64,000 nt of DNA, taken from the NCBI RefSeq assembly GCF_009754915.1, contig NZ_WPIK01000006.1:1-64000 (forward strand), in the 5' to 3' direction. The notes beneath the pieces were generated by a model. The model was given only the letters and a program-made list of their open reading frames with translations. It was not told where the DNA came from and made no database searches. Made by a program: the position numbers and the translations under genes. This document shows positions 1-64,000 of this stretch, piece by piece; within the stretch, counting starts at the first letter, position 1; each line of letters begins with the position of its first letter. Source of the stretch: Mucilaginibacter arboris. Lineage in GTDB: Bacteria > Bacteroidota > Bacteroidia > Sphingobacteriales > Sphingobacteriaceae.

Positions 1-2
1 AA

Positions 3-224
3 CAGATGCAAAAAATGTGGGCAGAAAGAGGGCTGTTTATTTTCTTTTTGCCTCCCTACAGCCCACATTTAAACATTATAGAAAGACTATGGAAAGAAAT
101 AAAAGCAAGATGGTTAAGGCCTGAAGATTACCTGAATGAACAGCAATTGTTTTATTCTACAAATCTCCTACTGGCTGCAATAGGAAAAAACCTGAAAATT
201 AACTTCTCAAAACAGCAAAATTAA
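3..224 (+). CDS. IS630-type transposase, C-terminal fragment (cut by window edge)
   Basis: The frame is open to the left window edge, so only the last 73 or so residues are visible. The segment LPPYSPHLNIIERLWKEIK is the hallmark of the C-terminal part of DDE transposases of the IS630/Tc1-mariner type: P-Y-S-P-x-L-N followed by the catalytic Glu of I-E-R-L-W. The tail after it is short and ends at TAA. Whether the element is intact cannot be judged because its left part lies outside. I could not identify a terminal inverted repeat in the following 200 bases. It marks the left end of an AT-rich accessory patch that also holds a broken gene. Confidence 0.85.
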   Translation, partial: QMQKMWAERGLFIFFLPPYSPHLNIIERLWKEIKARWLRPEDYLNEQQLFYSTNLLLAAIGKNLKINFSKQQN

Positions 225-1230
225 TTAAACATATTTTTGACAACATACTTAGATAAAACAATATTTCATTATTTACAGTAGTTTAAAAAAGTTGATAATG
301 TATTCATATTCCTTACTAGTTTTCCTCAGTAATGATTTTTTTTAATAATATATTAATAATATAACAGTAGTAAATGAAGAACGTATAAAAAAAGCAATTT
401 AGGATGACTTACGTACACTTACAAGACAATAAGATTAAATGAAAAAATTAATAATATTTATACTGTTGCTTTCATGTTTAAATTTAAGAGCACAAAGGCA
501 CAACTTAATTCTTGAACAAACATTTGATAATGATATAGGTATCTGGTTTGAAAACAATATGATCCAACCCTATTCAGCTACTGTTTCGAACTTTACACAA
601 AGAGCCGGAGGCAAATCCTTACAAGTTGATTTAAGAAAATTTGATGGTTATAGGGCGGAATTTGGTACAGACCCCAAAAAATCCTTACCGGAACAATGGG
701 CAGGATTTTCAATTTTTTTACCAAATGCTTTTGCAAAAGATTTCTCTGAAGAGGGCATTATGCAATTTCAAGCTTATCCTGACTTTAATTTAGGTGAAGA
801 TTGGAGAAGTCCACCACTGTTATTAGGTATTCTTAACGATCATTATATTCTTGATATGAGAACGGATAGTAACGCCGTTACAGTACAAGGTAATTTTGCT
901 TTTGAAAGGATAGATTTAGGGTTAGTAACAAAAAATACCTGGACTGATTTTATATTTCATATTAAATGGGCTTATAATAACACCGGTATATTAGAATTAT
1001 GGAAGAATGGTAAACTTGTGTATAGCAGGTTAAATAAGCCAAATAGTTATAATGATAAATTGTATCCTTACTTTAAATGTGGTATTTATAAATGGGATTG
1101 GGAGGGTCCAAGTAATTCTGTTACTACAGAAAGACTACTTTACATAGATGAAGTCAGAATAGGTAATGAAAAAGCTACCTACTGTGATGTTTTTCCCGGA
1201 ACGCTAACTAAGCCTTATATTACAGGTTCT

Positions 1231-1689
1231 ATAAAAAGAGAACAGTGGGACAACGTAGGCGGTACAAGCATATCAGACATTCCGCTTACAATAACACCCT
1301 CTTCAACCAGTCAGTTAACTTCTTTTGAAGGACCATTAAACATAGCAGATAATTACGGTTCACGAATTCAGGGTTATATCTGCCCGCCTCAACCCGGCAA
1401 CTATACTTTCTGGCTTGCAACAGATGATGCAGGTGAGCTATGGCTTTCAACTGATAGTACCACAGCTAATAAAGTTCGGATTGCAAATGTTGATGGCTGG
1501 ACTAATTATCGGGAATGGGGTAAATATTCTTCACAAAAATCTGCTGCAATTACCCTACAGGCAGGAAAAAAATATTACATAGAAGCCTTGCAAAAAGAAG
1601 GGGGCGGCGGCGATAACCTTTCGGTACAATGGCAACTACCCGACGCAAGTATGGAAACACCGATTGCAGGAAGCCATCTTTCGCCTTAT
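1231..1689 (+). repeat. PA14-encoding direct repeat, copy 1
   Basis: This 459-base unit encodes the first PA14 domain (REQWDNVGG to IAGSHLSPY). It matches copy 2 at 1981-2439 with the same length and high base identity, suggesting a fairly recent internal duplication. Confidence 0.85.
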
Positions 1690-1980
1690 GTAGATACAAC
1701 TGCTTTAATAAATCAGACGATTACTTTTGCAGCGCTTCCTTCTAAAACGACCTCTGATACGCCTTTTACATTAAGCGCTACTGCTTCATCCGGCCTTGCC
1801 GTGAGTTTTAGTGTTATTTCTGGTCCGGCTACCATTTCCGACAGTACTGTTACGCTTACCGGTGAGGGTAGTGTAATTGTAGAAGCTTCACAAGCGGGGA
1901 ATTCTGTTTACAATGCTGCTACAGGCGTTATACAAAGCTTTACGGTTTCAAGTGCTGCTACCTGTTCGGCAACTGGTACC

Positions 1981-2439
1981 ATTTTACGGGAAGAATGGGA
2001 TAATGTAGGCGGAACAAGCATATCAGATATCCCGCTTACAACAACACCTTCTTCAACCAGTCAGTTAACTTCTTTTGAAGGGTCATTAAACATAGCAGAT
2101 AATTATGCTTCAAGAGTTCGGGGATAAATTTGTCCTCTTCAAACCGGAAGTTATACTTTCTGGCTTGCAACCGATGATGCTGGCGAACTTTGGCTTTCTA
2201 CCGATGACCAGCCTGTTAATAAAATCAGGATTGCCAATGTTGACGGCTGGACAAATTACCGGGAATGGGGTAAATATCCTTCACAAAAATCAATTTCAAT
2301 TACGTTACAGGCAGGAAAGAAATATTATGTAGAGGCCTTACAAAAAGAAGGCGGCGGCGGCGATAACCTTTCCGTACAATGGCAACTACCGGATGGAACG
2401 ATGGAAACGCCGATAGCAGGGAGCCATTTAGCGCCTTAT
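1981..2439 (+). repeat. PA14-encoding direct repeat, copy 2 (carries the nonsense codon)
   Basis: This is the second 459-base PA14 unit, colinear with copy 1. The codon at 2125-2127 is TAA here and TAT in copy 1; the rest of the frame is intact. Confidence 0.85.
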
Positions 2440-2781
2440 ATTTCTCAACAACTCAGCACATCTTCTCTTGCTGCCAGTATGATTGGAAGTACAATAACAT
2501 TAAATGATCCTGCAACAGTGAAAGCAGGGTTGTACATTTATCCTAATCCTGTTTCCAACCAAACAAATGTAGAATTTACATTAACCGAAGCAGGGCAAAC
2601 GGACATTGCATTAATTAACACAAAAGGCCAATTTATTAGTAAACTATTTACCGGACCAACCGAAGCAAACGTTAAAAAGAGTTTTATATTAAATGCAGAA
2701 ACTTTAAAGAACGGTGTTTATATTATCAATTTAATAAGTGGTAAAAATAGTTTTACTAAGAAAATTGTTGTAGTAAAATAG

Positions 2782-3342
2782 TAAAGATAGCAGCAGTTCT
2801 TGCAATGCATAACCATCAAATAAATCAGTAAGTTTTTTGATTAAGATTTTATTGTTATTAATTTCCTATAGAAACGATACTGTTTTTAATGGCATAAAAC
2901 GAAGTATCAAAAGCCATCTTCCCTCCAACAATCAAGTAACTTTCTATAAGGCTAACTTTTAAAACACCAGCTACGTAAAATTTATTATAAAGAGTTTATA
3001 TTGGGTTGAACCTAATCAATCTTCAACCAACATACTTATTTTAATAACTTAATGGAATTAAGCCCGGTGCCCAAAAAATGAGAAATCGCAATTTGCTGCT
3101 CAGCCTTATTTATTTAATGTGCCCGAAGCTAAAAAGGAAGTAATCAATACAGATCCTAAAACTTGTTTACGCATTTCCCTAACATGGTTTGTACAACAAA
3201 GGCTATCCGGAAAAGTACAACAGCAAGAACGGGATTTTGTGGAAAAGCAATTATGCCGAATAGGTTAGTTCCGCTTGTGTTGCAGCAACTACAATGGTTC
3301 TTTTATCGATTATAAATTAATATTGCAGGTAAAATAGAATCC
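2782..3342. other. AT-rich stretch with decayed coding remnant
   Basis: No intact gene is seen. Around 3090-3310 the plus strand keeps protein-like stretches in shifting frames: AQPYLFNVPEAKKEVINTDP in one frame, then HGLYNKGYPEKYNSKNG and ILWKSNYAE in another, ended by TAG, then VSSACVAATTMVLLSIIN. This looks like a gene remnant with at least one frameshift and stops. I cannot name the family. Confidence 0.45.
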
Positions 3343-3648
3343 TTATTGCGCAGAAAGCCATTTTTCCACCGTATCAATTTGCAGTCCAATTTCAGCAATC
3401 TGGAAGTCGTGCAGCCATTGGTCTTTCTGGCAAACCCAGCCTGTTAGCTGCCTGCAAAGTGTTATATTAATCAGCACATTTCGTCCTATAAAATTGTATA
3501 TTTCATGGTTTTCTGTTATTACAGTACCATAAACGCGGCCAAGTGTAGGGCTGGTAAAATATGCTTCCATTTGCTTTTTTAAAACAAGCAGTACATATTT
3601 AATACCAGCTTTGCTATTGCCTTTAACAATTTGGTTTTTGCAGATCAA
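3343..3648 (-). CDS. Hypothetical protein, possibly a fragment
   Basis: The 101-codon frame begins at a TTG just after a stop; the first ATG would give only about 75 residues (MEAYFTSPTLGRVYGT...). The C-terminal half (IYNFIGRNVLINITLC, WLHDFQIAEIGLQIDTVEKW) looks like a real folded protein but I do not recognise the family. Lack of a good start and the neighbouring decayed DNA suggest a 5'-truncated remnant. Confidence 0.35.
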   Translation of the reverse strand: MICKNQIVKGNSKAGIKYVLLVLKKQMEAYFTSPTLGRVYGTVITENHEIYNFIGRNVLINITLCRQLTGWVCQKDQWLHDFQIAEIGLQIDTVEKWLSAQ

Positions 3649-3811
3649 AGCTAATTGTTAGGCGCTAAATGCTTCTTTGACACTTTAGTTTTACAAGCTT
3701 CCCGCGTAAAAAATTCTTTTTTTAAACGGATGAGGAAATTTTGATGCAGGGCTTTCTACAATTTGGGGAACGGCAATCCACAGTTCTTATTTTAAAATCG
3801 TTGCTGCACCC

Positions 3812-3873
3812 ATACCTCAAATGCTTCTTTTAGCAAGCAAATTTTTAGGTGCTAAAAGAAGCATTTGAGGTAT
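3812..3873. repeat. Perfect 24-bp inverted repeat built on a pair of the dispersed 14-mer
   Basis: Arms 3812-3835 and 3850-3873 are exact reverse complements with a 14-base loop. Each arm contains the core ATGCTTCTTTTA / TAAAAGAAGCAT (3821-3832 and 3853-3864). It lies just downstream of the GH13 lipoprotein gene and may act as its terminator, although no clear U-tract follows. Confidence 0.9.
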
Positions 3874-3942
3874 CAGCTTGTAATAAGCTAAACTGTGTTT
3901 AGGTGATCAGGATTGAAACCCTTTTAAATACCTTGATTAAAC

Positions 3943-5832
3943 CTACTGCTTTAAAGCACTATTGCTGTAAACATGGTATTCTCCCGGGGCCAAAACCATG
4001 GAATATGGAAGCGAAGTTACACTAATGCTCTTGCCGCTGATGTTATCGTACCAGGTGCCAACAGCCGGAAAACTAATGTTGCCGGTTTGTGCAACCACAT
4101 CAAAATTACCAACTACTTCTACATGAACGCCATCCGTACCGTTTAGCTGAACTGTTTTAATAGCATTGGCCAGATCGTACTTAAAATTTGTGGTGGTAAA
4201 AACAGCATTCTTAGTTTTCATTTTAATCATCATGGCATAAACATCATGTAAATGTTTTCTGTTCGCATCGTTCAGGTAATCCCAGTGAATTGGTTTTTCC
4301 CCTGTCCTGCCATTTTGATCAATGCTGATATCATATCCTAATTCACCAAACTGCCATAACATTTTTGGCCTCGGGGCCGAAAATAAAAATGCTGCCGCCA
4401 TCTCTTCCCGTGCTAAACCTGTTGCCAACGTTTTAACATTATAACTTCCGGAACTGTTACCGTAAGATCCGTTCTTAAACTGCAAGCGTTCCTCGTCATG
4501 GCTTTCAAAATAACCCATGGCGTTGTCGTTAGCAAAACCATGCTGATCGTAAAATATCCATTGAAAATTCCAATCGGTATTATAACCCATTGTGGCCTGG
4601 TTGGCATTGTAGTTTGCATTGGCCCAGGGCATCATTCCCTGGGCAGCTAATTCTGCTTCTTCCTGGTTAACCGCAAAATGTTCCAGGACCACATAAACAC
4701 CGGGATCGAGGCTTTTCATATAACTGTTATAGGTTTTCCACAAGGCAACCCGGCTTGCATCATAAGCAGACCAGGCAGCATCGGTTGTAGAATTAGTTTG
4801 GGTAAACCCTTTGGATTGATCAAAACGGAAACCATCAATATGATATTCCTGTATCCAATACTTCATCACATTTTTAGTATAATACTGCGTTGCCGCACTC
4901 TGATGGTTTAACTGATAGCCAACCGCATAAGGGTGCATGTTCTGTGCATCAAACCAGGGGTTACTTACCGAAGGCGAACCGGAAGATGTAGCATACATTT
5001 GCACCATTGGCGATGAACCAAACTGATCTTCCAAAACAATATCCTGTATTACAGCAATGCCTTTTGCATGGCAGGCATCAACAAAAGCTTTGTATGCGTT
5101 TTTAGTGCCATAATATTTATCCAAGGCAAAACCAAAATTGGTATTGTAGCCCCAGGAAGAATTGCCTTCAAACTCGTTTACCGGCATCAGTTCTATGGCA
5201 TTCACACCCAGGTTTGCCAGGTAAGTAAGCGAATCTTTTACGGTTTGATAGTTATGCGCAGCAACAAAATCACGAACATGCAACTCATAAACTACCAGGT
5301 TTTTAGGATCCGGACGGGTAAAAGAAGTATTTTGCCAGGTGTATGAAGGCTGTGCATAAAACATGGTACTTACTATTCCGGTTGTTGCACCTGCTGGATA
5401 AGCTTTTAAGTTAGGATAAGTATCTGCTGTGATGTATTTATCGTTGTCTGGGTCCAAAACTTTTTCGGTATAAGGATCGGCAACTTTTATAGAATTATCA
5501 ATAAAATACTGGTAAGCATATTCTTTTGCCGGGTCCAGGTTATTAATCTGGACCCACCAGCGGTTGCCATCCGTGGTTTTAACCATGGCCGTTGGCTGCC
5601 AGTTATTAAACTCGCCAATAACACTTACCGAAGTTTTACCAGGTGCATATAAATTAAAAATAGCTGATTTACCTGAGTTGATAAAAGTAACGCCATCGCC
5701 TGCTGCAGAAGGGATTCCGGTGGAAATGGTTGTAGCTGGAGCGGAAACTTCTCTTGCAGCCGAATTTTTCTTACAGGCCACATTCAGGAAAAGCAAAAAA
5801 CTGATTAGCGTCAGGCTAAAGTTTTTGTTCAT
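3943..5832 (-). CDS. GH13 alpha-amylase-family lipoprotein (SusG-like position)
   Basis: 629 aa. The N-terminus is a lipoprotein signal (LLFLNVAC, then KKN), so the enzyme is probably anchored to the outer membrane. A CBM48/isoamylase-N domain (SVIGEFNNWQPTAM, about residues 55-125) precedes a GH13 barrel. Conserved region II GFRFDQSKG carries the nucleophile Asp, region III VVLEHF the acid/base Glu, and region IV FESHDEE the transition-state Asp, so the catalytic triad is present. Region I reads QDIVLEDQFG instead of the usual D-x-V-x-N-H, so the Asn-His pair is replaced by Glu-Asp, which is unusual. It is the last gene of the starch locus, 119 bases after the GH31 gene, and probably starts cutting starch at the cell surface. 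Confidence 0.88.
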   Translation of the reverse strand: MNKNFSLTLISFLLFLNVACKKNSAAREVSAPATTISTGIPSAAGDGVTFINSGKSAIFNLYAPGKTSVSVIGEFNNWQPTAMVKTTDGNRWWVQINNLDPAKEYAYQYFIDNSIKVADPYTEKVLDPDNDKYITADTYPNLKAYPAGATTGIVSTMFYAQPSYTWQNTSFTRPDPKNLVVYELHVRDFVAAHNYQTVKDSLTYLANLGVNAIELMPVNEFEGNSSWGYNTNFGFALDKYYGTKNAYKAFVDACHAKGIAVIQDIVLEDQFGSSPMVQMYATSSGSPSVSNPWFDAQNMHPYAVGYQLNHQSAATQYYTKNVMKYWIQEYHIDGFRFDQSKGFTQTNSTTDAAWSAYDASRVALWKTYNSYMKSLDPGVYVVLEHFAVNQEEAELAAQGMMPWANANYNANQATMGYNTDWNFQWIFYDQHGFANDNAMGYFESHDEERLQFKNGSYGNSSGSYNVKTLATGLAREEMAAAFLFSAPRPKMLWQFGELGYDISIDQNGRTGEKPIHWDYLNDANRKHLHDVYAMMIKMKTKNAVFTTTNFKYDLANAIKTVQLNGTDGVHVEVVGNFDVVAQTGNISFPAVGTWYDNISGKSISVTSLPYSMVLAPGEYHVYSNSALKQ

Positions 5833-5902
5833 GATACCATGTAGTTTAATGTTTAAAAACCGGTTATTTGTTTGCTATACTTGTGCTTACCATTTTTTTA
5901 GT

Positions 5903-5952
5903 GGTAAAAGAAGCATCTGCTTTAGAAGGTTTACCAGGTTGCTTCTTTTGCT
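5903..5952. repeat. Dispersed 14-mer (plus strand) followed by a degenerate inverted copy
   Basis: GGTAAAAGAAGCAT lies at 5903-5916; a weaker inverted copy (GTTGCTTCTTTTGC) lies at 5939-5952, running into the stop of the GH31 gene. The pair sits between two genes of the same operon. Confidence 0.8.
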
Positions 5953-8414
5953 TAAAAACCAATTGTAATCCTGCTGTTGTCGTTTTTAAAGGTGATACTT
6001 TTGCTGTCGTGCCCTTCGGCAACATTTGCAAACCCTTGCGGATCAAAAGTAGAAACCGGTGTTAAAAAAGAAACATATTCACTTTTTAGTTTAGATAATG
6101 AACCGTTAACTTTTAAAGTTGATGTAGCATCAAAACCATGCAATATTACTTTTATGGTATTGAATTTGGATTGGAATTGTCCTTCTGCTTTTTCAAACAC
6201 GATGCTTCTTTTACCAGGTAAAAATTCGATGTTTCTTTTGTAGAAGTTGCCGCTTTCGTTGCCAAAGCTTTCACCGTCATCTTCATAATAAACAAAATGG
6301 TTATTGATGTCGCCTTTGTAAATATGGACTACCAAAGTATCAGTTGGTTTTTGCGCGGTTGTTTGTACCAAGGACTGCATCGGGACAATGCTGCTTTCTT
6401 TTACATAAACCGGCAACTTTTGCAGGGAAAGCTGGATGATCTTTTCCTGATTTCCGTTTTGTACGTTATCAGAATACAGATCGTACCATTTGCCTTTGGG
6501 AAAATATACTTTGCCAAACTCTTTTGTACTCTCGAAAGGCGCAACTAAAAAAGCGCTGCCGAATAAATACTGGTTTTGAAATTGTGTATCGTAAATTTTA
6601 GGGTCGAAAGTATAATCAATGGACAGTGAACGGTTTACCGGATGTCCGTTTTGGGTGGCTTCGTAAAAAGTGGAATACAAATAAGGCAACAGTTTATAAC
6701 GAAGGTTGATGTAGTTCCGGGAAATTTCCATCACTTCTTCACCGAAAGTCCATGGCTCGGAAGATTTGGTATTAACCGCCGTATGGTTTCGGAAATAAGG
6801 ACAAAAAGCACCAATTTGGATCCATCGCGCATATAAAGCAGAAGTTGGGTTTCCGGTAAAACCGCCGATATCCATCCCGGTAAAAGCAACGCCGCTTAAA
6901 CCTAAACTGTTTAACAGCCGAACGCCGGCGATCATGTGGTCATCTTCAGACCGGTTATCACCCGTCCAGATCGCAGTATATCTTTGCAAACCTGCATAGC
7001 CAGAACGGGTCAGAACAAACGGCCTTTTGTTCATGGTATTGCGCGCGCCTTCATAACTTGCCCTTGCCATTTGCAGCGCATAAACATCGCGGGTTTTAAG
7101 GTGGGAAGCAATCCGGCCATCGTAATTAAACAGGATGTTATCGGGCATCTTCTGTCCCCAGGTGGCAATCTCGTTCATATCGTTCCAGATGCCGCTCACG
7201 CCGTCCTGTGCATACTGGTTAATTTCCTTTCCCCACCATGCCCTTCCCTTCGGGTTGGTAAAATCAGGGAAGTTGCACCAGCCCGGCCAAACCTGCCCGG
7301 TGTAGTTCGTGCTGTCGGGATATTTAACAAAGATATTTTCTGCCAGGCCGCGCTCGTAAACGCCGTAGCCTTTTTCCTCTTTTACGCCCGGGTCAACAAT
7401 AACGGTGATCTTAAAGCCCATTTGCTTGAGTTTGTCTGTCATGCCTTTCGGGTCAGGGAAACGCTGTTTGTCCCAGGTAAAAACCTTGTACTTGTCCATG
7501 TAATGGATATCTAAAGTAATACCATCGGCAGGGATTTTCTTTTCGCGAAGTGTTTGTGCAATACGGTAAACTTCTGTTTCCGGGTAATAACTGTAGCGGT
7601 TTTGCTGATAGCCCAGGCTCCACAGCGGCGGCATTTTCATCCGGCCGGTTAACATTGTATAGGAAGAAATTAGGTCAGCAACATTTTTGTGGTAAATGAA
7701 ATAGTAGTTCATCTCTCCGCCCCTCGCCCCAAAAGACGAAAAACGGTTGTTACTGGCGCCGAAGTTGAAGTCGCTCTGGTAAGTGTTATCCAAGAAGATT
7801 CCGTAGGTGAGGTTATCGTGGATGCCGATGTAAAAAGGGATAGTGGAATAAAGCGGGTCCTGGCCTACAGCATAACCAAAGTTATCTGTATTCCAATTAG
7901 TGTAACCGTTTCCTGCCCTGTCCAGCGGGCCGGTTTTCTCACCCAAACCTATAAAACGCTCGTCTTTCTGCATTTTCCGGTAAGCCGTAACCGATTCGTT
8001 TACCCAGGAAGTGTTCAATCCTTTTTCTTCTTCGTTGATGGATTTGCCATCCAGGGTAAAAAAAGATACGCTAAAAGGGGCTTTGCCGATAATGGCTTTA
8101 ACAGAATCTGTTATGATGGTAACCTGCGCCGCGTTCTGCGTGATGTTAACTTTTGTTGTTTGAGGCTGCGCAATAACAGCATAAGAAAAATCTGGCTGCA
8201 GGGCTGCTTTGTCTAATCTTACACGAATAATTGAAGGCGAATAAACCGTTATTTCTGCCTGCGCATACTGGGTTGTTATTTTGATTTGCTGCCCGCTGAT
8301 GTTAACATTGGTAACGTTGCCTGCTGCTTTTACCGTAGGATTCTGGGCAAAAACGGAAAAATTAGAAAATGCCGCTGATAATAGAACAAGAAAAGCTTTT
8401 GGTACAAATTTCAT
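5952..8414 (-). CDS. GH31 alpha-glucosidase, periplasmic
   Basis: The start is set at 8414 because it opens a clean signal peptide (MKFVPKAFLVLLSAAFSNF); the frame is open upstream to 8492 but the extra residues look non-coding. The mature protein has the GH31 N-terminal beta-sandwich, a TIM barrel with the nucleophile motif GIWNDMNEI and the acid/base region WTGDNRSEDDH, and a C-terminal sandwich. Length, about 820 aa, is typical. It would release glucose from maltooligosaccharides imported by SusC/D. It follows the SusE-like gene by 90 bases and precedes the GH13 lipoprotein, so it is part of the same operon. The residues PGKRSIVFEK are encoded by a copy of the dispersed 14-mer. Confidence 0.92.
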   Translation of the reverse strand: MKFVPKAFLVLLSAAFSNFSVFAQNPTVKAAGNVTNVNISGQQIKITTQYAQAEITVYSPSIIRVRLDKAALQPDFSYAVIAQPQTTKVNITQNAAQVTIITDSVKAIIGKAPFSVSFFTLDGKSINEEEKGLNTSWVNESVTAYRKMQKDERFIGLGEKTGPLDRAGNGYTNWNTDNFGYAVGQDPLYSTIPFYIGIHDNLTYGIFLDNTYQSDFNFGASNNRFSSFGARGGEMNYYFIYHKNVADLISSYTMLTGRMKMPPLWSLGYQQNRYSYYPETEVYRIAQTLREKKIPADGITLDIHYMDKYKVFTWDKQRFPDPKGMTDKLKQMGFKITVIVDPGVKEEKGYGVYERGLAENIFVKYPDSTNYTGQVWPGWCNFPDFTNPKGRAWWGKEINQYAQDGVSGIWNDMNEIATWGQKMPDNILFNYDGRIASHLKTRDVYALQMARASYEGARNTMNKRPFVLTRSGYAGLQRYTAIWTGDNRSEDDHMIAGVRLLNSLGLSGVAFTGMDIGGFTGNPTSALYARWIQIGAFCPYFRNHTAVNTKSSEPWTFGEEVMEISRNYINLRYKLLPYLYSTFYEATQNGHPVNRSLSIDYTFDPKIYDTQFQNQYLFGSAFLVAPFESTKEFGKVYFPKGKWYDLYSDNVQNGNQEKIIQLSLQKLPVYVKESSIVPMQSLVQTTAQKPTDTLVVHIYKGDINNHFVYYEDDGESFGNESGNFYKRNIEFLPGKRSIVFEKAEGQFQSKFNTIKVILHGFDATSTLKVNGSLSKLKSEYVSFLTPVSTFDPQGFANVAEGHDSKSITFKNDNSRITIGF
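6202..6215 (-). repeat. Dispersed 14-mer inside the GH31 gene
   Basis: This is an exact copy (minus strand GGTAAAAGAAGCAT) read as G-K-R-S-I in the enzyme's C-terminal domain. Confidence 0.9.
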
Positions 8415-8504
8415 GCAATGCTTATTAAAGAGATAAAATACGAGAGCAATCAGAGAAAGATCACTAAAGAAAGTGACTTTCGCTGATTGCATTTATTGAT
8501 AAGC

Positions 8505-9263
8505 TTATTGCTTTGTTAAAGTGTAGGTTAAGGCATTCATATCTACATGGAGCTTAAAAGTGCCGGCACTCGGGAAAGTTAAATTACCACCAGTAGTGCT
8601 TAAAGTACCGCTGCCGCTACCACTACCGTAGCTAACATTCCATGATTTAGCGGGTGTAATTTTAAAGCCAAAATCTGTTGTAGTAGCCGGAACAACAACA
8701 GTACCGTCATAAATGCCATTGCTTGATGGCGAAGCGAGACTTGGTACAGTGGCCGAGGTTGGGTCCCATCCCTGATAACCGCCTGGCACGTAAACATAAG
8801 AAGTTAAAGAATAAGGCGTAACGGTTAAGGTAACCGCATTAGAATAAACCGGTGTTTCGTTAGCTGCAATAACAGATTTAGTACGTACCTGTATCTGTGA
8901 GGAAGTGCCCGTAGGTAAACCTAAATTTAACAGAACCGTATTTAATGCGCCAACCGTTACTGCTGTTGAAGGTGTTGTTGCTGATATTTCGCGTGCAGAA
9001 GCAAAATTATTACCTGCTTTATCCATTTGTAGTGTATAGGTAATACCTGCCTGATAACCAGTAACCGGCGTAGCAGCGAAGCTGAAAGTAACTGCCGTAT
9101 TGGATGAGGTGGCCAGAGACAATGCCGGGGTTGTTGTTGATGCTGTAAGCGTACCGGCAGTACCAATAGCTGCAACTATCTTTGTTTCATCTTTTTTGCA
9201 GGATGAAAACAGCATTAATAGAACACTGCTTAAAGCAAGAAAGGAGATTAATATTTTTTTCAT
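8505..9263 (-). CDS. SusE-like outer-membrane starch-binding lipoprotein
   Basis: 252 aa. A lipoprotein signal (LLMLFSSC, then KKDE) is followed by an Ig-like SusE N-terminal domain (about residues 30-145, TLTASTTTPALSLATSSNTA) and one C-terminal carbohydrate-binding module (YVPGGYQGWDPTSA ... LHVDMNALTYTLTKQ). This is shorter than Bacteroides SusE/SusF, which carry two or three binding modules, so it probably holds one maltooligosaccharide site. It lies 55 bases after SusD in the susCDE order and would help hold starch at the cell surface. Confidence 0.87.
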   Translation of the reverse strand: MKKILISFLALSSVLLMLFSSCKKDETKIVAAIGTAGTLTASTTTPALSLATSSNTAVTFSFAATPVTGYQAGITYTLQMDKAGNNFASAREISATTPSTAVTVGALNTVLLNLGLPTGTSSQIQVRTKSVIAANETPVYSNAVTLTVTPYSLTSYVYVPGGYQGWDPTSATVPSLASPSSNGIYDGTVVVPATTTDFGFKITPAKSWNVSYGSGSGSGTLSTTGGNLTFPSAGTFKLHVDMNALTYTLTKQ

Positions 9264-9318
9264 AACGAGTGTATGCTGAGTAACCTCCGACTTGAATTTA
9301 CAAGCCGGGGGTACAATT

Positions 9319-10914
9319 TTAATAACCTGTATTTTGAGTTAGATTAGGATTATTGGTAATATCACTTGTAGGGATCGGATACAAAGTGCGGAAAGACTCA
9401 ACACCTTTCCCGTCTTTAATTCCGCCTTTCCATGGCCATAAGTAAGTACTTGAGGTAAACATTCCAAAACGGATTAAATCTGTCCGCCGAAAACCTTCCC
9501 AGTACAATTCCCGCCCTCTTTCAGGTAAAATATCACTTAAAGCCAAACTGGTTAAATTACCAGTTGCGTTGCTATACGCACGGGTGCGTAATAGGTTTAC
9601 GTATTGTAAAGCAGTACCTGTACTGCCGCCGGTACCGCCGCGTAAAACTGCTTCTGCATAAACTAAATACATTTCTCCTAAACGAAACAAAGGAAAATCA
9701 GTTGAACAGAAAGTACCGTTGGATGAAGCTGCAGTTGTACCGGTAGATGTTAGGTTTTTAAATTTTACTACAGCTAAACCTTGTGTAAAATCAGTTTCAT
9801 CGTTCATTACTGTGTTTGTTCCATAAAACATAGCACGTTTATCTGTTTTTCCTGAAGGATCGGAGAATAAGGCAGGTAAATTTGCTGTACTACGGTTACC
9901 GCCCCAGCCTCCATTAGGAACACCATAATTTGACGGCCCCATTGCCCCGTTTATAGAAGCATTGATAATATAAGTAGTACCACCGTAATTTTGTGTGTTA
10001 ACACCATCATAATTGATGGTTAAGATATTTTCTGATGTAGCAGAATTAGTGTTATTATCAGCTAAAAACAGGTTTGCATAACTGGATGATAAAGAATAAC
10101 CGGCACTGATTACTTTAGAAGCATAAGTAATGGCATCCGTATATCTTCCGTTTCCTGTTCCCAGGTAAACTTCTGAATTGAGGTACATCCGTGCTAACAA
10201 TGCCCAGTCTGCTGCCTCATCTGCACGGCCATATTCATTTTGTTTTGGTGCAACCAGTAACGGGTCAATCGCTTTCAGTTCAGATTCTATGTAAGCAAAC
10301 AGCTTTGCACGAGAGATTTGTGCCGGATAGTATTTTCCAATTGGCGTGGTTTCATCCACGTAAGGAGGGTTACCAAATAAATCCATCAAAACCCAATACT
10401 GGAAAGCCCTTAAAAAACGGGCTTCTGCCCTATAATAACGAACATTAGTTGCATCTGTACCAGTAATACCACGGCTTGCTAATTTATCATCTGTTGATTC
10501 GCGGATAAAAGCATTGGCAACGGTAATCTGATAGATTGACCGGTTGTACAAACCATTTAACAAAGTATTACTTGCGGCCCAGGTCATGTTATGAAAATCT
10601 GGAACGCCAACATCATTCCAGGCACAAACGGCTTCTTCTGTTGGCCACTCCTGGGCGCTCCACCATAAACGCAGAAAATCAGAAGTTCCGGCATCTATCC
10701 CGCCTAAATCAGAGCTGGCATTGCCATTGCTGCCGGTTAAAGCAAAAGCACCATATACTTTTGCCAGCGATTCTTTATAACCTGCAGGTGTACTGTAAAG
10801 AACATCGGCGGTGGTGGTATTGGTCGGAACCCGGTTCAGGTCCTTTTGACAGGAAACCAAACTAACAGCTATTAAAGCTATTATGGTTGTATATTTTAAT
10901 AAGTTCTTTTTCAT
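9319..10914 (-). CDS. susD: SusD/RagB-family starch-binding outer-membrane lipoprotein
   Basis: 531 aa. The lipoprotein signal (IALIAVSLVSC, then QKDLNRVPT) and the SusD features are clear: a helical TPR-like N-terminal half (YRAEARFLRAFQYWVLMDLFGN) and the C-terminal consensus LPERGRELYWEGFRRTDLIRFG near residue 470. It forms the lid over the SusC channel. It starts 21 bases after SusC ends, so the two are translated from one message. The substrate, starch or maltooligosaccharide, is inferred from the neighbouring GH13, GH31 and SusR-like genes. Confidence 0.95.
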   Translation of the reverse strand: MKKNLLKYTTIIALIAVSLVSCQKDLNRVPTNTTTADVLYSTPAGYKESLAKVYGAFALTGSNGNASSDLGGIDAGTSDFLRLWWSAQEWPTEEAVCAWNDVGVPDFHNMTWAASNTLLNGLYNRSIYQITVANAFIRESTDDKLASRGITGTDATNVRYYRAEARFLRAFQYWVLMDLFGNPPYVDETTPIGKYYPAQISRAKLFAYIESELKAIDPLLVAPKQNEYGRADEAADWALLARMYLNSEVYLGTGNGRYTDAITYASKVISAGYSLSSSYANLFLADNNTNSATSENILTINYDGVNTQNYGGTTYIINASINGAMGPSNYGVPNGGWGGNRSTANLPALFSDPSGKTDKRAMFYGTNTVMNDETDFTQGLAVVKFKNLTSTGTTAASSNGTFCSTDFPLFRLGEMYLVYAEAVLRGGTGGSTGTALQYVNLLRTRAYSNATGNLTSLALSDILPERGRELYWEGFRRTDLIRFGMFTSSTYLWPWKGGIKDGKGVESFRTLYPIPTSDITNNPNLTQNTGY

Positions 10915-10935
10915 ATCTTATTTACTTACGCAATC

Positions 10936-13900
10936 TTAAAAACCAAGGTTTAAGCCTAAAGTATATGTTCTTGGGCGCTGATAAAAATTGTTATCAATAC
11001 CGTTATAAACCTCAGGGTCAAGGCCCTGATACTTAGTAATTACAAATACATTTTGAACGTTAGCATTTAAACGCAGGTTTAAGCGGTTATTGTGGAATAT
11101 GTTTCCGAAATTATAGGCAAGCCCTGCATTGTCCATTCTAAGGAAAGATGCGTTTTGAACATAGTAATCGGATAAGTACTGACTGTTTGTAAAACCAGTG
11201 TTGTAAATATCTGAACTGCCATTATTAATTAAACCTGCTGTACTGATAATAGTATTTTGCGTACCTAAATTTGCCGCAGTATTGTTATAAATATAATTAC
11301 CTAAGCTCGCGCGCAAAACAGTGCTTACAGTCCATTTTTTATAAGACACATCTGTACTAAAGCCCATTAATACTTTAGGATAAGGGTTTTTATAATGATA
11401 AAGGTCTGCTGAGTTAATTACGCCATCACCGTTCAGGTCCTGGAAAACACCTTGTAAAGGTTTACCATTTGCATCATATACCTGTTTGTAAACTAAAAAG
11501 GCATTTGGCGAATAACCAACAGTATTGTATTCAATATAAGTTCCGGTAGCCCCGGAAATAGGATAAGTTGTATTAGCTACGTTTCCTACACTGGTACCTT
11601 TTGTTGCCGATAAATTGGTTATCTCGTTATAATTATAAGCAATGTTATAATTAATATTCCAGGTAATATCTTTCGTTTTTGCAGCTATTGCCCTGATACT
11701 AAATTCGACGCCCGAATTTTTCATATTCCCTACGTTATAGGTTAAAATATTAGAAAAATTAGTACCGGCAGGAACAGGGATACTGGACAGCAGATCTCTT
11801 GTTTTTTTGTAATAAGCATCGATTGCACCACTAATCCGTTGATTAAAGAAACCAAAGTCAAAACCGGCATTATAAGCTTCAGTAGTTTCCCATTTTAAGG
11901 TTGAATTATATGCCGATGGCGCATACATATTATAGAACGTGTTGCCGAACTGATATTGTGATGCTGTTACACTGTTATAATAAGTTGGCAGATACCCGTA
12001 ATTACCAATACCGGCCTGCTGGCCAGTAACACCATAGCTTAAACGTAATTTCAGGTCTGATAAGGCCTTTGCATCTTTCAGAAAGTTCTCATCACTCATT
12101 CTCCAGGTAAAAGCAGCAGACGGGAAAACGCCCCAGCGGTTATCAGGGGAAAATTTAGAAGAACCGTCTGTACGCAATGATCCTGCAAAAATATACTTGG
12201 TATTAAACGTATAGATTAAACGGCTGTAGTAAGATATTAACGTAGACCGTGGCTTATCGAAAGGATAAGTTGGTGTTGAACCTGCAATGAGTGTTCCGTT
12301 TGCACTATAAGTAGGATAATTGAAGGTTGTGGTTAGGAAATCATAATAACCATAACCTGCTGTTGCATTGATGTTACTGTTTAAAGCTTTAATATCACTG
12401 TTATAGTTCAGGTAAAATTCGCCTGTAGTATTGATAATATTTTGGTGATACTCAGAGCTGGAACCTAAAGTACTATAAGACTGCGCTGCGTTTGCAGGTA
12501 TAAAAGTACTGCCGCCGCCTTTTGAAGCATCATAACCTAAATTTAAATTAGCACGCAAAGCTTTTAAAAACGGAAAGCGGTAATCTGCAGTAAAATTGCC
12601 AAAACTTCTGTAAGTATCGCCATTGCTGTGGTAATCTTCTAAAACACCAACAGGGTTACGGGAAGCATTTGGGTTAATGCCGGTTGAAGCTACACCAGGC
12701 GTATTATACCACTCATAATAACCGTTCCAGGGAGAACCTGCAACATATATGGGTTGTGTAGGGTCAAAGCTTGCAGAAGCCCCGATAGCGCCTTGGTTAG
12801 CAAAACGACTTTTAGCATAAGTGCCGTTAACGTTAAAATCAAGCTTTAAATCATCATGCAATAATTTAGGACTTAACCTTATTGCAACAGTAGGGCGTTG
12901 TAAATGATCAGTTTTTAATATACCCGTTTCGTCCAGGTAACCTACAGAAACCCGGTATGGAATATTTTTGGTTGTTCCGGAGATGCTTAAATTATTATCA
13001 GAAGTAAGGGCAGTTTGATAAATTGCGTTTTGCCAGTTGGTATTTGCAGTGCCAAGCATGGCTGTTCTGTTGGTACCATTAGCAGCATCATAAGCTTTTA
13101 CATAAGTACGAATCTCATCAGCAGATAAAACACTTAGTTCACCTTCTTTGGTGGATAAAGAGTTTTTAGTAGAAAAATTGATTACCGGCTTGCCTGCAGT
13201 ACCTTTTTTAGTGGTAATTAAAATAACGCCATTGGATGCCCTTGAACCATAAATTGCTGTGGATGCAGCATCTTTTAACACCGTAAACGTTTCAATATCA
13301 TTTGGATTGATCAGACTTAAAGGATCGGCAACACCAGAAATAGTGGATGTACCATCCGGGTTTCGGTTTGGGGCAAGTGGCACGCCATCGATCACAATTA
13401 AAGGATCATTGCTGGCATTTAAAGATGCGCCCTGGCGGATACGGATAGTTGTACCGGCACCAGGCTGGCCACTATTGGTAGTAACAGAAACACCGGAAAC
13501 TTTTCCCTGGATCAATTCGCCGGGAGAAGTGGTGGCGCCCTGCTGGAAATCTCTCGCAGAAACAGTAGAAATTGCGCCGGTAACTTCTTTACGGGTTTGT
13601 GTACCGTAACCAATAACAACCACTTCGTTGAGCGATTGTGCCGTAGGCTGCATCTGGAAATTAACCTGAACATTTCCACTACTAACGGTTATTGTTTTTT
13701 TAATGGCGTTATAACCAACAAAATTGGCCGTTACTCCATAAGTCCCGGGTTTTACACCGGTAATCCTAAAATTACCATCAATATCCGTTGTAGCACCTAA
13801 AGTGGTACCATCAACGGTTACACTTGCACCTGGTAATGATAGGTTTTTCTCGTCCAGTACCTTTCCCGAAATACTTCCGGTTTGTGCAAACGACCAGACG

Positions 13901-13956
13901 GAAAGCATTAGAAATGTACTTAAAAGCACATACTTTTTTAAATATAGTTTTCTCAT
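10936..13956 (-). CDS. susC: SusC/RagA-family TonB-dependent outer-membrane transporter
   Basis: 1006 aa. A signal peptide (to about residue 24) is followed by a carboxypeptidase-D-like regulatory domain (GSISGKVLDEKNLSLPGASV), the SusC signature SLNEVVVIGYGTQTRKEVTGA near residue 115, a plug domain (VIDGVPL, GSRASNGVILITTKKG) and a long beta-barrel ending in Phe (YTLGLNLGF), as expected for BamA recognition. It imports maltodextrins with SusD. It is the first gene of the susCDE-GH31-GH13 operon and is preceded by an unusually long 895-base upstream region with control-like repeats. Confidence 0.95.
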   Translation of the reverse strand: MRKLYLKKYVLLSTFLMLSVWSFAQTGSISGKVLDEKNLSLPGASVTVDGTTLGATTDIDGNFRITGVKPGTYGVTANFVGYNAIKKTITVSSGNVQVNFQMQPTAQSLNEVVVIGYGTQTRKEVTGAISTVSARDFQQGATTSPGELIQGKVSGVSVTTNSGQPGAGTTIRIRQGASLNASNDPLIVIDGVPLAPNRNPDGTSTISGVADPLSLINPNDIETFTVLKDAASTAIYGSRASNGVILITTKKGTAGKPVINFSTKNSLSTKEGELSVLSADEIRTYVKAYDAANGTNRTAMLGTANTNWQNAIYQTALTSDNNLSISGTTKNIPYRVSVGYLDETGILKTDHLQRPTVAIRLSPKLLHDDLKLDFNVNGTYAKSRFANQGAIGASASFDPTQPIYVAGSPWNGYYEWYNTPGVASTGINPNASRNPVGVLEDYHSNGDTYRSFGNFTADYRFPFLKALRANLNLGYDASKGGGSTFIPANAAQSYSTLGSSSEYHQNIINTTGEFYLNYNSDIKALNSNINATAGYGYYDFLTTTFNYPTYSANGTLIAGSTPTYPFDKPRSTLISYYSRLIYTFNTKYIFAGSLRTDGSSKFSPDNRWGVFPSAAFTWRMSDENFLKDAKALSDLKLRLSYGVTGQQAGIGNYGYLPTYYNSVTASQYQFGNTFYNMYAPSAYNSTLKWETTEAYNAGFDFGFFNQRISGAIDAYYKKTRDLLSSIPVPAGTNFSNILTYNVGNMKNSGVEFSIRAIAAKTKDITWNINYNIAYNYNEITNLSATKGTSVGNVANTTYPISGATGTYIEYNTVGYSPNAFLVYKQVYDANGKPLQGVFQDLNGDGVINSADLYHYKNPYPKVLMGFSTDVSYKKWTVSTVLRASLGNYIYNNTAANLGTQNTIISTAGLINNGSSDIYNTGFTNSQYLSDYYVQNASFLRMDNAGLAYNFGNIFHNNRLNLRLNANVQNVFVITKYQGLDPEVYNGIDNNFYQRPRTYTLGLNLGF

Positions 13957-14020
13957 TGATTTATATAATTTTTACTGGTAAAAGAAGCACTGTTATTAAA
14001 TATGAACTTGTTTGATCCGT

Positions 14021-14033
14021 TTATAATTGGTTT
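14021..14033. promoter_or_regulatory. TTATAATTGGTTT element close to susC
   Basis: This 13-base word lies 65 bases before the susC start and recurs exactly at 14362-14374 and 18245-18257, all upstream of starch genes; a looser form (ATATAATTGGTAG) precedes the MFS gene near 16216. A binding site for the SusR-like regulator or part of a promoter is an inference. Confidence 0.45.
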
Positions 14034-14306
14034 ATAATTCTGATTAAATTAATAGGTTTCCTTTTGGCTTAATAACATCTATTTTTAGTGCATAAAAGAA
14101 GCACGGCAGTATTTTAGAACATTTAAGTTGGATGTAGTATCATCTTTTTTATTTTTATAATACAATAAATTCAAAAACTTATATTAATAATTACACTCTT
14201 ATATCATCACCTTTTTATCAGTGTACATACTGTAATTAAATTTATTTAAACCCGAAATTTTCAATAAGCTCTGATAGCTTCTTTTTATTACAAAAAACTT
14301 AGTCTA

Positions 14307-14504
14307 TAAAAACAGCAATTGGTTATCTATATTCTATTAGCCTGAATTGTTTACCGGCTTTTTATAATTGGTTTAATGGATCAAAAAAACGCTAATGTTC
14401 TGCTAAACGACCTATAACAAACAAAACCTTTGTTTTTAATCTCAACAAAGAAAAGCAGTATTAAAATCATTAGCTAAGTTTTAAAGAAGCATTAAAAAAA
14501 ATAT
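14307..14504. promoter_or_regulatory. Shared control region, copy upstream of susC
   Basis: Four blocks occur here in the same order and near-identical spacing as at 18194-18383: TAAAAACAGCAATTGGTTA (14307), TTATAATTGGTTT (14362), a block ending AACAAAGAAAAGCAGT (14431-14459) and an A-rich block ending TTAAAAAAAATAT (14475-14504). DNA between blocks is diverged, so the blocks look selected. Likely target of the neighbouring regulator; inference. Confidence 0.6.
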
Positions 14505-14851
14505 AAACTATTTTAATCTTAAATCCCTAAAAAACAAATAGTTATTAATTTAAAGCCCCTTAAAAATTTAAGGTTTAATGCCGATTTTTAAGGGTAAAAA
14601 GAGCATTTAAAATATGTATTGCCTGATTAGTTAATTTGCTGTTATCGGTATCTTCCTATAAAAGTTTTTGTTATAATTCACGCCTAAATCTTTCCCGTTA
14701 TCAACAGGAAAAATCCTGAAAAATGATGGCCATGTAATACTGCTTTAAACGAAATAAGCGGCATCCATATAAAAAGCAATAAAAAGGTTTTAGAATATTT
14801 ATTATTATTCTATAATATTTTATCATAAATAAAGCTGGCCCTTCTTCTATA

Positions 14852-16207
14852 TTACTGTTCCGGGGCAAAATTGATGTCTCTTTCATCATGAATAAACAGT
14901 ACAGAAACTGCTGCGCATAACATAAAAACACCGGCAAGCACAATAGCATAAATAGCATGCCCTCCAAAAATGTCTTTTACAATTAATCCGCCAAACAAGC
15001 CATTAATAATTTGCGGTAAAGTGATGAAGAAATTGAAAATCCCCATATATACCCCCATTTTTTGAGAAGGAATGGAGCCGGATAAAATAGCATAGGGCAT
15101 AGCCAGGATACTTCCCCAGGCAAGGCCAATGCCAATCATAGAAATAATGAGCACCTTAGGGTCCTGAATAAAAAAGATGGAGATTAAACCTGCTCCGCCT
15201 GCCATTAAAGAAAAAGCATGGGTAACCTTCCGGTTAGTTGCACGTGCAATAGCCGGAAGAAACAAGGCATAAATAGCAGAAATACCATTGTAAATCCCGA
15301 ACAATATACCAACCCAATTACCGGAATTTGCAAACGCTTCTGATGAAGTATCAGTTGGCGCAACATGGTAAATTTGTTGTGCAATAGCTGGCGCGGCAAA
15401 AACCCACATGGAAAATAAGGCGAACCAGGAAAAAAACTGCACTAAACCTAACTGGCGCATGGTTTGGGGCATACTCAGGAAATCCTGGAAAATGGTTAAA
15501 ATACCACCTGTTTCTGCTTTGGATTCTTCTCCGTGAAAAGCAGTATGTTCTTCCGGCGGATATTCTGTGGTGGTAACAATAGTCCATAAAAGGCAGACCA
15601 TTAAAACTACTGCACCTGTATAAAAGGAAAAAAGAACATTATCTGGAATATGATTTTGATCAGCAGTTTTAGAAATGCCTAAGTATTCAGAGAAAATATA
15701 GGGCAGCCAGGAACCTGCTACCGCGCCAATACCAATTAAAAAGGTTTGCACCGAAAAGCCCATTCCGCGCTGGCTATCCGGCAGTTTATCTGCAATTAAA
15801 GCACGGAAAGGTTCCATGGCCACATTGATTGAGGCATCCATAATCATCAGCATGCCGGCCCCTACCAATATCGGTGGTAAAAAATAGGCCATAAAAGAAG
15901 CATTGGGCAAAAAAACCGAAGCTGATGCAGCAAGCAACCCTCCAGTTAAAAAATAAGGTTTCCGCCGGCCTAACTTTGTCCAGGTCCGGTCGCTGTAATG
16001 CCCGATAATTGGCTGTACAATCATTCCGGTTAGCGGCGCTGCCAGCCAGAAAAGCGATAAATGCTCTACATCGGCACCAAAGGTTTGTAAGATGCGGGAA
16101 GCATTTCCGTTTTGCAGGGCAAAACCAAACTGGATCCCCAAAAAACCAAAATTCATGTTAAAAATCTGCCAAAAGCTTAGCCGTGGCCGTTCTAAAACTT
16201 CTTTCAT
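14852..16207 (-). CDS. MFS/GPH-type maltose or maltodextrin transporter, inner membrane
   Basis: 451 aa with about 12 hydrophobic segments. The N-terminus (RPRLSFWQIFNMNFGFLGIQFGFALQ) and the loop GHYSDRTWTKLGRRKPYFL match the SLC45/GPH-like sugar transporters often labelled MalT-like in Bacteroidetes. It would move maltose or glucose from periplasm to cytoplasm. It starts 48 bases after the neopullulanase gene, so the two form an operon separate from susCDE. One dispersed 14-mer lies inside (15890-15903), encoding N-A-S-F-M. Confidence 0.88.
   Translation of the reverse strand: MKEVLERPRLSFWQIFNMNFGFLGIQFGFALQNGNASRILQTFGADVEHLSLFWLAAPLTGMIVQPIIGHYSDRTWTKLGRRKPYFLTGGLLAASASVFLPNASFMAYFLPPILVGAGMLMIMDASINVAMEPFRALIADKLPDSQRGMGFSVQTFLIGIGAVAGSWLPYIFSEYLGISKTADQNHIPDNVLFSFYTGAVVLMVCLLWTIVTTTEYPPEEHTAFHGEESKAETGGILTIFQDFLSMPQTMRQLGLVQFFSWFALFSMWVFAAPAIAQQIYHVAPTDTSSEAFANSGNWVGILFGIYNGISAIYALFLPAIARATNRKVTHAFSLMAGGAGLISIFFIQDPKVLIISMIGIGLAWGSILAMPYAILSGSIPSQKMGVYMGIFNFFITLPQIINGLFGGLIVKDIFGGHAIYAIVLAGVFMLCAAVSVLFIHDERDINFAPEQ
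15890..15903 (+). repeat. Dispersed 14-mer inside the MFS gene
   Basis: This is an exact CATAAAAGAAGCAT, opposite to the gene, read as A-S-F-M in a transmembrane region. Confidence 0.9.
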
Positions 16208-16255
16208 AAACCGGTTATATAATTGGTAGGTTTAGTTTAAACATCGGGCTGCCTC

Positions 16256-18106
16256 TCACTTCAGCTCGAGTATGGTAACTGATTTTGCAGGCAAACCTAA
16301 ATTACTGATGGAGTTAAGCTGCTCACCTGTCATTACATTTAAAGCTTTTGTAAATCCTGCAGTCCGTTCTGTAAAACGGTCAGTAGTAATTGCAGATGGT
16401 GTTTCGTTACTATTGTAAACAACCATAACCGTTTTTTGCCGGTCGTAGCGAAAGTACACGTAAACACTGTTTTGCGGGATGTACTGCATCAGCTTTCCGG
16501 TTTGCAAGGCTGTTGAGTTTTTTCGGTAATTGGCCAGTTTTTGTACATAATTAAATGCTTCGTTTTCTTTTTCTGTACGGTCGGCAGCCGTAAACTTGTT
16601 TACCTGATCGCCCGGCCATCCTCCCGGAAAATCCAAACGGACCAAACCGTCAGGGTTGGAAAAATTCTTCATTAAAATCTCATCACCATAATACATCTGC
16701 GGAATGCCGCGCATGGTTAGCAGAAGCGCCATTCCGGCTTTGTACTTGTTAAAATCTTCTCCTACAACCGAGTAAAACCGGCTCATATCATGATTATCCA
16801 GAAAAATCACATTCCGGGTTGCATCCTGGTATAAAAAATCCTGTGCTACAATGGAGTACAAACGGTTGACGCCGTCCGTCCAACCATTTTTTCCGTTTAA
16901 TGCTTCGTTTATGGCATCTTTTATTTGTCCGTCTGTAACACCCGGCAGTTGTGTATCAAAACCACGGTTTACCGTATTTCCCTGTGTAAAATAAGCTTGG
17001 TTTGCTACCGACCAAACCAGCGTTTCGCCATAAATAGAGAAATGCGGAAACTCAGCTTTAACTTTTTTTGCCCAATCTGCCATGTAAGCGGCATCATTAT
17101 AAGGATAAGTATCTAAACGAAACCCATCCAAACCAGTATATTCTACCCACCAGATGTGGTTTTGGGTGAGGTAATTTTGAACGTACGGATTACTCTCGTT
17201 CATATCGGCCATACTATGATCAAACCAGCCATCCAGCATAATTTTTTTATCGATAAAAGAAGCATGCGGGTCCATTACGGCAGCATCACGAAAATTGGAA
17301 TTGGTATATTTTGGCCATTGATGTACCCAATCTTTCATTGGCATGTCTTTAATCAGCCATGATTCTGTTCCGATATGATTATGGACTAAATCTTTAATCA
17401 CTTTTAATCCCATCGCATGGCATTTTTCTACATAAGCTTTATACAATTCGTTGGTGCCGAAACGGGGATCGATCTTATAATAATCGGTAACGGCATAACC
17501 GTGATAAGAAGCATGCGGCTGATTGTTTTCTATTTCCGGTGTCATCCAAACAGCGGTTACGCCTAAATCTTTCAGATAACCCAAATGGTTCATTAAGCCC
17601 TGAATATCGCCACCGTGCCGCTGGTAAATAGAATCGCGGTTTAACGTAGTTTCCTCCATGCCTTTCACTACATCGTTGCTTTTATCTCCGTTCGAAAACC
17701 TGTCGGGCATCAAAAGATAAATCAAATCTTTACTGGTAACGCCTTGTGCACGGTTAGCTGCAAGGTTGCGGGCTTTCAGCTCATATTTAAACTGTAGGTT
17801 TTGTTGTCCGGAAGCCGAAAACACGATTGGAAAACTACCTGGTTTAGCTGAGGGTGCAATCTCCAGATCAAGAAACAAATAGTTTGGGTTTTCAACTTTA
17901 TGCACTTCTGTAAGTTTTACACCCGGATAGTTCAGTTTTACACTGCTTGCGGCTATGTTGTTTCCATGTATTAGCAATTGCAGTTTCGGGTCCTTCATTC
18001 CTACCCACCAAAAAGCTGGTTCTACACGTTCTAAACCGGGTATTTGAGCAAAAAGGCTACTTCCCAGAAAAACAAAAAAAAACGTAACGATTAATTTAAA
18101 TTTCAT
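16256..18106 (-). CDS. GH13 neopullulanase/cyclomaltodextrinase, SusA-like
   Basis: 616 aa with a signal peptide (MKFKLIVTFFFVFLGSSLFA). An N-terminal cyclomaltodextrinase-type Ig domain (IPGLERVEPAFWWVGMKDP, about residues 22-125) precedes the barrel. All four GH13 regions are intact: DLVHNH, GFRLDTYPY (nucleophile Asp), IYGETL (acid/base Glu) and FLDNHD. A small C-terminal sandwich follows. Domain order and length match SusA, which breaks maltooligosaccharides or cyclodextrins in the periplasm. It is first in a two-gene operon with the MFS transporter and has its own copy of the shared control region. Confidence 0.93.
   Translation of the reverse strand: MKFKLIVTFFFVFLGSSLFAQIPGLERVEPAFWWVGMKDPKLQLLIHGNNIAASSVKLNYPGVKLTEVHKVENPNYLFLDLEIAPSAKPGSFPIVFSASGQQNLQFKYELKARNLAANRAQGVTSKDLIYLLMPDRFSNGDKSNDVVKGMEETTLNRDSIYQRHGGDIQGLMNHLGYLKDLGVTAVWMTPEIENNQPHASYHGYAVTDYYKIDPRFGTNELYKAYVEKCHAMGLKVIKDLVHNHIGTESWLIKDMPMKDWVHQWPKYTNSNFRDAAVMDPHASFIDKKIMLDGWFDHSMADMNESNPYVQNYLTQNHIWWVEYTGLDGFRLDTYPYNDAAYMADWAKKVKAEFPHFSIYGETLVWSVANQAYFTQGNTVNRGFDTQLPGVTDGQIKDAINEALNGKNGWTDGVNRLYSIVAQDFLYQDATRNVIFLDNHDMSRFYSVVGEDFNKYKAGMALLLTMRGIPQMYYGDEILMKNFSNPDGLVRLDFPGGWPGDQVNKFTAADRTEKENEAFNYVQKLANYRKNSTALQTGKLMQYIPQNSVYVYFRYDRQKTVMVVYNSNETPSAITTDRFTERTAGFTKALNVMTGEQLNSISNLGLPAKSVTILELK
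17252..17265 (+). repeat. Dispersed 14-mer inside the neopullulanase gene
   Basis: This is an exact GATAAAAGAAGCAT, opposite to the gene, read as H-A-S-F-I-D. A shortened relative (TGATAAGAAGCAT) lies at about 17502-17514. Confidence 0.9.
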
Positions 18107-18193
18107 TTAGATGTACTTTTTTAAAACACGGTTATCGTATCTGCTATCAATACCAATTTTATCTTAACCAGGATTAAAAACAAAAATATCCTG

Positions 18194-18383
18194 TAAAAAC
18201 AGCAACTGGTTAAATAATATGCTTAGCCCTACTTTGGCTAAATTTTATAATTGGTTTGCGGATAAAAACACTGCTTTATGTTGCTCAACCTGCAACTAAA
18301 CTTGCTTGTGTTTTTAACGTTTAACAAAGAAAAGCAGTCTGAAAACCAATACCTAAGATTTAAAAAGCAATTAAAAAAAATAT
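18194..18383. promoter_or_regulatory. Shared control region, copy upstream of the neopullulanase gene
   Basis: Blocks: TAAAAACAGCAACTGGTTA (18194), TTATAATTGGTTT (18245), a block ending AACAAAGAAAAGCAGT (18309-18338) and an A-rich block ending TTAAAAAAAATAT (18354-18383). Their order and spacing match 14307-14504. The region lies about 90-280 bases before the start codon. Confidence 0.6.
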
Positions 18384-18472
18384 CAGGCTTTTTTAAAATA
18401 AAGGATTTATCTTCAATAAGTTATATAAAAATAACCATCAAAGAATTTAAAGCTTTTCCCGGATTTTTAGTT

Positions 18473-18486
18473 GATAAAAGAAGCAT
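18473..18486 (+). repeat. Dispersed 14-mer
   Basis: This is an exact GATAAAAGAAGCAT, downstream of the SusR-like gene. Confidence 0.9.
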
Positions 18487-18580
18487 AACCACAACTATTT
18501 GCAGTTAAACCACTAAAAAGGGAAGCATTTTTTACCAGAGGAAATATTAAGGCAACAGAAGCTTAAAATATTGCAGAAGC

Positions 18581-20194
18581 TTAATCGGCATCAACTGCTT
18601 TAATGGCCATAATGCGCTGCTCAAACTGTTCGCCATGGACCAATGATTTTGCTTTCATCCGCATTTTATATACGTAGATGGTTTTTTCCGAATATTCCAG
18701 GATTTTTGCAATCGTTTCGTTATCAGAAATACCTAAACGGATCAAGGCAAAAATCCGAAGATCGGTGGTTAGCACTTCATGTTCTTTCGGCCATATCTGG
18801 TCTTCCTTCTTAAAAAGGGCATTAAAAGAAGTAATGAAGTTGGGAAATATCTTAAGAAAAACCTGATCGAAAGTATGAAAAAGCATTTCCCGTTCTTTTT
18901 TGATCTGGATAGTATTGATAATGGCTGGAATATCATCGTATTTTTTAACCGACAACTTCATATCAACTGTACGTTTCAGTTTTTCTAATTTAAGGATGTA
19001 ACCGGATATCAAATCAAAAAAATAACCGATGTATTCTTCTTTAATATGCGTATCTTCCACTAATTTATGGTTGATAATTTCCAGTTCTGCGTTTTTATCC
19101 GCTATAATTTTCTCTTTTATGCGAAGGTCTTTAAGCTGCTTAAACAATTTAACAGATACCAGGATAATTAACAAAGTTAAAAACGTGGTAGAAAGCAAAT
19201 AGACCAGAAAACGCATTTTTTCTTTTTCTGTTAAACTGAGGTCCTGAGCGGCAATAATAGACAAAACGCTGCTGATTTGTACCTGGCGTTGTCGTGCGCC
19301 GTAAAACTGGGCGTCGTCCATTGCTTGTTGAATGTACTGGTAAGCATTTTTAACATCTCCGTTTTGATACAGCTTTTCCGAAAGCCAGAATAATGCTATC
19401 GTTTCTTTGGTGGAAGTTTGAATATCATTAATTACTGCTTTAACCAACATATTTATTCCCTGCTGCTGCTGGTCGGTAGCAAAATAAACATTGCTTAAAG
19501 TAGAAGCAACAATAGCAATTTGGTGCTGTGTTAAACGATGCTGGTTTAAAAGATTTACAAAACCGGCTTCTGCAGCCTTATAATTACCCTTTTTAAATTG
19601 TCGGTAACTTTCGTAGTAATTACATTCATAAGAGCCAGGTGTGCTAATTGCAATTGCAGAATCCAGGTACTTGCTTGCTAACTGATTATAATAAGGTGTA
19701 TAATGCCGATCACGGTCAAAAGCAGCAATATCATAATTGGCACGGGATAATAAAGCATAAAATTCAACCCGGGTACTATCGCTTAAAGTACGGGCATTTA
19801 CGGCATTCAATACTTCGAATGTTTCCCTGAACATTCCTGCCGAAAGCAAAATGAAACCTAATTTTACTTTGCTGTATGATTCTTTGTTTCGATCGTGCAG
19901 TAACCCGCTTAAACTTTGAAGCTTCCCGGCATAAACATAAGCAGAATCATACTGATAGGATTTGTACTGGTTATATAGCTGCACACAAAGATTAAACTGA
20001 TTTTCAGGACCGGCCAGCTTTGGGCTTTTAAGCTCTTGCCTCAGCTTTTGAATAGTTGCTTCTTTCCGGCTATCGTAAACTTTCTTTTTACTAAATTCCA
20101 GTTTTAGTTCTTCAAAATCTGTTTGTGCCGAAGTAGTTGCAAACCCGGAAAAGGATACTACCGTTAACAAAATTGAAAAAATAAGCTTTCGCAT
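18581..20194 (-). CDS. SusR-like membrane-bound transcription regulator (TPR sensor, TM helix, HTH)
   Basis: About 537 aa from the ATG at 20194, chosen because it opens a signal-like segment (MRKLIFSILLTVVSFSG). The periplasmic half is TPR-like (about residues 30-320). A single membrane helix (FLVYLLSTTFLTLLIILVSV) is followed by a coiled coil (KEKIIADKNAELEIINHKL) and a cytoplasmic region ending in a LuxR-like helix-turn-helix (LRIFALIRLGISDNETIAKI, then SEKTIYVYKMRMKAKS). This DUF6377-type layout and size match SusR of Bacteroides, which senses maltose and activates sus genes. Placed next to the neopullulanase and reading the same way, it is the probable controller of the whole locus. Confidence 0.82.
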   Translation of the reverse strand: MRKLIFSILLTVVSFSGFATTSAQTDFEELKLEFSKKKVYDSRKEATIQKLRQELKSPKLAGPENQFNLCVQLYNQYKSYQYDSAYVYAGKLQSLSGLLHDRNKESYSKVKLGFILLSAGMFRETFEVLNAVNARTLSDSTRVEFYALLSRANYDIAAFDRDRHYTPYYNQLASKYLDSAIAISTPGSYECNYYESYRQFKKGNYKAAEAGFVNLLNQHRLTQHQIAIVASTLSNVYFATDQQQQGINMLVKAVINDIQTSTKETIALFWLSEKLYQNGDVKNAYQYIQQAMDDAQFYGARQRQVQISSVLSIIAAQDLSLTEKEKMRFLVYLLSTTFLTLLIILVSVKLFKQLKDLRIKEKIIADKNAELEIINHKLVEDTHIKEEYIGYFFDLISGYILKLEKLKRTVDMKLSVKKYDDIPAIINTIQIKKEREMLFHTFDQVFLKIFPNFITSFNALFKKEDQIWPKEHEVLTTDLRIFALIRLGISDNETIAKILEYSEKTIYVYKMRMKAKSLVHGEQFEQRIMAIKAVDAD

Positions 20195-20333
20195 CAGATA
20201 TATTTTAACCAAAAACAAATTAAGCTATATTAAAATTGAAAATATGACAACAAGAAAAAAACTGCTTTACTATAAAACGGTTTCTTCAAGTTAAATTGCA
20301 GCAGCAACTGCTAAAAAAGCAGAAGATTGGCCA

Positions 20334-20347
20334 ATGCTTCTTTTACC
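20334..20347 (-). repeat. Dispersed 14-mer
   Basis: This is an exact minus-strand copy, 48 bases downstream of the response regulator stop. Confidence 0.9.
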
Positions 20348-20394
20348 GGATAAAAATCAATAATGTTATACTGCGTGCGGGGTAAGGTAAGGTG

Positions 20395-20760
20395 TTAATG
20401 TATCAACCGGTCAACTTTGTTAAGCAGCACGTCCATTTCAAAAGGCTTTTCTAAAAAGTCATCCGCACCGGCATCCAGGGCAGATTGTTTAATATCACGA
20501 CTGGCAGAGATCATAAGTACAGGAATATCTTTTGTAACTGCATTACTTTTTAACTGTTTGCAAATTTCCCGGCCGTCGTGGCCAGACATCCAAATATCCA
20601 GCAGTATCAAATCCGTATGATTTTTTACAGCTTCGGTTACGGTTGCGCCATCATATGTGTAGGCTACGTCATAATCCATCATTTCAAGCATCATGGTAAT
20701 AGAATCTACAATACCTGCGTCATCATCGGCAATCAAAATTTTTTTAGAAGCGGTTTTCAT
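20395..20760 (-). CDS. Single-domain response regulator (CheY-like receiver)
   Basis: 121 aa, all receiver domain: acidic pair in ILIADDDAG, phosphorylated Asp in LILLDIWMSG, conserved Ser in VLMISAS and Lys in DFLEKPF. There is no output domain. It lies 85 bases downstream of a histidine kinase gene on the same strand, the likely phosphodonor. With no DNA-binding part, it probably acts by protein contact or passes phosphate on. Confidence 0.92.
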   Translation of the reverse strand: MKTASKKILIADDDAGIVDSITMMLEMMDYDVAYTYDGATVTEAVKNHTDLILLDIWMSGHDGREICKQLKSNAVTKDIPVLMISASRDIKQSALDAGADDFLEKPFEMDVLLNKVDRLIH

Positions 20761-20844
20761 TTAACAAGTAGCATTATCAAGTAACAAGTGCTACAACCTT
20801 TATTTTGTTTTCTACCAGTAATACATAAACCGGATGTTTTAAAA

Positions 20845-23262
20845 CTAACGGGGCAACGGTAACGAAAAACAGAAAGTAGAGCCTTTCCCTTCAATAGAAT
20901 TTACCCATATTTTTCCGTTTAAACGTTTTACAATCTCGCAAGAGATATATAAACCTAAACCCAAACCCGGAAAAGTATGTTCTTTGGCTCCGCTTACCCG
21001 ATAAAACTGCTCGAATACTTTGTCTTTTTTATCTTGACTGATCCCGATCCCGAAATCCTGCACGCAAAGTTCTACAAATGCACCTTTTTGTTCTGTACAA
21101 ACAATCACTTCATTTGCATCAGGAGAATACTTGATGGCATTGGTAAGCAGATTGGTTATTACCTGGCTAATGCGGTCTGTATCACCAAAAACCATTCCCT
21201 GAAAGTAAAGCTGCTTCTTAATTTTATGCCGGAAAGAAGTACGCTGTACATCTTCAATTACCTCTTCTACCAGTTGGTTAAAATCAAAACCGGTTACATT
21301 AAACTGCATTTTTCCGGTATGTATTTTGGTTACATCCAGTAAGTCTGCAATTAAATTGTTCAATCGGTTTACCTGTTTATCCAGTTTCCCGAGCATATCT
21401 GCTTTTTTCGTATCGCCATCCCGCCTAAACATCATTTCAAGCACCTGTGCATAAGCTTTAATACTGGTTACCGGTGTTTTAAGTTCGTGGCTGGCAATCC
21501 CTAAAAAATTATCTTTTTGCTGCTGCAACTGCTTTTGCTCGGTAGTATCTACGCAGGCGCCAATAAAACCTTTAAAGCGCTGTGCCTCGTCGTACTGCGG
21601 GTTACCTGTACAAACTACCCAACGCTCCTGGCCGTTCGTATGCAAAACCCTGAACTGATTTTCATGATACCGGCGTTTTTTAAAATCATCCGCAAAGGCC
21701 GCATAAGCATGTTTTACATCTTCCTCATGCACGGTATCCAGCCATCCTGCACCCAAATGGTTTTCCAAAGGTTTGCCCGTCCACCTGATCCAGGTTTCGT
21801 TTACGTAAGAAATATTGCCAAATTCGTCCGTGATCCATAAAGCAGTTGGCGATGCTGCAGTAATGCCACGGAAAAGGGCTTCACTTTCGAATAGCTTTTG
21901 CCTTGCTTTAACACTTTCGGTAACCTCGGTAGCTACTTCTAATACGCCCGTAATTTTGCCTCCTTCCAATAGCGGCGAATAAGAAAAATCAAAATAAGCT
22001 TCTTCAAAATTACCGTTGCGGTTTAACTGTACTTGCATATCATAACCGAAATAAGGCTGGCCAGTATGGTAAACGTTGTATAAAATATCCAGGAGCGGCT
22101 GGCCTTCAAGTTCGGGCATAACTTCGAGTAGTTTTTTCCCGATAACAGCTTCGGTTTTACCCAGCATATTCAACATGGTTTTATTGGCTTTAGAAACCTT
22201 CATTTCTTCTCCCCGAAAAACAACCATTGCAACTGGCGACTGGTCCATCATGCTTCGGAAACGGTTCTCGCTCTCTAAAATGCGGTGCTGGTTTTTCTGC
22301 TCCTGCATGTAATTATACCCTTTGCTAATGGCTGTGCCGATATAAATACCTACAGATTCTATAAAATGCTGGTACTCGTGGTCTAATTTTCGCCGGGAAG
22401 AAATACCTGCAACCAAACAACCGGTAATTTTTGTTTCGCCGATGCTTAAGGGTACAATTAGTGCTTCCAAACAGTTTTCCGGCCAGCAGGAAGCCACAGG
22501 AGCTTGCAGATAAGCAGTTAAATCTTTTATATGTACAGATTTTCCGGATCGGATTGTTTTTTCCAGCGGCCAGGTTATATCCTGCACATCTTTTAATTCT
22601 ATGCCTACCGCAGCAGATAAAGTAACCTCATCCTTACTATCAACAGGGGCGGTAAAAAGCAGGCAAAACGGCAGGTCTTTTTTAGCTGTTTCCAGAATTT
22701 TCGTTCCGGTTTCAATCCCTTCCGTAAAAGTATGTACAGCATTTAACTGCAAGAGCTGGTGTAATATTTGGTTTCGCCTTTCATTAATTACACGGTAAGT
22801 AGTTTCTACCACGGCATTAAATACGCCGCCAACGCTACCATCAGCAGCTATAATGGGAGATAAAGTGTAATCAAAATAGCATTCTTCCGTGTAACCGTAG
22901 CGTTTCATGGGAAGTAAAGCATCTTCTGAACGGATAGACTCGCCGTTTGCCAGTACGTTTTTAAATTCGGCATCCAAACCGTCCCAAATTTCCGGCCACA
23001 CTACTGCCCCCGGTTTACCTAATGCCCAGGGATGTTTGTTGCCTGGAATAACGCTCCAGGCATCATTATAAATCAAGGTAAAGTCTTCTCCCCAGTAAAT
23101 AGCAATTGGAAAACCGGAATTAAGGCAAATACTTAACGCAGATTTTAAACTGTCTGGCCAGGCAGCAGGTCCGCCTAAGGAAGTTCGAGACCAGTTTGTA
23201 GAACGGATCAGTTCTCCCATTTTACCACCGCCTTGCAGAAATTTATCTGTATTTGTAAGCAT
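20845..23262 (-). CDS. PAS/GAF sensor histidine kinase, soluble
   Basis: 805 aa with no membrane segment. The order is a PAS-like N-terminal domain (FPIAIYWGEDFTLIYNDAW), a GAF-like region (about residues 165-315), two PAS domains (FRSMMDQSPVAMVVF; FRGITAASPTALWITDEFG), a HisKA domain with phospho-acceptor His in GIASHELKTPV, and an HATPase domain with N-box ITNLLTNAIKYS and G-box GLGLGLYISCEI. The N-terminal arrangement resembles kinases often found beside single receivers in Sphingobacteriaceae. The signal is cytoplasmic and unknown. Partner: the receiver protein downstream. Confidence 0.92.
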   Translation of the reverse strand: MLTNTDKFLQGGGKMGELIRSTNWSRTSLGGPAAWPDSLKSALSICLNSGFPIAIYWGEDFTLIYNDAWSVIPGNKHPWALGKPGAVVWPEIWDGLDAEFKNVLANGESIRSEDALLPMKRYGYTEECYFDYTLSPIIAADGSVGGVFNAVVETTYRVINERRNQILHQLLQLNAVHTFTEGIETGTKILETAKKDLPFCLLFTAPVDSKDEVTLSAAVGIELKDVQDITWPLEKTIRSGKSVHIKDLTAYLQAPVASCWPENCLEALIVPLSIGETKITGCLVAGISSRRKLDHEYQHFIESVGIYIGTAISKGYNYMQEQKNQHRILESENRFRSMMDQSPVAMVVFRGEEMKVSKANKTMLNMLGKTEAVIGKKLLEVMPELEGQPLLDILYNVYHTGQPYFGYDMQVQLNRNGNFEEAYFDFSYSPLLEGGKITGVLEVATEVTESVKARQKLFESEALFRGITAASPTALWITDEFGNISYVNETWIRWTGKPLENHLGAGWLDTVHEEDVKHAYAAFADDFKKRRYHENQFRVLHTNGQERWVVCTGNPQYDEAQRFKGFIGACVDTTEQKQLQQQKDNFLGIASHELKTPVTSIKAYAQVLEMMFRRDGDTKKADMLGKLDKQVNRLNNLIADLLDVTKIHTGKMQFNVTGFDFNQLVEEVIEDVQRTSFRHKIKKQLYFQGMVFGDTDRISQVITNLLTNAIKYSPDANEVIVCTEQKGAFVELCVQDFGIGISQDKKDKVFEQFYRVSGAKEHTFPGLGLGLYISCEIVKRLNGKIWVNSIEGKGSTFCFSLPLPR

Positions 23263-23394
23263 ATCAATTAAAAACGCAAAAGTGCTAATGATTTATAAAT
23301 ATGTTGTTGGCTGCACGTAATTCTTTTTAATAGTTAGAGAATACTGGTTTTTTATTACAGGCAGCAACAAAGAAGGTTATTGCTTTTAAAACCA

Positions 23395-23547
23395 ATGCTT
23401 CTTTTAGCACCTGCTTTTTAATAACCTTGCCGCTTAAACCTTTACTGATTTTAGCATTTAACAGAAATACAAACATTAATTTTTGCCGGTAAAAACAGCA
23501 TCGCACTGCTCCTAAAGCTTCGTATTTTGGTGTGATAAAAGAAGCAT
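23395..23547. repeat. Two inverted copies of the dispersed 14-mer in one gap
   Basis: A minus-strand copy at 23395-23408 and a plus-strand copy at 23534-23547, with 125 bases between. The second overlaps the stop codon of the GH65-like gene at 23547. The gap separates that gene from the histidine kinase gene. Confidence 0.85.
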
Positions 23548-25682
23548 TACGGCATCGGCTTAAAACCTTCCCACCTAACTTTCCATTCACCGTTTTTTGG
23601 AAAACCGGGATTTTCGGTTTTTTTGCCGTCCCAGCCGGCACACATCATGGCAACTGCAGCTAATAAACCACCGTTTCCGGGCAGGTAAATAGTTAAACGC
23701 TTGTCCTGATAATTATGTCCGTTTTGCAAATAAGTGTTGGTTTCTACGTTTTTAAACAACGCATCAATTGCTTCTTCCGGTACGTTTAAGCGCGTTGCCG
23801 TCATGGCTACCATCGGAAAGTCCCAGCCCCAGGTGTGCTCCCAATGCCATGCTTTTTTTACCAGGTTAAAAGTAGTATGCATAACTGCCGTATCTAACTG
23901 ATGGCTTGGCGGAATGGTACTTAAAGCGGCCAGCACGGCAGGATGATCAGTGAGATATTTACTATCCGGCGAATAACAATCAGGCACGCTTTCCGCAGCT
24001 AAATAAACACCATTTTTCTGCGGAAGCCTGGCCAGTTTGTTCAACACCAAATCCCATTCCTTTTTTCGCGGTAAACCTAATCGCAATCGCCATTGTTGCG
24101 CTATGTTCAGTGCCCAGTCCCAATAAGCTAATTCGTAAGTTGGGTTGAAAGTATCAACCGCGTTAAAACATTCCTGTGCTGGAATCATGCCTTTTCCCAG
24201 ATTATAACGATTATTTTGAGCATCGAAAGTTGGAAAAGAAGCCATAAAATCTGCCGTGGCAAAAACCAGCTCTTTGTATTTATTCAAAACATCCATGCTC
24301 TTTTTATCACGATAAATTAGTTCTGCCAGATAAATTAAATGCGGTTGCTGCCAGATCAATAAAGCACCAACAGAAGAAGGCGATTCCCGGCCTTCGTTAT
24401 CCGTCATTTTCTGCCAGCGTACGCCTTTAAAACCTTGCCGTTTTGCAATGTCTTTGGCGCCCTTGTAAGCTGTGAAATACCAGTTCATGCTTTTCTCCAG
24501 CAAATCCGTCCGGTTCCAGAAAGCATAATGTGCGGCGTGCCACCAAAACATTTCCATGTGCGGTTTGCCGTACCAACTGTTGTAAGTTAAACCGGTTTCC
24601 TGCGGCGGAAAGTTTCCTGCGCATTGTACCTTTTCGAGATATTGTGATAAAACTACTCTTCGTTCCAGTTCAAAAGCCCTTTTATCCGTGCTTCCGGCAA
24701 AGTCGACTGCTGCGCCAGATTGCCAGAAAGTGTTCCATAGTTTTTGACTGTTTGCTTCCGTTTTCGCAAAACCATCTGCCTGAACATTTTTTATTTTTGG
24801 GGAAAACAGAAAGCTGAACTGAAACGTGTTGCTTCTTTTATCAGGTAAAATTGTATAATAATGGCTGGGCTTTTTTTTGGCGATGGCATCACTCCATTTA
24901 CCAGTTAAATAGTAAGTTGTTGTATCTAAAACATGTTTAAAAACAGCACCGTTTTTTTGGTTTTGGATGATTGCCGACTGGTGCTTTTCATTGTTTTTAT
25001 AATTCGATCCAAAATCAGCAAAAGCGCCGGTTGGATAAGGAAAACGGATACGCAATTCTAACCTTCCTTCCTGAATTAAAGGCGAAGTAACTTTTGCCGC
25101 AATTTCGTCTTTGGTTTGATGGGCGCAGGTAATTACTTCTACCGGAACACCTTCAATGGTGAATTTGCTACTGATCTCGCCTTTCCATAAATCAAGTTCC
25201 TGATGGATGTTTTTTACATCTTCCAACGAAATTAACGAACCATCTTTTTTATAAATATCCAACCCAATATTACCTAATTGCAAACGGTGCTGGTTAATGC
25301 GAAAATAATCGGCCGATTCTTTGTTGATTTCCGGCCCGTGCCATTGCACCGAGTATTTGATCTTTTTTCCATCCAGATCATATTCTTTCAAGGAATTTTC
25401 AAACCGGTAATTTTCTTTGTTCGGGAAACTATGCCAGCCCCATTCAGATTCTGTTCCGAGCGGAACTCCTTTGGCATAAACTTCCGGGAAAGTTTGCAAG
25501 CCCGTTGCATCAACCGTAAAAGCAAATTTGCCGTTGCCAACCGTTAAAGAAGATAAAGTATCTGCCTGATGAACGATAACATTATGCCGGCCAACTACCG
25601 CTTTTCGGTCAATTTTTTGTGCTAAGCCAGAAAAAAAAGAAATAAATAAGGTTATGAAAGTTATAAAACGAACAGATTTCAT
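23547..25682 (-). CDS. GH65-like (six-hairpin) periplasmic glycoside hydrolase
   Basis: About 711 aa from ATG 25682; a TTG two codons upstream also fits but the ATG directly opens the signal peptide (MKSVRFITFITLFISFFSGLA). An N-terminal beta-sandwich (to about residue 330) precedes a helical barrel with YGKPHMEMFWWHAAHYAFW, which resembles the GH65 (alpha/alpha)6 catalytic region; the Glu of HMEMFWW may be the general acid. A second cluster, WHWEHTWGWDFPM, lies near the C-terminus. Bacteroidetes genomes hold many such proteins of unproven substrate. A one-base variant of the dispersed 14-mer (24829-24842) encodes D-K-R-S-N. Not clearly tied to the starch locus. Confidence 0.7.
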   Translation of the reverse strand: MKSVRFITFITLFISFFSGLAQKIDRKAVVGRHNVIVHQADTLSSLTVGNGKFAFTVDATGLQTFPEVYAKGVPLGTESEWGWHSFPNKENYRFENSLKEYDLDGKKIKYSVQWHGPEINKESADYFRINQHRLQLGNIGLDIYKKDGSLISLEDVKNIHQELDLWKGEISSKFTIEGVPVEVITCAHQTKDEIAAKVTSPLIQEGRLELRIRFPYPTGAFADFGSNYKNNEKHQSAIIQNQKNGAVFKHVLDTTTYYLTGKWSDAIAKKKPSHYYTILPDKRSNTFQFSFLFSPKIKNVQADGFAKTEANSQKLWNTFWQSGAAVDFAGSTDKRAFELERRVVLSQYLEKVQCAGNFPPQETGLTYNSWYGKPHMEMFWWHAAHYAFWNRTDLLEKSMNWYFTAYKGAKDIAKRQGFKGVRWQKMTDNEGRESPSSVGALLIWQQPHLIYLAELIYRDKKSMDVLNKYKELVFATADFMASFPTFDAQNNRYNLGKGMIPAQECFNAVDTFNPTYELAYWDWALNIAQQWRLRLGLPRKKEWDLVLNKLARLPQKNGVYLAAESVPDCYSPDSKYLTDHPAVLAALSTIPPSHQLDTAVMHTTFNLVKKAWHWEHTWGWDFPMVAMTATRLNVPEEAIDALFKNVETNTYLQNGHNYQDKRLTIYLPGNGGLLAAVAMMCAGWDGKKTENPGFPKNGEWKVRWEGFKPMP

Positions 25683-25769
25683 GATCAAAAAAGGTTTATC
25701 AGCGGAGGACGCAATTATAATTTTAAAGATAGGATAAACCGTCCTGAACTATCTTTTTTCTGATGGGCA

Positions 25770-25783
25770 ATGCTTCTTTTACC
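25770..25783 (-). repeat. Dispersed 14-mer
   Basis: This is an exact minus-strand copy, 11 bases beyond the ligD stop and upstream of the GH65-like gene. Confidence 0.9.
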
Positions 25784-25793
25784 AGGCAAAAAT

Positions 25794-28289
25794 TCAGGTA
25801 GCTGCTTTGCTTTGTTTTAAAACTTTTAATAAATCCACTTTTTTAGTTCTGATCTCTTTCCAGGGATCATGCCTGTTTTTTAACAAACGCGGAACATTTT
25901 TAATGTTGAAGTTTTTAATCTGCAAATCATCATTTACTTCTTCCCAAAACAAAGGCATAGAAACCGTTGCCCCAGGTTTTGGACGCGCAGAATAAGGTGC
26001 GGCAACGGTTTGGCCGCGGCGGTTTTGCAAGAAATCGATGTAAATTAAACCTTTTCTTTTATCTAAACTTCGTTCCAAACTTGTAATGTCCTGCTCTTGT
26101 TCGTGTACCAGTTGCGCCACGTAATTGGCAAACTTTTTTACAAAATCGTAATCGTATTGAGCGGCCAAATAAATGTAAATATGAATGCCGGTAGAACCGG
26201 AAGTTTTTACAAAAGACGGGATTTCCATCTGATCGTAAACAGCTTTTACCGTTAAAGCTACTTGTTTTACCTCGCTAAAATCATTTCCGTCGGGGTCCAG
26301 GTCAATCACCATAAACTCCGGGTTTTCCGGTTTTTTATAGCTGCTTAACCATGGATTTATTTCGATACAACCTAAGTTAGCCGTAAAAATCAAAGAATCC
26401 ACATCGTTACAAATCAAATAATCGATCTCTTTCTGGTTACTTTCCGAATAAACCGGAACAGTTTTTATCCAGCCGGGCATTTGCTCAACGTTCACATCTT
26501 TCTGAAAAAAACCTGGTGCATCAATGCCGTTTGGATGACGGTTTAACGAAAGCGGCTTATCTTTTAAATAAGGCAAAATATAACCTGAAATTTGCTCATA
26601 ATAATACAACAGCTCGCCTTTGGTTATTTTTTCGTTTTTCCAGAACAGCTTGTCGAGATGTGTCAGTTTGAGATTTTTATGTGCTAAAAGAAGCATCTGT
26701 TCTATGTTTTCTTCTTCAACTTTTTCTTCTTGAACCGCATTGGCAAATTCGCGCTTCACATCACGGGCTTCTTTATCAATTCTTAAACCTTTGTAAACCG
26801 GGTGCCGCAAATGCACGCCTTCGGTCCATTCTGTAAAATTTACTTCGCAAACCAGTTCCGGTTTTATCCAGGTTACGCTTTTTTCCTGGGCAACAATTGT
26901 TTCTTTAGAAAATGGTTTTTGGGAGATTTCGAGTGCTTCCATCTGTTCGTAAAGCTCTTTTAAAACCTGGTTGTTAAAACCGGAGCCGCAGTTACCCATG
27001 TATTGCAAAGTTCCGTCCTCATCATACAAACCTAAAACCAATGCACCGAAATATTTGCGTGCACCGGCAGGATTGGTAAAACCGCAAATAATTGCTTCCT
27101 GACTGTTTGCCTGCTTAAACTTCAGCCAGGCATCGCTTCTTTTACCGATCAAATACGTGCTATCGGCTTTTTTAGCGATAATGCCTTCCCAATTGTTTTT
27201 CAGGGCTTGTTCAAAAAATTCTTTTCCTTTTTCTGCCACATGTTCGTGGTAGGTAACTTTGTTGGACTGCTGTTTTTGAAGCAGTTTTTTCAGCAATTCT
27301 TTCCGCTGGATTAACGGCATTTCCTGCAAACCATGTCCGTTTAAATAAAGCAGGTCGAAAACGTAATATTTTAAAATGTGCTGCTTGTCATCCTTTTCAA
27401 AATGCTGTAGCGACTGGAAATCTTCTTTTCCCAATGGGTCCTCCACAGTTATTTCTCCGTCTAAAACGGCGTTATCTTTAACCGCTTCCAAAGCTTCTGC
27501 AATAGCGGGATAGGTTGTGGTATAATCCTGCCCTTTCCGCGTAATCAGTTTTACCTGTTTTCCGGTTGTTGCAATAATGCGGTAACCGTCCAGCTTGCGT
27601 TCAAACACCCAATTTTTATCGTTAAAAACAGTATTGGCGGGTTCTGCCAGCATGGGGCTGTAAGGAAATTTGGTTTCTGGTTCTGGGTTTTTTTCTGGTT
27701 CTGCTTTAACAACTGCGCTGCCTTTTTTAAACTTTTTTCCGGCTGTTTTTACTTCTTCGGATACCAGTTGCTCGGCATCAAATTTCTCGTCCGTTGCAAA
27801 TTCGTCGCGGTGCTTTATCAGCAACCACGAGTTTTGTTCATCTTCTTTAATCTTGACCAATGCAAACTCACCCTGCAACTTTTTTCCGTTCAGCCTAAAC
27901 TTTAAGTTGCCCGAATACAAACCTTTATGCAGTTCTTTTACATCATCTTTTCTATCAGCAGCTAAAGATTGGTAAGTGCCTTCATCAAAAATAGTAACTA
28001 CGCCTGCGCCGTAATTTCCTTTTGGGATTTCGCCTTCAAACGTTCTATAATCGTAAGGATGGTCTTCTACCATCATGGCCAGCCGCCTGTCTTTTGGGTT
28101 TAACGATGGCCCTTTCGGCACTGCCCAGCTTTTTAAAACGCCATCCAGTTCCAGCCGGAAATCATAATGCAAATGCGAAGCATGATGCCGCTGCACTACA
28201 AAGCGTAGTTCTTTGCCCGGATTTTTCCCTGCTGTCGGCTCCGGCGTTTTATCAAATTTACGTTTGCTGTTATATTTTTCTAACGTCAT
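25794..28289 (-). CDS. ligD: DNA ligase D (phosphoesterase-ligase-polymerase)
   Basis: 831 aa. The order is PE (3'-phosphoesterase, RHHASHLHYDFRLELDG, about residues 30-160), ATP-dependent ligase (adenylated Lys in FERKLDGYR near residue 230, then LDGEITV and EGIIAKKADS) and polymerase/primase (HLDKLFWKNEKITKGELLYY; MVIDLDPDG metal-binding Asp pair; SGSTGIHIYI). It repairs double-strand breaks with Ku. It starts 14 bases after the ku stop. Two sites of the dispersed word occur inside: an exact copy at 26683-26696, read M-L-L-L-A, and a one-base variant near 27133, read G-K-R-S-D. Confidence 0.96.
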   Translation of the reverse strand: MTLEKYNSKRKFDKTPEPTAGKNPGKELRFVVQRHHASHLHYDFRLELDGVLKSWAVPKGPSLNPKDRRLAMMVEDHPYDYRTFEGEIPKGNYGAGVVTIFDEGTYQSLAADRKDDVKELHKGLYSGNLKFRLNGKKLQGEFALVKIKEDEQNSWLLIKHRDEFATDEKFDAEQLVSEEVKTAGKKFKKGSAVVKAEPEKNPEPETKFPYSPMLAEPANTVFNDKNWVFERKLDGYRIIATTGKQVKLITRKGQDYTTTYPAIAEALEAVKDNAVLDGEITVEDPLGKEDFQSLQHFEKDDKQHILKYYVFDLLYLNGHGLQEMPLIQRKELLKKLLQKQQSNKVTYHEHVAEKGKEFFEQALKNNWEGIIAKKADSTYLIGKRSDAWLKFKQANSQEAIICGFTNPAGARKYFGALVLGLYDEDGTLQYMGNCGSGFNNQVLKELYEQMEALEISQKPFSKETIVAQEKSVTWIKPELVCEVNFTEWTEGVHLRHPVYKGLRIDKEARDVKREFANAVQEEKVEEENIEQMLLLAHKNLKLTHLDKLFWKNEKITKGELLYYYEQISGYILPYLKDKPLSLNRHPNGIDAPGFFQKDVNVEQMPGWIKTVPVYSESNQKEIDYLICNDVDSLIFTANLGCIEINPWLSSYKKPENPEFMVIDLDPDGNDFSEVKQVALTVKAVYDQMEIPSFVKTSGSTGIHIYIYLAAQYDYDFVKKFANYVAQLVHEQEQDITSLERSLDKRKGLIYIDFLQNRRGQTVAAPYSARPKPGATVSMPLFWEEVNDDLQIKNFNIKNVPRLLKNRHDPWKEIRTKKVDLLKVLKQSKAAT
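26683..26696 (+). repeat. Dispersed 14-mer inside ligD
   Basis: This is an exact GCTAAAAGAAGCAT, opposite to the gene, read as M-L-L-L-A between the ligase and polymerase domains. Confidence 0.9.
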
Positions 28290-28303
28290 GGTTGATGCTG
28301 TTT

Positions 28304-29071
28304 TTATGCACCTTTTTTATTCAAACTTTCCATCAACTGTTCGTATAAATCATCACTTTTAGGTTTATGCGGCGTTAACTTTTTAATGGTTGGCCGTTTG
28401 CCTTTTGCTTTGGCTTTGATAATTTTCAACAGGTCTTCGGTATAAGTATCTTTATACTGATCAATGTCGAAATCGGTTGTGTATTGTTTGATGAGCGCCA
28501 TTGCCACATCAATTTCTTTTTTGCTGATGTCGATATCCGGATTGGTCTTGATTTCAGAACTGTCCCTGATCTCCTGCGCAAACCTGATCCTTGAAATAAC
28601 AATAACATCGTTTTGAACATAAATAACGCACAAATGCTCTTTCTGGCGCAATACAAATTGGCCTAAACCAGCCATTTTAGACCTTTTTAAAGCATCTAAA
28701 AGTAACATATATGCTTTTTGCCCTTGCTTGGTTGCTTCTGCATAATAAGAAGTTTCAAAAAGCATCGGGTTGATTTCTGATACTTTTACAAAGTTTTCAA
28801 TGTCGATAGTTTTGCTTTTCTCCGGACTTGCATCTTCAAAATCCTGTTCTTCCAAGATCACGTACTCATCATTCAGTTTGTAACCTTTTACAATTTTCTC
28901 GTAAGGCACTTCCTGGTCGGTTTTTTCGTTTACCCGTTTAAAATGAATTCTTGAATGATCGCGGCTGTCCAGCATATCCAAGTCCAGCGAGCTATCCTCG
29001 ATAGCAGAATACAATTTGATAGGAATACTTACCAGCCCGAAAGAAATTGTACCGTTCCAGATTGATCTCAT
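28304..29071 (-). CDS. ku: Ku, DNA end-binding protein
   Basis: 255 aa. MRSIWNGTISFGLVSIPIKLY is the standard start of bacterial Ku; the ring-forming Ku core follows (GYKLNDEYVILEEQDFE, SYYAEATKQGQKAYMLLLDA) and a lysine-rich C-terminal tail (KAKAKGKRPTIKKLTPHKPK). Ku homodimers bind broken DNA ends and recruit LigD, encoded next in the same operon. Length and domain content are normal. Confidence 0.96.
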   Translation of the reverse strand: MRSIWNGTISFGLVSIPIKLYSAIEDSSLDLDMLDSRDHSRIHFKRVNEKTDQEVPYEKIVKGYKLNDEYVILEEQDFEDASPEKSKTIDIENFVKVSEINPMLFETSYYAEATKQGQKAYMLLLDALKRSKMAGLGQFVLRQKEHLCVIYVQNDVIVISRIRFAQEIRDSSEIKTNPDIDISKKEIDVAMALIKQYTTDFDIDQYKDTYTEDLLKIIKAKAKGKRPTIKKLTPHKPKSDDLYEQLMESLNKKGA

Positions 29072-29125
29072 GGTTTTTGAAGTTTTATGTGATGATAAGT
29101 TAAGATTTGAACGAATTGTTTATTA

Positions 29126-29179
29126 TGTAGGGACAATTCATGAATTGTCTTAAAAGGCGATTCTTGAATCACCCCTACA
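29126..29179. repeat. Small palindromic element upstream of ku
   Basis: Outer arms TGTAGGG (29126-29132) and CCCTACA (29173-29179) enclose a perfect 16-base palindrome, ACAATTCATGAATTGT (29133-29148). It looks like a REP- or MITE-type remnant and is unrelated to the dispersed 14-mer. Confidence 0.55.
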
Positions 29180-29191
29180 GGGGTTTAAAAC

Positions 29192-30133
29192 CTACTTCAC
29201 TCCTTTCAACTTATCCAATTCCAATTTTGATACGGTAAAAACAGTACCGTGCCGAATGCCTTTTGGCAAACTGATTTTATCTGAAATATCTGTCCAATTA
29301 ACCAAATCTGTAGAAGTGATTGCGCCATATTTGTGTTCGTTATATTTATCAAAATAAACCACCCATTGCTTGCCAATTTTTAAAGTTGTCGGTCCTTCTG
29401 CCCAATATTTTCCGGTGATTTTTGCGCTAGCTTTAGTAAACGAACCAGTGAGGTTTTTACTAAAAGCAATCTTCAGGTTTTTTTGGGCTGGTTCGCGGGT
29501 TTCATCTTTCATAAATAGTACAAAACGGTTTCCATCAGGTACAATGGTTGCATCAATTACATTAAAACCAGGATCGTAAAGTAATTTGGTATCGGTATAA
29601 GTTTTAAAATCTTTTGTACTGATATAATATAAACGGTGGTTGTAACCGCTTTCTGCCGAAGTTGCCGTATTTGTAAACTTGCCGGTAATAGTTGTCGACC
29701 AGTAAATCATGTAAGTTTTAGTTTTATCATCATAAGTAATTTCCGGCGCCCAGCAATTTCTGGCTCCTTCTTCTTTTGCCATCACCGGTAAAAACTCTTG
29801 TTCCGACCAATGGATTAAATCTGGAGAACTTGCATAACCAATTCCTTTATCCTGCCAGCTTACCGTCCAAACCATGTGGAATTGATTGTCTGCGCCGCGG
29901 ATGATACAAGGATCGCGCATCAGTTTATCTTTACTTACGGTTGGTTTTAAAAAAGACTGATCGTTTTTTAAAGCTTTCCAATTGTAACCATCTTCGCTAA
30001 AAGCCAGGTGTAACCCATCTTGTCCGTTATCTTTAAAATAAGCAAAAGCGTATTCGTTGTTTTTGGGTTGATGCTTTACCGCACAACTGCTGGCAAAGCA
30101 TAAAATAAAAAGGTATAATGCTCTTTTTAACAT
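29192..30133 (-). CDS. GH43-family glycoside hydrolase, lipoprotein
   Basis: 313 aa. A lipoprotein signal (LFILCFASSC, then AVKHQ) is followed by a single five-bladed propeller. The GH43-like acidic residues are visible in KLMRDPCII (Asp), NCWAPEITY (Glu region) and YWAEGPTTL (Glu). Repeated blade motifs GYASSPDLIHW and GAITSTDLVNW support the fold. No extra binding module is present. Likely activity is on arabinose- or galactose-type side chains, but the subfamily cannot be set from sequence alone. It appears monocistronic, divergent from the dedA gene. Confidence 0.75.
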   Translation of the reverse strand: MLKRALYLFILCFASSCAVKHQPKNNEYAFAYFKDNGQDGLHLAFSEDGYNWKALKNDQSFLKPTVSKDKLMRDPCIIRGADNQFHMVWTVSWQDKGIGYASSPDLIHWSEQEFLPVMAKEEGARNCWAPEITYDDKTKTYMIYWSTTITGKFTNTATSAESGYNHRLYYISTKDFKTYTDTKLLYDPGFNVIDATIVPDGNRFVLFMKDETREPAQKNLKIAFSKNLTGSFTKASAKITGKYWAEGPTTLKIGKQWVVYFDKYNEHKYGAITSTDLVNWTDISDKISLPKGIRHGTVFTVSKLELDKLKGVK

Positions 30134-30230
30134 GTTTTTTTGGGGGAATTGTGTAAAGGCAATTGGTTAAACAAGGTTCTGGTTTTCAATCTTACATATT
30201 CTGTTGCTGATTTACAAACTGCTTTTTCTG

Positions 30231-30274
30231 ATGCTTCTTTTATCACCCTAAAATTTACCTGGTAAAAGAAGCAT
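30231..30274. repeat. Inverted pair of the dispersed 14-mer in a divergent promoter region
   Basis: A minus-strand copy (30231-30244) and a plus-strand copy (30261-30274) with 16 bases between. Genes on both sides start away from it, so a terminator role is unlikely here. Confidence 0.9.
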
Positions 30275-30324
30275 TTGTGGTTGTATTATTGTAACAGATT
30301 TTAACGCAACATTGCTACTGTTTT

Positions 30325-30969
30325 ATGCCACATGAATTTATAAACTATATCAATCAATACGGTTACCTGGCCATATTTGTGCTGATATTGATACAGGAAA
30401 TTGGCATTCCAACACCAATACCAAACGAACTGCTGATGCTGTTTTCGGGCTATTTGGCTTACACAGGCGCCTTAAAACTTTATTTTGTGTTACTTATCAT
30501 TATTTCTGCCGATTTTCTGGGCGCCAATATTTTATACAGCACTTTTTACTTTTTCGGGCCGACCATCCTCAGCCATAAACCCAAATGGTTCCCTTTATCT
30601 ACTGAAAAAATCAACAAAGTTTCGGCAAAAATAGCCAATGGAGGATTATGGTCGGTTTTTTTAGGCCGTATTACACCTTTTATCCGCGGTTATATTTCTG
30701 TAATTGTTGGGCTGCTGCACATCAAACCTAAAAGTTATGTGCCCATTACGCTTATTACCGCTTGTTTGGTAACCTGTACTTATGTACTGCTCGGGCATTT
30801 GCTTGGCCCTTACTGGGAGCAGGTTGCAGCAAAATTAACCACCATAAAATATACTGTATTTTTTATGGTTGTCCTGATTGCCTGCATTTTAGCCATCCGG
30901 TATTTTTATCGAAAAAAAGCAAAAAGAGCTGCAAATGTTACGGAAGAAACCCGACCTTTCAATAATTAA
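30325..30969 (+). CDS. DedA-family membrane protein
   Basis: 214 aa, four or five membrane segments. The N-terminal re-entrant motif GYLAIFVLILIQEIGIPTPIPNE and the central FLGRITPFIRGYISVIVG (the R-x-x-P-x-x-R-G-like element of DedA/SNARE-associated proteins) are clear. DedA proteins are lipid scramblases or undecaprenyl-phosphate flippases. It is 15 bases ahead of a glycosyltransferase gene, which suggests a shared role in envelope glycolipids. Confidence 0.9.
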   Translation: MPHEFINYINQYGYLAIFVLILIQEIGIPTPIPNELLMLFSGYLAYTGALKLYFVLLIIISADFLGANILYSTFYFFGPTILSHKPKWFPLSTEKINKVSAKIANGGLWSVFLGRITPFIRGYISVIVGLLHIKPKSYVPITLITACLVTCTYVLLGHLLGPYWEQVAAKLTTIKYTVFFMVVLIACILAIRYFYRKKAKRAANVTEETRPFNN

Positions 30970-30984
30970 CCCTGCCATGATTTT

Positions 30985-31995
30985 ATGCTGAAAATCCATG
31001 TAGTATCAGAAACGCCCTTTGTGATGAAAGGACAGGGCGTGCATACTGCTTTTGTGGAACAAGTGGCATTGCTGAAAGAAAAAAACGATGTACAGGTAGT
31101 TGTGAACGAAGAAGGCTGGGGCGATGTGATGCACTGCCACACTTACGGCCCGTATTATTTTTGGAAAGGGCGCAAATATAAAGGCCGGCGCATCCATACG
31201 GCGCATGTGATCCCGGATTCGATAAAAGGGTCGCTGCCGATGTGGAAATACCTTTTTCCGTTTGTAAACTGGTTTTTTAAAAAGGTTTTTTCTTATGCTG
31301 ATGTGGTTATTGCTTTATCGCCGATGGTAGAAGAAGCAATTTTGGCATTGGGCGTAAAAAGCAGGATTGTTAAAATTTACAATCCGGTCTTAATCAGCAA
31401 ATGGAAACGCACCAATGAAAACAGGCAAAAAGGAAGGGAATTATTAAAACTGAGCGGAGATAAAAAAGTAATATTGGGCGTTGGCCAACTGCAAAGCCGA
31501 AAAGGACTGGAAGATTTTTTAGACATAGCAGAAGCAATACCCGAAGCCACTTTTGTTTGGGTTGGCGGCCGGCCATTTGGAAAACTAACCGAAGGCATAG
31601 AACGCATAAATAACCGCATAAAAAAAGCATCGCAGCATATTTATTTTGCCGGGATGTTTGACCTGGCTGCTATGCCAGCTATTTATGCTGCTGCGGATGT
31701 TCTGTTGTTTCCTTCCTACCAGGAAAACTGCCCTTTAGCGCCGCTTGAAGCTGCTGCTTGTGGTATGCCGGTTGTTTACCGCGACATCCGCGAATATTCG
31801 TTGCTGTATAAATTTCCTTACTTAAAAGCAGCAACAACCGAAGCCTACATTGCGCTAACTAAAAAACTGTTGCACGAGCCGGAATTTTACAGGCAAGGTT
31901 TACAGATTTCGGAACAATTGATCAAACAGTTTGACCAGGAAAAGATCAGGCAGGAACTGATTGATTTGTATCGGGAAGTGGTTGGGAAGGATTAA
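30985..31995 (+). CDS. GT4-type glycosyltransferase
   Basis: 336 aa, GT-B fold without membrane segments. The N-terminal acceptor half carries GQGVHTAF and HTAHVIPDS; the C-terminal half carries ILGVGQLQSRKGLEDFLDIA and the donor-binding E-x7-E motif in YQENCPLAPLEAAACGMPVV. This resembles diacylglycerol glucosyltransferases and related glycolipid enzymes. With the adjacent dedA gene it is probably a membrane glycolipid enzyme; donor and acceptor are not readable. Confidence 0.85.
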   Translation: MLKIHVVSETPFVMKGQGVHTAFVEQVALLKEKNDVQVVVNEEGWGDVMHCHTYGPYYFWKGRKYKGRRIHTAHVIPDSIKGSLPMWKYLFPFVNWFFKKVFSYADVVIALSPMVEEAILALGVKSRIVKIYNPVLISKWKRTNENRQKGRELLKLSGDKKVILGVGQLQSRKGLEDFLDIAEAIPEATFVWVGGRPFGKLTEGIERINNRIKKASQHIYFAGMFDLAAMPAIYAAADVLLFPSYQENCPLAPLEAAACGMPVVYRDIREYSLLYKFPYLKAATTEAYIALTKKLLHEPEFYRQGLQISEQLIKQFDQEKIRQELIDLYREVVGKD

Positions 31996-32071
31996 TTTTG
32001 ATTTTAAACTTGAATTAGAAATCTAAAGTTTAAGGCTGATATTACACAACTTCATAATCCAAAAAAAGGTC

Positions 32072-32085
32072 GGTAAAAGAAGCAT
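32072..32085 (+). repeat. Dispersed 14-mer
   Basis: This is an exact GGTAAAAGAAGCAT, alone between two converging genes. Confidence 0.9.
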
Positions 32086-32104
32086 CAAACTTTTATCCTT
32101 GTTA

Positions 32105-33109
32105 TTAAAGTTTATCCGTTATATCAAAATGCTCTAATGTTTTTTTACCATCGGGCAAGCCATTAAAAACGGAGTATAAAACATATTTCTTGTCTTGGTC
32201 AATTCCCGGCAATGCTTTGCCGATCACTTTTTTAACTTGTTCGTTTTCCCGCTTTAATCCAAGTGTGTCTTTTAGTTTGATGGATGATAAATAATAGATC
32301 ATCGGGAAAGTTCCTTCTGGCATGGTTTGGGTCAATATCCTGAAAATTTTAGGTTTACTTGGAACCTGGCCAATGGTATAAGGAAAAGTATATTTTCCGT
32401 TTACCTGCTGCACCACTTTATAAAAAAACCTGCTCATTTCGCTTTCATCGGCATACTGCCATTGCCCGCTTGGCCGGAAACATTTTTCTGCTGCTGCCAT
32501 ATCGTTTACGGCATCGATCCAGTAAGCTTTAGCATATTTTTCTTTTGCCTGCTGATAAAGTTCCGGCGCGTTCTTACCATTGATGGTGTACTGCCCAATA
32601 TCCAATTTATTTAGTTTCCAGCCATAATCGTATTTGCCGTAAATAGCCGTAGCCAGCCATTTATCAGCTCCGTTTTTTAAGAGCAGGAAGGCTACATAAT
32701 TTTGTTTTGTGGTAGACTGGTTGTATTTTAACGTATAAGCATTGTTTCCTTCAGCATCTGCATTAATCACAAGTGGGCCGGGCTCACTTTTATCGTTAAT
32801 GTAATATTCATCCAACATACTGTAACTGCCCAACTTACTACGCAAGCTGATTAGTTCTACTGTCCGCTCAATCGGATCGCCTTCCAGCAATTCCTTAGAC
32901 ATCATGTTTTTCACATCTTCCGGCTTGTTAGCTTTCAGGGCATCAAATAACTGATCGTTCAGCTTATGAAATTCTTCCCTTTTATCAGCTTTAATTGCTT
33001 CATTTTTCCAGGTACCGGCTGGTCCGTCATCCTGCTGGCAACCATAAAAAGCAACAACGATCAGCAAGAAACCAAGAGGTTTAAATAGGTATTGTTTCAA
33101 AAGGTACAT
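32105..33109 (-). CDS. Lipoprotein of unknown function
   Basis: 334 aa. A lipoprotein signal (LLIVVAFYGC, then QQDDGPAG) is followed by a mixed alpha/beta protein with no family I recognise. Features include a helical segment (KREEFHKLNDQLFDALKANKPED), a central beta region (NAYTLKYNQSTTKQNYVAFLLLKNG) and KKYVLYSVFNGLPDGKKT at the end. The early part (DALKANKPEDVKNMMSKELLEG) recalls NTF2-like domains. It stands alone between a converging glycosyltransferase and a divergent PAS sensor gene. Confidence 0.7.
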   Translation of the reverse strand: MYLLKQYLFKPLGFLLIVVAFYGCQQDDGPAGTWKNEAIKADKREEFHKLNDQLFDALKANKPEDVKNMMSKELLEGDPIERTVELISLRSKLGSYSMLDEYYINDKSEPGPLVINADAEGNNAYTLKYNQSTTKQNYVAFLLLKNGADKWLATAIYGKYDYGWKLNKLDIGQYTINGKNAPELYQQAKEKYAKAYWIDAVNDMAAAEKCFRPSGQWQYADESEMSRFFYKVVQQVNGKYTFPYTIGQVPSKPKIFRILTQTMPEGTFPMIYYLSSIKLKDTLGLKRENEQVKKVIGKALPGIDQDKKYVLYSVFNGLPDGKKTLEHFDITDKL

Positions 33110-33402
33110 GTTTAATTTTTTGCTGATGATATTATAAAAGTTTAAACCGGGAGAAACATTTCCAAATATTTGTTATCGGTATTGATAAATTTTTCTGCTT
33201 TTAAGGCATATCTTCTCCCTATATTAAAATCCAAAATGTTATTACTGGATATTAATAACAAAATAGATTTTGATAAATATATAAACAAATCAAGCTAAAG
33301 AAAGGATAATATTTTCTTTAAATCTAAACATGTTTGCATAAAAAATAATTTTTGTGCTTAGATTAGGAATTTAATCTGTACCTGAACCAAAATAACTAAT
33401 CA

Positions 33403-35160
33403 TTGAAAAGTACCGGTATTTTGAAAGAATATAAACATCTATTAGGCCTGGATATTCTATTTGACCTTTCTCCTGATCTGTTGTGTTTGTTAAACCAAAA
33501 CGGTTGCTTTTTAAAGACGAATAAATATTTAAGGCAAGCTTTAGGTTACAGCGAAAATGAAATGCATAACCGCAATTTTTTGGATTTTATTCACCCGGAG
33601 GACCGGGAGAATTCTATCAAACAACTGGAAGCCTTGGCCAGAAATGAGGTTGTATCTCAATTTAAAAACCGCTATCGCAGCGCCAGTGGCTTGTATAAAT
33701 CGTTTTCCTGGAATGCTGTCCAGCTACCGGATAAAACTTTTTATGCTTCTGCCCGTGATATTACCCAATCTCTAAACATCCAGAACCAGTTAGCCAAAGC
33801 GATTACAGAAAATCAGAAACTATATGATAATTCGCTCGATGTATTTTGTGTTTTTGATGTTGAAGGACGTTTTATCAGGGTGAGCAAAGCTGCAAAAACT
33901 ATTTTGGGCTATAACGAACAAGAGCTATTAGGAAAAAATTTCCTTGATTTTGTTCATCCTGATGATTTAGCTTCAACCATTGCTATTGGCAGGGACATTA
34001 AATCAGGGAACAAAAAAACCAATTTCGAAAACAGGTACATTCATAAAAACGGTTCTGTTGTACCGCTAATCTGGTCGGCACAATGGCTTCCCTTAGAAAA
34101 TAACGCGTTTGCTACGGCCAGGGATGCCACCGAAAGAGAGAAGCAGAAAGAAAAGCTCTATTTTAATGAACGCCGGCTGGCAGCATTGCTTGAAAGCGGA
34201 AATGACCGGATCGGGATACTGAATGCAGATGGTATTTATCAGTATATAAGCCCTTCAGTTAAAAAATTCTTTAACCTGGGCCCAGACAATTTCATTGGTA
34301 AAACGCCTTTTGATTTTATCCATCCTGATGATGTTGAACGGATTAAAAGTGCTTTAGCATATATTTTAACTACGGAAGAGCCTGTTCATGTTTCTCCGTT
34401 CCGCATTCAAAACGGCGATGGGCACTGGTGCTGGATAGAAACTTATGCAACCAATATGCTGAATGATCCGGCTATCCAAGGCATCGTTGTTAACTCCCGC
34501 GACATCAGCATTAAAATTAAAGACGAAGAAGAAAAGCGGTTTGCAGCAGAAAATTTACGGTTAAGCAATGAACGTTACCAATTAGTAACAGAGGTTACCA
34601 AAGACGTAATCTGGGACTGGAACCTGGAAACCAACCAACTAAGCCGCGAAAAAGGCTTTGAAAAGCATTTTGGTTATCCCACTGAATTGAAAACAACATT
34701 TGGAAACTCAACATGGGAAGCATATATCCATCCGGATGATAAAGAACGGATTTTAAAAAGTATCCATAATACGATTAACAATCCGGACGAAAAGTTCTGG
34801 CGGGAAGAATACCGTTTTTTAAAGGCCGACGGATCTGTCGGCTTTATCACCGATCAGGGTTATATCATTAGAAATGCCTATAAAAAAGCAATCAGAATGG
34901 TGGGTGCCATGCACGATATTACCGAACTGAAAGAAAAAGAACTGTGTATTTTAAAGCAGAATAAACAACTGCGTGAAATTGCACAAATAAATTCACACGT
35001 AATCAGGCGGCCAGTGGCCAGTATTTTAGGGCTGATCGATATTTTTGATAAAAAGGCTGTAACCGGAAAAGATAACCTCGAAATTCTGGAACATCTGGAA
35101 AGCTGTACCCAGGAACTGGATATGGTAATCAGAAGTATTAATGATATAACTTTAGATTGA
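33403..35160 (+). CDS. Multi-PAS sensor with a histidine-kinase dimerisation helix but no ATPase domain
   Basis: 585 aa. The start is a TTG directly after an in-frame stop; no ATG occurs before the first PAS domain, so TTG is required. Four PAS domains follow (LFDLSPDLLCLLNQNG; DNSLDVFCVFDVEGRF; ALLESGNDRIGILNADG; VTEVTKDVIWDWNLETN), each ending in HPDD-type motifs. The C-terminus is a DHp-like helix pair, NSHVIRRPVASILGLIDIF, with a His in the phospho-acceptor position, then stops at residue 585 with no HATPase. It may be phosphorylated by, or dimerise with, another kinase. No cognate regulator is adjacent. Confidence 0.85.
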   Translation: MKSTGILKEYKHLLGLDILFDLSPDLLCLLNQNGCFLKTNKYLRQALGYSENEMHNRNFLDFIHPEDRENSIKQLEALARNEVVSQFKNRYRSASGLYKSFSWNAVQLPDKTFYASARDITQSLNIQNQLAKAITENQKLYDNSLDVFCVFDVEGRFIRVSKAAKTILGYNEQELLGKNFLDFVHPDDLASTIAIGRDIKSGNKKTNFENRYIHKNGSVVPLIWSAQWLPLENNAFATARDATEREKQKEKLYFNERRLAALLESGNDRIGILNADGIYQYISPSVKKFFNLGPDNFIGKTPFDFIHPDDVERIKSALAYILTTEEPVHVSPFRIQNGDGHWCWIETYATNMLNDPAIQGIVVNSRDISIKIKDEEEKRFAAENLRLSNERYQLVTEVTKDVIWDWNLETNQLSREKGFEKHFGYPTELKTTFGNSTWEAYIHPDDKERILKSIHNTINNPDEKFWREEYRFLKADGSVGFITDQGYIIRNAYKKAIRMVGAMHDITELKEKELCILKQNKQLREIAQINSHVIRRPVASILGLIDIFDKKAVTGKDNLEILEHLESCTQELDMVIRSINDITLD

Positions 35161-35583
35161 AAGCCTAAACGTATTTTCCTTTTTTAGCTGTACTTTTTCC
35201 TGCAAAAACAGAAGCCCGGGCCAGCTCTCATTTTATGCCGATAAAAGAAGTATGCTTTATTAAAAATTACTTCCTGATTTTACTTTAACGGATCCAAATT
35301 TTCCTATTCACTATTTGTGGGAACAATAATTTATAAGTTAAGAGGCCAATTATCCGACTATTAAAAAGCCAACCTACCAATTCCTACACAATTCCTACAG
35401 AATTGTCTTTTAATTTTAAGCTAATTTAATAAATTATATGGCCGTAGTAAAAATTAAGAACTTTTCTAAATTTTGTTTAATATAGTTTATATGCTTCTTT
35501 TATCAGCAAAAAATACAAACAAATATAATAGTGCAAAAAGAAGTATGATTATTCAATTTAAAGAATGACTAATTGGCATTTCT
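35161..35583. other. Gap upstream of the two-component operon
   Basis: No gene is seen. It holds a GTAT-ending variant of the dispersed word (35240-35253) and an inverted pair at 35491-35546; the rest is AT-rich. Confidence 0.7.
35491..35546. repeat. Inverted pair of the dispersed 14-mer, second arm degenerate
   Basis: An exact minus-strand copy at 35491-35504 and a variant (GCAAAAAGAAGTAT) at 35533-35546, ending 38 bases before the start of the response regulator gene. Confidence 0.8.
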
Positions 35584-36258
35584 GTGAAAATATTGATTAT
35601 TGAAGACGAAGCAGGATTGCGTGAAAGTATTGAGGAATATTTTACCGAAACAGGAAATATATGCGAAACAGCAAATGATTTTCATTCGGCTCTTAACAAA
35701 ATCAACCTGTACCGGTACGATTGTATTGTACTTGATATTACTTTGCCTTATGGCAATGGATTAGAAATCCTGAAAAGTTTAAAAGAGAATAATTATTCGG
35801 ATGGTGTATTAATTATTTCTGCAAAAAATTCGCTTGATGATCGTTTGCAAGGTTTAGATTTAGGTGCAGATGATTATTTGGTAAAACCGTTTCATCTTTC
35901 AGAATTGCGTGCAAGGGTAAGTGCTGTTATCCGCAGAAAATCTTTTAACGGAAATAACCTGCTTGCTTTTAACGAAATCAAGATTGACCTTTTGGCAAAA
36001 TCAGTAAAAATTGAAAACAACAATATCAAACTTACTAAAAAGGAATACGCTTTATTGCTATATTTTCTCGCCAATAAAGGCAAGGTCGTTTCTAAAAATG
36101 CTATTGCAGAGCATTTATGGGGAGACGGGATTGATGTTGCAGATAATTTTGATTTTATCTATTCGCATATAAAAAACCTTCGGAAAAAACTAATGGAAGC
36201 CGGAGGTTCAGATTATATTAAAGCAGTATACGGAATGGGTTATAAATTTACTGCCTGA
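35584..36258 (+). CDS. OmpR-family response regulator
   Basis: 224 aa from a GTG start; no ATG lies nearby and the receiver begins at once (KILIIEDEAG). Phospho-Asp in CIVLDITLPYGNG, Lys in DYLVKPFHLSEL, and a C-terminal winged helix (LTKKEYALLLYFLANKGKVV, IYSHIKNLRKKL, VYGMGYKF). It overlaps the start of the kinase gene by one base (TGATG), so the two are translationally coupled. It probably controls the efflux genes that follow. Confidence 0.95.
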   Translation: MKILIIEDEAGLRESIEEYFTETGNICETANDFHSALNKINLYRYDCIVLDITLPYGNGLEILKSLKENNYSDGVLIISAKNSLDDRLQGLDLGADDYLVKPFHLSELRARVSAVIRRKSFNGNNLLAFNEIKIDLLAKSVKIENNNIKLTKKEYALLLYFLANKGKVVSKNAIAEHLWGDGIDVADNFDFIYSHIKNLRKKLMEAGGSDYIKAVYGMGYKFTA

Positions 36259-37502
36259 TGAAGCTTTTTGCTACTTACAACAGGGTAAACCTGCTTACAA
36301 CTGTTATTGTAATCCTGATTACTGGCCTTATTTATTATCAGGTAATCAGCCTCATCCTCACCAATCAATTAAACAAAGACCTGGAAGTAGAAGAGCAGGA
36401 AATATTAGATTTTGTAAAACTGAACCATCAATTACCACAGGTTTTTGATTCAAATGACCAGCAGATAACTTTTAGCAAACCACAAAAAACACCTGTTAAA
36501 AGAAGCTTCATCAGCACGTATTATTATAATAAAAAAGAAAAAGAGCCTGGCCGAGGTTTAATCATGCCAGTTAATGTAAACGGAAAATGGTATCAAGCCA
36601 CAATTTCAGAATCTACGGTAGAAACAGAAGACCTTATCAAAATCATTTTCACCATTACCATTGGTATTATTTTACTTCTGATCACGATCCTGTTTTTTAT
36701 TAACCGTTTTATCCTTAATCGTTTATGGCAAGCTTTTTATGCTATCTTATCCAGATTAAGCCTGTTTAATGTTACTAATTTTAAAGAAGAACAAATCCCG
36801 GAAACAACTATTGATGAGTTTAATCAGCTAAACGAAGCTGTTGAAGCAATGTCTGCACGGGTGAGAAAAGAATATCTGGAACTAAAAAAATTTACCGAAC
36901 ATGCAGCACACGAATTACTTACGCCAATTGCTATCATCAATTCTAAACTTGATACCTTAATTCAGACTGATAATTTTAGCAAAAGGCAAAGCGAACTGCT
37001 AAGTGATTTATACGGAACGGTTTCGAGGTTAAAAAGGCTGAACAAAGCCATGCTGTTGCTGGTAAAAATTGAAAATGGGTTAGTGGAAGAAGAACACGTT
37101 ATCAATTTAAAAGAAATGATTACAGAACGGCTTGCTTCTTTTCAGGAGCTTTTTTTAGATAAAGAATTAGCGGTAAGCCTTGAGCTGGAAAGCAAAGCAA
37201 TCAGGGCGAACAATTACTTAATCGAAATACTGTTAAATAACATTTTAAGTAATGCCATCAGGCACAATAACTTTGGCGGAAAAATCAAAGTGATTTTAAA
37301 TCAGAAAAGCCTGGTTATACAAAATACAGGCACAAACCTGGCTTTAAATAATAAAGAGATTTTTAGGAGGTTTAACAAATCTACAGAATCTGAAGGCAGC
37401 GGATTAGGTTTAACTATTGCAAAGCAAATCTGCGAAAACTATCATTATCAGTTTTCATACGCCTTTTATCCGCCTTTTCACAACTTTAAAATTGATTTAT
37501 AA
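36258..37502 (+). CDS. Membrane sensor histidine kinase
   Basis: 414 aa. Two membrane helices (LLTTVIVILITGLIYYQVI and IIFTITIGIILLLITILFF) flank a periplasmic domain of about 100 residues. Then come a HAMP-like linker, HisKA with His in TEHAAHELLTPIAII, and HATPase with N-box LLNNILSNAIRHN and G-box GSGLGLTIAKQI. It is the partner of the preceding regulator. A one-base variant of the dispersed word (36495-36508) encodes V-K-R-S-F in the sensor domain. Confidence 0.95.
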   Translation: MKLFATYNRVNLLTTVIVILITGLIYYQVISLILTNQLNKDLEVEEQEILDFVKLNHQLPQVFDSNDQQITFSKPQKTPVKRSFISTYYYNKKEKEPGRGLIMPVNVNGKWYQATISESTVETEDLIKIIFTITIGIILLLITILFFINRFILNRLWQAFYAILSRLSLFNVTNFKEEQIPETTIDEFNQLNEAVEAMSARVRKEYLELKKFTEHAAHELLTPIAIINSKLDTLIQTDNFSKRQSELLSDLYGTVSRLKRLNKAMLLLVKIENGLVEEEHVINLKEMITERLASFQELFLDKELAVSLELESKAIRANNYLIEILLNNILSNAIRHNNFGGKIKVILNQKSLVIQNTGTNLALNNKEIFRRFNKSTESEGSGLGLTIAKQICENYHYQFSYAFYPPFHNFKIDL

Positions 37503-37570
37503 TCTTTCCTGATTTTATCGTTTCTACAAAAATCCTACAACATTCATCCATACTATTGCACCGCAATTAA

Positions 37571-38395
37571 TTGCTTTTCAGGTTGAGAACAACAAAAAGT
37601 TATCCTAAAAACAGCATTTGGAAATGGAAATACTATTTTATATTCCTGTTGTTAAATGTTACAAATTTTATATTTGCACAAACGAACACAAATTTTAACA
37701 CAGATACTTCTTTTAGCACTAAAAAATCTTTGTCAACTATTGATAAAGGTTTTAAGCCTTTTATTACTCCCACTGTTTTAATTGGTTACGGAAGTTTGGC
37801 GTTAATTGTTCCGCCGCTTAAAAACCTGAACCATTCTATCCAGCATCAAATTGTAACCAACAATCCCAATTTTTCTACCCATGCTGATGATTATCTGTGG
37901 ATGGTTCCTACCGCTGCACTTTACGGTTTAAACGCAGTTGGCATTCAAGGGAAACATAATTTTCGCGACCGTACTTTAATCGTTTTAATTGCTAACGGAA
38001 TTATGGAAGTTGGAAGCCAGATCACTAAAAAATCTGTACGCGAACTGCGGCCAGACGGCGGCGATTACGAATCTTTTCCTTCCGGCCATACCGCTTCTGC
38101 TTTTACCGCCGCAGAATATTTGTACCAGGAATACAAAGATGTTTCGCCGTGGATTGGTTATGGCGGATATGCAGTAGCCGTTTCAGTTGGCGTTTTGAGG
38201 CTGTACAACAACCATCATTATTTTGGCGATGTGGTTGCTGGCGCTGGTTTAGGTATTTTATCGACCAAAATAGCTTATACCATTTATCCTTTTGTTGCTA
38301 AACATTTGTTTAAAAATGATAGCTTTAAAACAGTTGCCATTCCGGCTTACATACATGGAAGCCCGGGTTTTAGTCTGGTCCATCATTTTAATTGA
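37571..38395 (+). CDS. PAP2-family lipid phosphatase
   Basis: 274 aa. No ATG precedes the membrane/signal segment (YYFIFLLLNVTNFIFAQ), so a TTG start (37571 or 37583) is needed. The three phosphatase motifs are visible: KKSVRELRP, FPSGHTAS and RLYNNHHYFGDVVAGA, containing the catalytic His pair. The family removes phosphate from phosphatidate, phosphatidylglycerol phosphate or undecaprenyl pyrophosphate. It sits between a two-component pair and an efflux operon on the same strand, which suggests a regulated envelope response. The variant ATACTTCTTTTAGC (37704-37717) encodes D-T-S-F-S-T. Confidence 0.9.
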   Translation: MLFRLRTTKSYPKNSIWKWKYYFIFLLLNVTNFIFAQTNTNFNTDTSFSTKKSLSTIDKGFKPFITPTVLIGYGSLALIVPPLKNLNHSIQHQIVTNNPNFSTHADDYLWMVPTAALYGLNAVGIQGKHNFRDRTLIVLIANGIMEVGSQITKKSVRELRPDGGDYESFPSGHTASAFTAAEYLYQEYKDVSPWIGYGGYAVAVSVGVLRLYNNHHYFGDVVAGAGLGILSTKIAYTIYPFVAKHLFKNDSFKTVAIPAYIHGSPGFSLVHHFN

Positions 38396-38407
38396 TTTTT
38401 CTGAAAA

Positions 38408-39655
38408 ATGCTTTCCAAGCTGATCAAAATAGTTTTCCTGCTTACTGTTTTTACAAGTTGTTTTTCGGCTTTTGCACAAAACAACACGCTGGAGTATTAT
38501 CAGGATCAGGCGCTTAAAAACAGTCCGCTTTTAAAAGATTATCAAAACCAGGTTGCAGCAACAAAACTGGATAGTTTGGGCATTAAAGCCCGTTACAAAC
38601 CACAGTTTGGCTTAAACAGTTCCGGTGTTTTTGCGCCGGTTATCCGTGGTTACGGTTACGAAGGTTCCATTACCAATATCCAGACTTTTAGCGGCGTAGT
38701 TGGCGTAAATCAATCTTTGGACAGTAAACGTTACATCAAAGCGCAGTTAAAAACGCTTAGAATTGCGGCTGATTCTATTGATAACACCCGAAAAATTTCT
38801 GAGCAGGATTTAAAAAAGTCCGTCATCGGCCAATACATTACCGCTTACGGAAGTTTGCAGCAATTAGAATTCAATCAGCAGGTTAATACTTTGTTATCCA
38901 AAGAAGAAAAAATCCTGAAAAAATTAACGCAGCAAAACGTTTACCGGCAAAGCGATTACCTTACTTTTTTAGTTACGCTGCAACAGCAAAACCTGCAATT
39001 GTCGCAATCCAGGATTCAGTTTCAAAATGATTTTGCAACCTTAAATTATCTTTCCGGAATTGAAGATACTACTTCAGTTAAACTTCAAAATCCGCAAATC
39101 CAAGTTGATTATGTTCCGCAAATCAGCAACAGCATTTTCTTTAAGCAATATGGTTTGGATAGTTTAAGATTAGTCAACAGTAGAAAAATTATTGATTTTA
39201 CTTATCGTCCGCGCGCTAATGTTTTTGCCGATGGCGGTTACAATACCGGTTTTATTGCGCCCTGGCTGCATAACTTTGGTACAAGCGCCGGTTTTACCTT
39301 AACGCTTCCTATTTACGATGGCGGCCAGCGAAAACTGCAATACAAAAAACTAAACCTGGAAGAAGAAACGCGCCGAAACTACCGTGCTTTTTTTATAAGG
39401 CAATATAATCAGCAGATTGCACAATTGCAGCAGCAGATCACTGGAAATGAAAGTCTGATCAAACAAATTACAGATCAGCTAAAATACTCAGAGCGTTTAA
39501 TTACGGTAGATTTTGAGTTGATGCAAACCGGTGATCTGCGTGTTGCTGATCTGGTTCTGGCTATCAACAATTACCTCAGCGCAAAATATCTGCTTACACA
39601 AACCAACATCAGCAGGCTGCAATTAATTAATCAGTTTAATTACTGGAACCGGTAA
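38408..39655 (+). CDS. TolC-like outer-membrane efflux protein
   Basis: 415 aa with a signal peptide (KIVFLLTVFTSCFSAFA). Long amphipathic helices typical of outer-membrane factors are visible (TLEYYQDQALKNSPLLKDYQ; RRNYRAFFIRQYNQQIAQLQ; MQTGDLRVADLVLAINNYLS), with SAGFTLTLPIYDGGQRKLQ before the second coil pair. It provides the outer-membrane duct for the pump encoded by the next two genes; spacing to the membrane fusion protein gene is 4 bases. Confidence 0.92.
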   Translation: MLSKLIKIVFLLTVFTSCFSAFAQNNTLEYYQDQALKNSPLLKDYQNQVAATKLDSLGIKARYKPQFGLNSSGVFAPVIRGYGYEGSITNIQTFSGVVGVNQSLDSKRYIKAQLKTLRIAADSIDNTRKISEQDLKKSVIGQYITAYGSLQQLEFNQQVNTLLSKEEKILKKLTQQNVYRQSDYLTFLVTLQQQNLQLSQSRIQFQNDFATLNYLSGIEDTTSVKLQNPQIQVDYVPQISNSIFFKQYGLDSLRLVNSRKIIDFTYRPRANVFADGGYNTGFIAPWLHNFGTSAGFTLTLPIYDGGQRKLQYKKLNLEEETRRNYRAFFIRQYNQQIAQLQQQITGNESLIKQITDQLKYSERLITVDFELMQTGDLRVADLVLAINNYLSAKYLLTQTNISRLQLINQFNYWNR

Positions 39656-39659
39656 TCTC

Positions 39660-40622
39660 ATGAAAACAAACGTTCTTCTCCGCATAAAGCTTTCCGTAGT
39701 ACATGCTTCTTTTATGGCATTAATTTTAGTGTCTTTATTTTCATGTCAAAGTAAATCTAAAGAACCGGAAGAAGAAGATGTTCCAACTGCAAATACTCAA
39801 ACGCCGGTAACAGTAACTACAATCGGGCAAGATGCGTTAACAGATTATATGGATTTAAATGCCAAGTCTGTTTATCTCCTTAAAAATTATGTTAAAGCTA
39901 ATATTAATGGTTACCTACGCAAAGTAAATGTGCAGCCGGGAAAGTATGTAAAGCGCGGACAATTGCTGTTTTCTTTGCAGACAAAAGAAGCACAAAGCAT
40001 TGGCAACAGCATTAATGTGCTGGATTCTACTTTTCATTTTTCAGGTTTAGGGCAGATTAAAGCAGCACAATCCGGTTTTATTTCTGAAGTAAACCACCAG
40101 CAGGGAGATTACGTGCAGGATGGCGAGCAATTAGCCATAATTACCGATAAAAACAGCTTTGTATTTTTAATGCAGTTGCCTTATGAATTAAGGGCAGATG
40201 TAAAAGAACATCAAGGCGTAGATTTAACTTTACCCGACGGCGAGAAACTGCGGGGAGAAGTTACGCTTTCTATGCCTACCGTTGATACACTTTCGCAAAC
40301 GCAGGGAATTGTTGTTAAGGTAAAAGCAACACACAATATTCCTGAAAATCTGGTTGCTAAAGCACGATTGGTTAAAACTTCAAGTGCTCATGCCAGCTCG
40401 CTTCCAAAATCTGCTGTGCTTTCCAACGAAACACAGACAGAATTTTATGTCATGAAACTGATCAACTCGACAACAGCCGTAAAAATACCTGTTAAAAAAG
40501 GCATTGAAACGAACGACCGGATTGAAATACTTTCGCCTAAATTTTCTCCTACAGATAAAATTATAGTTACCGGAAATTACAGTTTGCCTGATACGGCTAA
40601 AGTTAAAATTGTACAGCCATGA
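39660..40622 (+). CDS. RND membrane fusion protein (HlyD-like lipoprotein)
   Basis: 320 aa. A lipoprotein signal (ILVSLFSC, then QSKSKEPEE) precedes a biotinyl-lipoyl-like domain (ANINGYLRKVNVQPGKYVKR ... QSGFISEVNHQQGDYVQDGE) and beta-barrel/proximal domains. The helical hairpin between the lipoyl halves is nearly absent: only about 25 residues instead of the usual 60 or more. It ends in ATGA overlap with the pump gene. The signal peptide residues V-H-A-S-F-M-A are encoded by an exact dispersed 14-mer. Confidence 0.9.
   Translation: MKTNVLLRIKLSVVHASFMALILVSLFSCQSKSKEPEEEDVPTANTQTPVTVTTIGQDALTDYMDLNAKSVYLLKNYVKANINGYLRKVNVQPGKYVKRGQLLFSLQTKEAQSIGNSINVLDSTFHFSGLGQIKAAQSGFISEVNHQQGDYVQDGEQLAIITDKNSFVFLMQLPYELRADVKEHQGVDLTLPDGEKLRGEVTLSMPTVDTLSQTQGIVVKVKATHNIPENLVAKARLVKTSSAHASSLPKSAVLSNETQTEFYVMKLINSTTAVKIPVKKGIETNDRIEILSPKFSPTDKIIVTGNYSLPDTAKVKIVQP
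39703..39716 (-). repeat. Dispersed 14-mer inside a signal-peptide sequence
   Basis: This is an exact minus-strand copy (CATAAAAGAAGCAT) read on the gene strand as A-S-F-M. A looser relative (GACAAAAGAAGCAC) lies near 39980. Confidence 0.9.
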
Positions 40623-43600
40623 GTGCGCCAGGAAGAGATTTTTTCATTTCCTATAAAAAACCAATCAGTTTAGTATTGGCGCTTATTTTAATGGGCGGTT
40701 TGTTTGCGTACACTAAAATGCAAACTTCACTGTTCCCTGAAATCACATTTCCGAAGATAAAAATCATTGCAGATGAAGGTTTGCAGCCGGTAAATAAAAT
40801 GATGATAACGGTTACCAAACCGTTAGAAAACGCCGTTAAACAGATACCAGAACTCAATTACGTGCGCAGCACAACCAGCAGAGGCAGTTGCGAAATCTCT
40901 GCTTTTATGAACTGGAGCGCGAATATCGATTTAAGTCAGCAGCGCATAGAATCCCAAATCGAAAAGATCAGGAACGATTTGCCGGCAGATGTAAATATCT
41001 CGGTAGAAAAGATGAACCCTTCTATCCTTCCGGTCAGCGGTTACACGATAGAAAGCCATAACCGCTCTCCGATCGAACTTCGGCAGTTGGCTACTTTTAC
41101 TATCAAACCTTTTTTATCACAAATAAGTGGCGTTTCAGAAATCCGGGTAATTGGCGGAAAAGTAAAAGAATACTGGTTGGTGCTCAACAAGCAGAAAATG
41201 ACGGCGCTTTCTTTAACGCCGGATATCATCAGCAATACTTTAAATCAGACTGATTTCGTAAAATCCGAAGGTTATTTGTCGGATTATAAAATGCTTTATC
41301 TTACCGTTACCGATGCAACTTTAAATGCGAAAGATCAGTTAGAAAATGTAGTTGTAAGCAACAACAGCAAACGGATCATCCGGATGAAAGACTTTGCAGA
41401 TGTTCAAATTAATCCGGAAATTGAGTACACCAAAATTAATGCAAACGGGCACGAAGGTGTTTTAATCGCCGTCATCAAACAGCCAAATGCAAACCTCGTT
41501 TCGCTTTCTGCAAATATGGAAAAGCAGGTGAAAAGGTTACAGAAAATCCTGCCAAAAGATGTTACCATTAAGCCTTATTATGTTCAGGCAGATTTTGTAA
41601 ATGATTCTGTTAAAAGCGTTGGCGATAGTTTGTGGATTGGTTTGGCACTGGCAATCGTTGTCGCCATTATCTTTTTACGTTCTTTAAAAGCAAGCGCGGT
41701 TATCCTCATCACCATTCCAATTACTTTAGGTTTAAGCCTGATTGTTCTCTATGTAATTGGCTACACGTTTAACATCATGACGCTGGGTGCTATTGCTGCT
41801 GCCATCGGTTTAATTATTGATGATGCGATTGTAGTTGTCGAGCAAATCCACCGCACGCACGAAGAACATCCCGAAGAACCAACCAGAAACCTTTTGCAAA
41901 AAGCAATCGATTATTTGTTTCCGGCAATGGTTGGTTCTTCCATCAGCACCATTGTTATTTTTATTCCGTTTATTTTAATGACTGGCGTTGCCGGCGCTTA
42001 TTTTAAAGTGATGACCAATACGATGATCATTACGTTGGTTTGCTCGTTTTTTGTAACCTGGATTGGTTTGCCGGTTATCTATCTCCTGCTTACCAACCAC
42101 AAGAAAAAAAGTACGGTAAAAGAAGTATCGGCTCATAATGTAAAACAGCAGCGTTGGGTTTCCTTTTTTATTTTGCGGCCTTATATCAGCATTGTGATCA
42201 TGCTTCTTTTAGCGGCAATAATTGTGTTTGTTCCGGGAAGGCTGGCAACAGGATTTCTGCCGGATATGGACGAAGGCAGTATTGTTTTAGATTACAGTTC
42301 GCCGCCCGGAACTTCGCTGGAAGAAACCGACCGGATGCTGCGGGAAGTAGAAAAAATCATTGTAAAACAACCGGAAGTTGCCGCTTATTCCCGGCGAACC
42401 GGAACGCAAATGGGCTTTTTTATTACAGAACCAAATACCGGCGATTACCTCATTCAACTTAAAAAACAGCGCGACAAAACCACGGAAGAAGTAAGCAGCG
42501 AACTAAGGAAGCAGATTGAAACAACGCAGCCAGCTTTACGGGTTGATTTTGGTCAGGTAATAACCGACATGCTGGGCGATTTAATGACTTCGGCACAACC
42601 CATAGAAATCAAGGTTTTTGGTGATAACCAACAAAGGCTGCAAGTTTTATCCAAACAAGTTACCGAAGCCGTAACCGAAGTAAAAGGAACAGCAGATGTT
42701 TTTAACGGAATTGTAATTGCCGGCCCTGCTGTTAGCATCGTACCTGATTATAGCAAATTGGCACAATTTGGACTAACACCTGCAAGTTTGCAATTTCAGG
42801 TGCAAACAGCGTTACAAGGAAATGTAATTGGTAACCTGTACGAAACGCAGCAGCTTTCACCAATCCGGATGGTTTATCCGGGCAACCGAAGTTTGAGTGT
42901 TTCGGATATCAAGAACATGAACCTGTTTCTGGCAAACGGACAACAAATACCGATTACCGGACTGGCGCATGTAGAAATGCGTGCAGGTGATGCAGAAATT
43001 AACCGCGAAAACCTGCAATCCATGGGCGTGGTGAGCGCACGTTTAGAAAACAGCGATTTAGGAACGGTAATGGCAGCCATCAAGAAAAACCTCGCCGAAA
43101 AAGTAAACCTGCCTCAAGGCTACCACATTGAATACGGCGGCGCTTATGCCGAGCAGCAGCAATCGTTTAAAGAATTGCTGATTATTTTGATCACTTCCAG
43201 TTTGTTGGTTTTTGCGGTGATACTGTTTTTATTCAGGCAATTTCGCATTGCGCTGCTCATCCTCATTATCGGCGTTTTGGGAATAGCCGGCAGCTTCCTG
43301 GCCTTGCTCCTCACCAACACGCCTTTAAACGTGGGCAGTTACACCGGCTTAATTATGATTGTAGGTATCATCGGCGAAAACGCCATTTTTACTTTTTTAC
43401 AGTTTAAACAAAGTACGCTGGATAGATCGGTGGATGAATCTGTTGTATATTCCATTTCTACCCGCCTTCGCCCAAAACTGATGACTGCTTTAGGTGCTAT
43501 CATTGCCCTTTTGCCTTTGGCTTTAGGTATTGGTGCCGGTGCACAATTGCATCAGCCATTAGCCATTGCTGTAATTGGTGGTTTTGTGGTTGCAATGCCA

Positions 43601-43708
43601 TTACTTTTGATTGTTTTGCCAAGCATGATCCGCATTTTATACCGGAACGAAACCGCCCATTCTATCCATCATCCTTCTGAAACCAAAATGGATGATATCA
43701 ATCCTTAA
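40619..43708 (+). CDS. RND efflux pump, inner-membrane transporter
   Basis: 1029 aa, full length for an AcrB/CzcA-type pump with 12 membrane segments and two periplasmic porter loops. The proton relay Asp pair is present in GLIIDDAIVVVEQIHR; other landmarks are PEITFPKIKI near residue 35, the second-half porter GRLATGFLPDMDEGSI and GGFVVAMPLLLIVLPS near the end. It starts inside the stop of the membrane fusion protein gene (ATGA). Substrate class is not evident; metal-binding residues typical of CzcA were not seen. Two dispersed-word sites lie inside: a variant at 42115-42128 (V-K-E-V) and an exact copy at 42200-42213 (M-L-L-L-A). Confidence 0.95.
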   Translation: MSAPGRDFFISYKKPISLVLALILMGGLFAYTKMQTSLFPEITFPKIKIIADEGLQPVNKMMITVTKPLENAVKQIPELNYVRSTTSRGSCEISAFMNWSANIDLSQQRIESQIEKIRNDLPADVNISVEKMNPSILPVSGYTIESHNRSPIELRQLATFTIKPFLSQISGVSEIRVIGGKVKEYWLVLNKQKMTALSLTPDIISNTLNQTDFVKSEGYLSDYKMLYLTVTDATLNAKDQLENVVVSNNSKRIIRMKDFADVQINPEIEYTKINANGHEGVLIAVIKQPNANLVSLSANMEKQVKRLQKILPKDVTIKPYYVQADFVNDSVKSVGDSLWIGLALAIVVAIIFLRSLKASAVILITIPITLGLSLIVLYVIGYTFNIMTLGAIAAAIGLIIDDAIVVVEQIHRTHEEHPEEPTRNLLQKAIDYLFPAMVGSSISTIVIFIPFILMTGVAGAYFKVMTNTMIITLVCSFFVTWIGLPVIYLLLTNHKKKSTVKEVSAHNVKQQRWVSFFILRPYISIVIMLLLAAIIVFVPGRLATGFLPDMDEGSIVLDYSSPPGTSLEETDRMLREVEKIIVKQPEVAAYSRRTGTQMGFFITEPNTGDYLIQLKKQRDKTTEEVSSELRKQIETTQPALRVDFGQVITDMLGDLMTSAQPIEIKVFGDNQQRLQVLSKQVTEAVTEVKGTADVFNGIVIAGPAVSIVPDYSKLAQFGLTPASLQFQVQTALQGNVIGNLYETQQLSPIRMVYPGNRSLSVSDIKNMNLFLANGQQIPITGLAHVEMRAGDAEINRENLQSMGVVSARLENSDLGTVMAAIKKNLAEKVNLPQGYHIEYGGAYAEQQQSFKELLIILITSSLLVFAVILFLFRQFRIALLILIIGVLGIAGSFLALLLTNTPLNVGSYTGLIMIVGIIGENAIFTFLQFKQSTLDRSVDESVVYSISTRLRPKLMTALGAIIALLPLALGIGAGAQLHQPLAIAVIGGFVVAMPLLLIVLPSMIRILYRNETAHSIHHPSETKMDDINP
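42200..42213 (-). repeat. Dispersed 14-mer inside the RND gene
   Basis: This is an exact minus-strand copy (GCTAAAAGAAGCAT), read on the gene strand as M-L-L-L-A in a membrane helix. The variant GGTAAAAGAAGTAT lies 72 bases upstream in the opposite direction. Confidence 0.9.
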
Positions 43709-43724
43709 ACACAAATTTTTAACC

Positions 43725-43738
43725 GATAAAAGAAGCAT
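43725..43738 (+). repeat. Dispersed 14-mer overlapping a start codon
   Basis: GATAAAAGAAGCAT ends on the first two bases of the ATG (43737-43739) of the beta-propeller gene, so AAAAGAAG occupies the usual ribosome-binding position. Confidence 0.85.
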
Positions 43739-44738
43739 GAAAAACATTTTAAAACTGGCAACCGCATTTATGTTATGCCTTGCACCCGCCTTGTTAAAAG
43801 CACAAATTTATGTTCCTGACAAAGTCATTCCGCTTCCCGGTGATGGCGGTTATGATTATTTAGCCATTGATGAAGCTAACAACCGTTTATATGTTTCGCA
43901 CGGAACAGCCGTAAATGTTATTGATCTCGCTACCGAAAAAAGTATCGGCATGATTGGCGATATGAAAGGTGTACACGGCATTGCTATCGACAATAAATTA
44001 AACAGAGGTTTTATAAGTGATGGCAGGGCAAATGCAGCCGTTGCTTTTGATTTGAAAACCCTGAAAATTATTGAAACTATTGCGCTGACTGCTGTCAACG
44101 GCCCGGATGCCATTATGTACGATCCTTTTTCTGACCGCGTTTTCACTTTCTGCGGAGAAAGCAACAATGCAGCAGTAATTGATCCGAAAACGATGAAACA
44201 AGTTGGAACCGTTGCTTTAGCCGGTGGACCAGAATTTGCCGTAAGCGATGGCAAAGGCAGGATTTACAATAATTTAGAGGATAAAAACAGCATGGATGTA
44301 ATTGATGCCAAAACAATGAAAGTGCTGAAAAACTTCTCGTTAAACCCTTGCGGCGGCCCAACCGGTTTAGCTTTAGATGCCCAAAACAAAAGGCTTTTTA
44401 CGGTTTGCCGCGAAAACAAAGGTTTAAGCGTAGTAGATGAAACCAGCGGAAAAGTAATTGCCACTGTTCCAATTGGTGCAGGTGTAGATGCCGTAGCTTA
44501 TGATCCTGCAACCAAACTCATCTTTGCCTCCAACGGCGACGGAACAACAACCATCATCAAACAAAAAACGGCGGATGACTATGTAGTTGTACAAACTTTA
44601 AAAACACAAGTGCGCGCTAAAACTTTGGCTTTAGATACCAAAACGCATAAAATTTATTTAAGCGTTGCCGATATGGTGGCGGGAACGAGAAATGCTGTTC
44701 CGGGAACTTTTAAGGTTTTGGTGTTTAAAATGGAGTAA
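43737..44738 (+). CDS. YncE-like beta-propeller protein, secreted
   Basis: 333 aa. The start is the ATG at 43737 because it opens a signal peptide (MKNILKLATAFMLCLAPALL); an upstream frame overlapping the RND gene end is not needed. Seven or so repeats of about 42 residues follow (NRLYVSHGTAVNVIDLATEK; RVFTFCGESNNAAVIDPKTM; KRLFTVCRENKGLSVVDETS; KLIFASNGDGTTTIIKQK), the YVTN/YncE propeller pattern. Role unknown; such proteins bind ligands or metals in the periplasm. It is 28 bases after the pump gene and ends in a terminator, so it is probably the last gene of the efflux operon. Confidence 0.88.
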   Translation: MKNILKLATAFMLCLAPALLKAQIYVPDKVIPLPGDGGYDYLAIDEANNRLYVSHGTAVNVIDLATEKSIGMIGDMKGVHGIAIDNKLNRGFISDGRANAAVAFDLKTLKIIETIALTAVNGPDAIMYDPFSDRVFTFCGESNNAAVIDPKTMKQVGTVALAGGPEFAVSDGKGRIYNNLEDKNSMDVIDAKTMKVLKNFSLNPCGGPTGLALDAQNKRLFTVCRENKGLSVVDETSGKVIATVPIGAGVDAVAYDPATKLIFASNGDGTTTIIKQKTADDYVVVQTLKTQVRAKTLALDTKTHKIYLSVADMVAGTRNAVPGTFKVLVFKME

Positions 44739-44764
44739 GAATAATTAGCGTTTTTAAATTGGAA

Positions 44765-44792
44765 ATCCTGCTTTTACAAGCGGGATTTTTTA
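44765..44792 (+). terminator. Rho-independent terminator after the beta-propeller gene
   Basis: Arms ATCCTGCTT (44765-44773) and AAGCGGGAT (44778-44786) with one G-T pair and a TTAC loop are followed by a T run. Confidence 0.85.
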
Positions 44793-45021
44793 GTTTTAAG
44801 GCAAGACCGAGTATAAAATGTTCCTGTTGAAGCAGGTTGTATAAAATTGATGCCTTGTTAAATTAATTATCTAAAAGCAATATGTTTAACTATTGGATTT
44901 TTTTAACTTGCATTAATAATATGATCAAATTTTATAGAAGCAGGTATAACAAAATACATACTTGATTTTAACGTGAAATATTAACGGTTATACTAATACC
45001 TACAAATTCAGTATAATTTCT

Positions 45022-46494
45022 ATGAAGCAGCAATTACTATCTCTCCTTTTTATAATTGCCCTGTTTTTATCGAGTTTTTTAGAAAGCAATGCGCAAAAAA
45101 TAGGTGACAATAAAAGGCGTAATAAACATCCGAAAATTGATAGCATAGTAGTTGATAGCAGAAATAAAATTTTTAATGATCGAATTAAAAAAGATAGCCT
45201 CCATGACCTTCAAGTTATTAACATTAACCCGTACAACCCCTCGAATAAATTCTCTTTTTATCCTACTTTTAATTCTATCATATATTTAGTAAAAGATACA
45301 TTTAAGAGCAAGACTAATTTTGATGGAGCGAAATTTAAAGATACATGTGATTTTTCATCAAGTAAATTTAGTTCAATTGTGAGTTTTACTGAAGCTAATT
45401 TTTCTAATAAACTAAGTTTCTTAAATGTAGAATTTGACAGTACAACTAATTTTACAAGGGATACTTTCAATAAAAGTATTACATTTTCCTATTTAAAACC
45501 CACTAATAACGCGAGGCTTCTTTTTTATCGAACCTGCTTTCCTTCTTTACTAGATTTCTCCTTTAATCAACAACTGTATAACGATATTAGTCTGAGCGGA
45601 GGTAATTTTGAGAAAGATTCGATGTATACAAATAACAGAAAAGGATGGCATTATATTAACTTATATAATTCAGATGTTACAAAAATAAAAATCGACTATT
45701 TACATTTTAGGCTTTGCTTCTATAACTCTTTCGACTCGATTAAAAATACAAGCTTAGCTCGTTCTATTTCTACGTCTGATATTTGTAAGCTAAAAAATGA
45801 TCCAGATTTTAGAAATTATATTTATAAAATTTTCCCATATTGTAAATACTACTCAGATGAAGATTTTTGTTATGACGTTATAAATTGTTTTAAACGTTTG
45901 TTTTGTTTCAAACCTGATTTAAATGACACGGCAATAGAGGAATATATACAGTTGTGCCATAATAATAAAGATCATATTGTCCCCAACGCTTTATCTGATG
46001 AAGAAATAAGCTCTATATACGAAAAGGAAATCAAAGCATTAGATACTCAAGGACAAAAAACCAGTGAAGAAAAGTTAGATATAGAATATAGAGATTTCAA
46101 ATACACATGGAATATACTTCCTCATATTTGGAATTGCTATGGATACCATAAAGAGTGGGTTTTTTGGTGGACTTTTATATTTCTTTCAATGTTTACTTTA
46201 ATTACAAGCTTTTGTTTATATAATTTTAAAAAAAATGTATACGAAATTAAAGTAATTCCGCTACTACCTCCATTTCGAAATATTAAAGATAGAGGATTTG
46301 AATATATAATGAAATATTTGGTAAAAAGGCTATGGTATAGCTTTCTTTACACTTGCTTTATTTTTTTTCCGTTACTTCTAAAGTTTGAAAATATAAGATC
46401 TGTTAAGTTTTGGGGAATATTCTATATTTTTTTAATGTATTTATTGGGTTTATTTTGTTTAACTTATGTTGCGGGTTTTGTTTTACAGAAATAA
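45022..46494 (+). CDS. Membrane protein with pentapeptide-like repeats, unknown function
   Basis: 490 aa. A signal peptide (LLSLLFIIALFLSSFLESNA) is followed by about 80 residues of degenerate pentapeptide-like repeats spaced by Phe (NFDGAKF, DFSSSKF, SFTEANF, SFLNVEF, NFTRDTF). A Cys- and Tyr-rich middle (about residues 250-310) follows, then two or three C-terminal membrane helices (WVFWWTFIFLSMFTLITSFC; FLYTCFIFFPLLL; YIFLMYLLGLFCLTYVAGF). The gene is visibly more AT-rich than its neighbours, has no copy of the dispersed 14-mer in or beside it, and stands alone, which fits recent acquisition. I do not recognise a defined family. Confidence 0.75.
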   Translation: MKQQLLSLLFIIALFLSSFLESNAQKIGDNKRRNKHPKIDSIVVDSRNKIFNDRIKKDSLHDLQVININPYNPSNKFSFYPTFNSIIYLVKDTFKSKTNFDGAKFKDTCDFSSSKFSSIVSFTEANFSNKLSFLNVEFDSTTNFTRDTFNKSITFSYLKPTNNARLLFYRTCFPSLLDFSFNQQLYNDISLSGGNFEKDSMYTNNRKGWHYINLYNSDVTKIKIDYLHFRLCFYNSFDSIKNTSLARSISTSDICKLKNDPDFRNYIYKIFPYCKYYSDEDFCYDVINCFKRLFCFKPDLNDTAIEEYIQLCHNNKDHIVPNALSDEEISSIYEKEIKALDTQGQKTSEEKLDIEYRDFKYTWNILPHIWNCYGYHKEWVFWWTFIFLSMFTLITSFCLYNFKKNVYEIKVIPLLPPFRNIKDRGFEYIMKYLVKRLWYSFLYTCFIFFPLLLKFENIRSVKFWGIFYIFLMYLLGLFCLTYVAGFVLQK

Positions 46495-46727
46495 AACAAC
46501 CGTGTTTGTAATGTAATTCTAAAGCTTTGGATAACAGCCTTGCTTATTTATGAATGCAATTTAGTTTTTAAACATAGATACTGCTACTAACAGCCACCAC
46601 CAAATATTAAAGCTCTGACAACTAGTTAAAAGCTAAGATGATACCCAGTAATTAAACTAAACCCTAAAAACATTCCAGCATCATTTTTCGTTCAAAGCCA
46701 AGTATAACCGTTTAAACGTTTAGAGTG

Positions 46728-48050
46728 ATGCTCAACAAATACAAAATCCTATTAATTATTCCGTTACTGGCTATTCTTGGTGCAATGGCTTATTGCGGCA
46801 ACCAGGTTTACACCTTATCTAACCAGCAAAAACAGATTAAAGAGGATTTTGCTACCATTAACAGCATCACTTTTGGCTTGCTTTCGGTAAATCAGTGGAA
46901 AGATAAGGTTGCCGTAATTATTAATAAACAAATACAAGGCTTCAACTTCACACCGAGTCAGCAAAAAGACCTGCAAAAAGAAGTAGAGCAGATTATGAAT
47001 GGTTTGATTACCAAAGCCATCGCCATTATAAACCGTCCGCAAAAAACGTTAATGGGCAAGCTGAAAAAGGCGGCCGTTAAGATTTTTGTAAATGAAAAAG
47101 AACTTCGGGCGCAGGTACCCGGCTTTGCCCGCGAAATCATCAAACAAGTAAATAAACCATCGAGCAAAAGAAGGTTAAAAAGAGTGGTTAACAGCAAAGT
47201 CAAGCAACTGGAACAAACCACTTTTGATAGTTCCATCACTGCCGAACGGATGGTTCGGGTAAAAATGTTTAGCAAATACCACGTTAAAGATGATGATAGT
47301 TTTGATAAGAAAACAACTGCGATGTTAACCGATATTAATCACCAAACCGGCATTTACGCTTATGCAATGCTCGGTGGCGCCTTGCTTTTCCTGATTATCT
47401 GGCTGTTTTTAAAGAAACAGGTTGCACTGCATAAAACCTTGTTTGTGCTTTCCATTTTTGCAGCGATACTGTTGCTTGTGGTTGGCGTAAGCACCACGAT
47501 GATTAACGTGGAAGCACGAATACAAACGCTCGACTTTAGTTTGCTTGGCCAAAACATGGTGTTTAAAAACCAGATTTTATTTTTCCAAAGCAAAGGTATT
47601 TTGGAAGTCGTAATGGTGTTGCTTAAAACAACGCACTTAGAATCTATTGCCGTTGGCGCACTTATTTTTTGTTTCAGTATTCTTTTCCCGGTTAGTAAAC
47701 TAAGTTCGGCCTTAATTTATTCGCTTGGCCATAAAAAATGGATGCGCGGTAGTTTTATCCATTATTTCGCTTTTGATTCTGGCAAATGGAGCATGGCCGA
47801 TGTAATGGTTGTAGCCATTATGATGACTTATCTGGCTTTCAATGGTATTTTAGACAGTCAGCTTGCTGAATTGAACATCAAAAACAGTTATCTATCTACC
47901 GTTACCACTAACAACACCTCGTTACAGCCTGGCTTTGTTATCTTTTTATCTTTTGTGATTTATAGTTTGATTATGTCTGAAATTTTAAAAAGAGTGGTTT
48001 TGCCTGCCGAAGAAAAAGGGAAACACGACGAAGAACAAAGTGAAATTTAG
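46728..48050 (+). CDS. PqiA-family membrane protein
   Basis: 440 aa from the ATG at 46728; a GTG one codon earlier is also possible. An N-terminal membrane helix precedes a charged helical region of about 190 residues (SSKRRLKRVVNSKVKQLEQ). The C-terminal half holds four membrane segments with PqiA landmarks (IFCFSILFPVSKLSSALIYS; DSGKWSMADVMVVAIMMTYL). PqiA proteins are inner-membrane partners of MCE lipid-transport proteins, but no MCE gene is adjacent and the long N-terminal part is not typical. It is followed at once by an inverted pair of the dispersed word. Confidence 0.82.
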   Translation: MLNKYKILLIIPLLAILGAMAYCGNQVYTLSNQQKQIKEDFATINSITFGLLSVNQWKDKVAVIINKQIQGFNFTPSQQKDLQKEVEQIMNGLITKAIAIINRPQKTLMGKLKKAAVKIFVNEKELRAQVPGFAREIIKQVNKPSSKRRLKRVVNSKVKQLEQTTFDSSITAERMVRVKMFSKYHVKDDDSFDKKTTAMLTDINHQTGIYAYAMLGGALLFLIIWLFLKKQVALHKTLFVLSIFAAILLLVVGVSTTMINVEARIQTLDFSLLGQNMVFKNQILFFQSKGILEVVMVLLKTTHLESIAVGALIFCFSILFPVSKLSSALIYSLGHKKWMRGSFIHYFAFDSGKWSMADVMVVAIMMTYLAFNGILDSQLAELNIKNSYLSTVTTNNTSLQPGFVIFLSFVIYSLIMSEILKRVVLPAEEKGKHDEEQSEI

Positions 48051-48052
48051 GT

Positions 48053-48088
48053 GGTAAAAGAAGTATAAATTGTAATGCTTCTTTTATC
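48053..48088. repeat. Inverted pair of the dispersed word between converging genes
   Basis: A GTAT-ending variant (48053-48066) faces an exact minus-strand copy (48075-48088) with 8 bases between. The order is opposite to most pairs, with the GCAT ends at the loop. It may terminate transcripts from both sides. Confidence 0.85.
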
Positions 48089-48144
48089 GGCTTAAAATCT
48101 TAAAACCCTTTGCAAATCCAAACAAGTTCTTTTAAATATACGGT

Positions 48145-48465
48145 TTACGGGTCGTTATCATCTGCTAATAAAATCTCGTTAAAAATTAATTCGCCTTCAT
48201 CATTTTCAAAACTTAAATCGTCAAGAGATTCGGGTGTTTTTTTACGATAAAGGTCGATAATTTTATTCTTAGCAACTTTAAACAGCCAGCCGCTCATCTG
48301 GCCGATTTCATCAACATCAACCGCATTGCTTAACTGATACCAAACATCCTGCAAAATATCTTCGGCATCCTCTTCTGTTTTAACTTTGCCACGAATAAAG
48401 CTAAACAAGCCTTTCCCGTAGTCTTTAACCGTTTTTACAATATTTTTCCCTGAAGAGTTTGCCAT
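48145..48465 (-). pseudogene. ECF-type RNA polymerase sigma factor lacking region 4
   Basis: 106 aa. Region 2 is clear: EDAEDILQDVWYQLSN and the 2.4-like GWLFKVAKNKIIDLYRKK. The frame ends at ADDNDP with TAA. Beyond the stop, the same frame still reads TVYLKELVWICK, close to the linker found in such sigma factors, then meets another stop and the inverted pair at 48053-48088. Only about 60 bases remain before the end of the converging gene, so region 4, needed for -35 recognition, is deleted. It is probably a decayed gene, though a short regulatory form cannot be excluded. It diverges from the gene at 48682. Confidence 0.75.
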
Positions 48466-48558
48466 TTAATTGCTGCCCGATTTCCCTTTTTTAGCATGAC
48501 GGATAACAGTTGAATTTACTTTAAAATAAAATGATGTGGCAGGAACTCAAAAAATAGT

Positions 48559-48586
48559 CGATAAAAGAAGCATGCTTCTTTTATCG
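48559..48586. repeat. Perfect 28-base palindrome made of two fused copies of the dispersed word
   Basis: CGATAAAAGAAGCA (48559-48572) is followed at once by its exact reverse complement (48573-48586). The two 12-base cores overlap by two bases. It lies in the divergent region between the sigma remnant and the gene at 48682. Confidence 0.95.
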
Positions 48587-48681
48587 TACAATTAAAAGCA
48601 TCAAGAATTAAATACTTCTCAATAAAAATTATTTCCGTTTTAAGCAAAAAGGCTTCCTGTATTGTTTATTATATTTGATCA

Positions 48682-49983
48682 ATGAAGCATCTAAAATGCC
48701 TTTTTGCCTTCACTTTTATGCTTTTGCCGTTGTTTGGCAAAGCGGCTTCGATCCTTATTCCGATGGACGAAACGCAAAAAAATCATTTAAAATCGTACGG
48801 CATTGCTTTTTGGGTATTGAAAAACGGCGAAGAAGTTGACTGGCTGCTCAATTATCGCGGCGGCAGCTTTATGAGCAAGTACGATAAAAAGCTTGAAAAC
48901 GAATGCCATGTAAGAGGGGTTAGTTTTGAAGTTATAGCAGACGCACAAGTAAGCAAAATCATTACCGAAATTAATGATCCTTCTGTAAATATGGATGTGG
49001 TAAAACTGGAAAAAGCGCCTAAAATAGCTATTTACTCGCCAAAAGATAAAGGCCCGCTGGAAGATGCGGTTGCATTGGTATTAAAATACGCCGAAATCCC
49101 TTTTGATTATTTATACGATGAAGAAGTATTAAAAGGCGATTTGTATAAATACGATTGGCTGCACCTGCACCATGAAGATTTTACCGGTCAATACAGTAGA
49201 ATGATGGGTGGAATGGGCCGTGGCGGTATGTACGGAACTAGCCGTTTTAGCAGCGAAAACCAGGAACTAAACGCGGAAAGCAAAAGCGTGCAGGAAGCAA
49301 TGGCGCATAAGCTGGGGTTTGAAAAAGTATCAAAAATGAAACTGGCAGTTGCCCAGCATATCCGTGATTTTTGTGCCAATGGCGGATTTCTATTTGCCAT
49401 GTGTTCTGGTGCGGATAGTTTTGATATTGCGCTTGCTGCAGCTAAAACAGATATTTGTGAAACCATTTATGACGGAGACCCTGCTGATCCTAATGCGCAG
49501 TCGAAACTTGATTTTAGCCAGACTTTTGCTTTTCAGAATTTTACAGTAAATACAAACCCCCGTTCGCGCTCGTTTAGCGATATTGATGTTTCCAATACAC
49601 GCCGTGTAGAACAGTCAAACGATTTTTTTACTTTGTTTGATTTTTCGGCAAAATGGGATGTCGTGCCCAGCATGCTTACCCAAGACCACGACCGGGTAAT
49701 TAAAGGGTTTAAAGGACTGGCTACTGCATTCGACAAAAGTAAACTTAAACCCAATGTTTTGATTATGGGCGAAATGAAATCGGCTAACGAAGCCCGTTAC
49801 ATTCACGGAGAATATGGAAAAGGACAATGGACGTTTTATGGCGGCCATGATCCGGAAGATTATCAGCACAGCCCTAACGAACCTCCTACTGATTTGGCTT
49901 TGCACCCAAACTCGCCCGGTTACCGTTTAATCCTGAATAATGTACTTTTTCCGGCAGCGAGAAAAAAGAAACAGAAAACCTGA
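48682..49983 (+). CDS. Conserved secreted protein of ThuA/amidotransferase-like fold (often labelled asparagine synthetase B in Bacteroidetes)
   Basis: 433 aa with a signal peptide (CLFAFTFMLLPLFGKAAS). The N-terminal part (ILIPMDETQKNHLKSYGIAF, VDWLLNYRGGSFM) matches a Bacteroidetes-wide family that databases often name asparagine synthetase B, although no ATP-dependent synthetase motif is visible. The middle (APKIAIYSPKDKGPLEDAVA, YDWLHLHHEDFTGQY, GGFLFAMCSGADSFD) and end (HGEYGKGQWTFYGGHDPEDY) look like a class-I-amidotransferase/ThuA-like alpha/beta domain with a Cys in FAMCSG. Export argues against a biosynthetic role. A Met/Gly-rich insert (RMMGGMGRGGMYG) lies near residue 175. Confidence 0.65.
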   Translation: MKHLKCLFAFTFMLLPLFGKAASILIPMDETQKNHLKSYGIAFWVLKNGEEVDWLLNYRGGSFMSKYDKKLENECHVRGVSFEVIADAQVSKIITEINDPSVNMDVVKLEKAPKIAIYSPKDKGPLEDAVALVLKYAEIPFDYLYDEEVLKGDLYKYDWLHLHHEDFTGQYSRMMGGMGRGGMYGTSRFSSENQELNAESKSVQEAMAHKLGFEKVSKMKLAVAQHIRDFCANGGFLFAMCSGADSFDIALAAAKTDICETIYDGDPADPNAQSKLDFSQTFAFQNFTVNTNPRSRSFSDIDVSNTRRVEQSNDFFTLFDFSAKWDVVPSMLTQDHDRVIKGFKGLATAFDKSKLKPNVLIMGEMKSANEARYIHGEYGKGQWTFYGGHDPEDYQHSPNEPPTDLALHPNSPGYRLILNNVLFPAARKKKQKT

Positions 49984-50075
49984 TGGCAATTGCATCTTGC
50001 CAAATAAAACCTAAATAGTTGCACTAACTTTAGCCAGCAAGCCCGGAAGAAAAACCGGATACAAGGCAGATCAAA

Positions 50076-50119
50076 AGGTTGATAAAAGAAGCATTAAACC
50101 ATGCTTCTTTTATCAACCT
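50076..50119. repeat. Perfect 19-bp inverted repeat with a pair of the dispersed 14-mer
   Basis: Arms 50076-50094 and 50101-50119 with a 6-base loop; exact copies at 50081-50094 (plus) and 50101-50114 (minus). It lies between two genes on the same strand and could end the upstream transcript. Confidence 0.92.
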
Positions 50120-50204
50120 AAAGTTTAGCCTTACAGAGAAAATAGAATTTTAACAAAACTATCTCCTTTAGCGGAAGTTAATATTTTAAGCAATTAGTTA
50201 AACA

Positions 50205-50576
50205 ATGGAAAGATTTATTTCAAGAAAAGGACATGGTTTTATAGAGGCGGGCTACATTCCGGTAACGGCACTTGCGCCAGAATTATTTGGCTTTGAGGAA
50301 GAACAAACAGCTAAACTTTTATGCCGGATACAAGCAGGAAGCGCTTTAGTATCTGATTTATTAACCAAAGCAGAATGGGGCTTATTTAAAATTATTCCCT
50401 TTAAAACCCATTTAGCAATTGATGTTGCTATGGGCGCGTTTTCTTTAGCTGCGCCCTGGCTTTTTGGATTTTCTAAAAACACTAAAGCATGCAATACGTT
50501 TTTAGCAATGGGCGCAGCCGGCATAGTTGCCGGTTTGCTTACCGAACCTAAAGAAATTTTAGTTTATAAATCCTGA
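50205..50576 (+). CDS. SPW-type small membrane protein
   Basis: 123 aa with about four hydrophobic segments. HLAIDVAMGAFSLAAPWLFGFS matches the SPW repeat (Ser-Pro-Trp-like, here A-P-W) of small bacterial membrane proteins of unknown function; ACNTFLAMGAAGIVAGLLTE is the following helix. It is 30 bases ahead of an SDR gene, probably co-transcribed. Confidence 0.7.
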   Translation: MERFISRKGHGFIEAGYIPVTALAPELFGFEEEQTAKLLCRIQAGSALVSDLLTKAEWGLFKIIPFKTHLAIDVAMGAFSLAAPWLFGFSKNTKACNTFLAMGAAGIVAGLLTEPKEILVYKS

Positions 50577-50606
50577 TTTTTTAACACCTATTAAAACTAA
50601 ATCATT

Positions 50607-51407
50607 ATGTCAACTAATCAAAAATATGCGCTGATAACAGGCGGAACCAGCGGCATAGGGTACGAACTGGCTAAGTTATTTGCAAAAGACCAGTACAATT
50701 TAGTTATTGTTGCCCGTAACGAAGCTGAATTAAGCAAAACAGCAACCGAACTTAAACAACAAGGTGTAGAAGTAATTACCATTGCAAAAGATTTGTTTAA
50801 ACGCGAAGCACCTGCCGAAGTTTATGATGAAGTAAAAGCAAAAGGTATCCAGATTGATGTTTTGGTAAACGATGCGGGACAAGGCCAGTATGGTTTATTT
50901 TCTGAAACCGATATTAACCGCGAACTTGATATTATCCAACTAAATATCGGTGCTACTATTTCCTTGATAAAATGCTATTTGCCAGAAATGCTGGCCCGTA
51001 AAGATGGAAAAATATTGAACCTTTCTTCTATCGCCGGCAAAACGCCCGGGCCTTACCAATCTGTTTATCACGGAACAAAAGCTTTTATACAATCATTTAC
51101 AGAAGCAATCCGTTCCGAAAACAAAGGTTCAGGCGTTACGATTACTGCCTTGCTTCCCGGCGCAACAGAAACAGATTTCTTTAACAAAGCAGAAATGCAG
51201 GATTCTAAAATTGTACAAGAAGGAGGAATGTCTAACGCTGCAGATGTAGCTAAAGATGGTTATGAAGCTTTAATGTCTGGCGATGATATGGTTATATCTG
51301 GTTTTAAAAACAAAGCAATGGTTGGTATGACCAGTGTCACCCCGGATCATTTGGTTGCTGATATGATGAAAAAACAGCAGGAACCGGTTGATAAATCAGA
51401 AAAATAA
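50607..51407 (+). CDS. Short-chain dehydrogenase/reductase
   Basis: 266 aa. The classical SDR pattern is complete: NAD(P)-binding GGTSGIGYELAK, NDAG, catalytic Ser in LNLSSIAGK and Y-x3-K in SVYHGTKAF, then LLPGATETDFF. An Arg in VARNEAELSK after the second strand favours NADP(H). Substrate unknown. It follows the SPW protein gene and is followed directly by a dispersed 14-mer and a strong terminator. Confidence 0.93.
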   Translation: MSTNQKYALITGGTSGIGYELAKLFAKDQYNLVIVARNEAELSKTATELKQQGVEVITIAKDLFKREAPAEVYDEVKAKGIQIDVLVNDAGQGQYGLFSETDINRELDIIQLNIGATISLIKCYLPEMLARKDGKILNLSSIAGKTPGPYQSVYHGTKAFIQSFTEAIRSENKGSGVTITALLPGATETDFFNKAEMQDSKIVQEGGMSNAADVAKDGYEALMSGDDMVISGFKNKAMVGMTSVTPDHLVADMMKKQQEPVDKSEK

Positions 51408-51421
51408 ATGCTTCTTTTATC
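51408..51421 (-). repeat. Dispersed 14-mer abutting a stop codon and a terminator
   Basis: This exact minus-strand copy starts on the base after the SDR stop codon (51407) and runs directly into the terminator stem. Confidence 0.9.
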
Positions 51422-51463
51422 AACAAAAAACCCTGAACTTAAAAAGCTCAGGGTTTTTTGTTG
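51421..51463. terminator. Strong bidirectional terminator
   Basis: 20-base arms (51421-51440 and 51444-51463, one mismatch) with an A-run before and a T-run after the GC-rich CCCTGA/TCAGGG core. It serves the SDR gene on the plus strand and could also stop minus-strand transcripts. Confidence 0.92.
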
Positions 51464-51479
51464 AATTATTGCAGAGGGT

Positions 51480-51632
51480 TTATTGCTTTTTTATATTCTG
51501 TACCATTTGATGGATAAGTGCTAATCCTGTTTGGATAACTTCCAGATCAATATTATTTGTTGCCAAAGCAAATACTTCGTTTATCAAGGAAATATTTGTT
51601 TTTTTAGTGAGAACTAAAAAACCACCCTTCAT
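51480..51632 (-). CDS. Small hypothetical protein, 50 aa
   Basis: A short open frame from ATG at 51632 to TAA: it begins MKGGFLVLTKKTNISLINEV and ends LALIHQMVQNIKKQ, a plausible small helical protein. It lies 37 bases downstream of the DUF2784 gene on the same strand and before the bidirectional terminator, so it could be the last gene of that transcript. No family recognised. Confidence 0.4.
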   Translation of the reverse strand: MKGGFLVLTKKTNISLINEVFALATNNIDLEVIQTGLALIHQMVQNIKKQ

Positions 51633-51669
51633 CTTTGGTGCAATAAATTAAGGCTGATTATTTAGCTAA

Positions 51670-52059
51670 CTATAACTCTTTCGCAACCTTATAATCCTTT
51701 TTTTTGAAGAAGTTGACGTAAACAGAAAGCATAGCTGCCAGAAAAAAACACAATGCAGTTAAAGTATCGATAAAAGAAGCATCGATAGCTTTACCGCTGA
51801 TCTGATCGGCATAATACTTAATAAAAGAATTGGGAAGATTGTGTTCGCCTAACTTTTCCTTGACCTGCCATTGCCAGTCGGTTATCGGGCAATAACCTAT
51901 TCCAAACCAAATACCTAAAACAAACCAGGATGCTGCTGTTAACAGGATGAAAATAAAATGCAGCTTCCGCGTTGGTTTCCAGATCCAACCGAAAAGATTA
52001 AAGCCGATAATAACTAAATGCAGTATGGTAAATAAAAAATCCTGCGTCTGGAGGTTCAT
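51670..52059 (-). CDS. DUF2784-family membrane protein
   Basis: 129 aa with four hydrophobic segments. FVLGIWFGIGYCPITDWQWQVKE is the characteristic DUF2784 stretch (G-x-C-P-L-T-x-W). Function unknown. The exact dispersed 14-mer at 51769-51782 encodes I-D-A-S-F-I-D between two membrane helices, an example of the word being tolerated in a coding region. Confidence 0.85.
   Translation of the reverse strand: MNLQTQDFLFTILHLVIIGFNLFGWIWKPTRKLHFIFILLTAASWFVLGIWFGIGYCPITDWQWQVKEKLGEHNLPNSFIKYYADQISGKAIDASFIDTLTALCFFLAAMLSVYVNFFKKKDYKVAKEL
51769..51782 (+). repeat. Dispersed 14-mer inside the DUF2784 gene
   Basis: This is an exact GATAAAAGAAGCAT, opposite to the gene, flanked by an extra ATCGAT on each side (TATCGAT ... 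ATCGATA). Confidence 0.9.
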
Positions 52060-52134
52060 TAATGCTTTTTATCCTAATTTTAAAGCTGAAATTACAATTT
52101 CTGTTCAACATTAATATCAAACCTAACTTCCTGC

Positions 52135-52148
52135 ATACTTCTTTTATC
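52135..52148 (-). repeat. Dispersed word variant (ATAC) next to a terminator
   Basis: ATACTTCTTTTATC runs directly into the terminator below, repeating the layout at 51408-51463; about 30 bases of word plus terminator arm are shared by the two sites. Confidence 0.8.
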
Positions 52149-52152
52149 AAAC

Positions 52153-52189
52153 AAAAAACCCTGAGCTTGGATTAAGCCCAGGGTTTTTT
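52153..52189 (-). terminator. Rho-independent terminator of the zinc dehydrogenase gene
   Basis: Arms 52153-52168 and 52174-52189 (AAAAAACCCTG / CAGGGTTTTTT, one mismatch) lie 26 bases after the stop of the minus-strand gene. Confidence 0.9.
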
Positions 52190-52214
52190 ATTGAAAAAGT
52201 ATGATAATTTAAGT

Positions 52215-53372
52215 TTATGGCTTCAAAACCACTTTCACACAATCATCTTCTTTATTTTTAAAAATATCATAAGCATGGGAAACATCGCTTAAAGGTAAAG
52301 TATGCGAAATTATATCGTTTAAAACTACTTTTTCTGTTGTAACCAGTTCTATTAAATGATCGATATAATTTAAAACCGGCGCTTGCCCTTGTTTAATAGT
52401 GATGCCTTTATCAAACATCCGATGAACCGGAAAATTATCGTATGGCGTACCATAAACACCAACCACGGTAACTGTTCCGCTGCGGCGTACAGCACGGAAA
52501 CATAGCTCCATTACTTTTACGGTCCCTTTTTCAAAATTAACGGTTGCTTTTACTTTTTCCATAAAAGAACGTTCGGCTTCAAAACCTACGGCATCAACAC
52601 AAACATCCGCGCCGCGGCCGCCTGTCATCTGCCGGATCGCTTCGACTACATCTACTTCGTGCGGGTTTAAGGTTTCTACCTTGTTCACATCTCTTGCCCT
52701 TTTTAAACGATATTCTAACGGATCGATTGCTATTACCCGGCTTGCGCCCATAATCCAGGCTGCTTTTTGTGCCATCAAACCAACAGGGCCAGAACCAAAA
52801 ATAGCTACAACTTCTCCGCCTTTTAACTGTGCCCAGTCTATTGCAGACCAGCCTGTTGGAAAAATATCTGTTAAAAACAGCACTTGCTCGTCCGTCATGT
52901 TATCCGGAACTTTACGCGGACTAATATCAGCATAAGGAACACGTACATATTCTGCCTGCCCGCCAGAATAACCGCCATACAAATCTGTATAACCAAACAA
53001 GGCAGCACCTTTTTGGTCTAACAAATCGCCGTCCGGGCCGTAATGCTCATAATTAGAGTTTTCGCAATGCGGAGAAGCGCCATGCTGACAGAAGAAACAA
53101 TGGCCGCAAGCAATTGGAAAAGGCACGACAACACGATCCCCCTTCTTCAAATTCTTTACGTTCACGCCAACTTCTTCTACAATTCCCATAAACTCATGAC
53201 CCATAATCATATCTTCTGCCTGCGGAATCCCGCCATCCAGAATATGCAAATCGGAACCACAAATAGCGGTAGAAGTAACTTTTAAAATAACATCACCCGG
53301 ATTTTCAAGGCGCGGGTCTTCAACGGTATCATAACTAATGTCGCCCGGTTTGTGAAAAACTGCTGCTTTCAT
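52215..53372 (-). CDS. Zinc-dependent alcohol/formaldehyde dehydrogenase (MDR family)
   Basis: 385 aa. Catalytic zinc ligands in AICGSDLHI and GHEFMGIVEEVG; structural zinc cysteines in CGHCFFCQHGASPHCENSN, slightly expanded; Rossmann motif VVAIFGSGPVGLMAQKAAW followed by Asp in VIAIDPL, which favours NAD. The overall form matches glutathione-independent formaldehyde-dehydrogenase-like enzymes common in soil Bacteroidetes. It is a single gene with its own terminator and a dispersed 14-mer upstream. Confidence 0.92.
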   Translation of the reverse strand: MKAAVFHKPGDISYDTVEDPRLENPGDVILKVTSTAICGSDLHILDGGIPQAEDMIMGHEFMGIVEEVGVNVKNLKKGDRVVVPFPIACGHCFFCQHGASPHCENSNYEHYGPDGDLLDQKGAALFGYTDLYGGYSGGQAEYVRVPYADISPRKVPDNMTDEQVLFLTDIFPTGWSAIDWAQLKGGEVVAIFGSGPVGLMAQKAAWIMGASRVIAIDPLEYRLKRARDVNKVETLNPHEVDVVEAIRQMTGGRGADVCVDAVGFEAERSFMEKVKATVNFEKGTVKVMELCFRAVRRSGTVTVVGVYGTPYDNFPVHRMFDKGITIKQGQAPVLNYIDHLIELVTTEKVVLNDIISHTLPLSDVSHAYDIFKNKEDDCVKVVLKP

Positions 53373-53497
53373 AAAAATATTTGGTTTTAATGATTAATGA
53401 TAAGCAGGGAACAGTTTGGCAGAAACAAAAGTTTCAACACGCAAATAATTTGTTTAGGATGAAAAGCAAAGCGTTTTGGCGCCTCCATTTTTTATGC

Positions 53498-53511
53498 CAT
53501 AAAAGAAGCAT
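53498..53511 (+). repeat. Dispersed 14-mer
   Basis: This is an exact CATAAAAGAAGCAT, 10 bases beyond the stop of the MBL-rhodanese gene and upstream of the dehydrogenase gene. Confidence 0.9.
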
Positions 53512-53521
53512 CAAACCTAAT

Positions 53522-54871
53522 TTATAAAAGCGCTGCAATCCCATCACCAAAATCAAATACTTTGGCACGGCCAGCAAATGCGCTTTCTAAAATACTGCTT
53601 CCGGCGGCACTTCGATAACCGGCAGCACAATGTACTACAATTGGTTTTTCTGCGGAGATTTCGCCTGCCCTTTCCCTTAATTCGTGCAGCGGAATTTGGA
53701 TAGCAGTTTCAAAAACAGGATTCTCTTCTACTTCGCCCGGATTGCGGACATCAATAATAGTATAAGCTGATTTGTTATTTGTAAACGCGTCCTCATTCAG
53801 CTTTTCCAACTGTATGTTTCCGGCTTTCAAAACAAATGCTTCTTTGATGTTGCTTTCGTATCCAATTTTTGCTGTTGCGTTAATCATTTGTTTTAAGGCT
53901 TGTTCGTCTTCCGCAGCCAGATAAAATGCTTCTCCCGGTGCAACAATACTTCCCAGCCAGGTTTCAAACTTACCGCTTGCCATTAAGTTGATTGAATTAG
54001 GCAGATGTCCGGCTTTAAATTTTGTATCCGGCCGTGTATCAACCAAAACGATAGATTGATCTAACCTTGATGCTTCTTTTACCGATAAAATTTCTGTGCC
54101 GGGCTTAATTTTTGCTAAAGCTGTTTCCAGGTTTTCTGCACCTTTTTTGTTCAGTTCTACCGCAGCAGCAAAATATTTCGGCACAAAAGGCTGGCCGGCA
54201 ATTAACTCTTTTACAAATTCAGCTTCCGGCATTTCCTGCAAAGCCCAGTTACTGATTTTTTCCTGACCGATTGTACTGCTATTGGCTTCACTCAATGCTT
54301 TTCCGCAAAGTGTACCTGCGCCATGCGCAGGATAAACCAGCGTTTTATCATCCAAAACCATTAACTTTTGCCTTAACGAATGATACATCTGCAAAGCTAA
54401 TTCTTCCCGTTGAGCAGTTAAATTGCCAACAGTTTCGCGGAGGTCCGGACGGCCGCAATCGCCAATAAACAAAGCATCGCCGGTAAAAACAGCATGTTGT
54501 TTTCCGTTCTGTTCCAGCAAAATACTAATGGAATCCGGAGAATGCCCCGGCGTGTTAATTGCTTTTAATTTGATATTTCCAAATGTTAAAACATCATCCT
54601 CATCAAAACTTTGATGCGGATAAGTTGCGCCGGTTAAAGCAGAACAATAAATAGTTGTGCCGAGTTTTTGATGCAGTTCGAGATGCCCGCTTACAAAATC
54701 TGCATGCGGATGGGTTTCAATAACCGCTATAATTTTTGCCTGATGCTTTGCTGCAAAATCGAGGTAAGGTTTGATGTTCCTTGCCGGGTCAATCAATACC
54801 ATTTCCTGTTTGCTAACAATAGCGTAAGCGTAGTGCGAAAGGCTTTTATCTTCAAACTGTTCTATAACCAT
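53522..54871 (-). CDS. MBL-fold persulfide-dioxygenase-like protein fused to two rhodanese domains
   Basis: 449 aa. The N-terminal metallo-beta-lactamase domain has THPHADFVSGH, NTPGHSPDS, FTGDALFIGDCGRPD and YPAHGAG, the ETHE1/persulfide dioxygenase pattern. Then come two rhodanese domains: the first (VLVDTRPDTKFKAGHLPNSI) lacks an active-site Cys, the second has it in VVHCAAGYRSAAGSS. The protein should oxidise persulfides and transfer sulfur in sulfide detoxification. The exact dispersed 14-mer at 54070-54083 encodes V-K-E-A-S in the linker. Confidence 0.93.
   Translation of the reverse strand: MVIEQFEDKSLSHYAYAIVSKQEMVLIDPARNIKPYLDFAAKHQAKIIAVIETHPHADFVSGHLELHQKLGTTIYCSALTGATYPHQSFDEDDVLTFGNIKLKAINTPGHSPDSISILLEQNGKQHAVFTGDALFIGDCGRPDLRETVGNLTAQREELALQMYHSLRQKLMVLDDKTLVYPAHGAGTLCGKALSEANSSTIGQEKISNWALQEMPEAEFVKELIAGQPFVPKYFAAAVELNKKGAENLETALAKIKPGTEILSVKEASRLDQSIVLVDTRPDTKFKAGHLPNSINLMASGKFETWLGSIVAPGEAFYLAAEDEQALKQMINATAKIGYESNIKEAFVLKAGNIQLEKLNEDAFTNNKSAYTIIDVRNPGEVEENPVFETAIQIPLHELRERAGEISAEKPIVVHCAAGYRSAAGSSILESAFAGRAKVFDFGDGIAALL
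54070..54083 (-). repeat. Dispersed 14-mer inside the MBL-rhodanese gene
   Basis: This is an exact minus-strand copy (GGTAAAAGAAGCAT), on the coding strand, read V-K-E-A. Confidence 0.9.
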
Positions 54872-55006
54872 ACCTGCAAATGTACAACCGTTCTTCAGGA
54901 AGAAGTAAATTTATCAGCAAGAATGAACCTATTCTGCCCCGCACCGCCCATTTAAAATAAGAAGCTAAGGGCAATAATGGCTTTTAGTAATTTCTTTAAA
55001 AAGAAA

Positions 55007-55050
55007 ATGCTTCTTTTAGCACACAATAATTTGTGTGCTAAAAGAAGCAT
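55007..55050. repeat. Perfect 20-bp inverted repeat with a pair of the dispersed 14-mer
   Basis: Arms 55007-55026 and 55031-55050 with a 4-base loop (TAAT). The TTTA ends face the loop. It lies between two minus-strand genes, 43 bases beyond the stop of the upstream one. Confidence 0.95.
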
Positions 55051-55092
55051 ACCAAATAAAACTTAAACAATACCCGGAGCAGCCGGAATTAA

Positions 55093-55416
55093 TTAACGCA
55101 ACCTTTTAGGGTTAAAAGCAATTAAATAATTTAACGGGCTTTCTGATACTGCTTTTACGTCTGATTTGTTTTCGGTGTGGGTTTTTGCCAGGCTTAACTT
55201 TGCTTTTACAAGACCAAACAATTCTGATAAAATTTCTGGTAATACTTTAGCCGAAATGGTTGGGTAATAATCCTTTTCGATGGCCAGCTTTTCTTCGTTG
55301 GTTGCTAAATTTAATTCCCAGGATTCATCAGGCTTAAAGCCAAATTCTTTTGCACAATTATTTAAATCGTACACATAAACTTTAGCTTGTACTTCTACTG
55401 TTTGGTTGATCATCAT
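55093..55416 (-). CDS. Hypothetical protein, 107 aa
   Basis: Soluble, acidic then basic: begins MMINQTVEVQAKVYVYDLNN, middle AKVLPEILSELFGLVKAKLS, end ESPLNYLIAFNPKRLR. The first part looks like a beta strand pair followed by helices; no family recognised. Its ATG directly follows the stop of the small basic protein upstream (TAA-ATG-ATG), so the two are coupled. Confidence 0.65.
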   Translation of the reverse strand: MMINQTVEVQAKVYVYDLNNCAKEFGFKPDESWELNLATNEEKLAIEKDYYPTISAKVLPEILSELFGLVKAKLSLAKTHTENKSDVKAVSESPLNYLIAFNPKRLR

Positions 55417-55551
55417 TTATTTACTTTTTTTAACAGGTGCATTATCAGCCTTGGATACCGATTTTTTACCCGATTGATAATCTGAAGGCGCTTTTTTAGA
55501 CTCTGTACTTGGCGCTTTCTTGGTGTCTTTACTGCCTTTATCTTTACTCAT
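55417..55551 (-). CDS. Small Lys/Ser-rich basic protein, 44 aa
   Basis: An open frame from ATG 55551 to TAA at 55417: starts MSKDKGSKDTKKAPSTESKK and ends NAPVKKSK. It has no hydrophobic core and is probably disordered. Zero bases separate it from the next gene, which supports it being translated. Short basic proteins of this composition are common in Sphingobacteriaceae; function unknown. Confidence 0.55.
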   Translation of the reverse strand: MSKDKGSKDTKKAPSTESKKAPSDYQSGKKSVSKADNAPVKKSK

Positions 55552-55824
55552 TGCTTTAATTTTTATTGGTTTTACAATTTGTTAATTAATAAGCTTTGTT
55601 TTTTTGTAGTATTTTATTGTTGTAATGATTGTTGTTCTTTTATAAGAAACAGATATTATCGAATAAAATTATTTAAAAAATGATGAATATAAATAAATCT
55701 TAAACAGGTTTTAAAGGCCGAAACGTTTAATTTAAAAATGATAAATAGGAAACCACCTGAGCTTTGCTTAAAGGTAAGTATTTTAAACAGATTAACAGTA
55801 CAATCTTTCTTTTAAAAGGCATTA

Positions 55825-57138
55825 TTATTTTGGCGGATAAATATGGTAGCGGCCGCTGCAATGCAAAAAACTCATAATATAGAGTAAGCCATCGTAATAG
55901 CGTTCTACCAACTCCTGCGGAATGGGTGCTTTCCATAATTCATTTACAAAATCTTTTGCAAGCGGCTTGGTTGCAGCAAGACTGGCTACAGCATTTGTTG
56001 CAATTAAGCCATTGGCATGGCGTGTTTCCAGCGTTTCGCCATTTAAAGTAAACTGATCGCCGTACTGCCCTAAGCCTTTGGAAGCAAAAAAAGCCTGCAC
56101 CTTGTTGCTTAAAGTTTGTTCGCGCGGGTCTTTATGCCACCAGTTCCAGTCAACAGACCAATTACTTGCCGTGCGCCAGGAATCAAAAGAGAAATTAACA
56201 GAATTTTTATTGAATGAGCGTTCGCGTGGCGTTCCGTCAAAGTTGGCATAATCAGAAGATAAACCAGTTGTAGGGTTAGCAGCTTTCTGGAAGAAATTAC
56301 GGCTGGTATCTGCTGCTGCTGCCCAGAAACTTCTGTCGGCTTCCGGCCCAAATCTTGCCCAAAGTTCATAAAAAGCAGGAAGATGATAAGATGGATCGGT
56401 AAAATCGCCGCGGTCAATTCCCGGTACAAAACGGATCATTTTATGCTCTTCGTTTACCATTGCAGAAATATTGCGGACGCCAAATTTAGTCATCCCGGAT
56501 TTATAAGGATGATGACGAATAGCAGTTAAAATTTTATCAGCCCAGGCATGGTAATTATAAATGCCCTTGCCGTTTCCCCATTTGCCAGATGCAAAGTAAA
56601 GCGACATCACAAAATATTCTTCTCCGTCTGGTGCCGGCGTTTCTTCATTAGCCTCGCCATTACGTTTCAACGACCAGGAAAAATAACCTTCTGAAGGATG
56701 GGCCGGCGAACTGATATACATTTTGCTGAGCGCATAATTCCAGATGGCATCAAACTCTGCTTTTTTGTTGAGTTGTACCGCAATCATCATCCCGTACGAC
56801 ATTCCTTCCGTTCTGATATCATGATGCGGCACATCGCTTACATAAGCTAATGGCCCGTTTTCGTTTTTTCCTGCTGCAAAATACACGGCCTGGGTAGCGG
56901 TATCGCCATGAAAAAGCTGGTTAAAAGCAGCATCAATTTTTGCAGAGATTTCCTGTTCGCTGTGCCCCTGTTCTTTAAACAAGTTTCGGTATTTCCCGGT
57001 TGCATAAGCGCCGGAACCATCGTTTAATTTGGCAGGATTTTTTACGGTTTGGGCTTTTGCCGCTGGAAACTGCAGCAACAACAAAAGTAAACTACAAAAT
57101 CGAAAATTTTTGCAGGTATATGCAACGCTGTTTTTCAT
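55825..57138 (-). CDS. GH8 glycanase, reducing-end exo-oligoxylanase-like
   Basis: 437 aa with a signal peptide (FCSLLLLLLQFPAAKAQ). The (alpha/alpha)6 barrel has the GH8 acid in DIRTEGMSYGMMIA (Glu), PAPDGEEYFVMSLYFA and FTDPSYHLPAFYELWARFG (Asp), plus NWSVDWNWW. The length and the TEGMSYGM context fit Rex-type enzymes that release xylose from the reducing end of xylooligosaccharides, though other beta-1,4-glycanases of GH8 cannot be excluded. It stands alone; no xylan locus is in the window. Confidence 0.87.
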   Translation of the reverse strand: MKNSVAYTCKNFRFCSLLLLLLQFPAAKAQTVKNPAKLNDGSGAYATGKYRNLFKEQGHSEQEISAKIDAAFNQLFHGDTATQAVYFAAGKNENGPLAYVSDVPHHDIRTEGMSYGMMIAVQLNKKAEFDAIWNYALSKMYISSPAHPSEGYFSWSLKRNGEANEETPAPDGEEYFVMSLYFASGKWGNGKGIYNYHAWADKILTAIRHHPYKSGMTKFGVRNISAMVNEEHKMIRFVPGIDRGDFTDPSYHLPAFYELWARFGPEADRSFWAAAADTSRNFFQKAANPTTGLSSDYANFDGTPRERSFNKNSVNFSFDSWRTASNWSVDWNWWHKDPREQTLSNKVQAFFASKGLGQYGDQFTLNGETLETRHANGLIATNAVASLAATKPLAKDFVNELWKAPIPQELVERYYDGLLYIMSFLHCSGRYHIYPPK

Positions 57139-57198
57139 TATCCGGATTAAAATGATTTAGGTAAAAAGGAATTGTAAATCTACATAACAATATTTTAC

Positions 57199-57276
57199 AT
57201 GCTTCTTTTATCGCATAAAAATCTCGGCTTATTGTTAAGAACAGCGACAATCATTTTTACCCGATAAAAGAAGCAT
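57199..57276. repeat. Spaced inverted pair of the dispersed 14-mer
   Basis: 15-base exact arms (57199-57213 and 57262-57276) are separated by 48 bases, too far apart for a tight hairpin. It lies upstream of the GH8 start. Confidence 0.88.
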
Positions 57277-57502
57277 ATAGTTTTTGCAGACAAGTTTAGG
57301 CTGACCAAGATACTGATAAATCAGTTTATCCTTTAACGCCATGCAGTAGCTAATAACGAGAAGTAAGGATTTTGCATCGAAATTTTAAAATTTATCTCTT
57401 CGCGCTCTTACGGTTCCCTTTTAAAAGGGATTCTGCAAATTGAACAACCTATACTTTTTCTATTTCTGCTACTGTTTATAATAATTGTGCAAATTTTATC
57501 GG

Positions 57503-57516
57503 CATAAAAGAAGCAT
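57503..57516 (+). repeat. Dispersed 14-mer
   Basis: This is an exact CATAAAAGAAGCAT just beyond the peptidase terminator. Confidence 0.9.
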
Positions 57517-57534
57517 GCATCAATGAAGCTTCCT

Positions 57535-57565
57535 CTGAGAAAAAATTTAACTCACTTTTTCTCAG
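57535..57565 (-). terminator. Probable terminator of the S9 peptidase gene
   Basis: Arms CTGAGAAAAA (57535-57544) and TTTTTCTCAG (57556-57565) lie 17 bases after the stop on the minus strand. Confidence 0.6.
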
Positions 57566-57582
57566 AAGAAAAAACACTGCAC

Positions 57583-59907
57583 TTACTGTATAGCATTCCG
57601 CGGATCTGGTTTCATTTTTAACTGGTATTCTTTGGGTGGTTCTGCACCTAATAAATTCCTCACAAAATAATCCCAACGGCGGCGCATCATGTAAGGAGAA
57701 AAATTGCCGTAACCATGAGGGCTATTTGGAAAAACCACTAAATCATAATCTTTGTTAGCTTTTTCCAATGCTTCTACAACCAATAAAGTGTTTTGCGGAG
57801 GAACGTTATCATCCATTAAACCATGGGCAAGCATCAGCTTTCCTTTTAGGTTTTTGGCGATGTCCTCGTTTGCATGCGCTGCATAATCAGAATTAGCAAC
57901 TAATCCGTCGTAACGTTCGCCCCAGTCATCCTCGTAATTTCGGTTGTCATGGTTGCCAGATTCCGAAATACCAACTTTAAAAAAATCAGGATAACGGAAC
58001 ATAGCGGCTGCAGTTGCAAAACCTCCGCCCGAATGTCCCCAGATCCCAACACGGTTTAGATCAATATAAGCATACTTTTGCGCCAATTGCTGGATGCCGG
58101 TAATTTGATCTGGAAGTGTGTTTTCCGACATGTTGCCATAACTCATATCGTGAAAGCTTTTGGAACGCAACGGATTGCTTGTTCCTTCAATTTCTACCAC
58201 AACAAACCCTAATTCGGCAAGTGCTTGGTTATCTCCTCGGGAAGCTGCGAAAGACCAACTACCTACACTGCCACCTTGCGGACCGGGATAGATATAATCG
58301 ATAACCGGATACTTCTTTTGTGCATCTAATTTTGATGGCGTAAACATCAGTCCATACAAATCTGTTTTGCCATCATTGGCTTTAACCGTGATTAGGGTTG
58401 GTGCTTTCCAGCCAGTTGCAACAAGCCTGGAAACACCAGTTTTTTCTAAATTAACAATGAGTTTTCCTTTCAAATCACGTAAAAGTGTAACCGGCGGAAC
58501 ATCAGGCTGAGAATAACTATCAATAAAATAATTGTTTGAAGGAGATAAAGAAATTTGATGGTTTCCTTCTTCCGGCGTGAGCACAGTTAAATGTTTTCCA
58601 TCAAAATCAATTTTACATAACTGACTGAAATAAGGATTTTTGCTTTCTCTTCCATCAGTCATAAAATATAGTTCCCGGTTTTTTTCATCTACTTTAAGTA
58701 GTTTTGTTACTACCCAATTGCCTTTGGTAATCTGGTTTTTTAGTTTTCCGGTTGAGGCATTATATAAATAAAGATGGCCCCAATTATCCCGTTCTGAAAA
58801 CCAGATGATCTCGTTACTTTTTGGAAGATATTTCCAGTTGGCGCTTCCCCAGCCCGATTCGTATTGTGTAGGAACTGTTTCTTCAAAAACTTCGCGCACA
58901 GCTCCTGTTGCTGCATCAGCAATCCTGACTTTTTCCTGTTTATGATCGCGGGAAGTAGAAATAAAAGCCAGATGAGAAGCATCTTCGCTCCAGTTCAGGT
59001 CCTCCATAGAAATATCATCCTGAAAAGTAGATCGGTGCGGGTCGGGCGGAACCTGCAACATAATTACTTTAGGAACATCAACATTAATAATAACACGCTG
59101 AATGGTAGCAATTTCCGTGTCGCCCGGTAACGGATACTTCCATGCTTTTAAAGTTGGCTTGCCCACATTGGTAGTAACCAAATACATATCGCTTACATTG
59201 CGCTCGTCCTGCTTATTGGTAGCAATCTTTTTAGAATCCGGCGACCAAAGTAAAATCGGGCTATCGCTATGTGTCCAGCCGGCATTATCAGTGGCGTAAC
59301 CAAAATTTTTAATACCATCAGTAGTCAATTGGGTTTGTTGATTGGTTTTAACATCACGAACCCATAAATTATAATCCTTAATAAAAGCTGCACGTTTACC
59401 ATCAGGAGATAAAACTTCGTTACTACTTCTTCCCTGACGCCTGCCTGTCCCTGCAACGGTTGTTACAATCCTGGATGTATCCGGAGTAATTTGATAAGTC
59501 TGCAAATCAGATTTCCACTGCTTGCCATCAGCCTGAAAAATGATAAACTTGTCATCAGCAGAAAAACTAAAAGTTTGAAAAGGCAACATCGAAGCCTGAT
59601 AGGTTTTACCAGTTGCCGCAGAAAGTGCCGTTGCTAATTTTTGTTGGTTAAAAGCAGCATTACGTGTTTTTTTGGCGGGATCAACTAATATAAATTCACT
59701 TCCCTGAGGAGTTAAAACACGGTACCAAAAACGGTCGGCCTGCAACCAATTAGGGCGAACATTACCGTAATCAATGTATTGTTCGGTATTGTAGGCCAGA
59801 AAACTTTCGGCATGTTCGTAATCTTTTGCAGTTAAAACGTTAGGTTGCTGGGCATGCAGGGTTAATGCGAATGCAAAAGGAATGGCTGTTAACAGAAGTT
59901 TGTGCAT
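57583..59907 (-). CDS. DPP IV-like S9 family peptidase, periplasmic
   Basis: About 774 aa from ATG 59907, which opens the signal peptide (MHKLLLTAIPFAFALTLHA); the frame extends upstream but without a signal. An N-terminal propeller (FTFDI-like repeats such as SPDGKRAAFIKDYNLWVRD) is followed by an alpha/beta hydrolase domain: Ser in GIWGHSGGGFAT, Asp in HGLMDDNVPP and His in FPNSPHGYGNF. The family removes X-Pro or similar dipeptides. It is monocistronic. Confidence 0.93.
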   Translation of the reverse strand: MHKLLLTAIPFAFALTLHAQQPNVLTAKDYEHAESFLAYNTEQYIDYGNVRPNWLQADRFWYRVLTPQGSEFILVDPAKKTRNAAFNQQKLATALSAATGKTYQASMLPFQTFSFSADDKFIIFQADGKQWKSDLQTYQITPDTSRIVTTVAGTGRRQGRSSNEVLSPDGKRAAFIKDYNLWVRDVKTNQQTQLTTDGIKNFGYATDNAGWTHSDSPILLWSPDSKKIATNKQDERNVSDMYLVTTNVGKPTLKAWKYPLPGDTEIATIQRVIINVDVPKVIMLQVPPDPHRSTFQDDISMEDLNWSEDASHLAFISTSRDHKQEKVRIADAATGAVREVFEETVPTQYESGWGSANWKYLPKSNEIIWFSERDNWGHLYLYNASTGKLKNQITKGNWVVTKLLKVDEKNRELYFMTDGRESKNPYFSQLCKIDFDGKHLTVLTPEEGNHQISLSPSNNYFIDSYSQPDVPPVTLLRDLKGKLIVNLEKTGVSRLVATGWKAPTLITVKANDGKTDLYGLMFTPSKLDAQKKYPVIDYIYPGPQGGSVGSWSFAASRGDNQALAELGFVVVEIEGTSNPLRSKSFHDMSYGNMSENTLPDQITGIQQLAQKYAYIDLNRVGIWGHSGGGFATAAAMFRYPDFFKVGISESGNHDNRNYEDDWGERYDGLVANSDYAAHANEDIAKNLKGKLMLAHGLMDDNVPPQNTLLVVEALEKANKDYDLVVFPNSPHGYGNFSPYMMRRRWDYFVRNLLGAEPPKEYQLKMKPDPRNAIQ

Positions 59908-60081
59908 TGTTGATATAATAAACAAATTGACAAGCAATATAGAGCAAACCAACGTAAAAGTTCACTTACTACTCTATTTTATTAAAATCAGCACAAATTG
60001 TCATTATCAGGAGTAAACTAAATAGGAATATTATAAATACCCGTTGATCAATATAAAAGAAGTTATTGAAGCTTATTTACA

Positions 60082-60177
60082 ATGCTTCTTTTATGCCTGT
60101 ATTTTTCAGTTTTGCTTTTTTAATAACAGGAAAAAACAAAGGCAGTACTTCTGTTTTTGGGTTGATAAAAGAAGCAT
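60082..60177. repeat. Spaced inverted pair of the dispersed 14-mer
   Basis: A minus-strand copy at 60082-60095 and a plus-strand copy at 60164-60177, about 68 bases apart, between the Wzc-like and peptidase genes. A degenerate relative (ATATAAAAGAAGTTAT) lies at 60051-60066. Confidence 0.88.
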
Positions 60178-60186
60178 GCGTAATCC

Positions 60187-62421
60187 TTAATTACTGCTGA
60201 TATTTATACCATTGAGGCCGTTAAATACAATTGCCGCGTTGTATAATTTTTCTTTATCCAAGCCTTTAATCAACGCCTTTGGCGTGTGGCCTTGCCGTAT
60301 AATGTAAAGTGTTGCATCACACAGGGCCGATAAGGCATAAGCATCGGCAATAGTATCAGATGTTGCCGTATCAATAATGGTACAATCAAATTGTTCGTCC
60401 AGGTAATTTAATAATTCAGCTATTTTTATATCCTTTAATAATCCCGAAGAATTTTCCGGAAGCTCTCCGTCAGCTATTAAAAAATTGCTTTTCTCTATGG
60501 TAACCGGCCAAATTATCTTTTCATTACCTGTAGTTCCTGGTAAATATGCCATAACTTCAAATCTGTCTAAACCATCCGGCATTGTACTTGCTGCAACCGG
60601 CTGTTTAAAAGCTATGCTTAACAAAGCTACTTTTTTTCCGGTTTGTGCCTGACTTAAAGCAAGGTGTTGTGCTACAAAGCTTTTACCTTCACCTGCAACT
60701 GCCGAAGTAACCAATATGCGCTTTTGCCTCGTGTCCATGATCAGGTAATTAAGTGAAGCCCTCAACTTTCTAAACTGGCCCGTTATCAGCGCTTTTTTGT
60801 TGTTTCTTAACCATAAACCTTTTATAGTTTTTTCAGCTGCAATCCCGCCAATAACAGGCAGCTTTGTTACCTGTTCAATATCTTTTTGAAACATAACCCT
60901 GCTTCTTAAAGTCTCTTTTTTTGTAACTACGCCAAATCCGGTAATTAATGCGGTAAAAACAGCACTTAGATAAATAAGTTGCTGATTATGGTTAACCGGA
61001 TAAGATTTCACACTTTCAATAATTTTACTGTCGGTTGCATTAGCAACAGAAGCCACCGCTATCTCTTCTTTTTGTTTTAGAAGAAAAACATACTCCTGTT
61101 TTTTTACTGCCTGCTCCTTTTGGATAGAAAGTAATTGCTGCGGTTTTTCCAGCCCTGTAACTAACGCCGACAAGTACGAGTTATTTTTTTGCAGCAGGTT
61201 ATTTCTGTCTGCCTGTAAAACACTTATTTGTCCATGAAGCCTTTTCAATAGCTGGAACCTGATTTTTTCTATGTTGCTTTGGCAGGCAACGTAAATGGGG
61301 CTACTTTCTCCACCCGTTTTTTTTACGCGTTCTGCTTCTGTTTGCAAATGTTTTATTTTGACTGCCATTTGCGTTAAATCCGGCATAGCCAATTTAACAG
61401 TTAAGGGGATGGTTAATCCTGATAAATCTTTGGTTTCTGCATCACTCCGGACCCGGTTTAGAACATTAATTTTTGCGTTGATCTGATTGGCCTTACCATT
61501 ATTGGTATTAACGTTTTCCAAAACCTTTTTTTCCTTACCGCCAACAGGAGTTGTTCCTTCGGGTAACCTGGCATAAAGGAGTTTGTTTTCAATAGAAAGC
61601 AGGTCGTTTTCTACAGATGCAATATGCTCATCAATTACTTTTGCAGTGTTGCTTGTAAGCTTGTTTTGTTTATCAATAATTACCTGGTTAAATGCTTTTA
61701 TAAATTCATTTACAATGTCTTCGCCACGTAAAGAAACTTCATCTGTATAGTTAACAGCAACAAAGCCAGGTATTTGCTTATCAGCTGTAACCATCAGTTT
61801 TGAAGCTATAGAAGACGCTACTTTTTCTGGTGCAAGCAATTTAAAGTAAAACTTATTATCCGTTTGCCTTTCAAAATGTACGTTTTTTTTAAACTCCAGT
61901 TTGCCGTACGGTGTGCTGACCAATTTATTTAACGGATAAGTAAATTTATCCAGATGAATACTGTTTTTATCAACTGTAAAATAGACCTTACCCGTTTCTT
62001 TGATGTTGTTGTTATCAGCAACAATTATTATTGGGGAATTTTGATAAGCGGATACACCTTTAAACCCTTCTTCCAGGAAAACAGGGGCATATAAATTAAG
62101 GTTTTTTACTACAGTGTTCAATAATTTTTGGGTTTGGGATGCCTGTATCTCATTAGCAATATTTTCCTTTAGCATTGCCGATCCAAGTGAATTTAAGGCA
62201 TTACCATCTTCAAGCCCATTTCCTCCACCTTTTATTAAAATTTTTGTACGGATATTACAAACCGGATCCGTAAAATTAAGATAAGCCCACGAGCCTGCTA
62301 ACGCCAGAAAAGTTAAACACAAAAACAAAGGCCAGTAAGCCAAATACCTAAATACCAGACTGTTGCCGAAACTCCAGCCACCATCTTTATAGACTTTTCT
62401 ATTTACAACTAATAAGTTCAT
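60187..62421 (-). CDS. Wzc/CpsD-like exopolysaccharide protein with degraded kinase motifs
   Basis: 744 aa. Two membrane helices (YWPLFLCLTFLALAGSWAYL near residue 30; LIYLSAVFTALITGFGVV near residue 490) enclose a long Wzz-type coiled-coil periplasmic region. The cytoplasmic C-terminal domain has the BY-kinase Walker A, TSAVAGEGKSFVAQHLALSQ. Walker A' reads KVALLSIAFKQPV where active kinases have Asp residues (as in LIDxDxR), Walker B reads CTIIDTATSD, and there is no C-terminal tyrosine cluster. It probably still acts as a chain-length/assembly protein but may not phosphorylate tyrosine. It is followed downstream by an inverted pair of the dispersed word; no other polysaccharide gene is in view. 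Confidence 0.85.
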   Translation of the reverse strand: MNLLVVNRKVYKDGGWSFGNSLVFRYLAYWPLFLCLTFLALAGSWAYLNFTDPVCNIRTKILIKGGGNGLEDGNALNSLGSAMLKENIANEIQASQTQKLLNTVVKNLNLYAPVFLEEGFKGVSAYQNSPIIIVADNNNIKETGKVYFTVDKNSIHLDKFTYPLNKLVSTPYGKLEFKKNVHFERQTDNKFYFKLLAPEKVASSIASKLMVTADKQIPGFVAVNYTDEVSLRGEDIVNEFIKAFNQVIIDKQNKLTSNTAKVIDEHIASVENDLLSIENKLLYARLPEGTTPVGGKEKKVLENVNTNNGKANQINAKINVLNRVRSDAETKDLSGLTIPLTVKLAMPDLTQMAVKIKHLQTEAERVKKTGGESSPIYVACQSNIEKIRFQLLKRLHGQISVLQADRNNLLQKNNSYLSALVTGLEKPQQLLSIQKEQAVKKQEYVFLLKQKEEIAVASVANATDSKIIESVKSYPVNHNQQLIYLSAVFTALITGFGVVTKKETLRSRVMFQKDIEQVTKLPVIGGIAAEKTIKGLWLRNNKKALITGQFRKLRASLNYLIMDTRQKRILVTSAVAGEGKSFVAQHLALSQAQTGKKVALLSIAFKQPVAASTMPDGLDRFEVMAYLPGTTGNEKIIWPVTIEKSNFLIADGELPENSSGLLKDIKIAELLNYLDEQFDCTIIDTATSDTIADAYALSALCDATLYIIRQGHTPKALIKGLDKEKLYNAAIVFNGLNGINISSN

Positions 62422-62478
62422 TAATAAATAATTAATCAGTTAGAGCCTGTTAATTTTATTCTGTATATGCTATTTTGT

Positions 62479-62558
62479 ATACTTCTTTTATCACCTAAAA
62501 AACAGGAAGCCCCTGTGTTTTTGTATAGCAGCAAAAAATACAGGCGTAAAAGAAGCAT
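62479..62558. repeat. Spaced inverted pair of the dispersed word
   Basis: The variant ATACTTCTTTTATC (62479-62492) and the exact copy CGTAAAAGAAGCAT (62545-62558), 52 bases apart, lie between two minus-strand genes. Confidence 0.85.
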
Positions 62559-62587
62559 TACCAATAATGCTGCCCATATCAAAAAAA

Positions 62588-62878
62588 CTATTTGCTCAAT
62601 TCTTTCAGCTTGATCTCGGCCCTACGGTTTTTTTGGAGGCCTACGACTGTTTTGCTGACAGCGATAGGCAAATTGGCCAGTTTGTTTAAGTTACTATAAT
62701 AAGCAGGCAGAATAGAAGCTTTTGAAAAATTGTATCCTAAATTACGGGTAATTTCTGCTATCAGTACACTCTTATCGGTATTGCGGGCTTTTTTTGATGT
62801 AAAAACATTAATTGCTTTAATCCCGCCTAAAAACAGCAAACAGGCTGCAATTACTGTAATAAATGCTTTGGTTTTCAT
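62588..62878 (-). CDS. Small exported protein of unknown function
   Basis: 96 aa from ATG 62878, chosen because it opens a membrane/signal segment (AFITVIAACLLFLGGIKAI); a longer frame reaches 62968 but adds a doubtful leader. The mature part is basic and helical (ASILPAYYSNLNKLANLPIA, LQKNRRAEIKLKELSK). It precedes the Wzc-like gene on the same strand by 166 bases and may belong with it. No family recognised. Confidence 0.6.
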   Translation of the reverse strand: MKTKAFITVIAACLLFLGGIKAINVFTSKKARNTDKSVLIAEITRNLGYNFSKASILPAYYSNLNKLANLPIAVSKTVVGLQKNRRAEIKLKELSK

Positions 62879-63197
62879 AAATAACTGGTTAGGGAGAACT
62901 ATATTCAAATTTAATTTAAATATAGAAAAACTGAATTTCTTTTTAGGAAAATACGAAATTATGAACAAGGCAGATTTAAAGCTGTTTTAAATCATATTAA
63001 AATTATTTTTTGTGCCCTTTTATCATTAAAGAGGGCATTTACGCTTCTCCTTAATAAAAAAACAAGATAGAAATACTAAATTTCAGGATAAAAGAAGTAG
63101 GGTTATTTAGCTATAAAGGCCTCAAAATAATTACATTTTTTCCTTGCTTAAAATGGCTTTGTAACTACACTATGCATAGATATACTTTGGGCCATAA
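62879..63197. other. AT-rich gap with one variant of the dispersed word
   Basis: No gene is seen beyond a possible extension of the small exported protein. A variant GATAAAAGAAGTAG lies at 63087-63100. A short stem TGCCCTTTTATCATTAAAGAGGGCA-like sequence near 63013-63038 could be a terminator for an unseen transcript, weakly supported. Confidence 0.45.
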
Positions 63198-64000
63198 TTA
63201 TGATTTATCTGCTTGCAGATCATTTAAAAACTGTGAAGGTGTTTTACCAAATTCTTTTTTAAAGGCTTTGGTAAAATAGGATTGTGTTTGAATGCCTACA
63301 CGGTACATTACATCGTTTAGCAAAACATCTTCGTGGGCAATGATGTAAGCTGCTTTTTTAAGTCGAAATGTTCTGACGTATTCACCGATAGACTGTCCGG
63401 AAACCTTTTTAACAATATGGTATAATTTGGTTTTGCTCATTCCCATTTCCCGGCAAATATGTTCCACATCTAAATCTGCATTACTCAGTTCCTGCTCAAT
63501 TAATTGATTAAATTGTTCTAAAAATATTTTGTCCTTATTTACATCTGCTGCTTCTGCAGTTTGGTTAAAATATTTTTTAAGGTAGCTTTCCTGCAATACT
63601 TTTCGTTGTTCTAAAATATTGTTAATGGATATTAGGAGCAGGTTTATACTTACAGGTTTAGGGAAAAAAAGATCAGCGCCCGAACTGGCGCCTTCAATTT
63701 TAGATTCGATTGCATCTTTTGCCGATAAAATAATAAACGGGATATGACTGGTATAAAATTCGCTTTTGATTTTTTTACATAAATCGATGCCATTTATTCC
63801 GGGCATCATTACATCGCTAATAATTAAGTCTGGTAAATATTCTTTTGCTTTACTTAATCCTTTCAATCCGTCGGCAGCTTCAATCACTTCATAAAATTCC
63901 CTTAAAGTGTTTTTTAAAAAGGCCCTGAGTTCATGATTATCTTCCACAATCAGGATTTTTTGTTTAACGGAATGATTGGAAATTCCCGTGAACAAATTTT
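63198..64000 (-). CDS. Hybrid two-component regulator, C-terminal part (receiver plus AraC-type DNA-binding domain); cut by window edge
   Basis: About 267 residues are visible and the frame runs off the window. A receiver domain (KILIVEDNHELRAFLKN; phospho-Asp in LIISDVMMPGINGID; Lys in LFFPKPVS) is joined to an AraC/XylS domain with two helix-turn-helices (DLDVEHICREMGMSKTKLYH and AYIIAHEDVLLNDVMYRVGI, then KKEFGKTPSQF). This is the normal C-terminal end of Bacteroidetes hybrid two-component systems, which sense oligosaccharides and control polysaccharide loci. An intragenic TTG near the edge should not be taken as the start. Confidence 0.88.
   Translation of the reverse strand, partial: NLFTGISNHSVKQKILIVEDNHELRAFLKNTLREFYEVIEAADGLKGLSKAKEYLPDLIISDVMMPGINGIDLCKKIKSEFYTSHIPFIILSAKDAIESKIEGASSGADLFFPKPVSINLLLISINNILEQRKVLQESYLKKYFNQTAEAADVNKDKIFLEQFNQLIEQELSNADLDVEHICREMGMSKTKLYHIVKKVSGQSIGEYVRTFRLKKAAYIIAHEDVLLNDVMYRVGIQTQSYFTKAFKKEFGKTPSQFLNDLQADKS

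Follow-up and report, generated by a model that had tools for sequence, protein, structure and literature searches.

An in-frame TAA codon in a lyase/PA14/T9SS gene of Mucilaginibacter arboris and a gene-conversion tract beside it

Introduction

Near the beginning of a 64,000-nucleotide stretch of the Mucilaginibacter arboris genome (called the window here), a frame of 781 codons runs from an ATG to a terminal TAG (positions 439 to 2781) and is interrupted by a TAA codon. This locus raises the question of whether the gene has been truncated by a nonsense mutation, yields a shorter product that still works, is read through at the stop, or is intact and was misread in a draft assembly. A first-pass annotation, made from the letters alone, had pointed out the stop and had proposed that gene conversion between the two repeats of the gene could repair or switch it.

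Results

A single stop interrupts an otherwise open frame

A recount of the frame gave the TAA as its only internal stop, as first reported. The 562 residues encoded up to the stop comprise a signal-like N-terminus, a PL20-like lyase domain, one PA14 repeat, a linker and one third of a second PA14 repeat. The 217 codons past it encode the remainder of the second PA14 repeat and a type IX secretion system (T9SS) type A sorting domain (Table 1). This open stretch exceeds chance: its probability, calculated from base composition, was about 1.6e-7, and the median open stretch past the stops of 35 open reading frames (ORFs) examined in the window was 6 codons. Only one other of these 35 ORFs was followed by more than 32 open codons (341 codons), and that stretch leads in frame into ORF 30985-31995, the next one listed. 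A search for wider damage 3' of the gene was negative: the longest stop-to-stop frame wholly within 2782-3942 was 104 aa, and a Pfam scan that took in two of the 17 frames listed for this interval gave no match. An Rfam search of the window gave no match at the gathering score.

Table 1. Coordinates of the features at the locus, in window positions
Feature	Position	Strand	Basis
DDE_3 transposase C-terminal end, cut by contig start	3..224	+	PF13358 E=1.8e-10
Truncated ORF	439..2127	+	562 aa, translation
Signal-peptide-like N-terminus	439..495	+	Hydrophobic, judged by eye from translation
Polysaccharide lyase domain, PL20-like	565..1158	+	PF14099 E=1.6e-35, residues 43-240; PDB 2zzj E=1.1e-10
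PA14 repeat copy 1	1222..1689	+	Repeat search, Pfam PF07691
Linker domain	1720..1968	+	Big-like by eye; common to the C19 gene; without Pfam match
PA14 repeat copy 2, stop inside	1972..2439	+	Repeat search, Pfam PF07691, alignment
In-frame TAA	2125..2127	+	Translation and repeat alignment
Remainder of frame, open	2128..2778	+	217 codons
Gene-conversion tract, partner repeat 2 of the C19 gene (~L004:653-1134)	2140..2439	+	4 differences/300
T9SS type A C-terminal sorting domain	2536..2772	+	PF18962 E=7.2e-13; TIGR04183 E=6.7e-12

The domains are those of a predicted T9SS-exported lyase

The domain searches bore out the architecture given in the first-pass annotation, with matches to PF14099, PF07691 and PF18962. 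The lyase domain scored 123.3 bits against a cut-off of 29.9 for PF14099, a family that we take to be broader than PL20. Both sorting-domain models, PF18962 and TIGR04183, scored above their cut-offs on the part 3' of the stop. The genome also encodes SprA, a core component of the T9SS (TIGR04189, 2641.9 bits against a cut-off of 200), and contains eight sorting-domain matches, one of which is the lyase gene itself. A single-sequence fold of the lyase domain had a mean pLDDT of 30.8 and was not used.

By sequence, the lyase domain matched the glucuronan lyase TrGL (PDB 2zzj), presumably a PL20 enzyme. The match covered residues 84-253, and in it Gln91 and Tyr200 of 2zzj were aligned with Gln and Tyr (residue numbers were counted by hand from the chain coordinates). 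Asp206 was opposite a Gly, and Arg51, His53 and Glu55 fell outside the aligned stretch. These six are the catalytic residues of TrGL according to an excerpt of its description (PMC7601620). Among six aligned lyases, the Gln was present in all six and the Tyr in four. Besides the unmatched Asp206, the window lyase differs from TrGL in being bacterial and in carrying PA14 modules and a T9SS tag.

The lyase domain was rare: it was found in 5 of the 151 family genomes searched (drawn from a larger group), the source genome included, and was absent from both further genomes examined in the genus. By contrast, a gene on C19, another contig of the source genome, shares the PA14 and sorting parts, as do genes in two genomes, G001 and G002. 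The C19 gene, G001:C98 and G002:C8 all have homologous PA14 repeats and a homologous sorting domain, and the linker has homologs in the C19 and G002 genes. The G001 and G002 genes have an N-terminal right-handed beta helix where the window gene has its lyase. The C19 paralog (L004:1-2218) is cut by a contig end, where repeats may have disrupted the assembly, and starts inside its ORF. By eye, it adjoins genes resembling exopolysaccharide export and glycosyltransferase genes.

Two more distant lyase loci were also seen. A PL20-like match in another genus (L064, G156:C13:202905-203575) is split over two frames, of 167 and 119 aa, and may be broken too. At L053 (G021:C98:11000-26000), two single-domain PL20-like lyases lie among exopolysaccharide-looking genes (epimerases and acetyltransferases, by eye), a neighbourhood that hints at a role of such lyases in processing the cell's own polysaccharide. 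Three stretches of viral contigs matched a pattern, and none was confirmed as a relative. A search of a library of papers found none joining a PA14 domain, the T9SS and a polysaccharide lyase.

The stop stands where other copies encode tyrosine

The two PA14 copies of the window gene are spaced 750 bases apart. They are 84% identical over 452 positions, with two blocks of 82% and 86%. The aligned repeats agreed with the earlier reading of TAT in copy 1 where copy 2 has TAA. We then compared copy 2 with the PA14 copies found in three genomes of the genus, the source genome included. In all eight other copies that cover the site (copy 1 of the window gene, three in the C19 gene, three in G002 and one in G001), the matching codon specified Tyr, seven times as TAT and once as TAC. 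A ninth, partial match (G001:C70:4536-4673) ends before the stop codon and was left out of the alignment. Compared with these intact relatives, copy 2 thus carries a disabling change. A tblastn search gave 33 matches at 20 loci, with Tyr at the stop position in 26, another residue in 7 and a stop codon in none; eight of the 33 are genus copies, the G001 copy being counted twice (L025 and L050).

Most of the second repeat matches a gene on another contig

Copy 2 is a mosaic. Its left part is nearest to copy 1 (1990-2139: 85.3% identity, the closest copy, vs 72.7%, or 41 differences in 150 bases, to repeat 2 of the C19 gene). Its right part is nearly identical to C19 repeat 2 (2140-2439: 98.7% vs 82.7% to copy 1). 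The last difference from C19 repeat 2 before this tract is at 2139, and from 2441 on the sequences differ again. The four differences within the tract are at 2157 and 2225 (both private to the C19 repeat), 2430 (private to the window repeat) and 2283 (private to neither). None of 10,000 permutations reproduced the best near-identical segment of the pair. Synonymous divergence from the C19 gene was 0.047 in the tract, vs 0.69, 0.84, 0.94 and 1.78 in four other segments; this comparison used the best local C19 match for each segment, so the partner repeat varies. In a permutation scan of all 36 repeat pairs, one other pair, C19_r3/G002_r1, gave a signal (5/1000), which we took as noise among 36 tests.

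A short near-identical tract between paralogs, with diverged flanks on both sides, marks recent ectopic gene conversion between two genes for T9SS surface proteins. Identities to the other repeat copies single out neither a donor nor a recipient. A collapse of C19 repeat 2 and copy 2 into one during assembly is less likely, because both have private bases in the tract and their flanks are different. The first-pass annotation was therefore right that the PA14 repeats convert one another, but the partner that can be seen is a repeat of another gene and not copy 1. The visible tract also begins 12 bases past the TAA and leaves the stop outside, so it gives no evidence for the proposed repair or switching of the stop.

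The clean downstream frame does little to date the stop

The open frame past the stop had been read as a sign of a very recent mutation. The 217 codons are indeed open, but this inference was weakened, because 2140-2439 belongs to the tract and the remaining codons would often stay free of stops without selection. Of the 651 bases in the frame past the stop, 300, or nearly half, lie within the exchanged DNA. With the window gene as recipient, this part would have been renewed, and its cleanness would be uninformative on the age of the stop. The other 113 codons (2440-2778) were simulated under neutrality with substitutions only, and they stayed stop-free in 58%, 34% and 13% of the runs at 0.05, 0.1 and 0.2 substitutions per site, respectively.

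We also compared the sorting-domain part with that of the C19 gene: 36 of 112 codons were nonsynonymous, with a dN of 0.21 and a dS of 1.78. The intact comparison, C19 vs G001, gave 38 of 115 codons, a dN of 0.21 and a dS of 1.65. The sorting part is thus not evolving faster than in the intact paralog, and no long decay is visible. Such apparent constraint argues against an old stop.

Among the alignment columns in which the other eight copies all have one residue, copy 2 departs from it at 4 of 20 left of the tract, the TAA being one of the four, and at 0 of 49 inside it. These left-side changes would fit decay partly overwritten by the tract. Among private bases left of the tract, all four in copy 2 change an amino acid, vs 32 of 60 in the other copies, a difference that was not significant (one-sided p 0.09). 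A comparable imbalance toward the left side (3 left, 1 right) was seen in G002 repeat 2, a copy free of any stop. Over the whole repeat, the private bases were amino-acid changing in 5 of 5 cases in copy 2 and in 77 of 161 in the other eight copies, as summed by hand.

Discussion

We consider the TAA to be most probably a truncating nonsense mutation (probability about 0.6), which keeps the lyase domain, removes the sorting tag and makes this a loss-of-export allele that is probably decaying. The intact gene would encode a PL20-like lyase that carries two PA14 modules and is exported by Sec and then by the T9SS. Translation would stop in the second PA14 module, at 562 residues, and the product would keep its signal-like N-terminus and its lyase domain. 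The sorting domain is absent from this product if the stop is real. Because of that loss, the truncated lyase would be expected to stay in the periplasm instead of reaching the surface; it may also be degraded, because it ends in a partial PA14 module. The earlier statement that the truncated form loses its secretion signal thus holds for the C-terminal T9SS sorting domain, but not for the N-terminal signal sequence. Translation from the first in-frame start past the stop, the ATG at 2401, would yield a product of 126 aa that lacks a signal sequence. Separately, roughly 300 bases just 3' of the stop were exchanged recently with the repeat of a paralogous PA14/T9SS protein. We infer from the sequence that the base is real, that the lyase is retained in the periplasm and that function is lost. 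Two results speak against this reading: the sorting-domain part is as constrained as in the intact paralog, and the test on private bases left of the tract fell short of significance. In short, unless the TAA stems from a sequencing error, the gene appears to be broken or shortened in an ordinary way.

Such an error, in base calling or in the consensus, would leave the gene intact, and we regard it as unlikely, though the likeliest of the alternatives. One differing base makes the stop in a frame that is open elsewhere, the assembly is a draft of 83 contigs, and the locus is repeat-rich and near a contig end. Constraint on the sorting domain resembles that in the intact paralog, and three other bases private to copy 2 lie within 45 bases of the stop base. 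However, the stop base is found in 0 of the 8 other copies, so reads mis-mapped from them would not give the stop. Four sites in the tract distinguish copy 2 from the C19 repeat, so that the two are not one collapsed copy, and a random error that creates a stop at exactly this place seems improbable a priori.

The nonsense allele could also be a working one, with the short form selected as an exported lyase that is retained in the periplasm. The lyase domain is whole and has the equivalents of Gln91 and Tyr200, two residues named as catalytic in the excerpt on TrGL (PMC7601620). In G021 and G070, the open frames of relatives are 278 to 312 codons long and stop just past the lyase domain. The window product, however, ends within a PA14 fold, three of the other catalytic residues in that excerpt lie outside the alignment and Asp206 faces a Gly (PMC7601620). 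Moreover, there is no sign of selection for a short form, and the sorting domain still looks constrained. We find this reading rather improbable.

Readthrough into a full-length protein, which the first-pass annotation had allowed for, would suit the open downstream frame and the constrained sorting domain, but it is very improbable because no UAA-reading tRNA was found at 38 tRNA places and TAA ends most of the window ORFs examined (24 of 35, the lyase ORF included); a stop occurs at the matching place in none of the other copies. The 38 places were those that exceeded the cut-off in a scan that scored 150 of 324 first-look candidates and could miss a tRNA, and ARAGORN, run on each of them, listed no anticodon for UAA. 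We give equally little credence to the idea that the PA14 copies form a reversible switch, in which conversion would place or remove the stop and move the lyase between surface and periplasm, with the tract as its trace.

The nonsense allele offers a plain case of a modular T9SS enzyme deprived of its sorting tag by one codon. The tract shows T9SS proteins encoded at different loci overwriting each other's PA14 modules, and a clean frame past a stop is weak evidence of youth if the downstream DNA belongs to a gene-converting repeat family. Domain rearrangement and allelic exchange are described, in an excerpt of PMC5266723, for Porphyromonas gingivalis surface proteins that include T9SS cargo. 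The likeness lies in recombination among domain-sharing T9SS-exported proteins, for which that excerpt proposes gene conversion (PMC5266723). The exchange in P. gingivalis was inferred across strains, whereas here it involves two loci of one genome, one of them with a stop (PMC5266723).

The surroundings of the gene add two observations. The window starts at base 1 of contig C56, and the transposase end found there, presumably of the IS630 type, matched only itself in the assembly. On the other side of the gene, a perfect inverted repeat (3812-3873), whose 24-base arms are separated by 14 bases, lies just past the end of an amylase-family gene on the minus strand (3943-5832) and is possibly a terminator.
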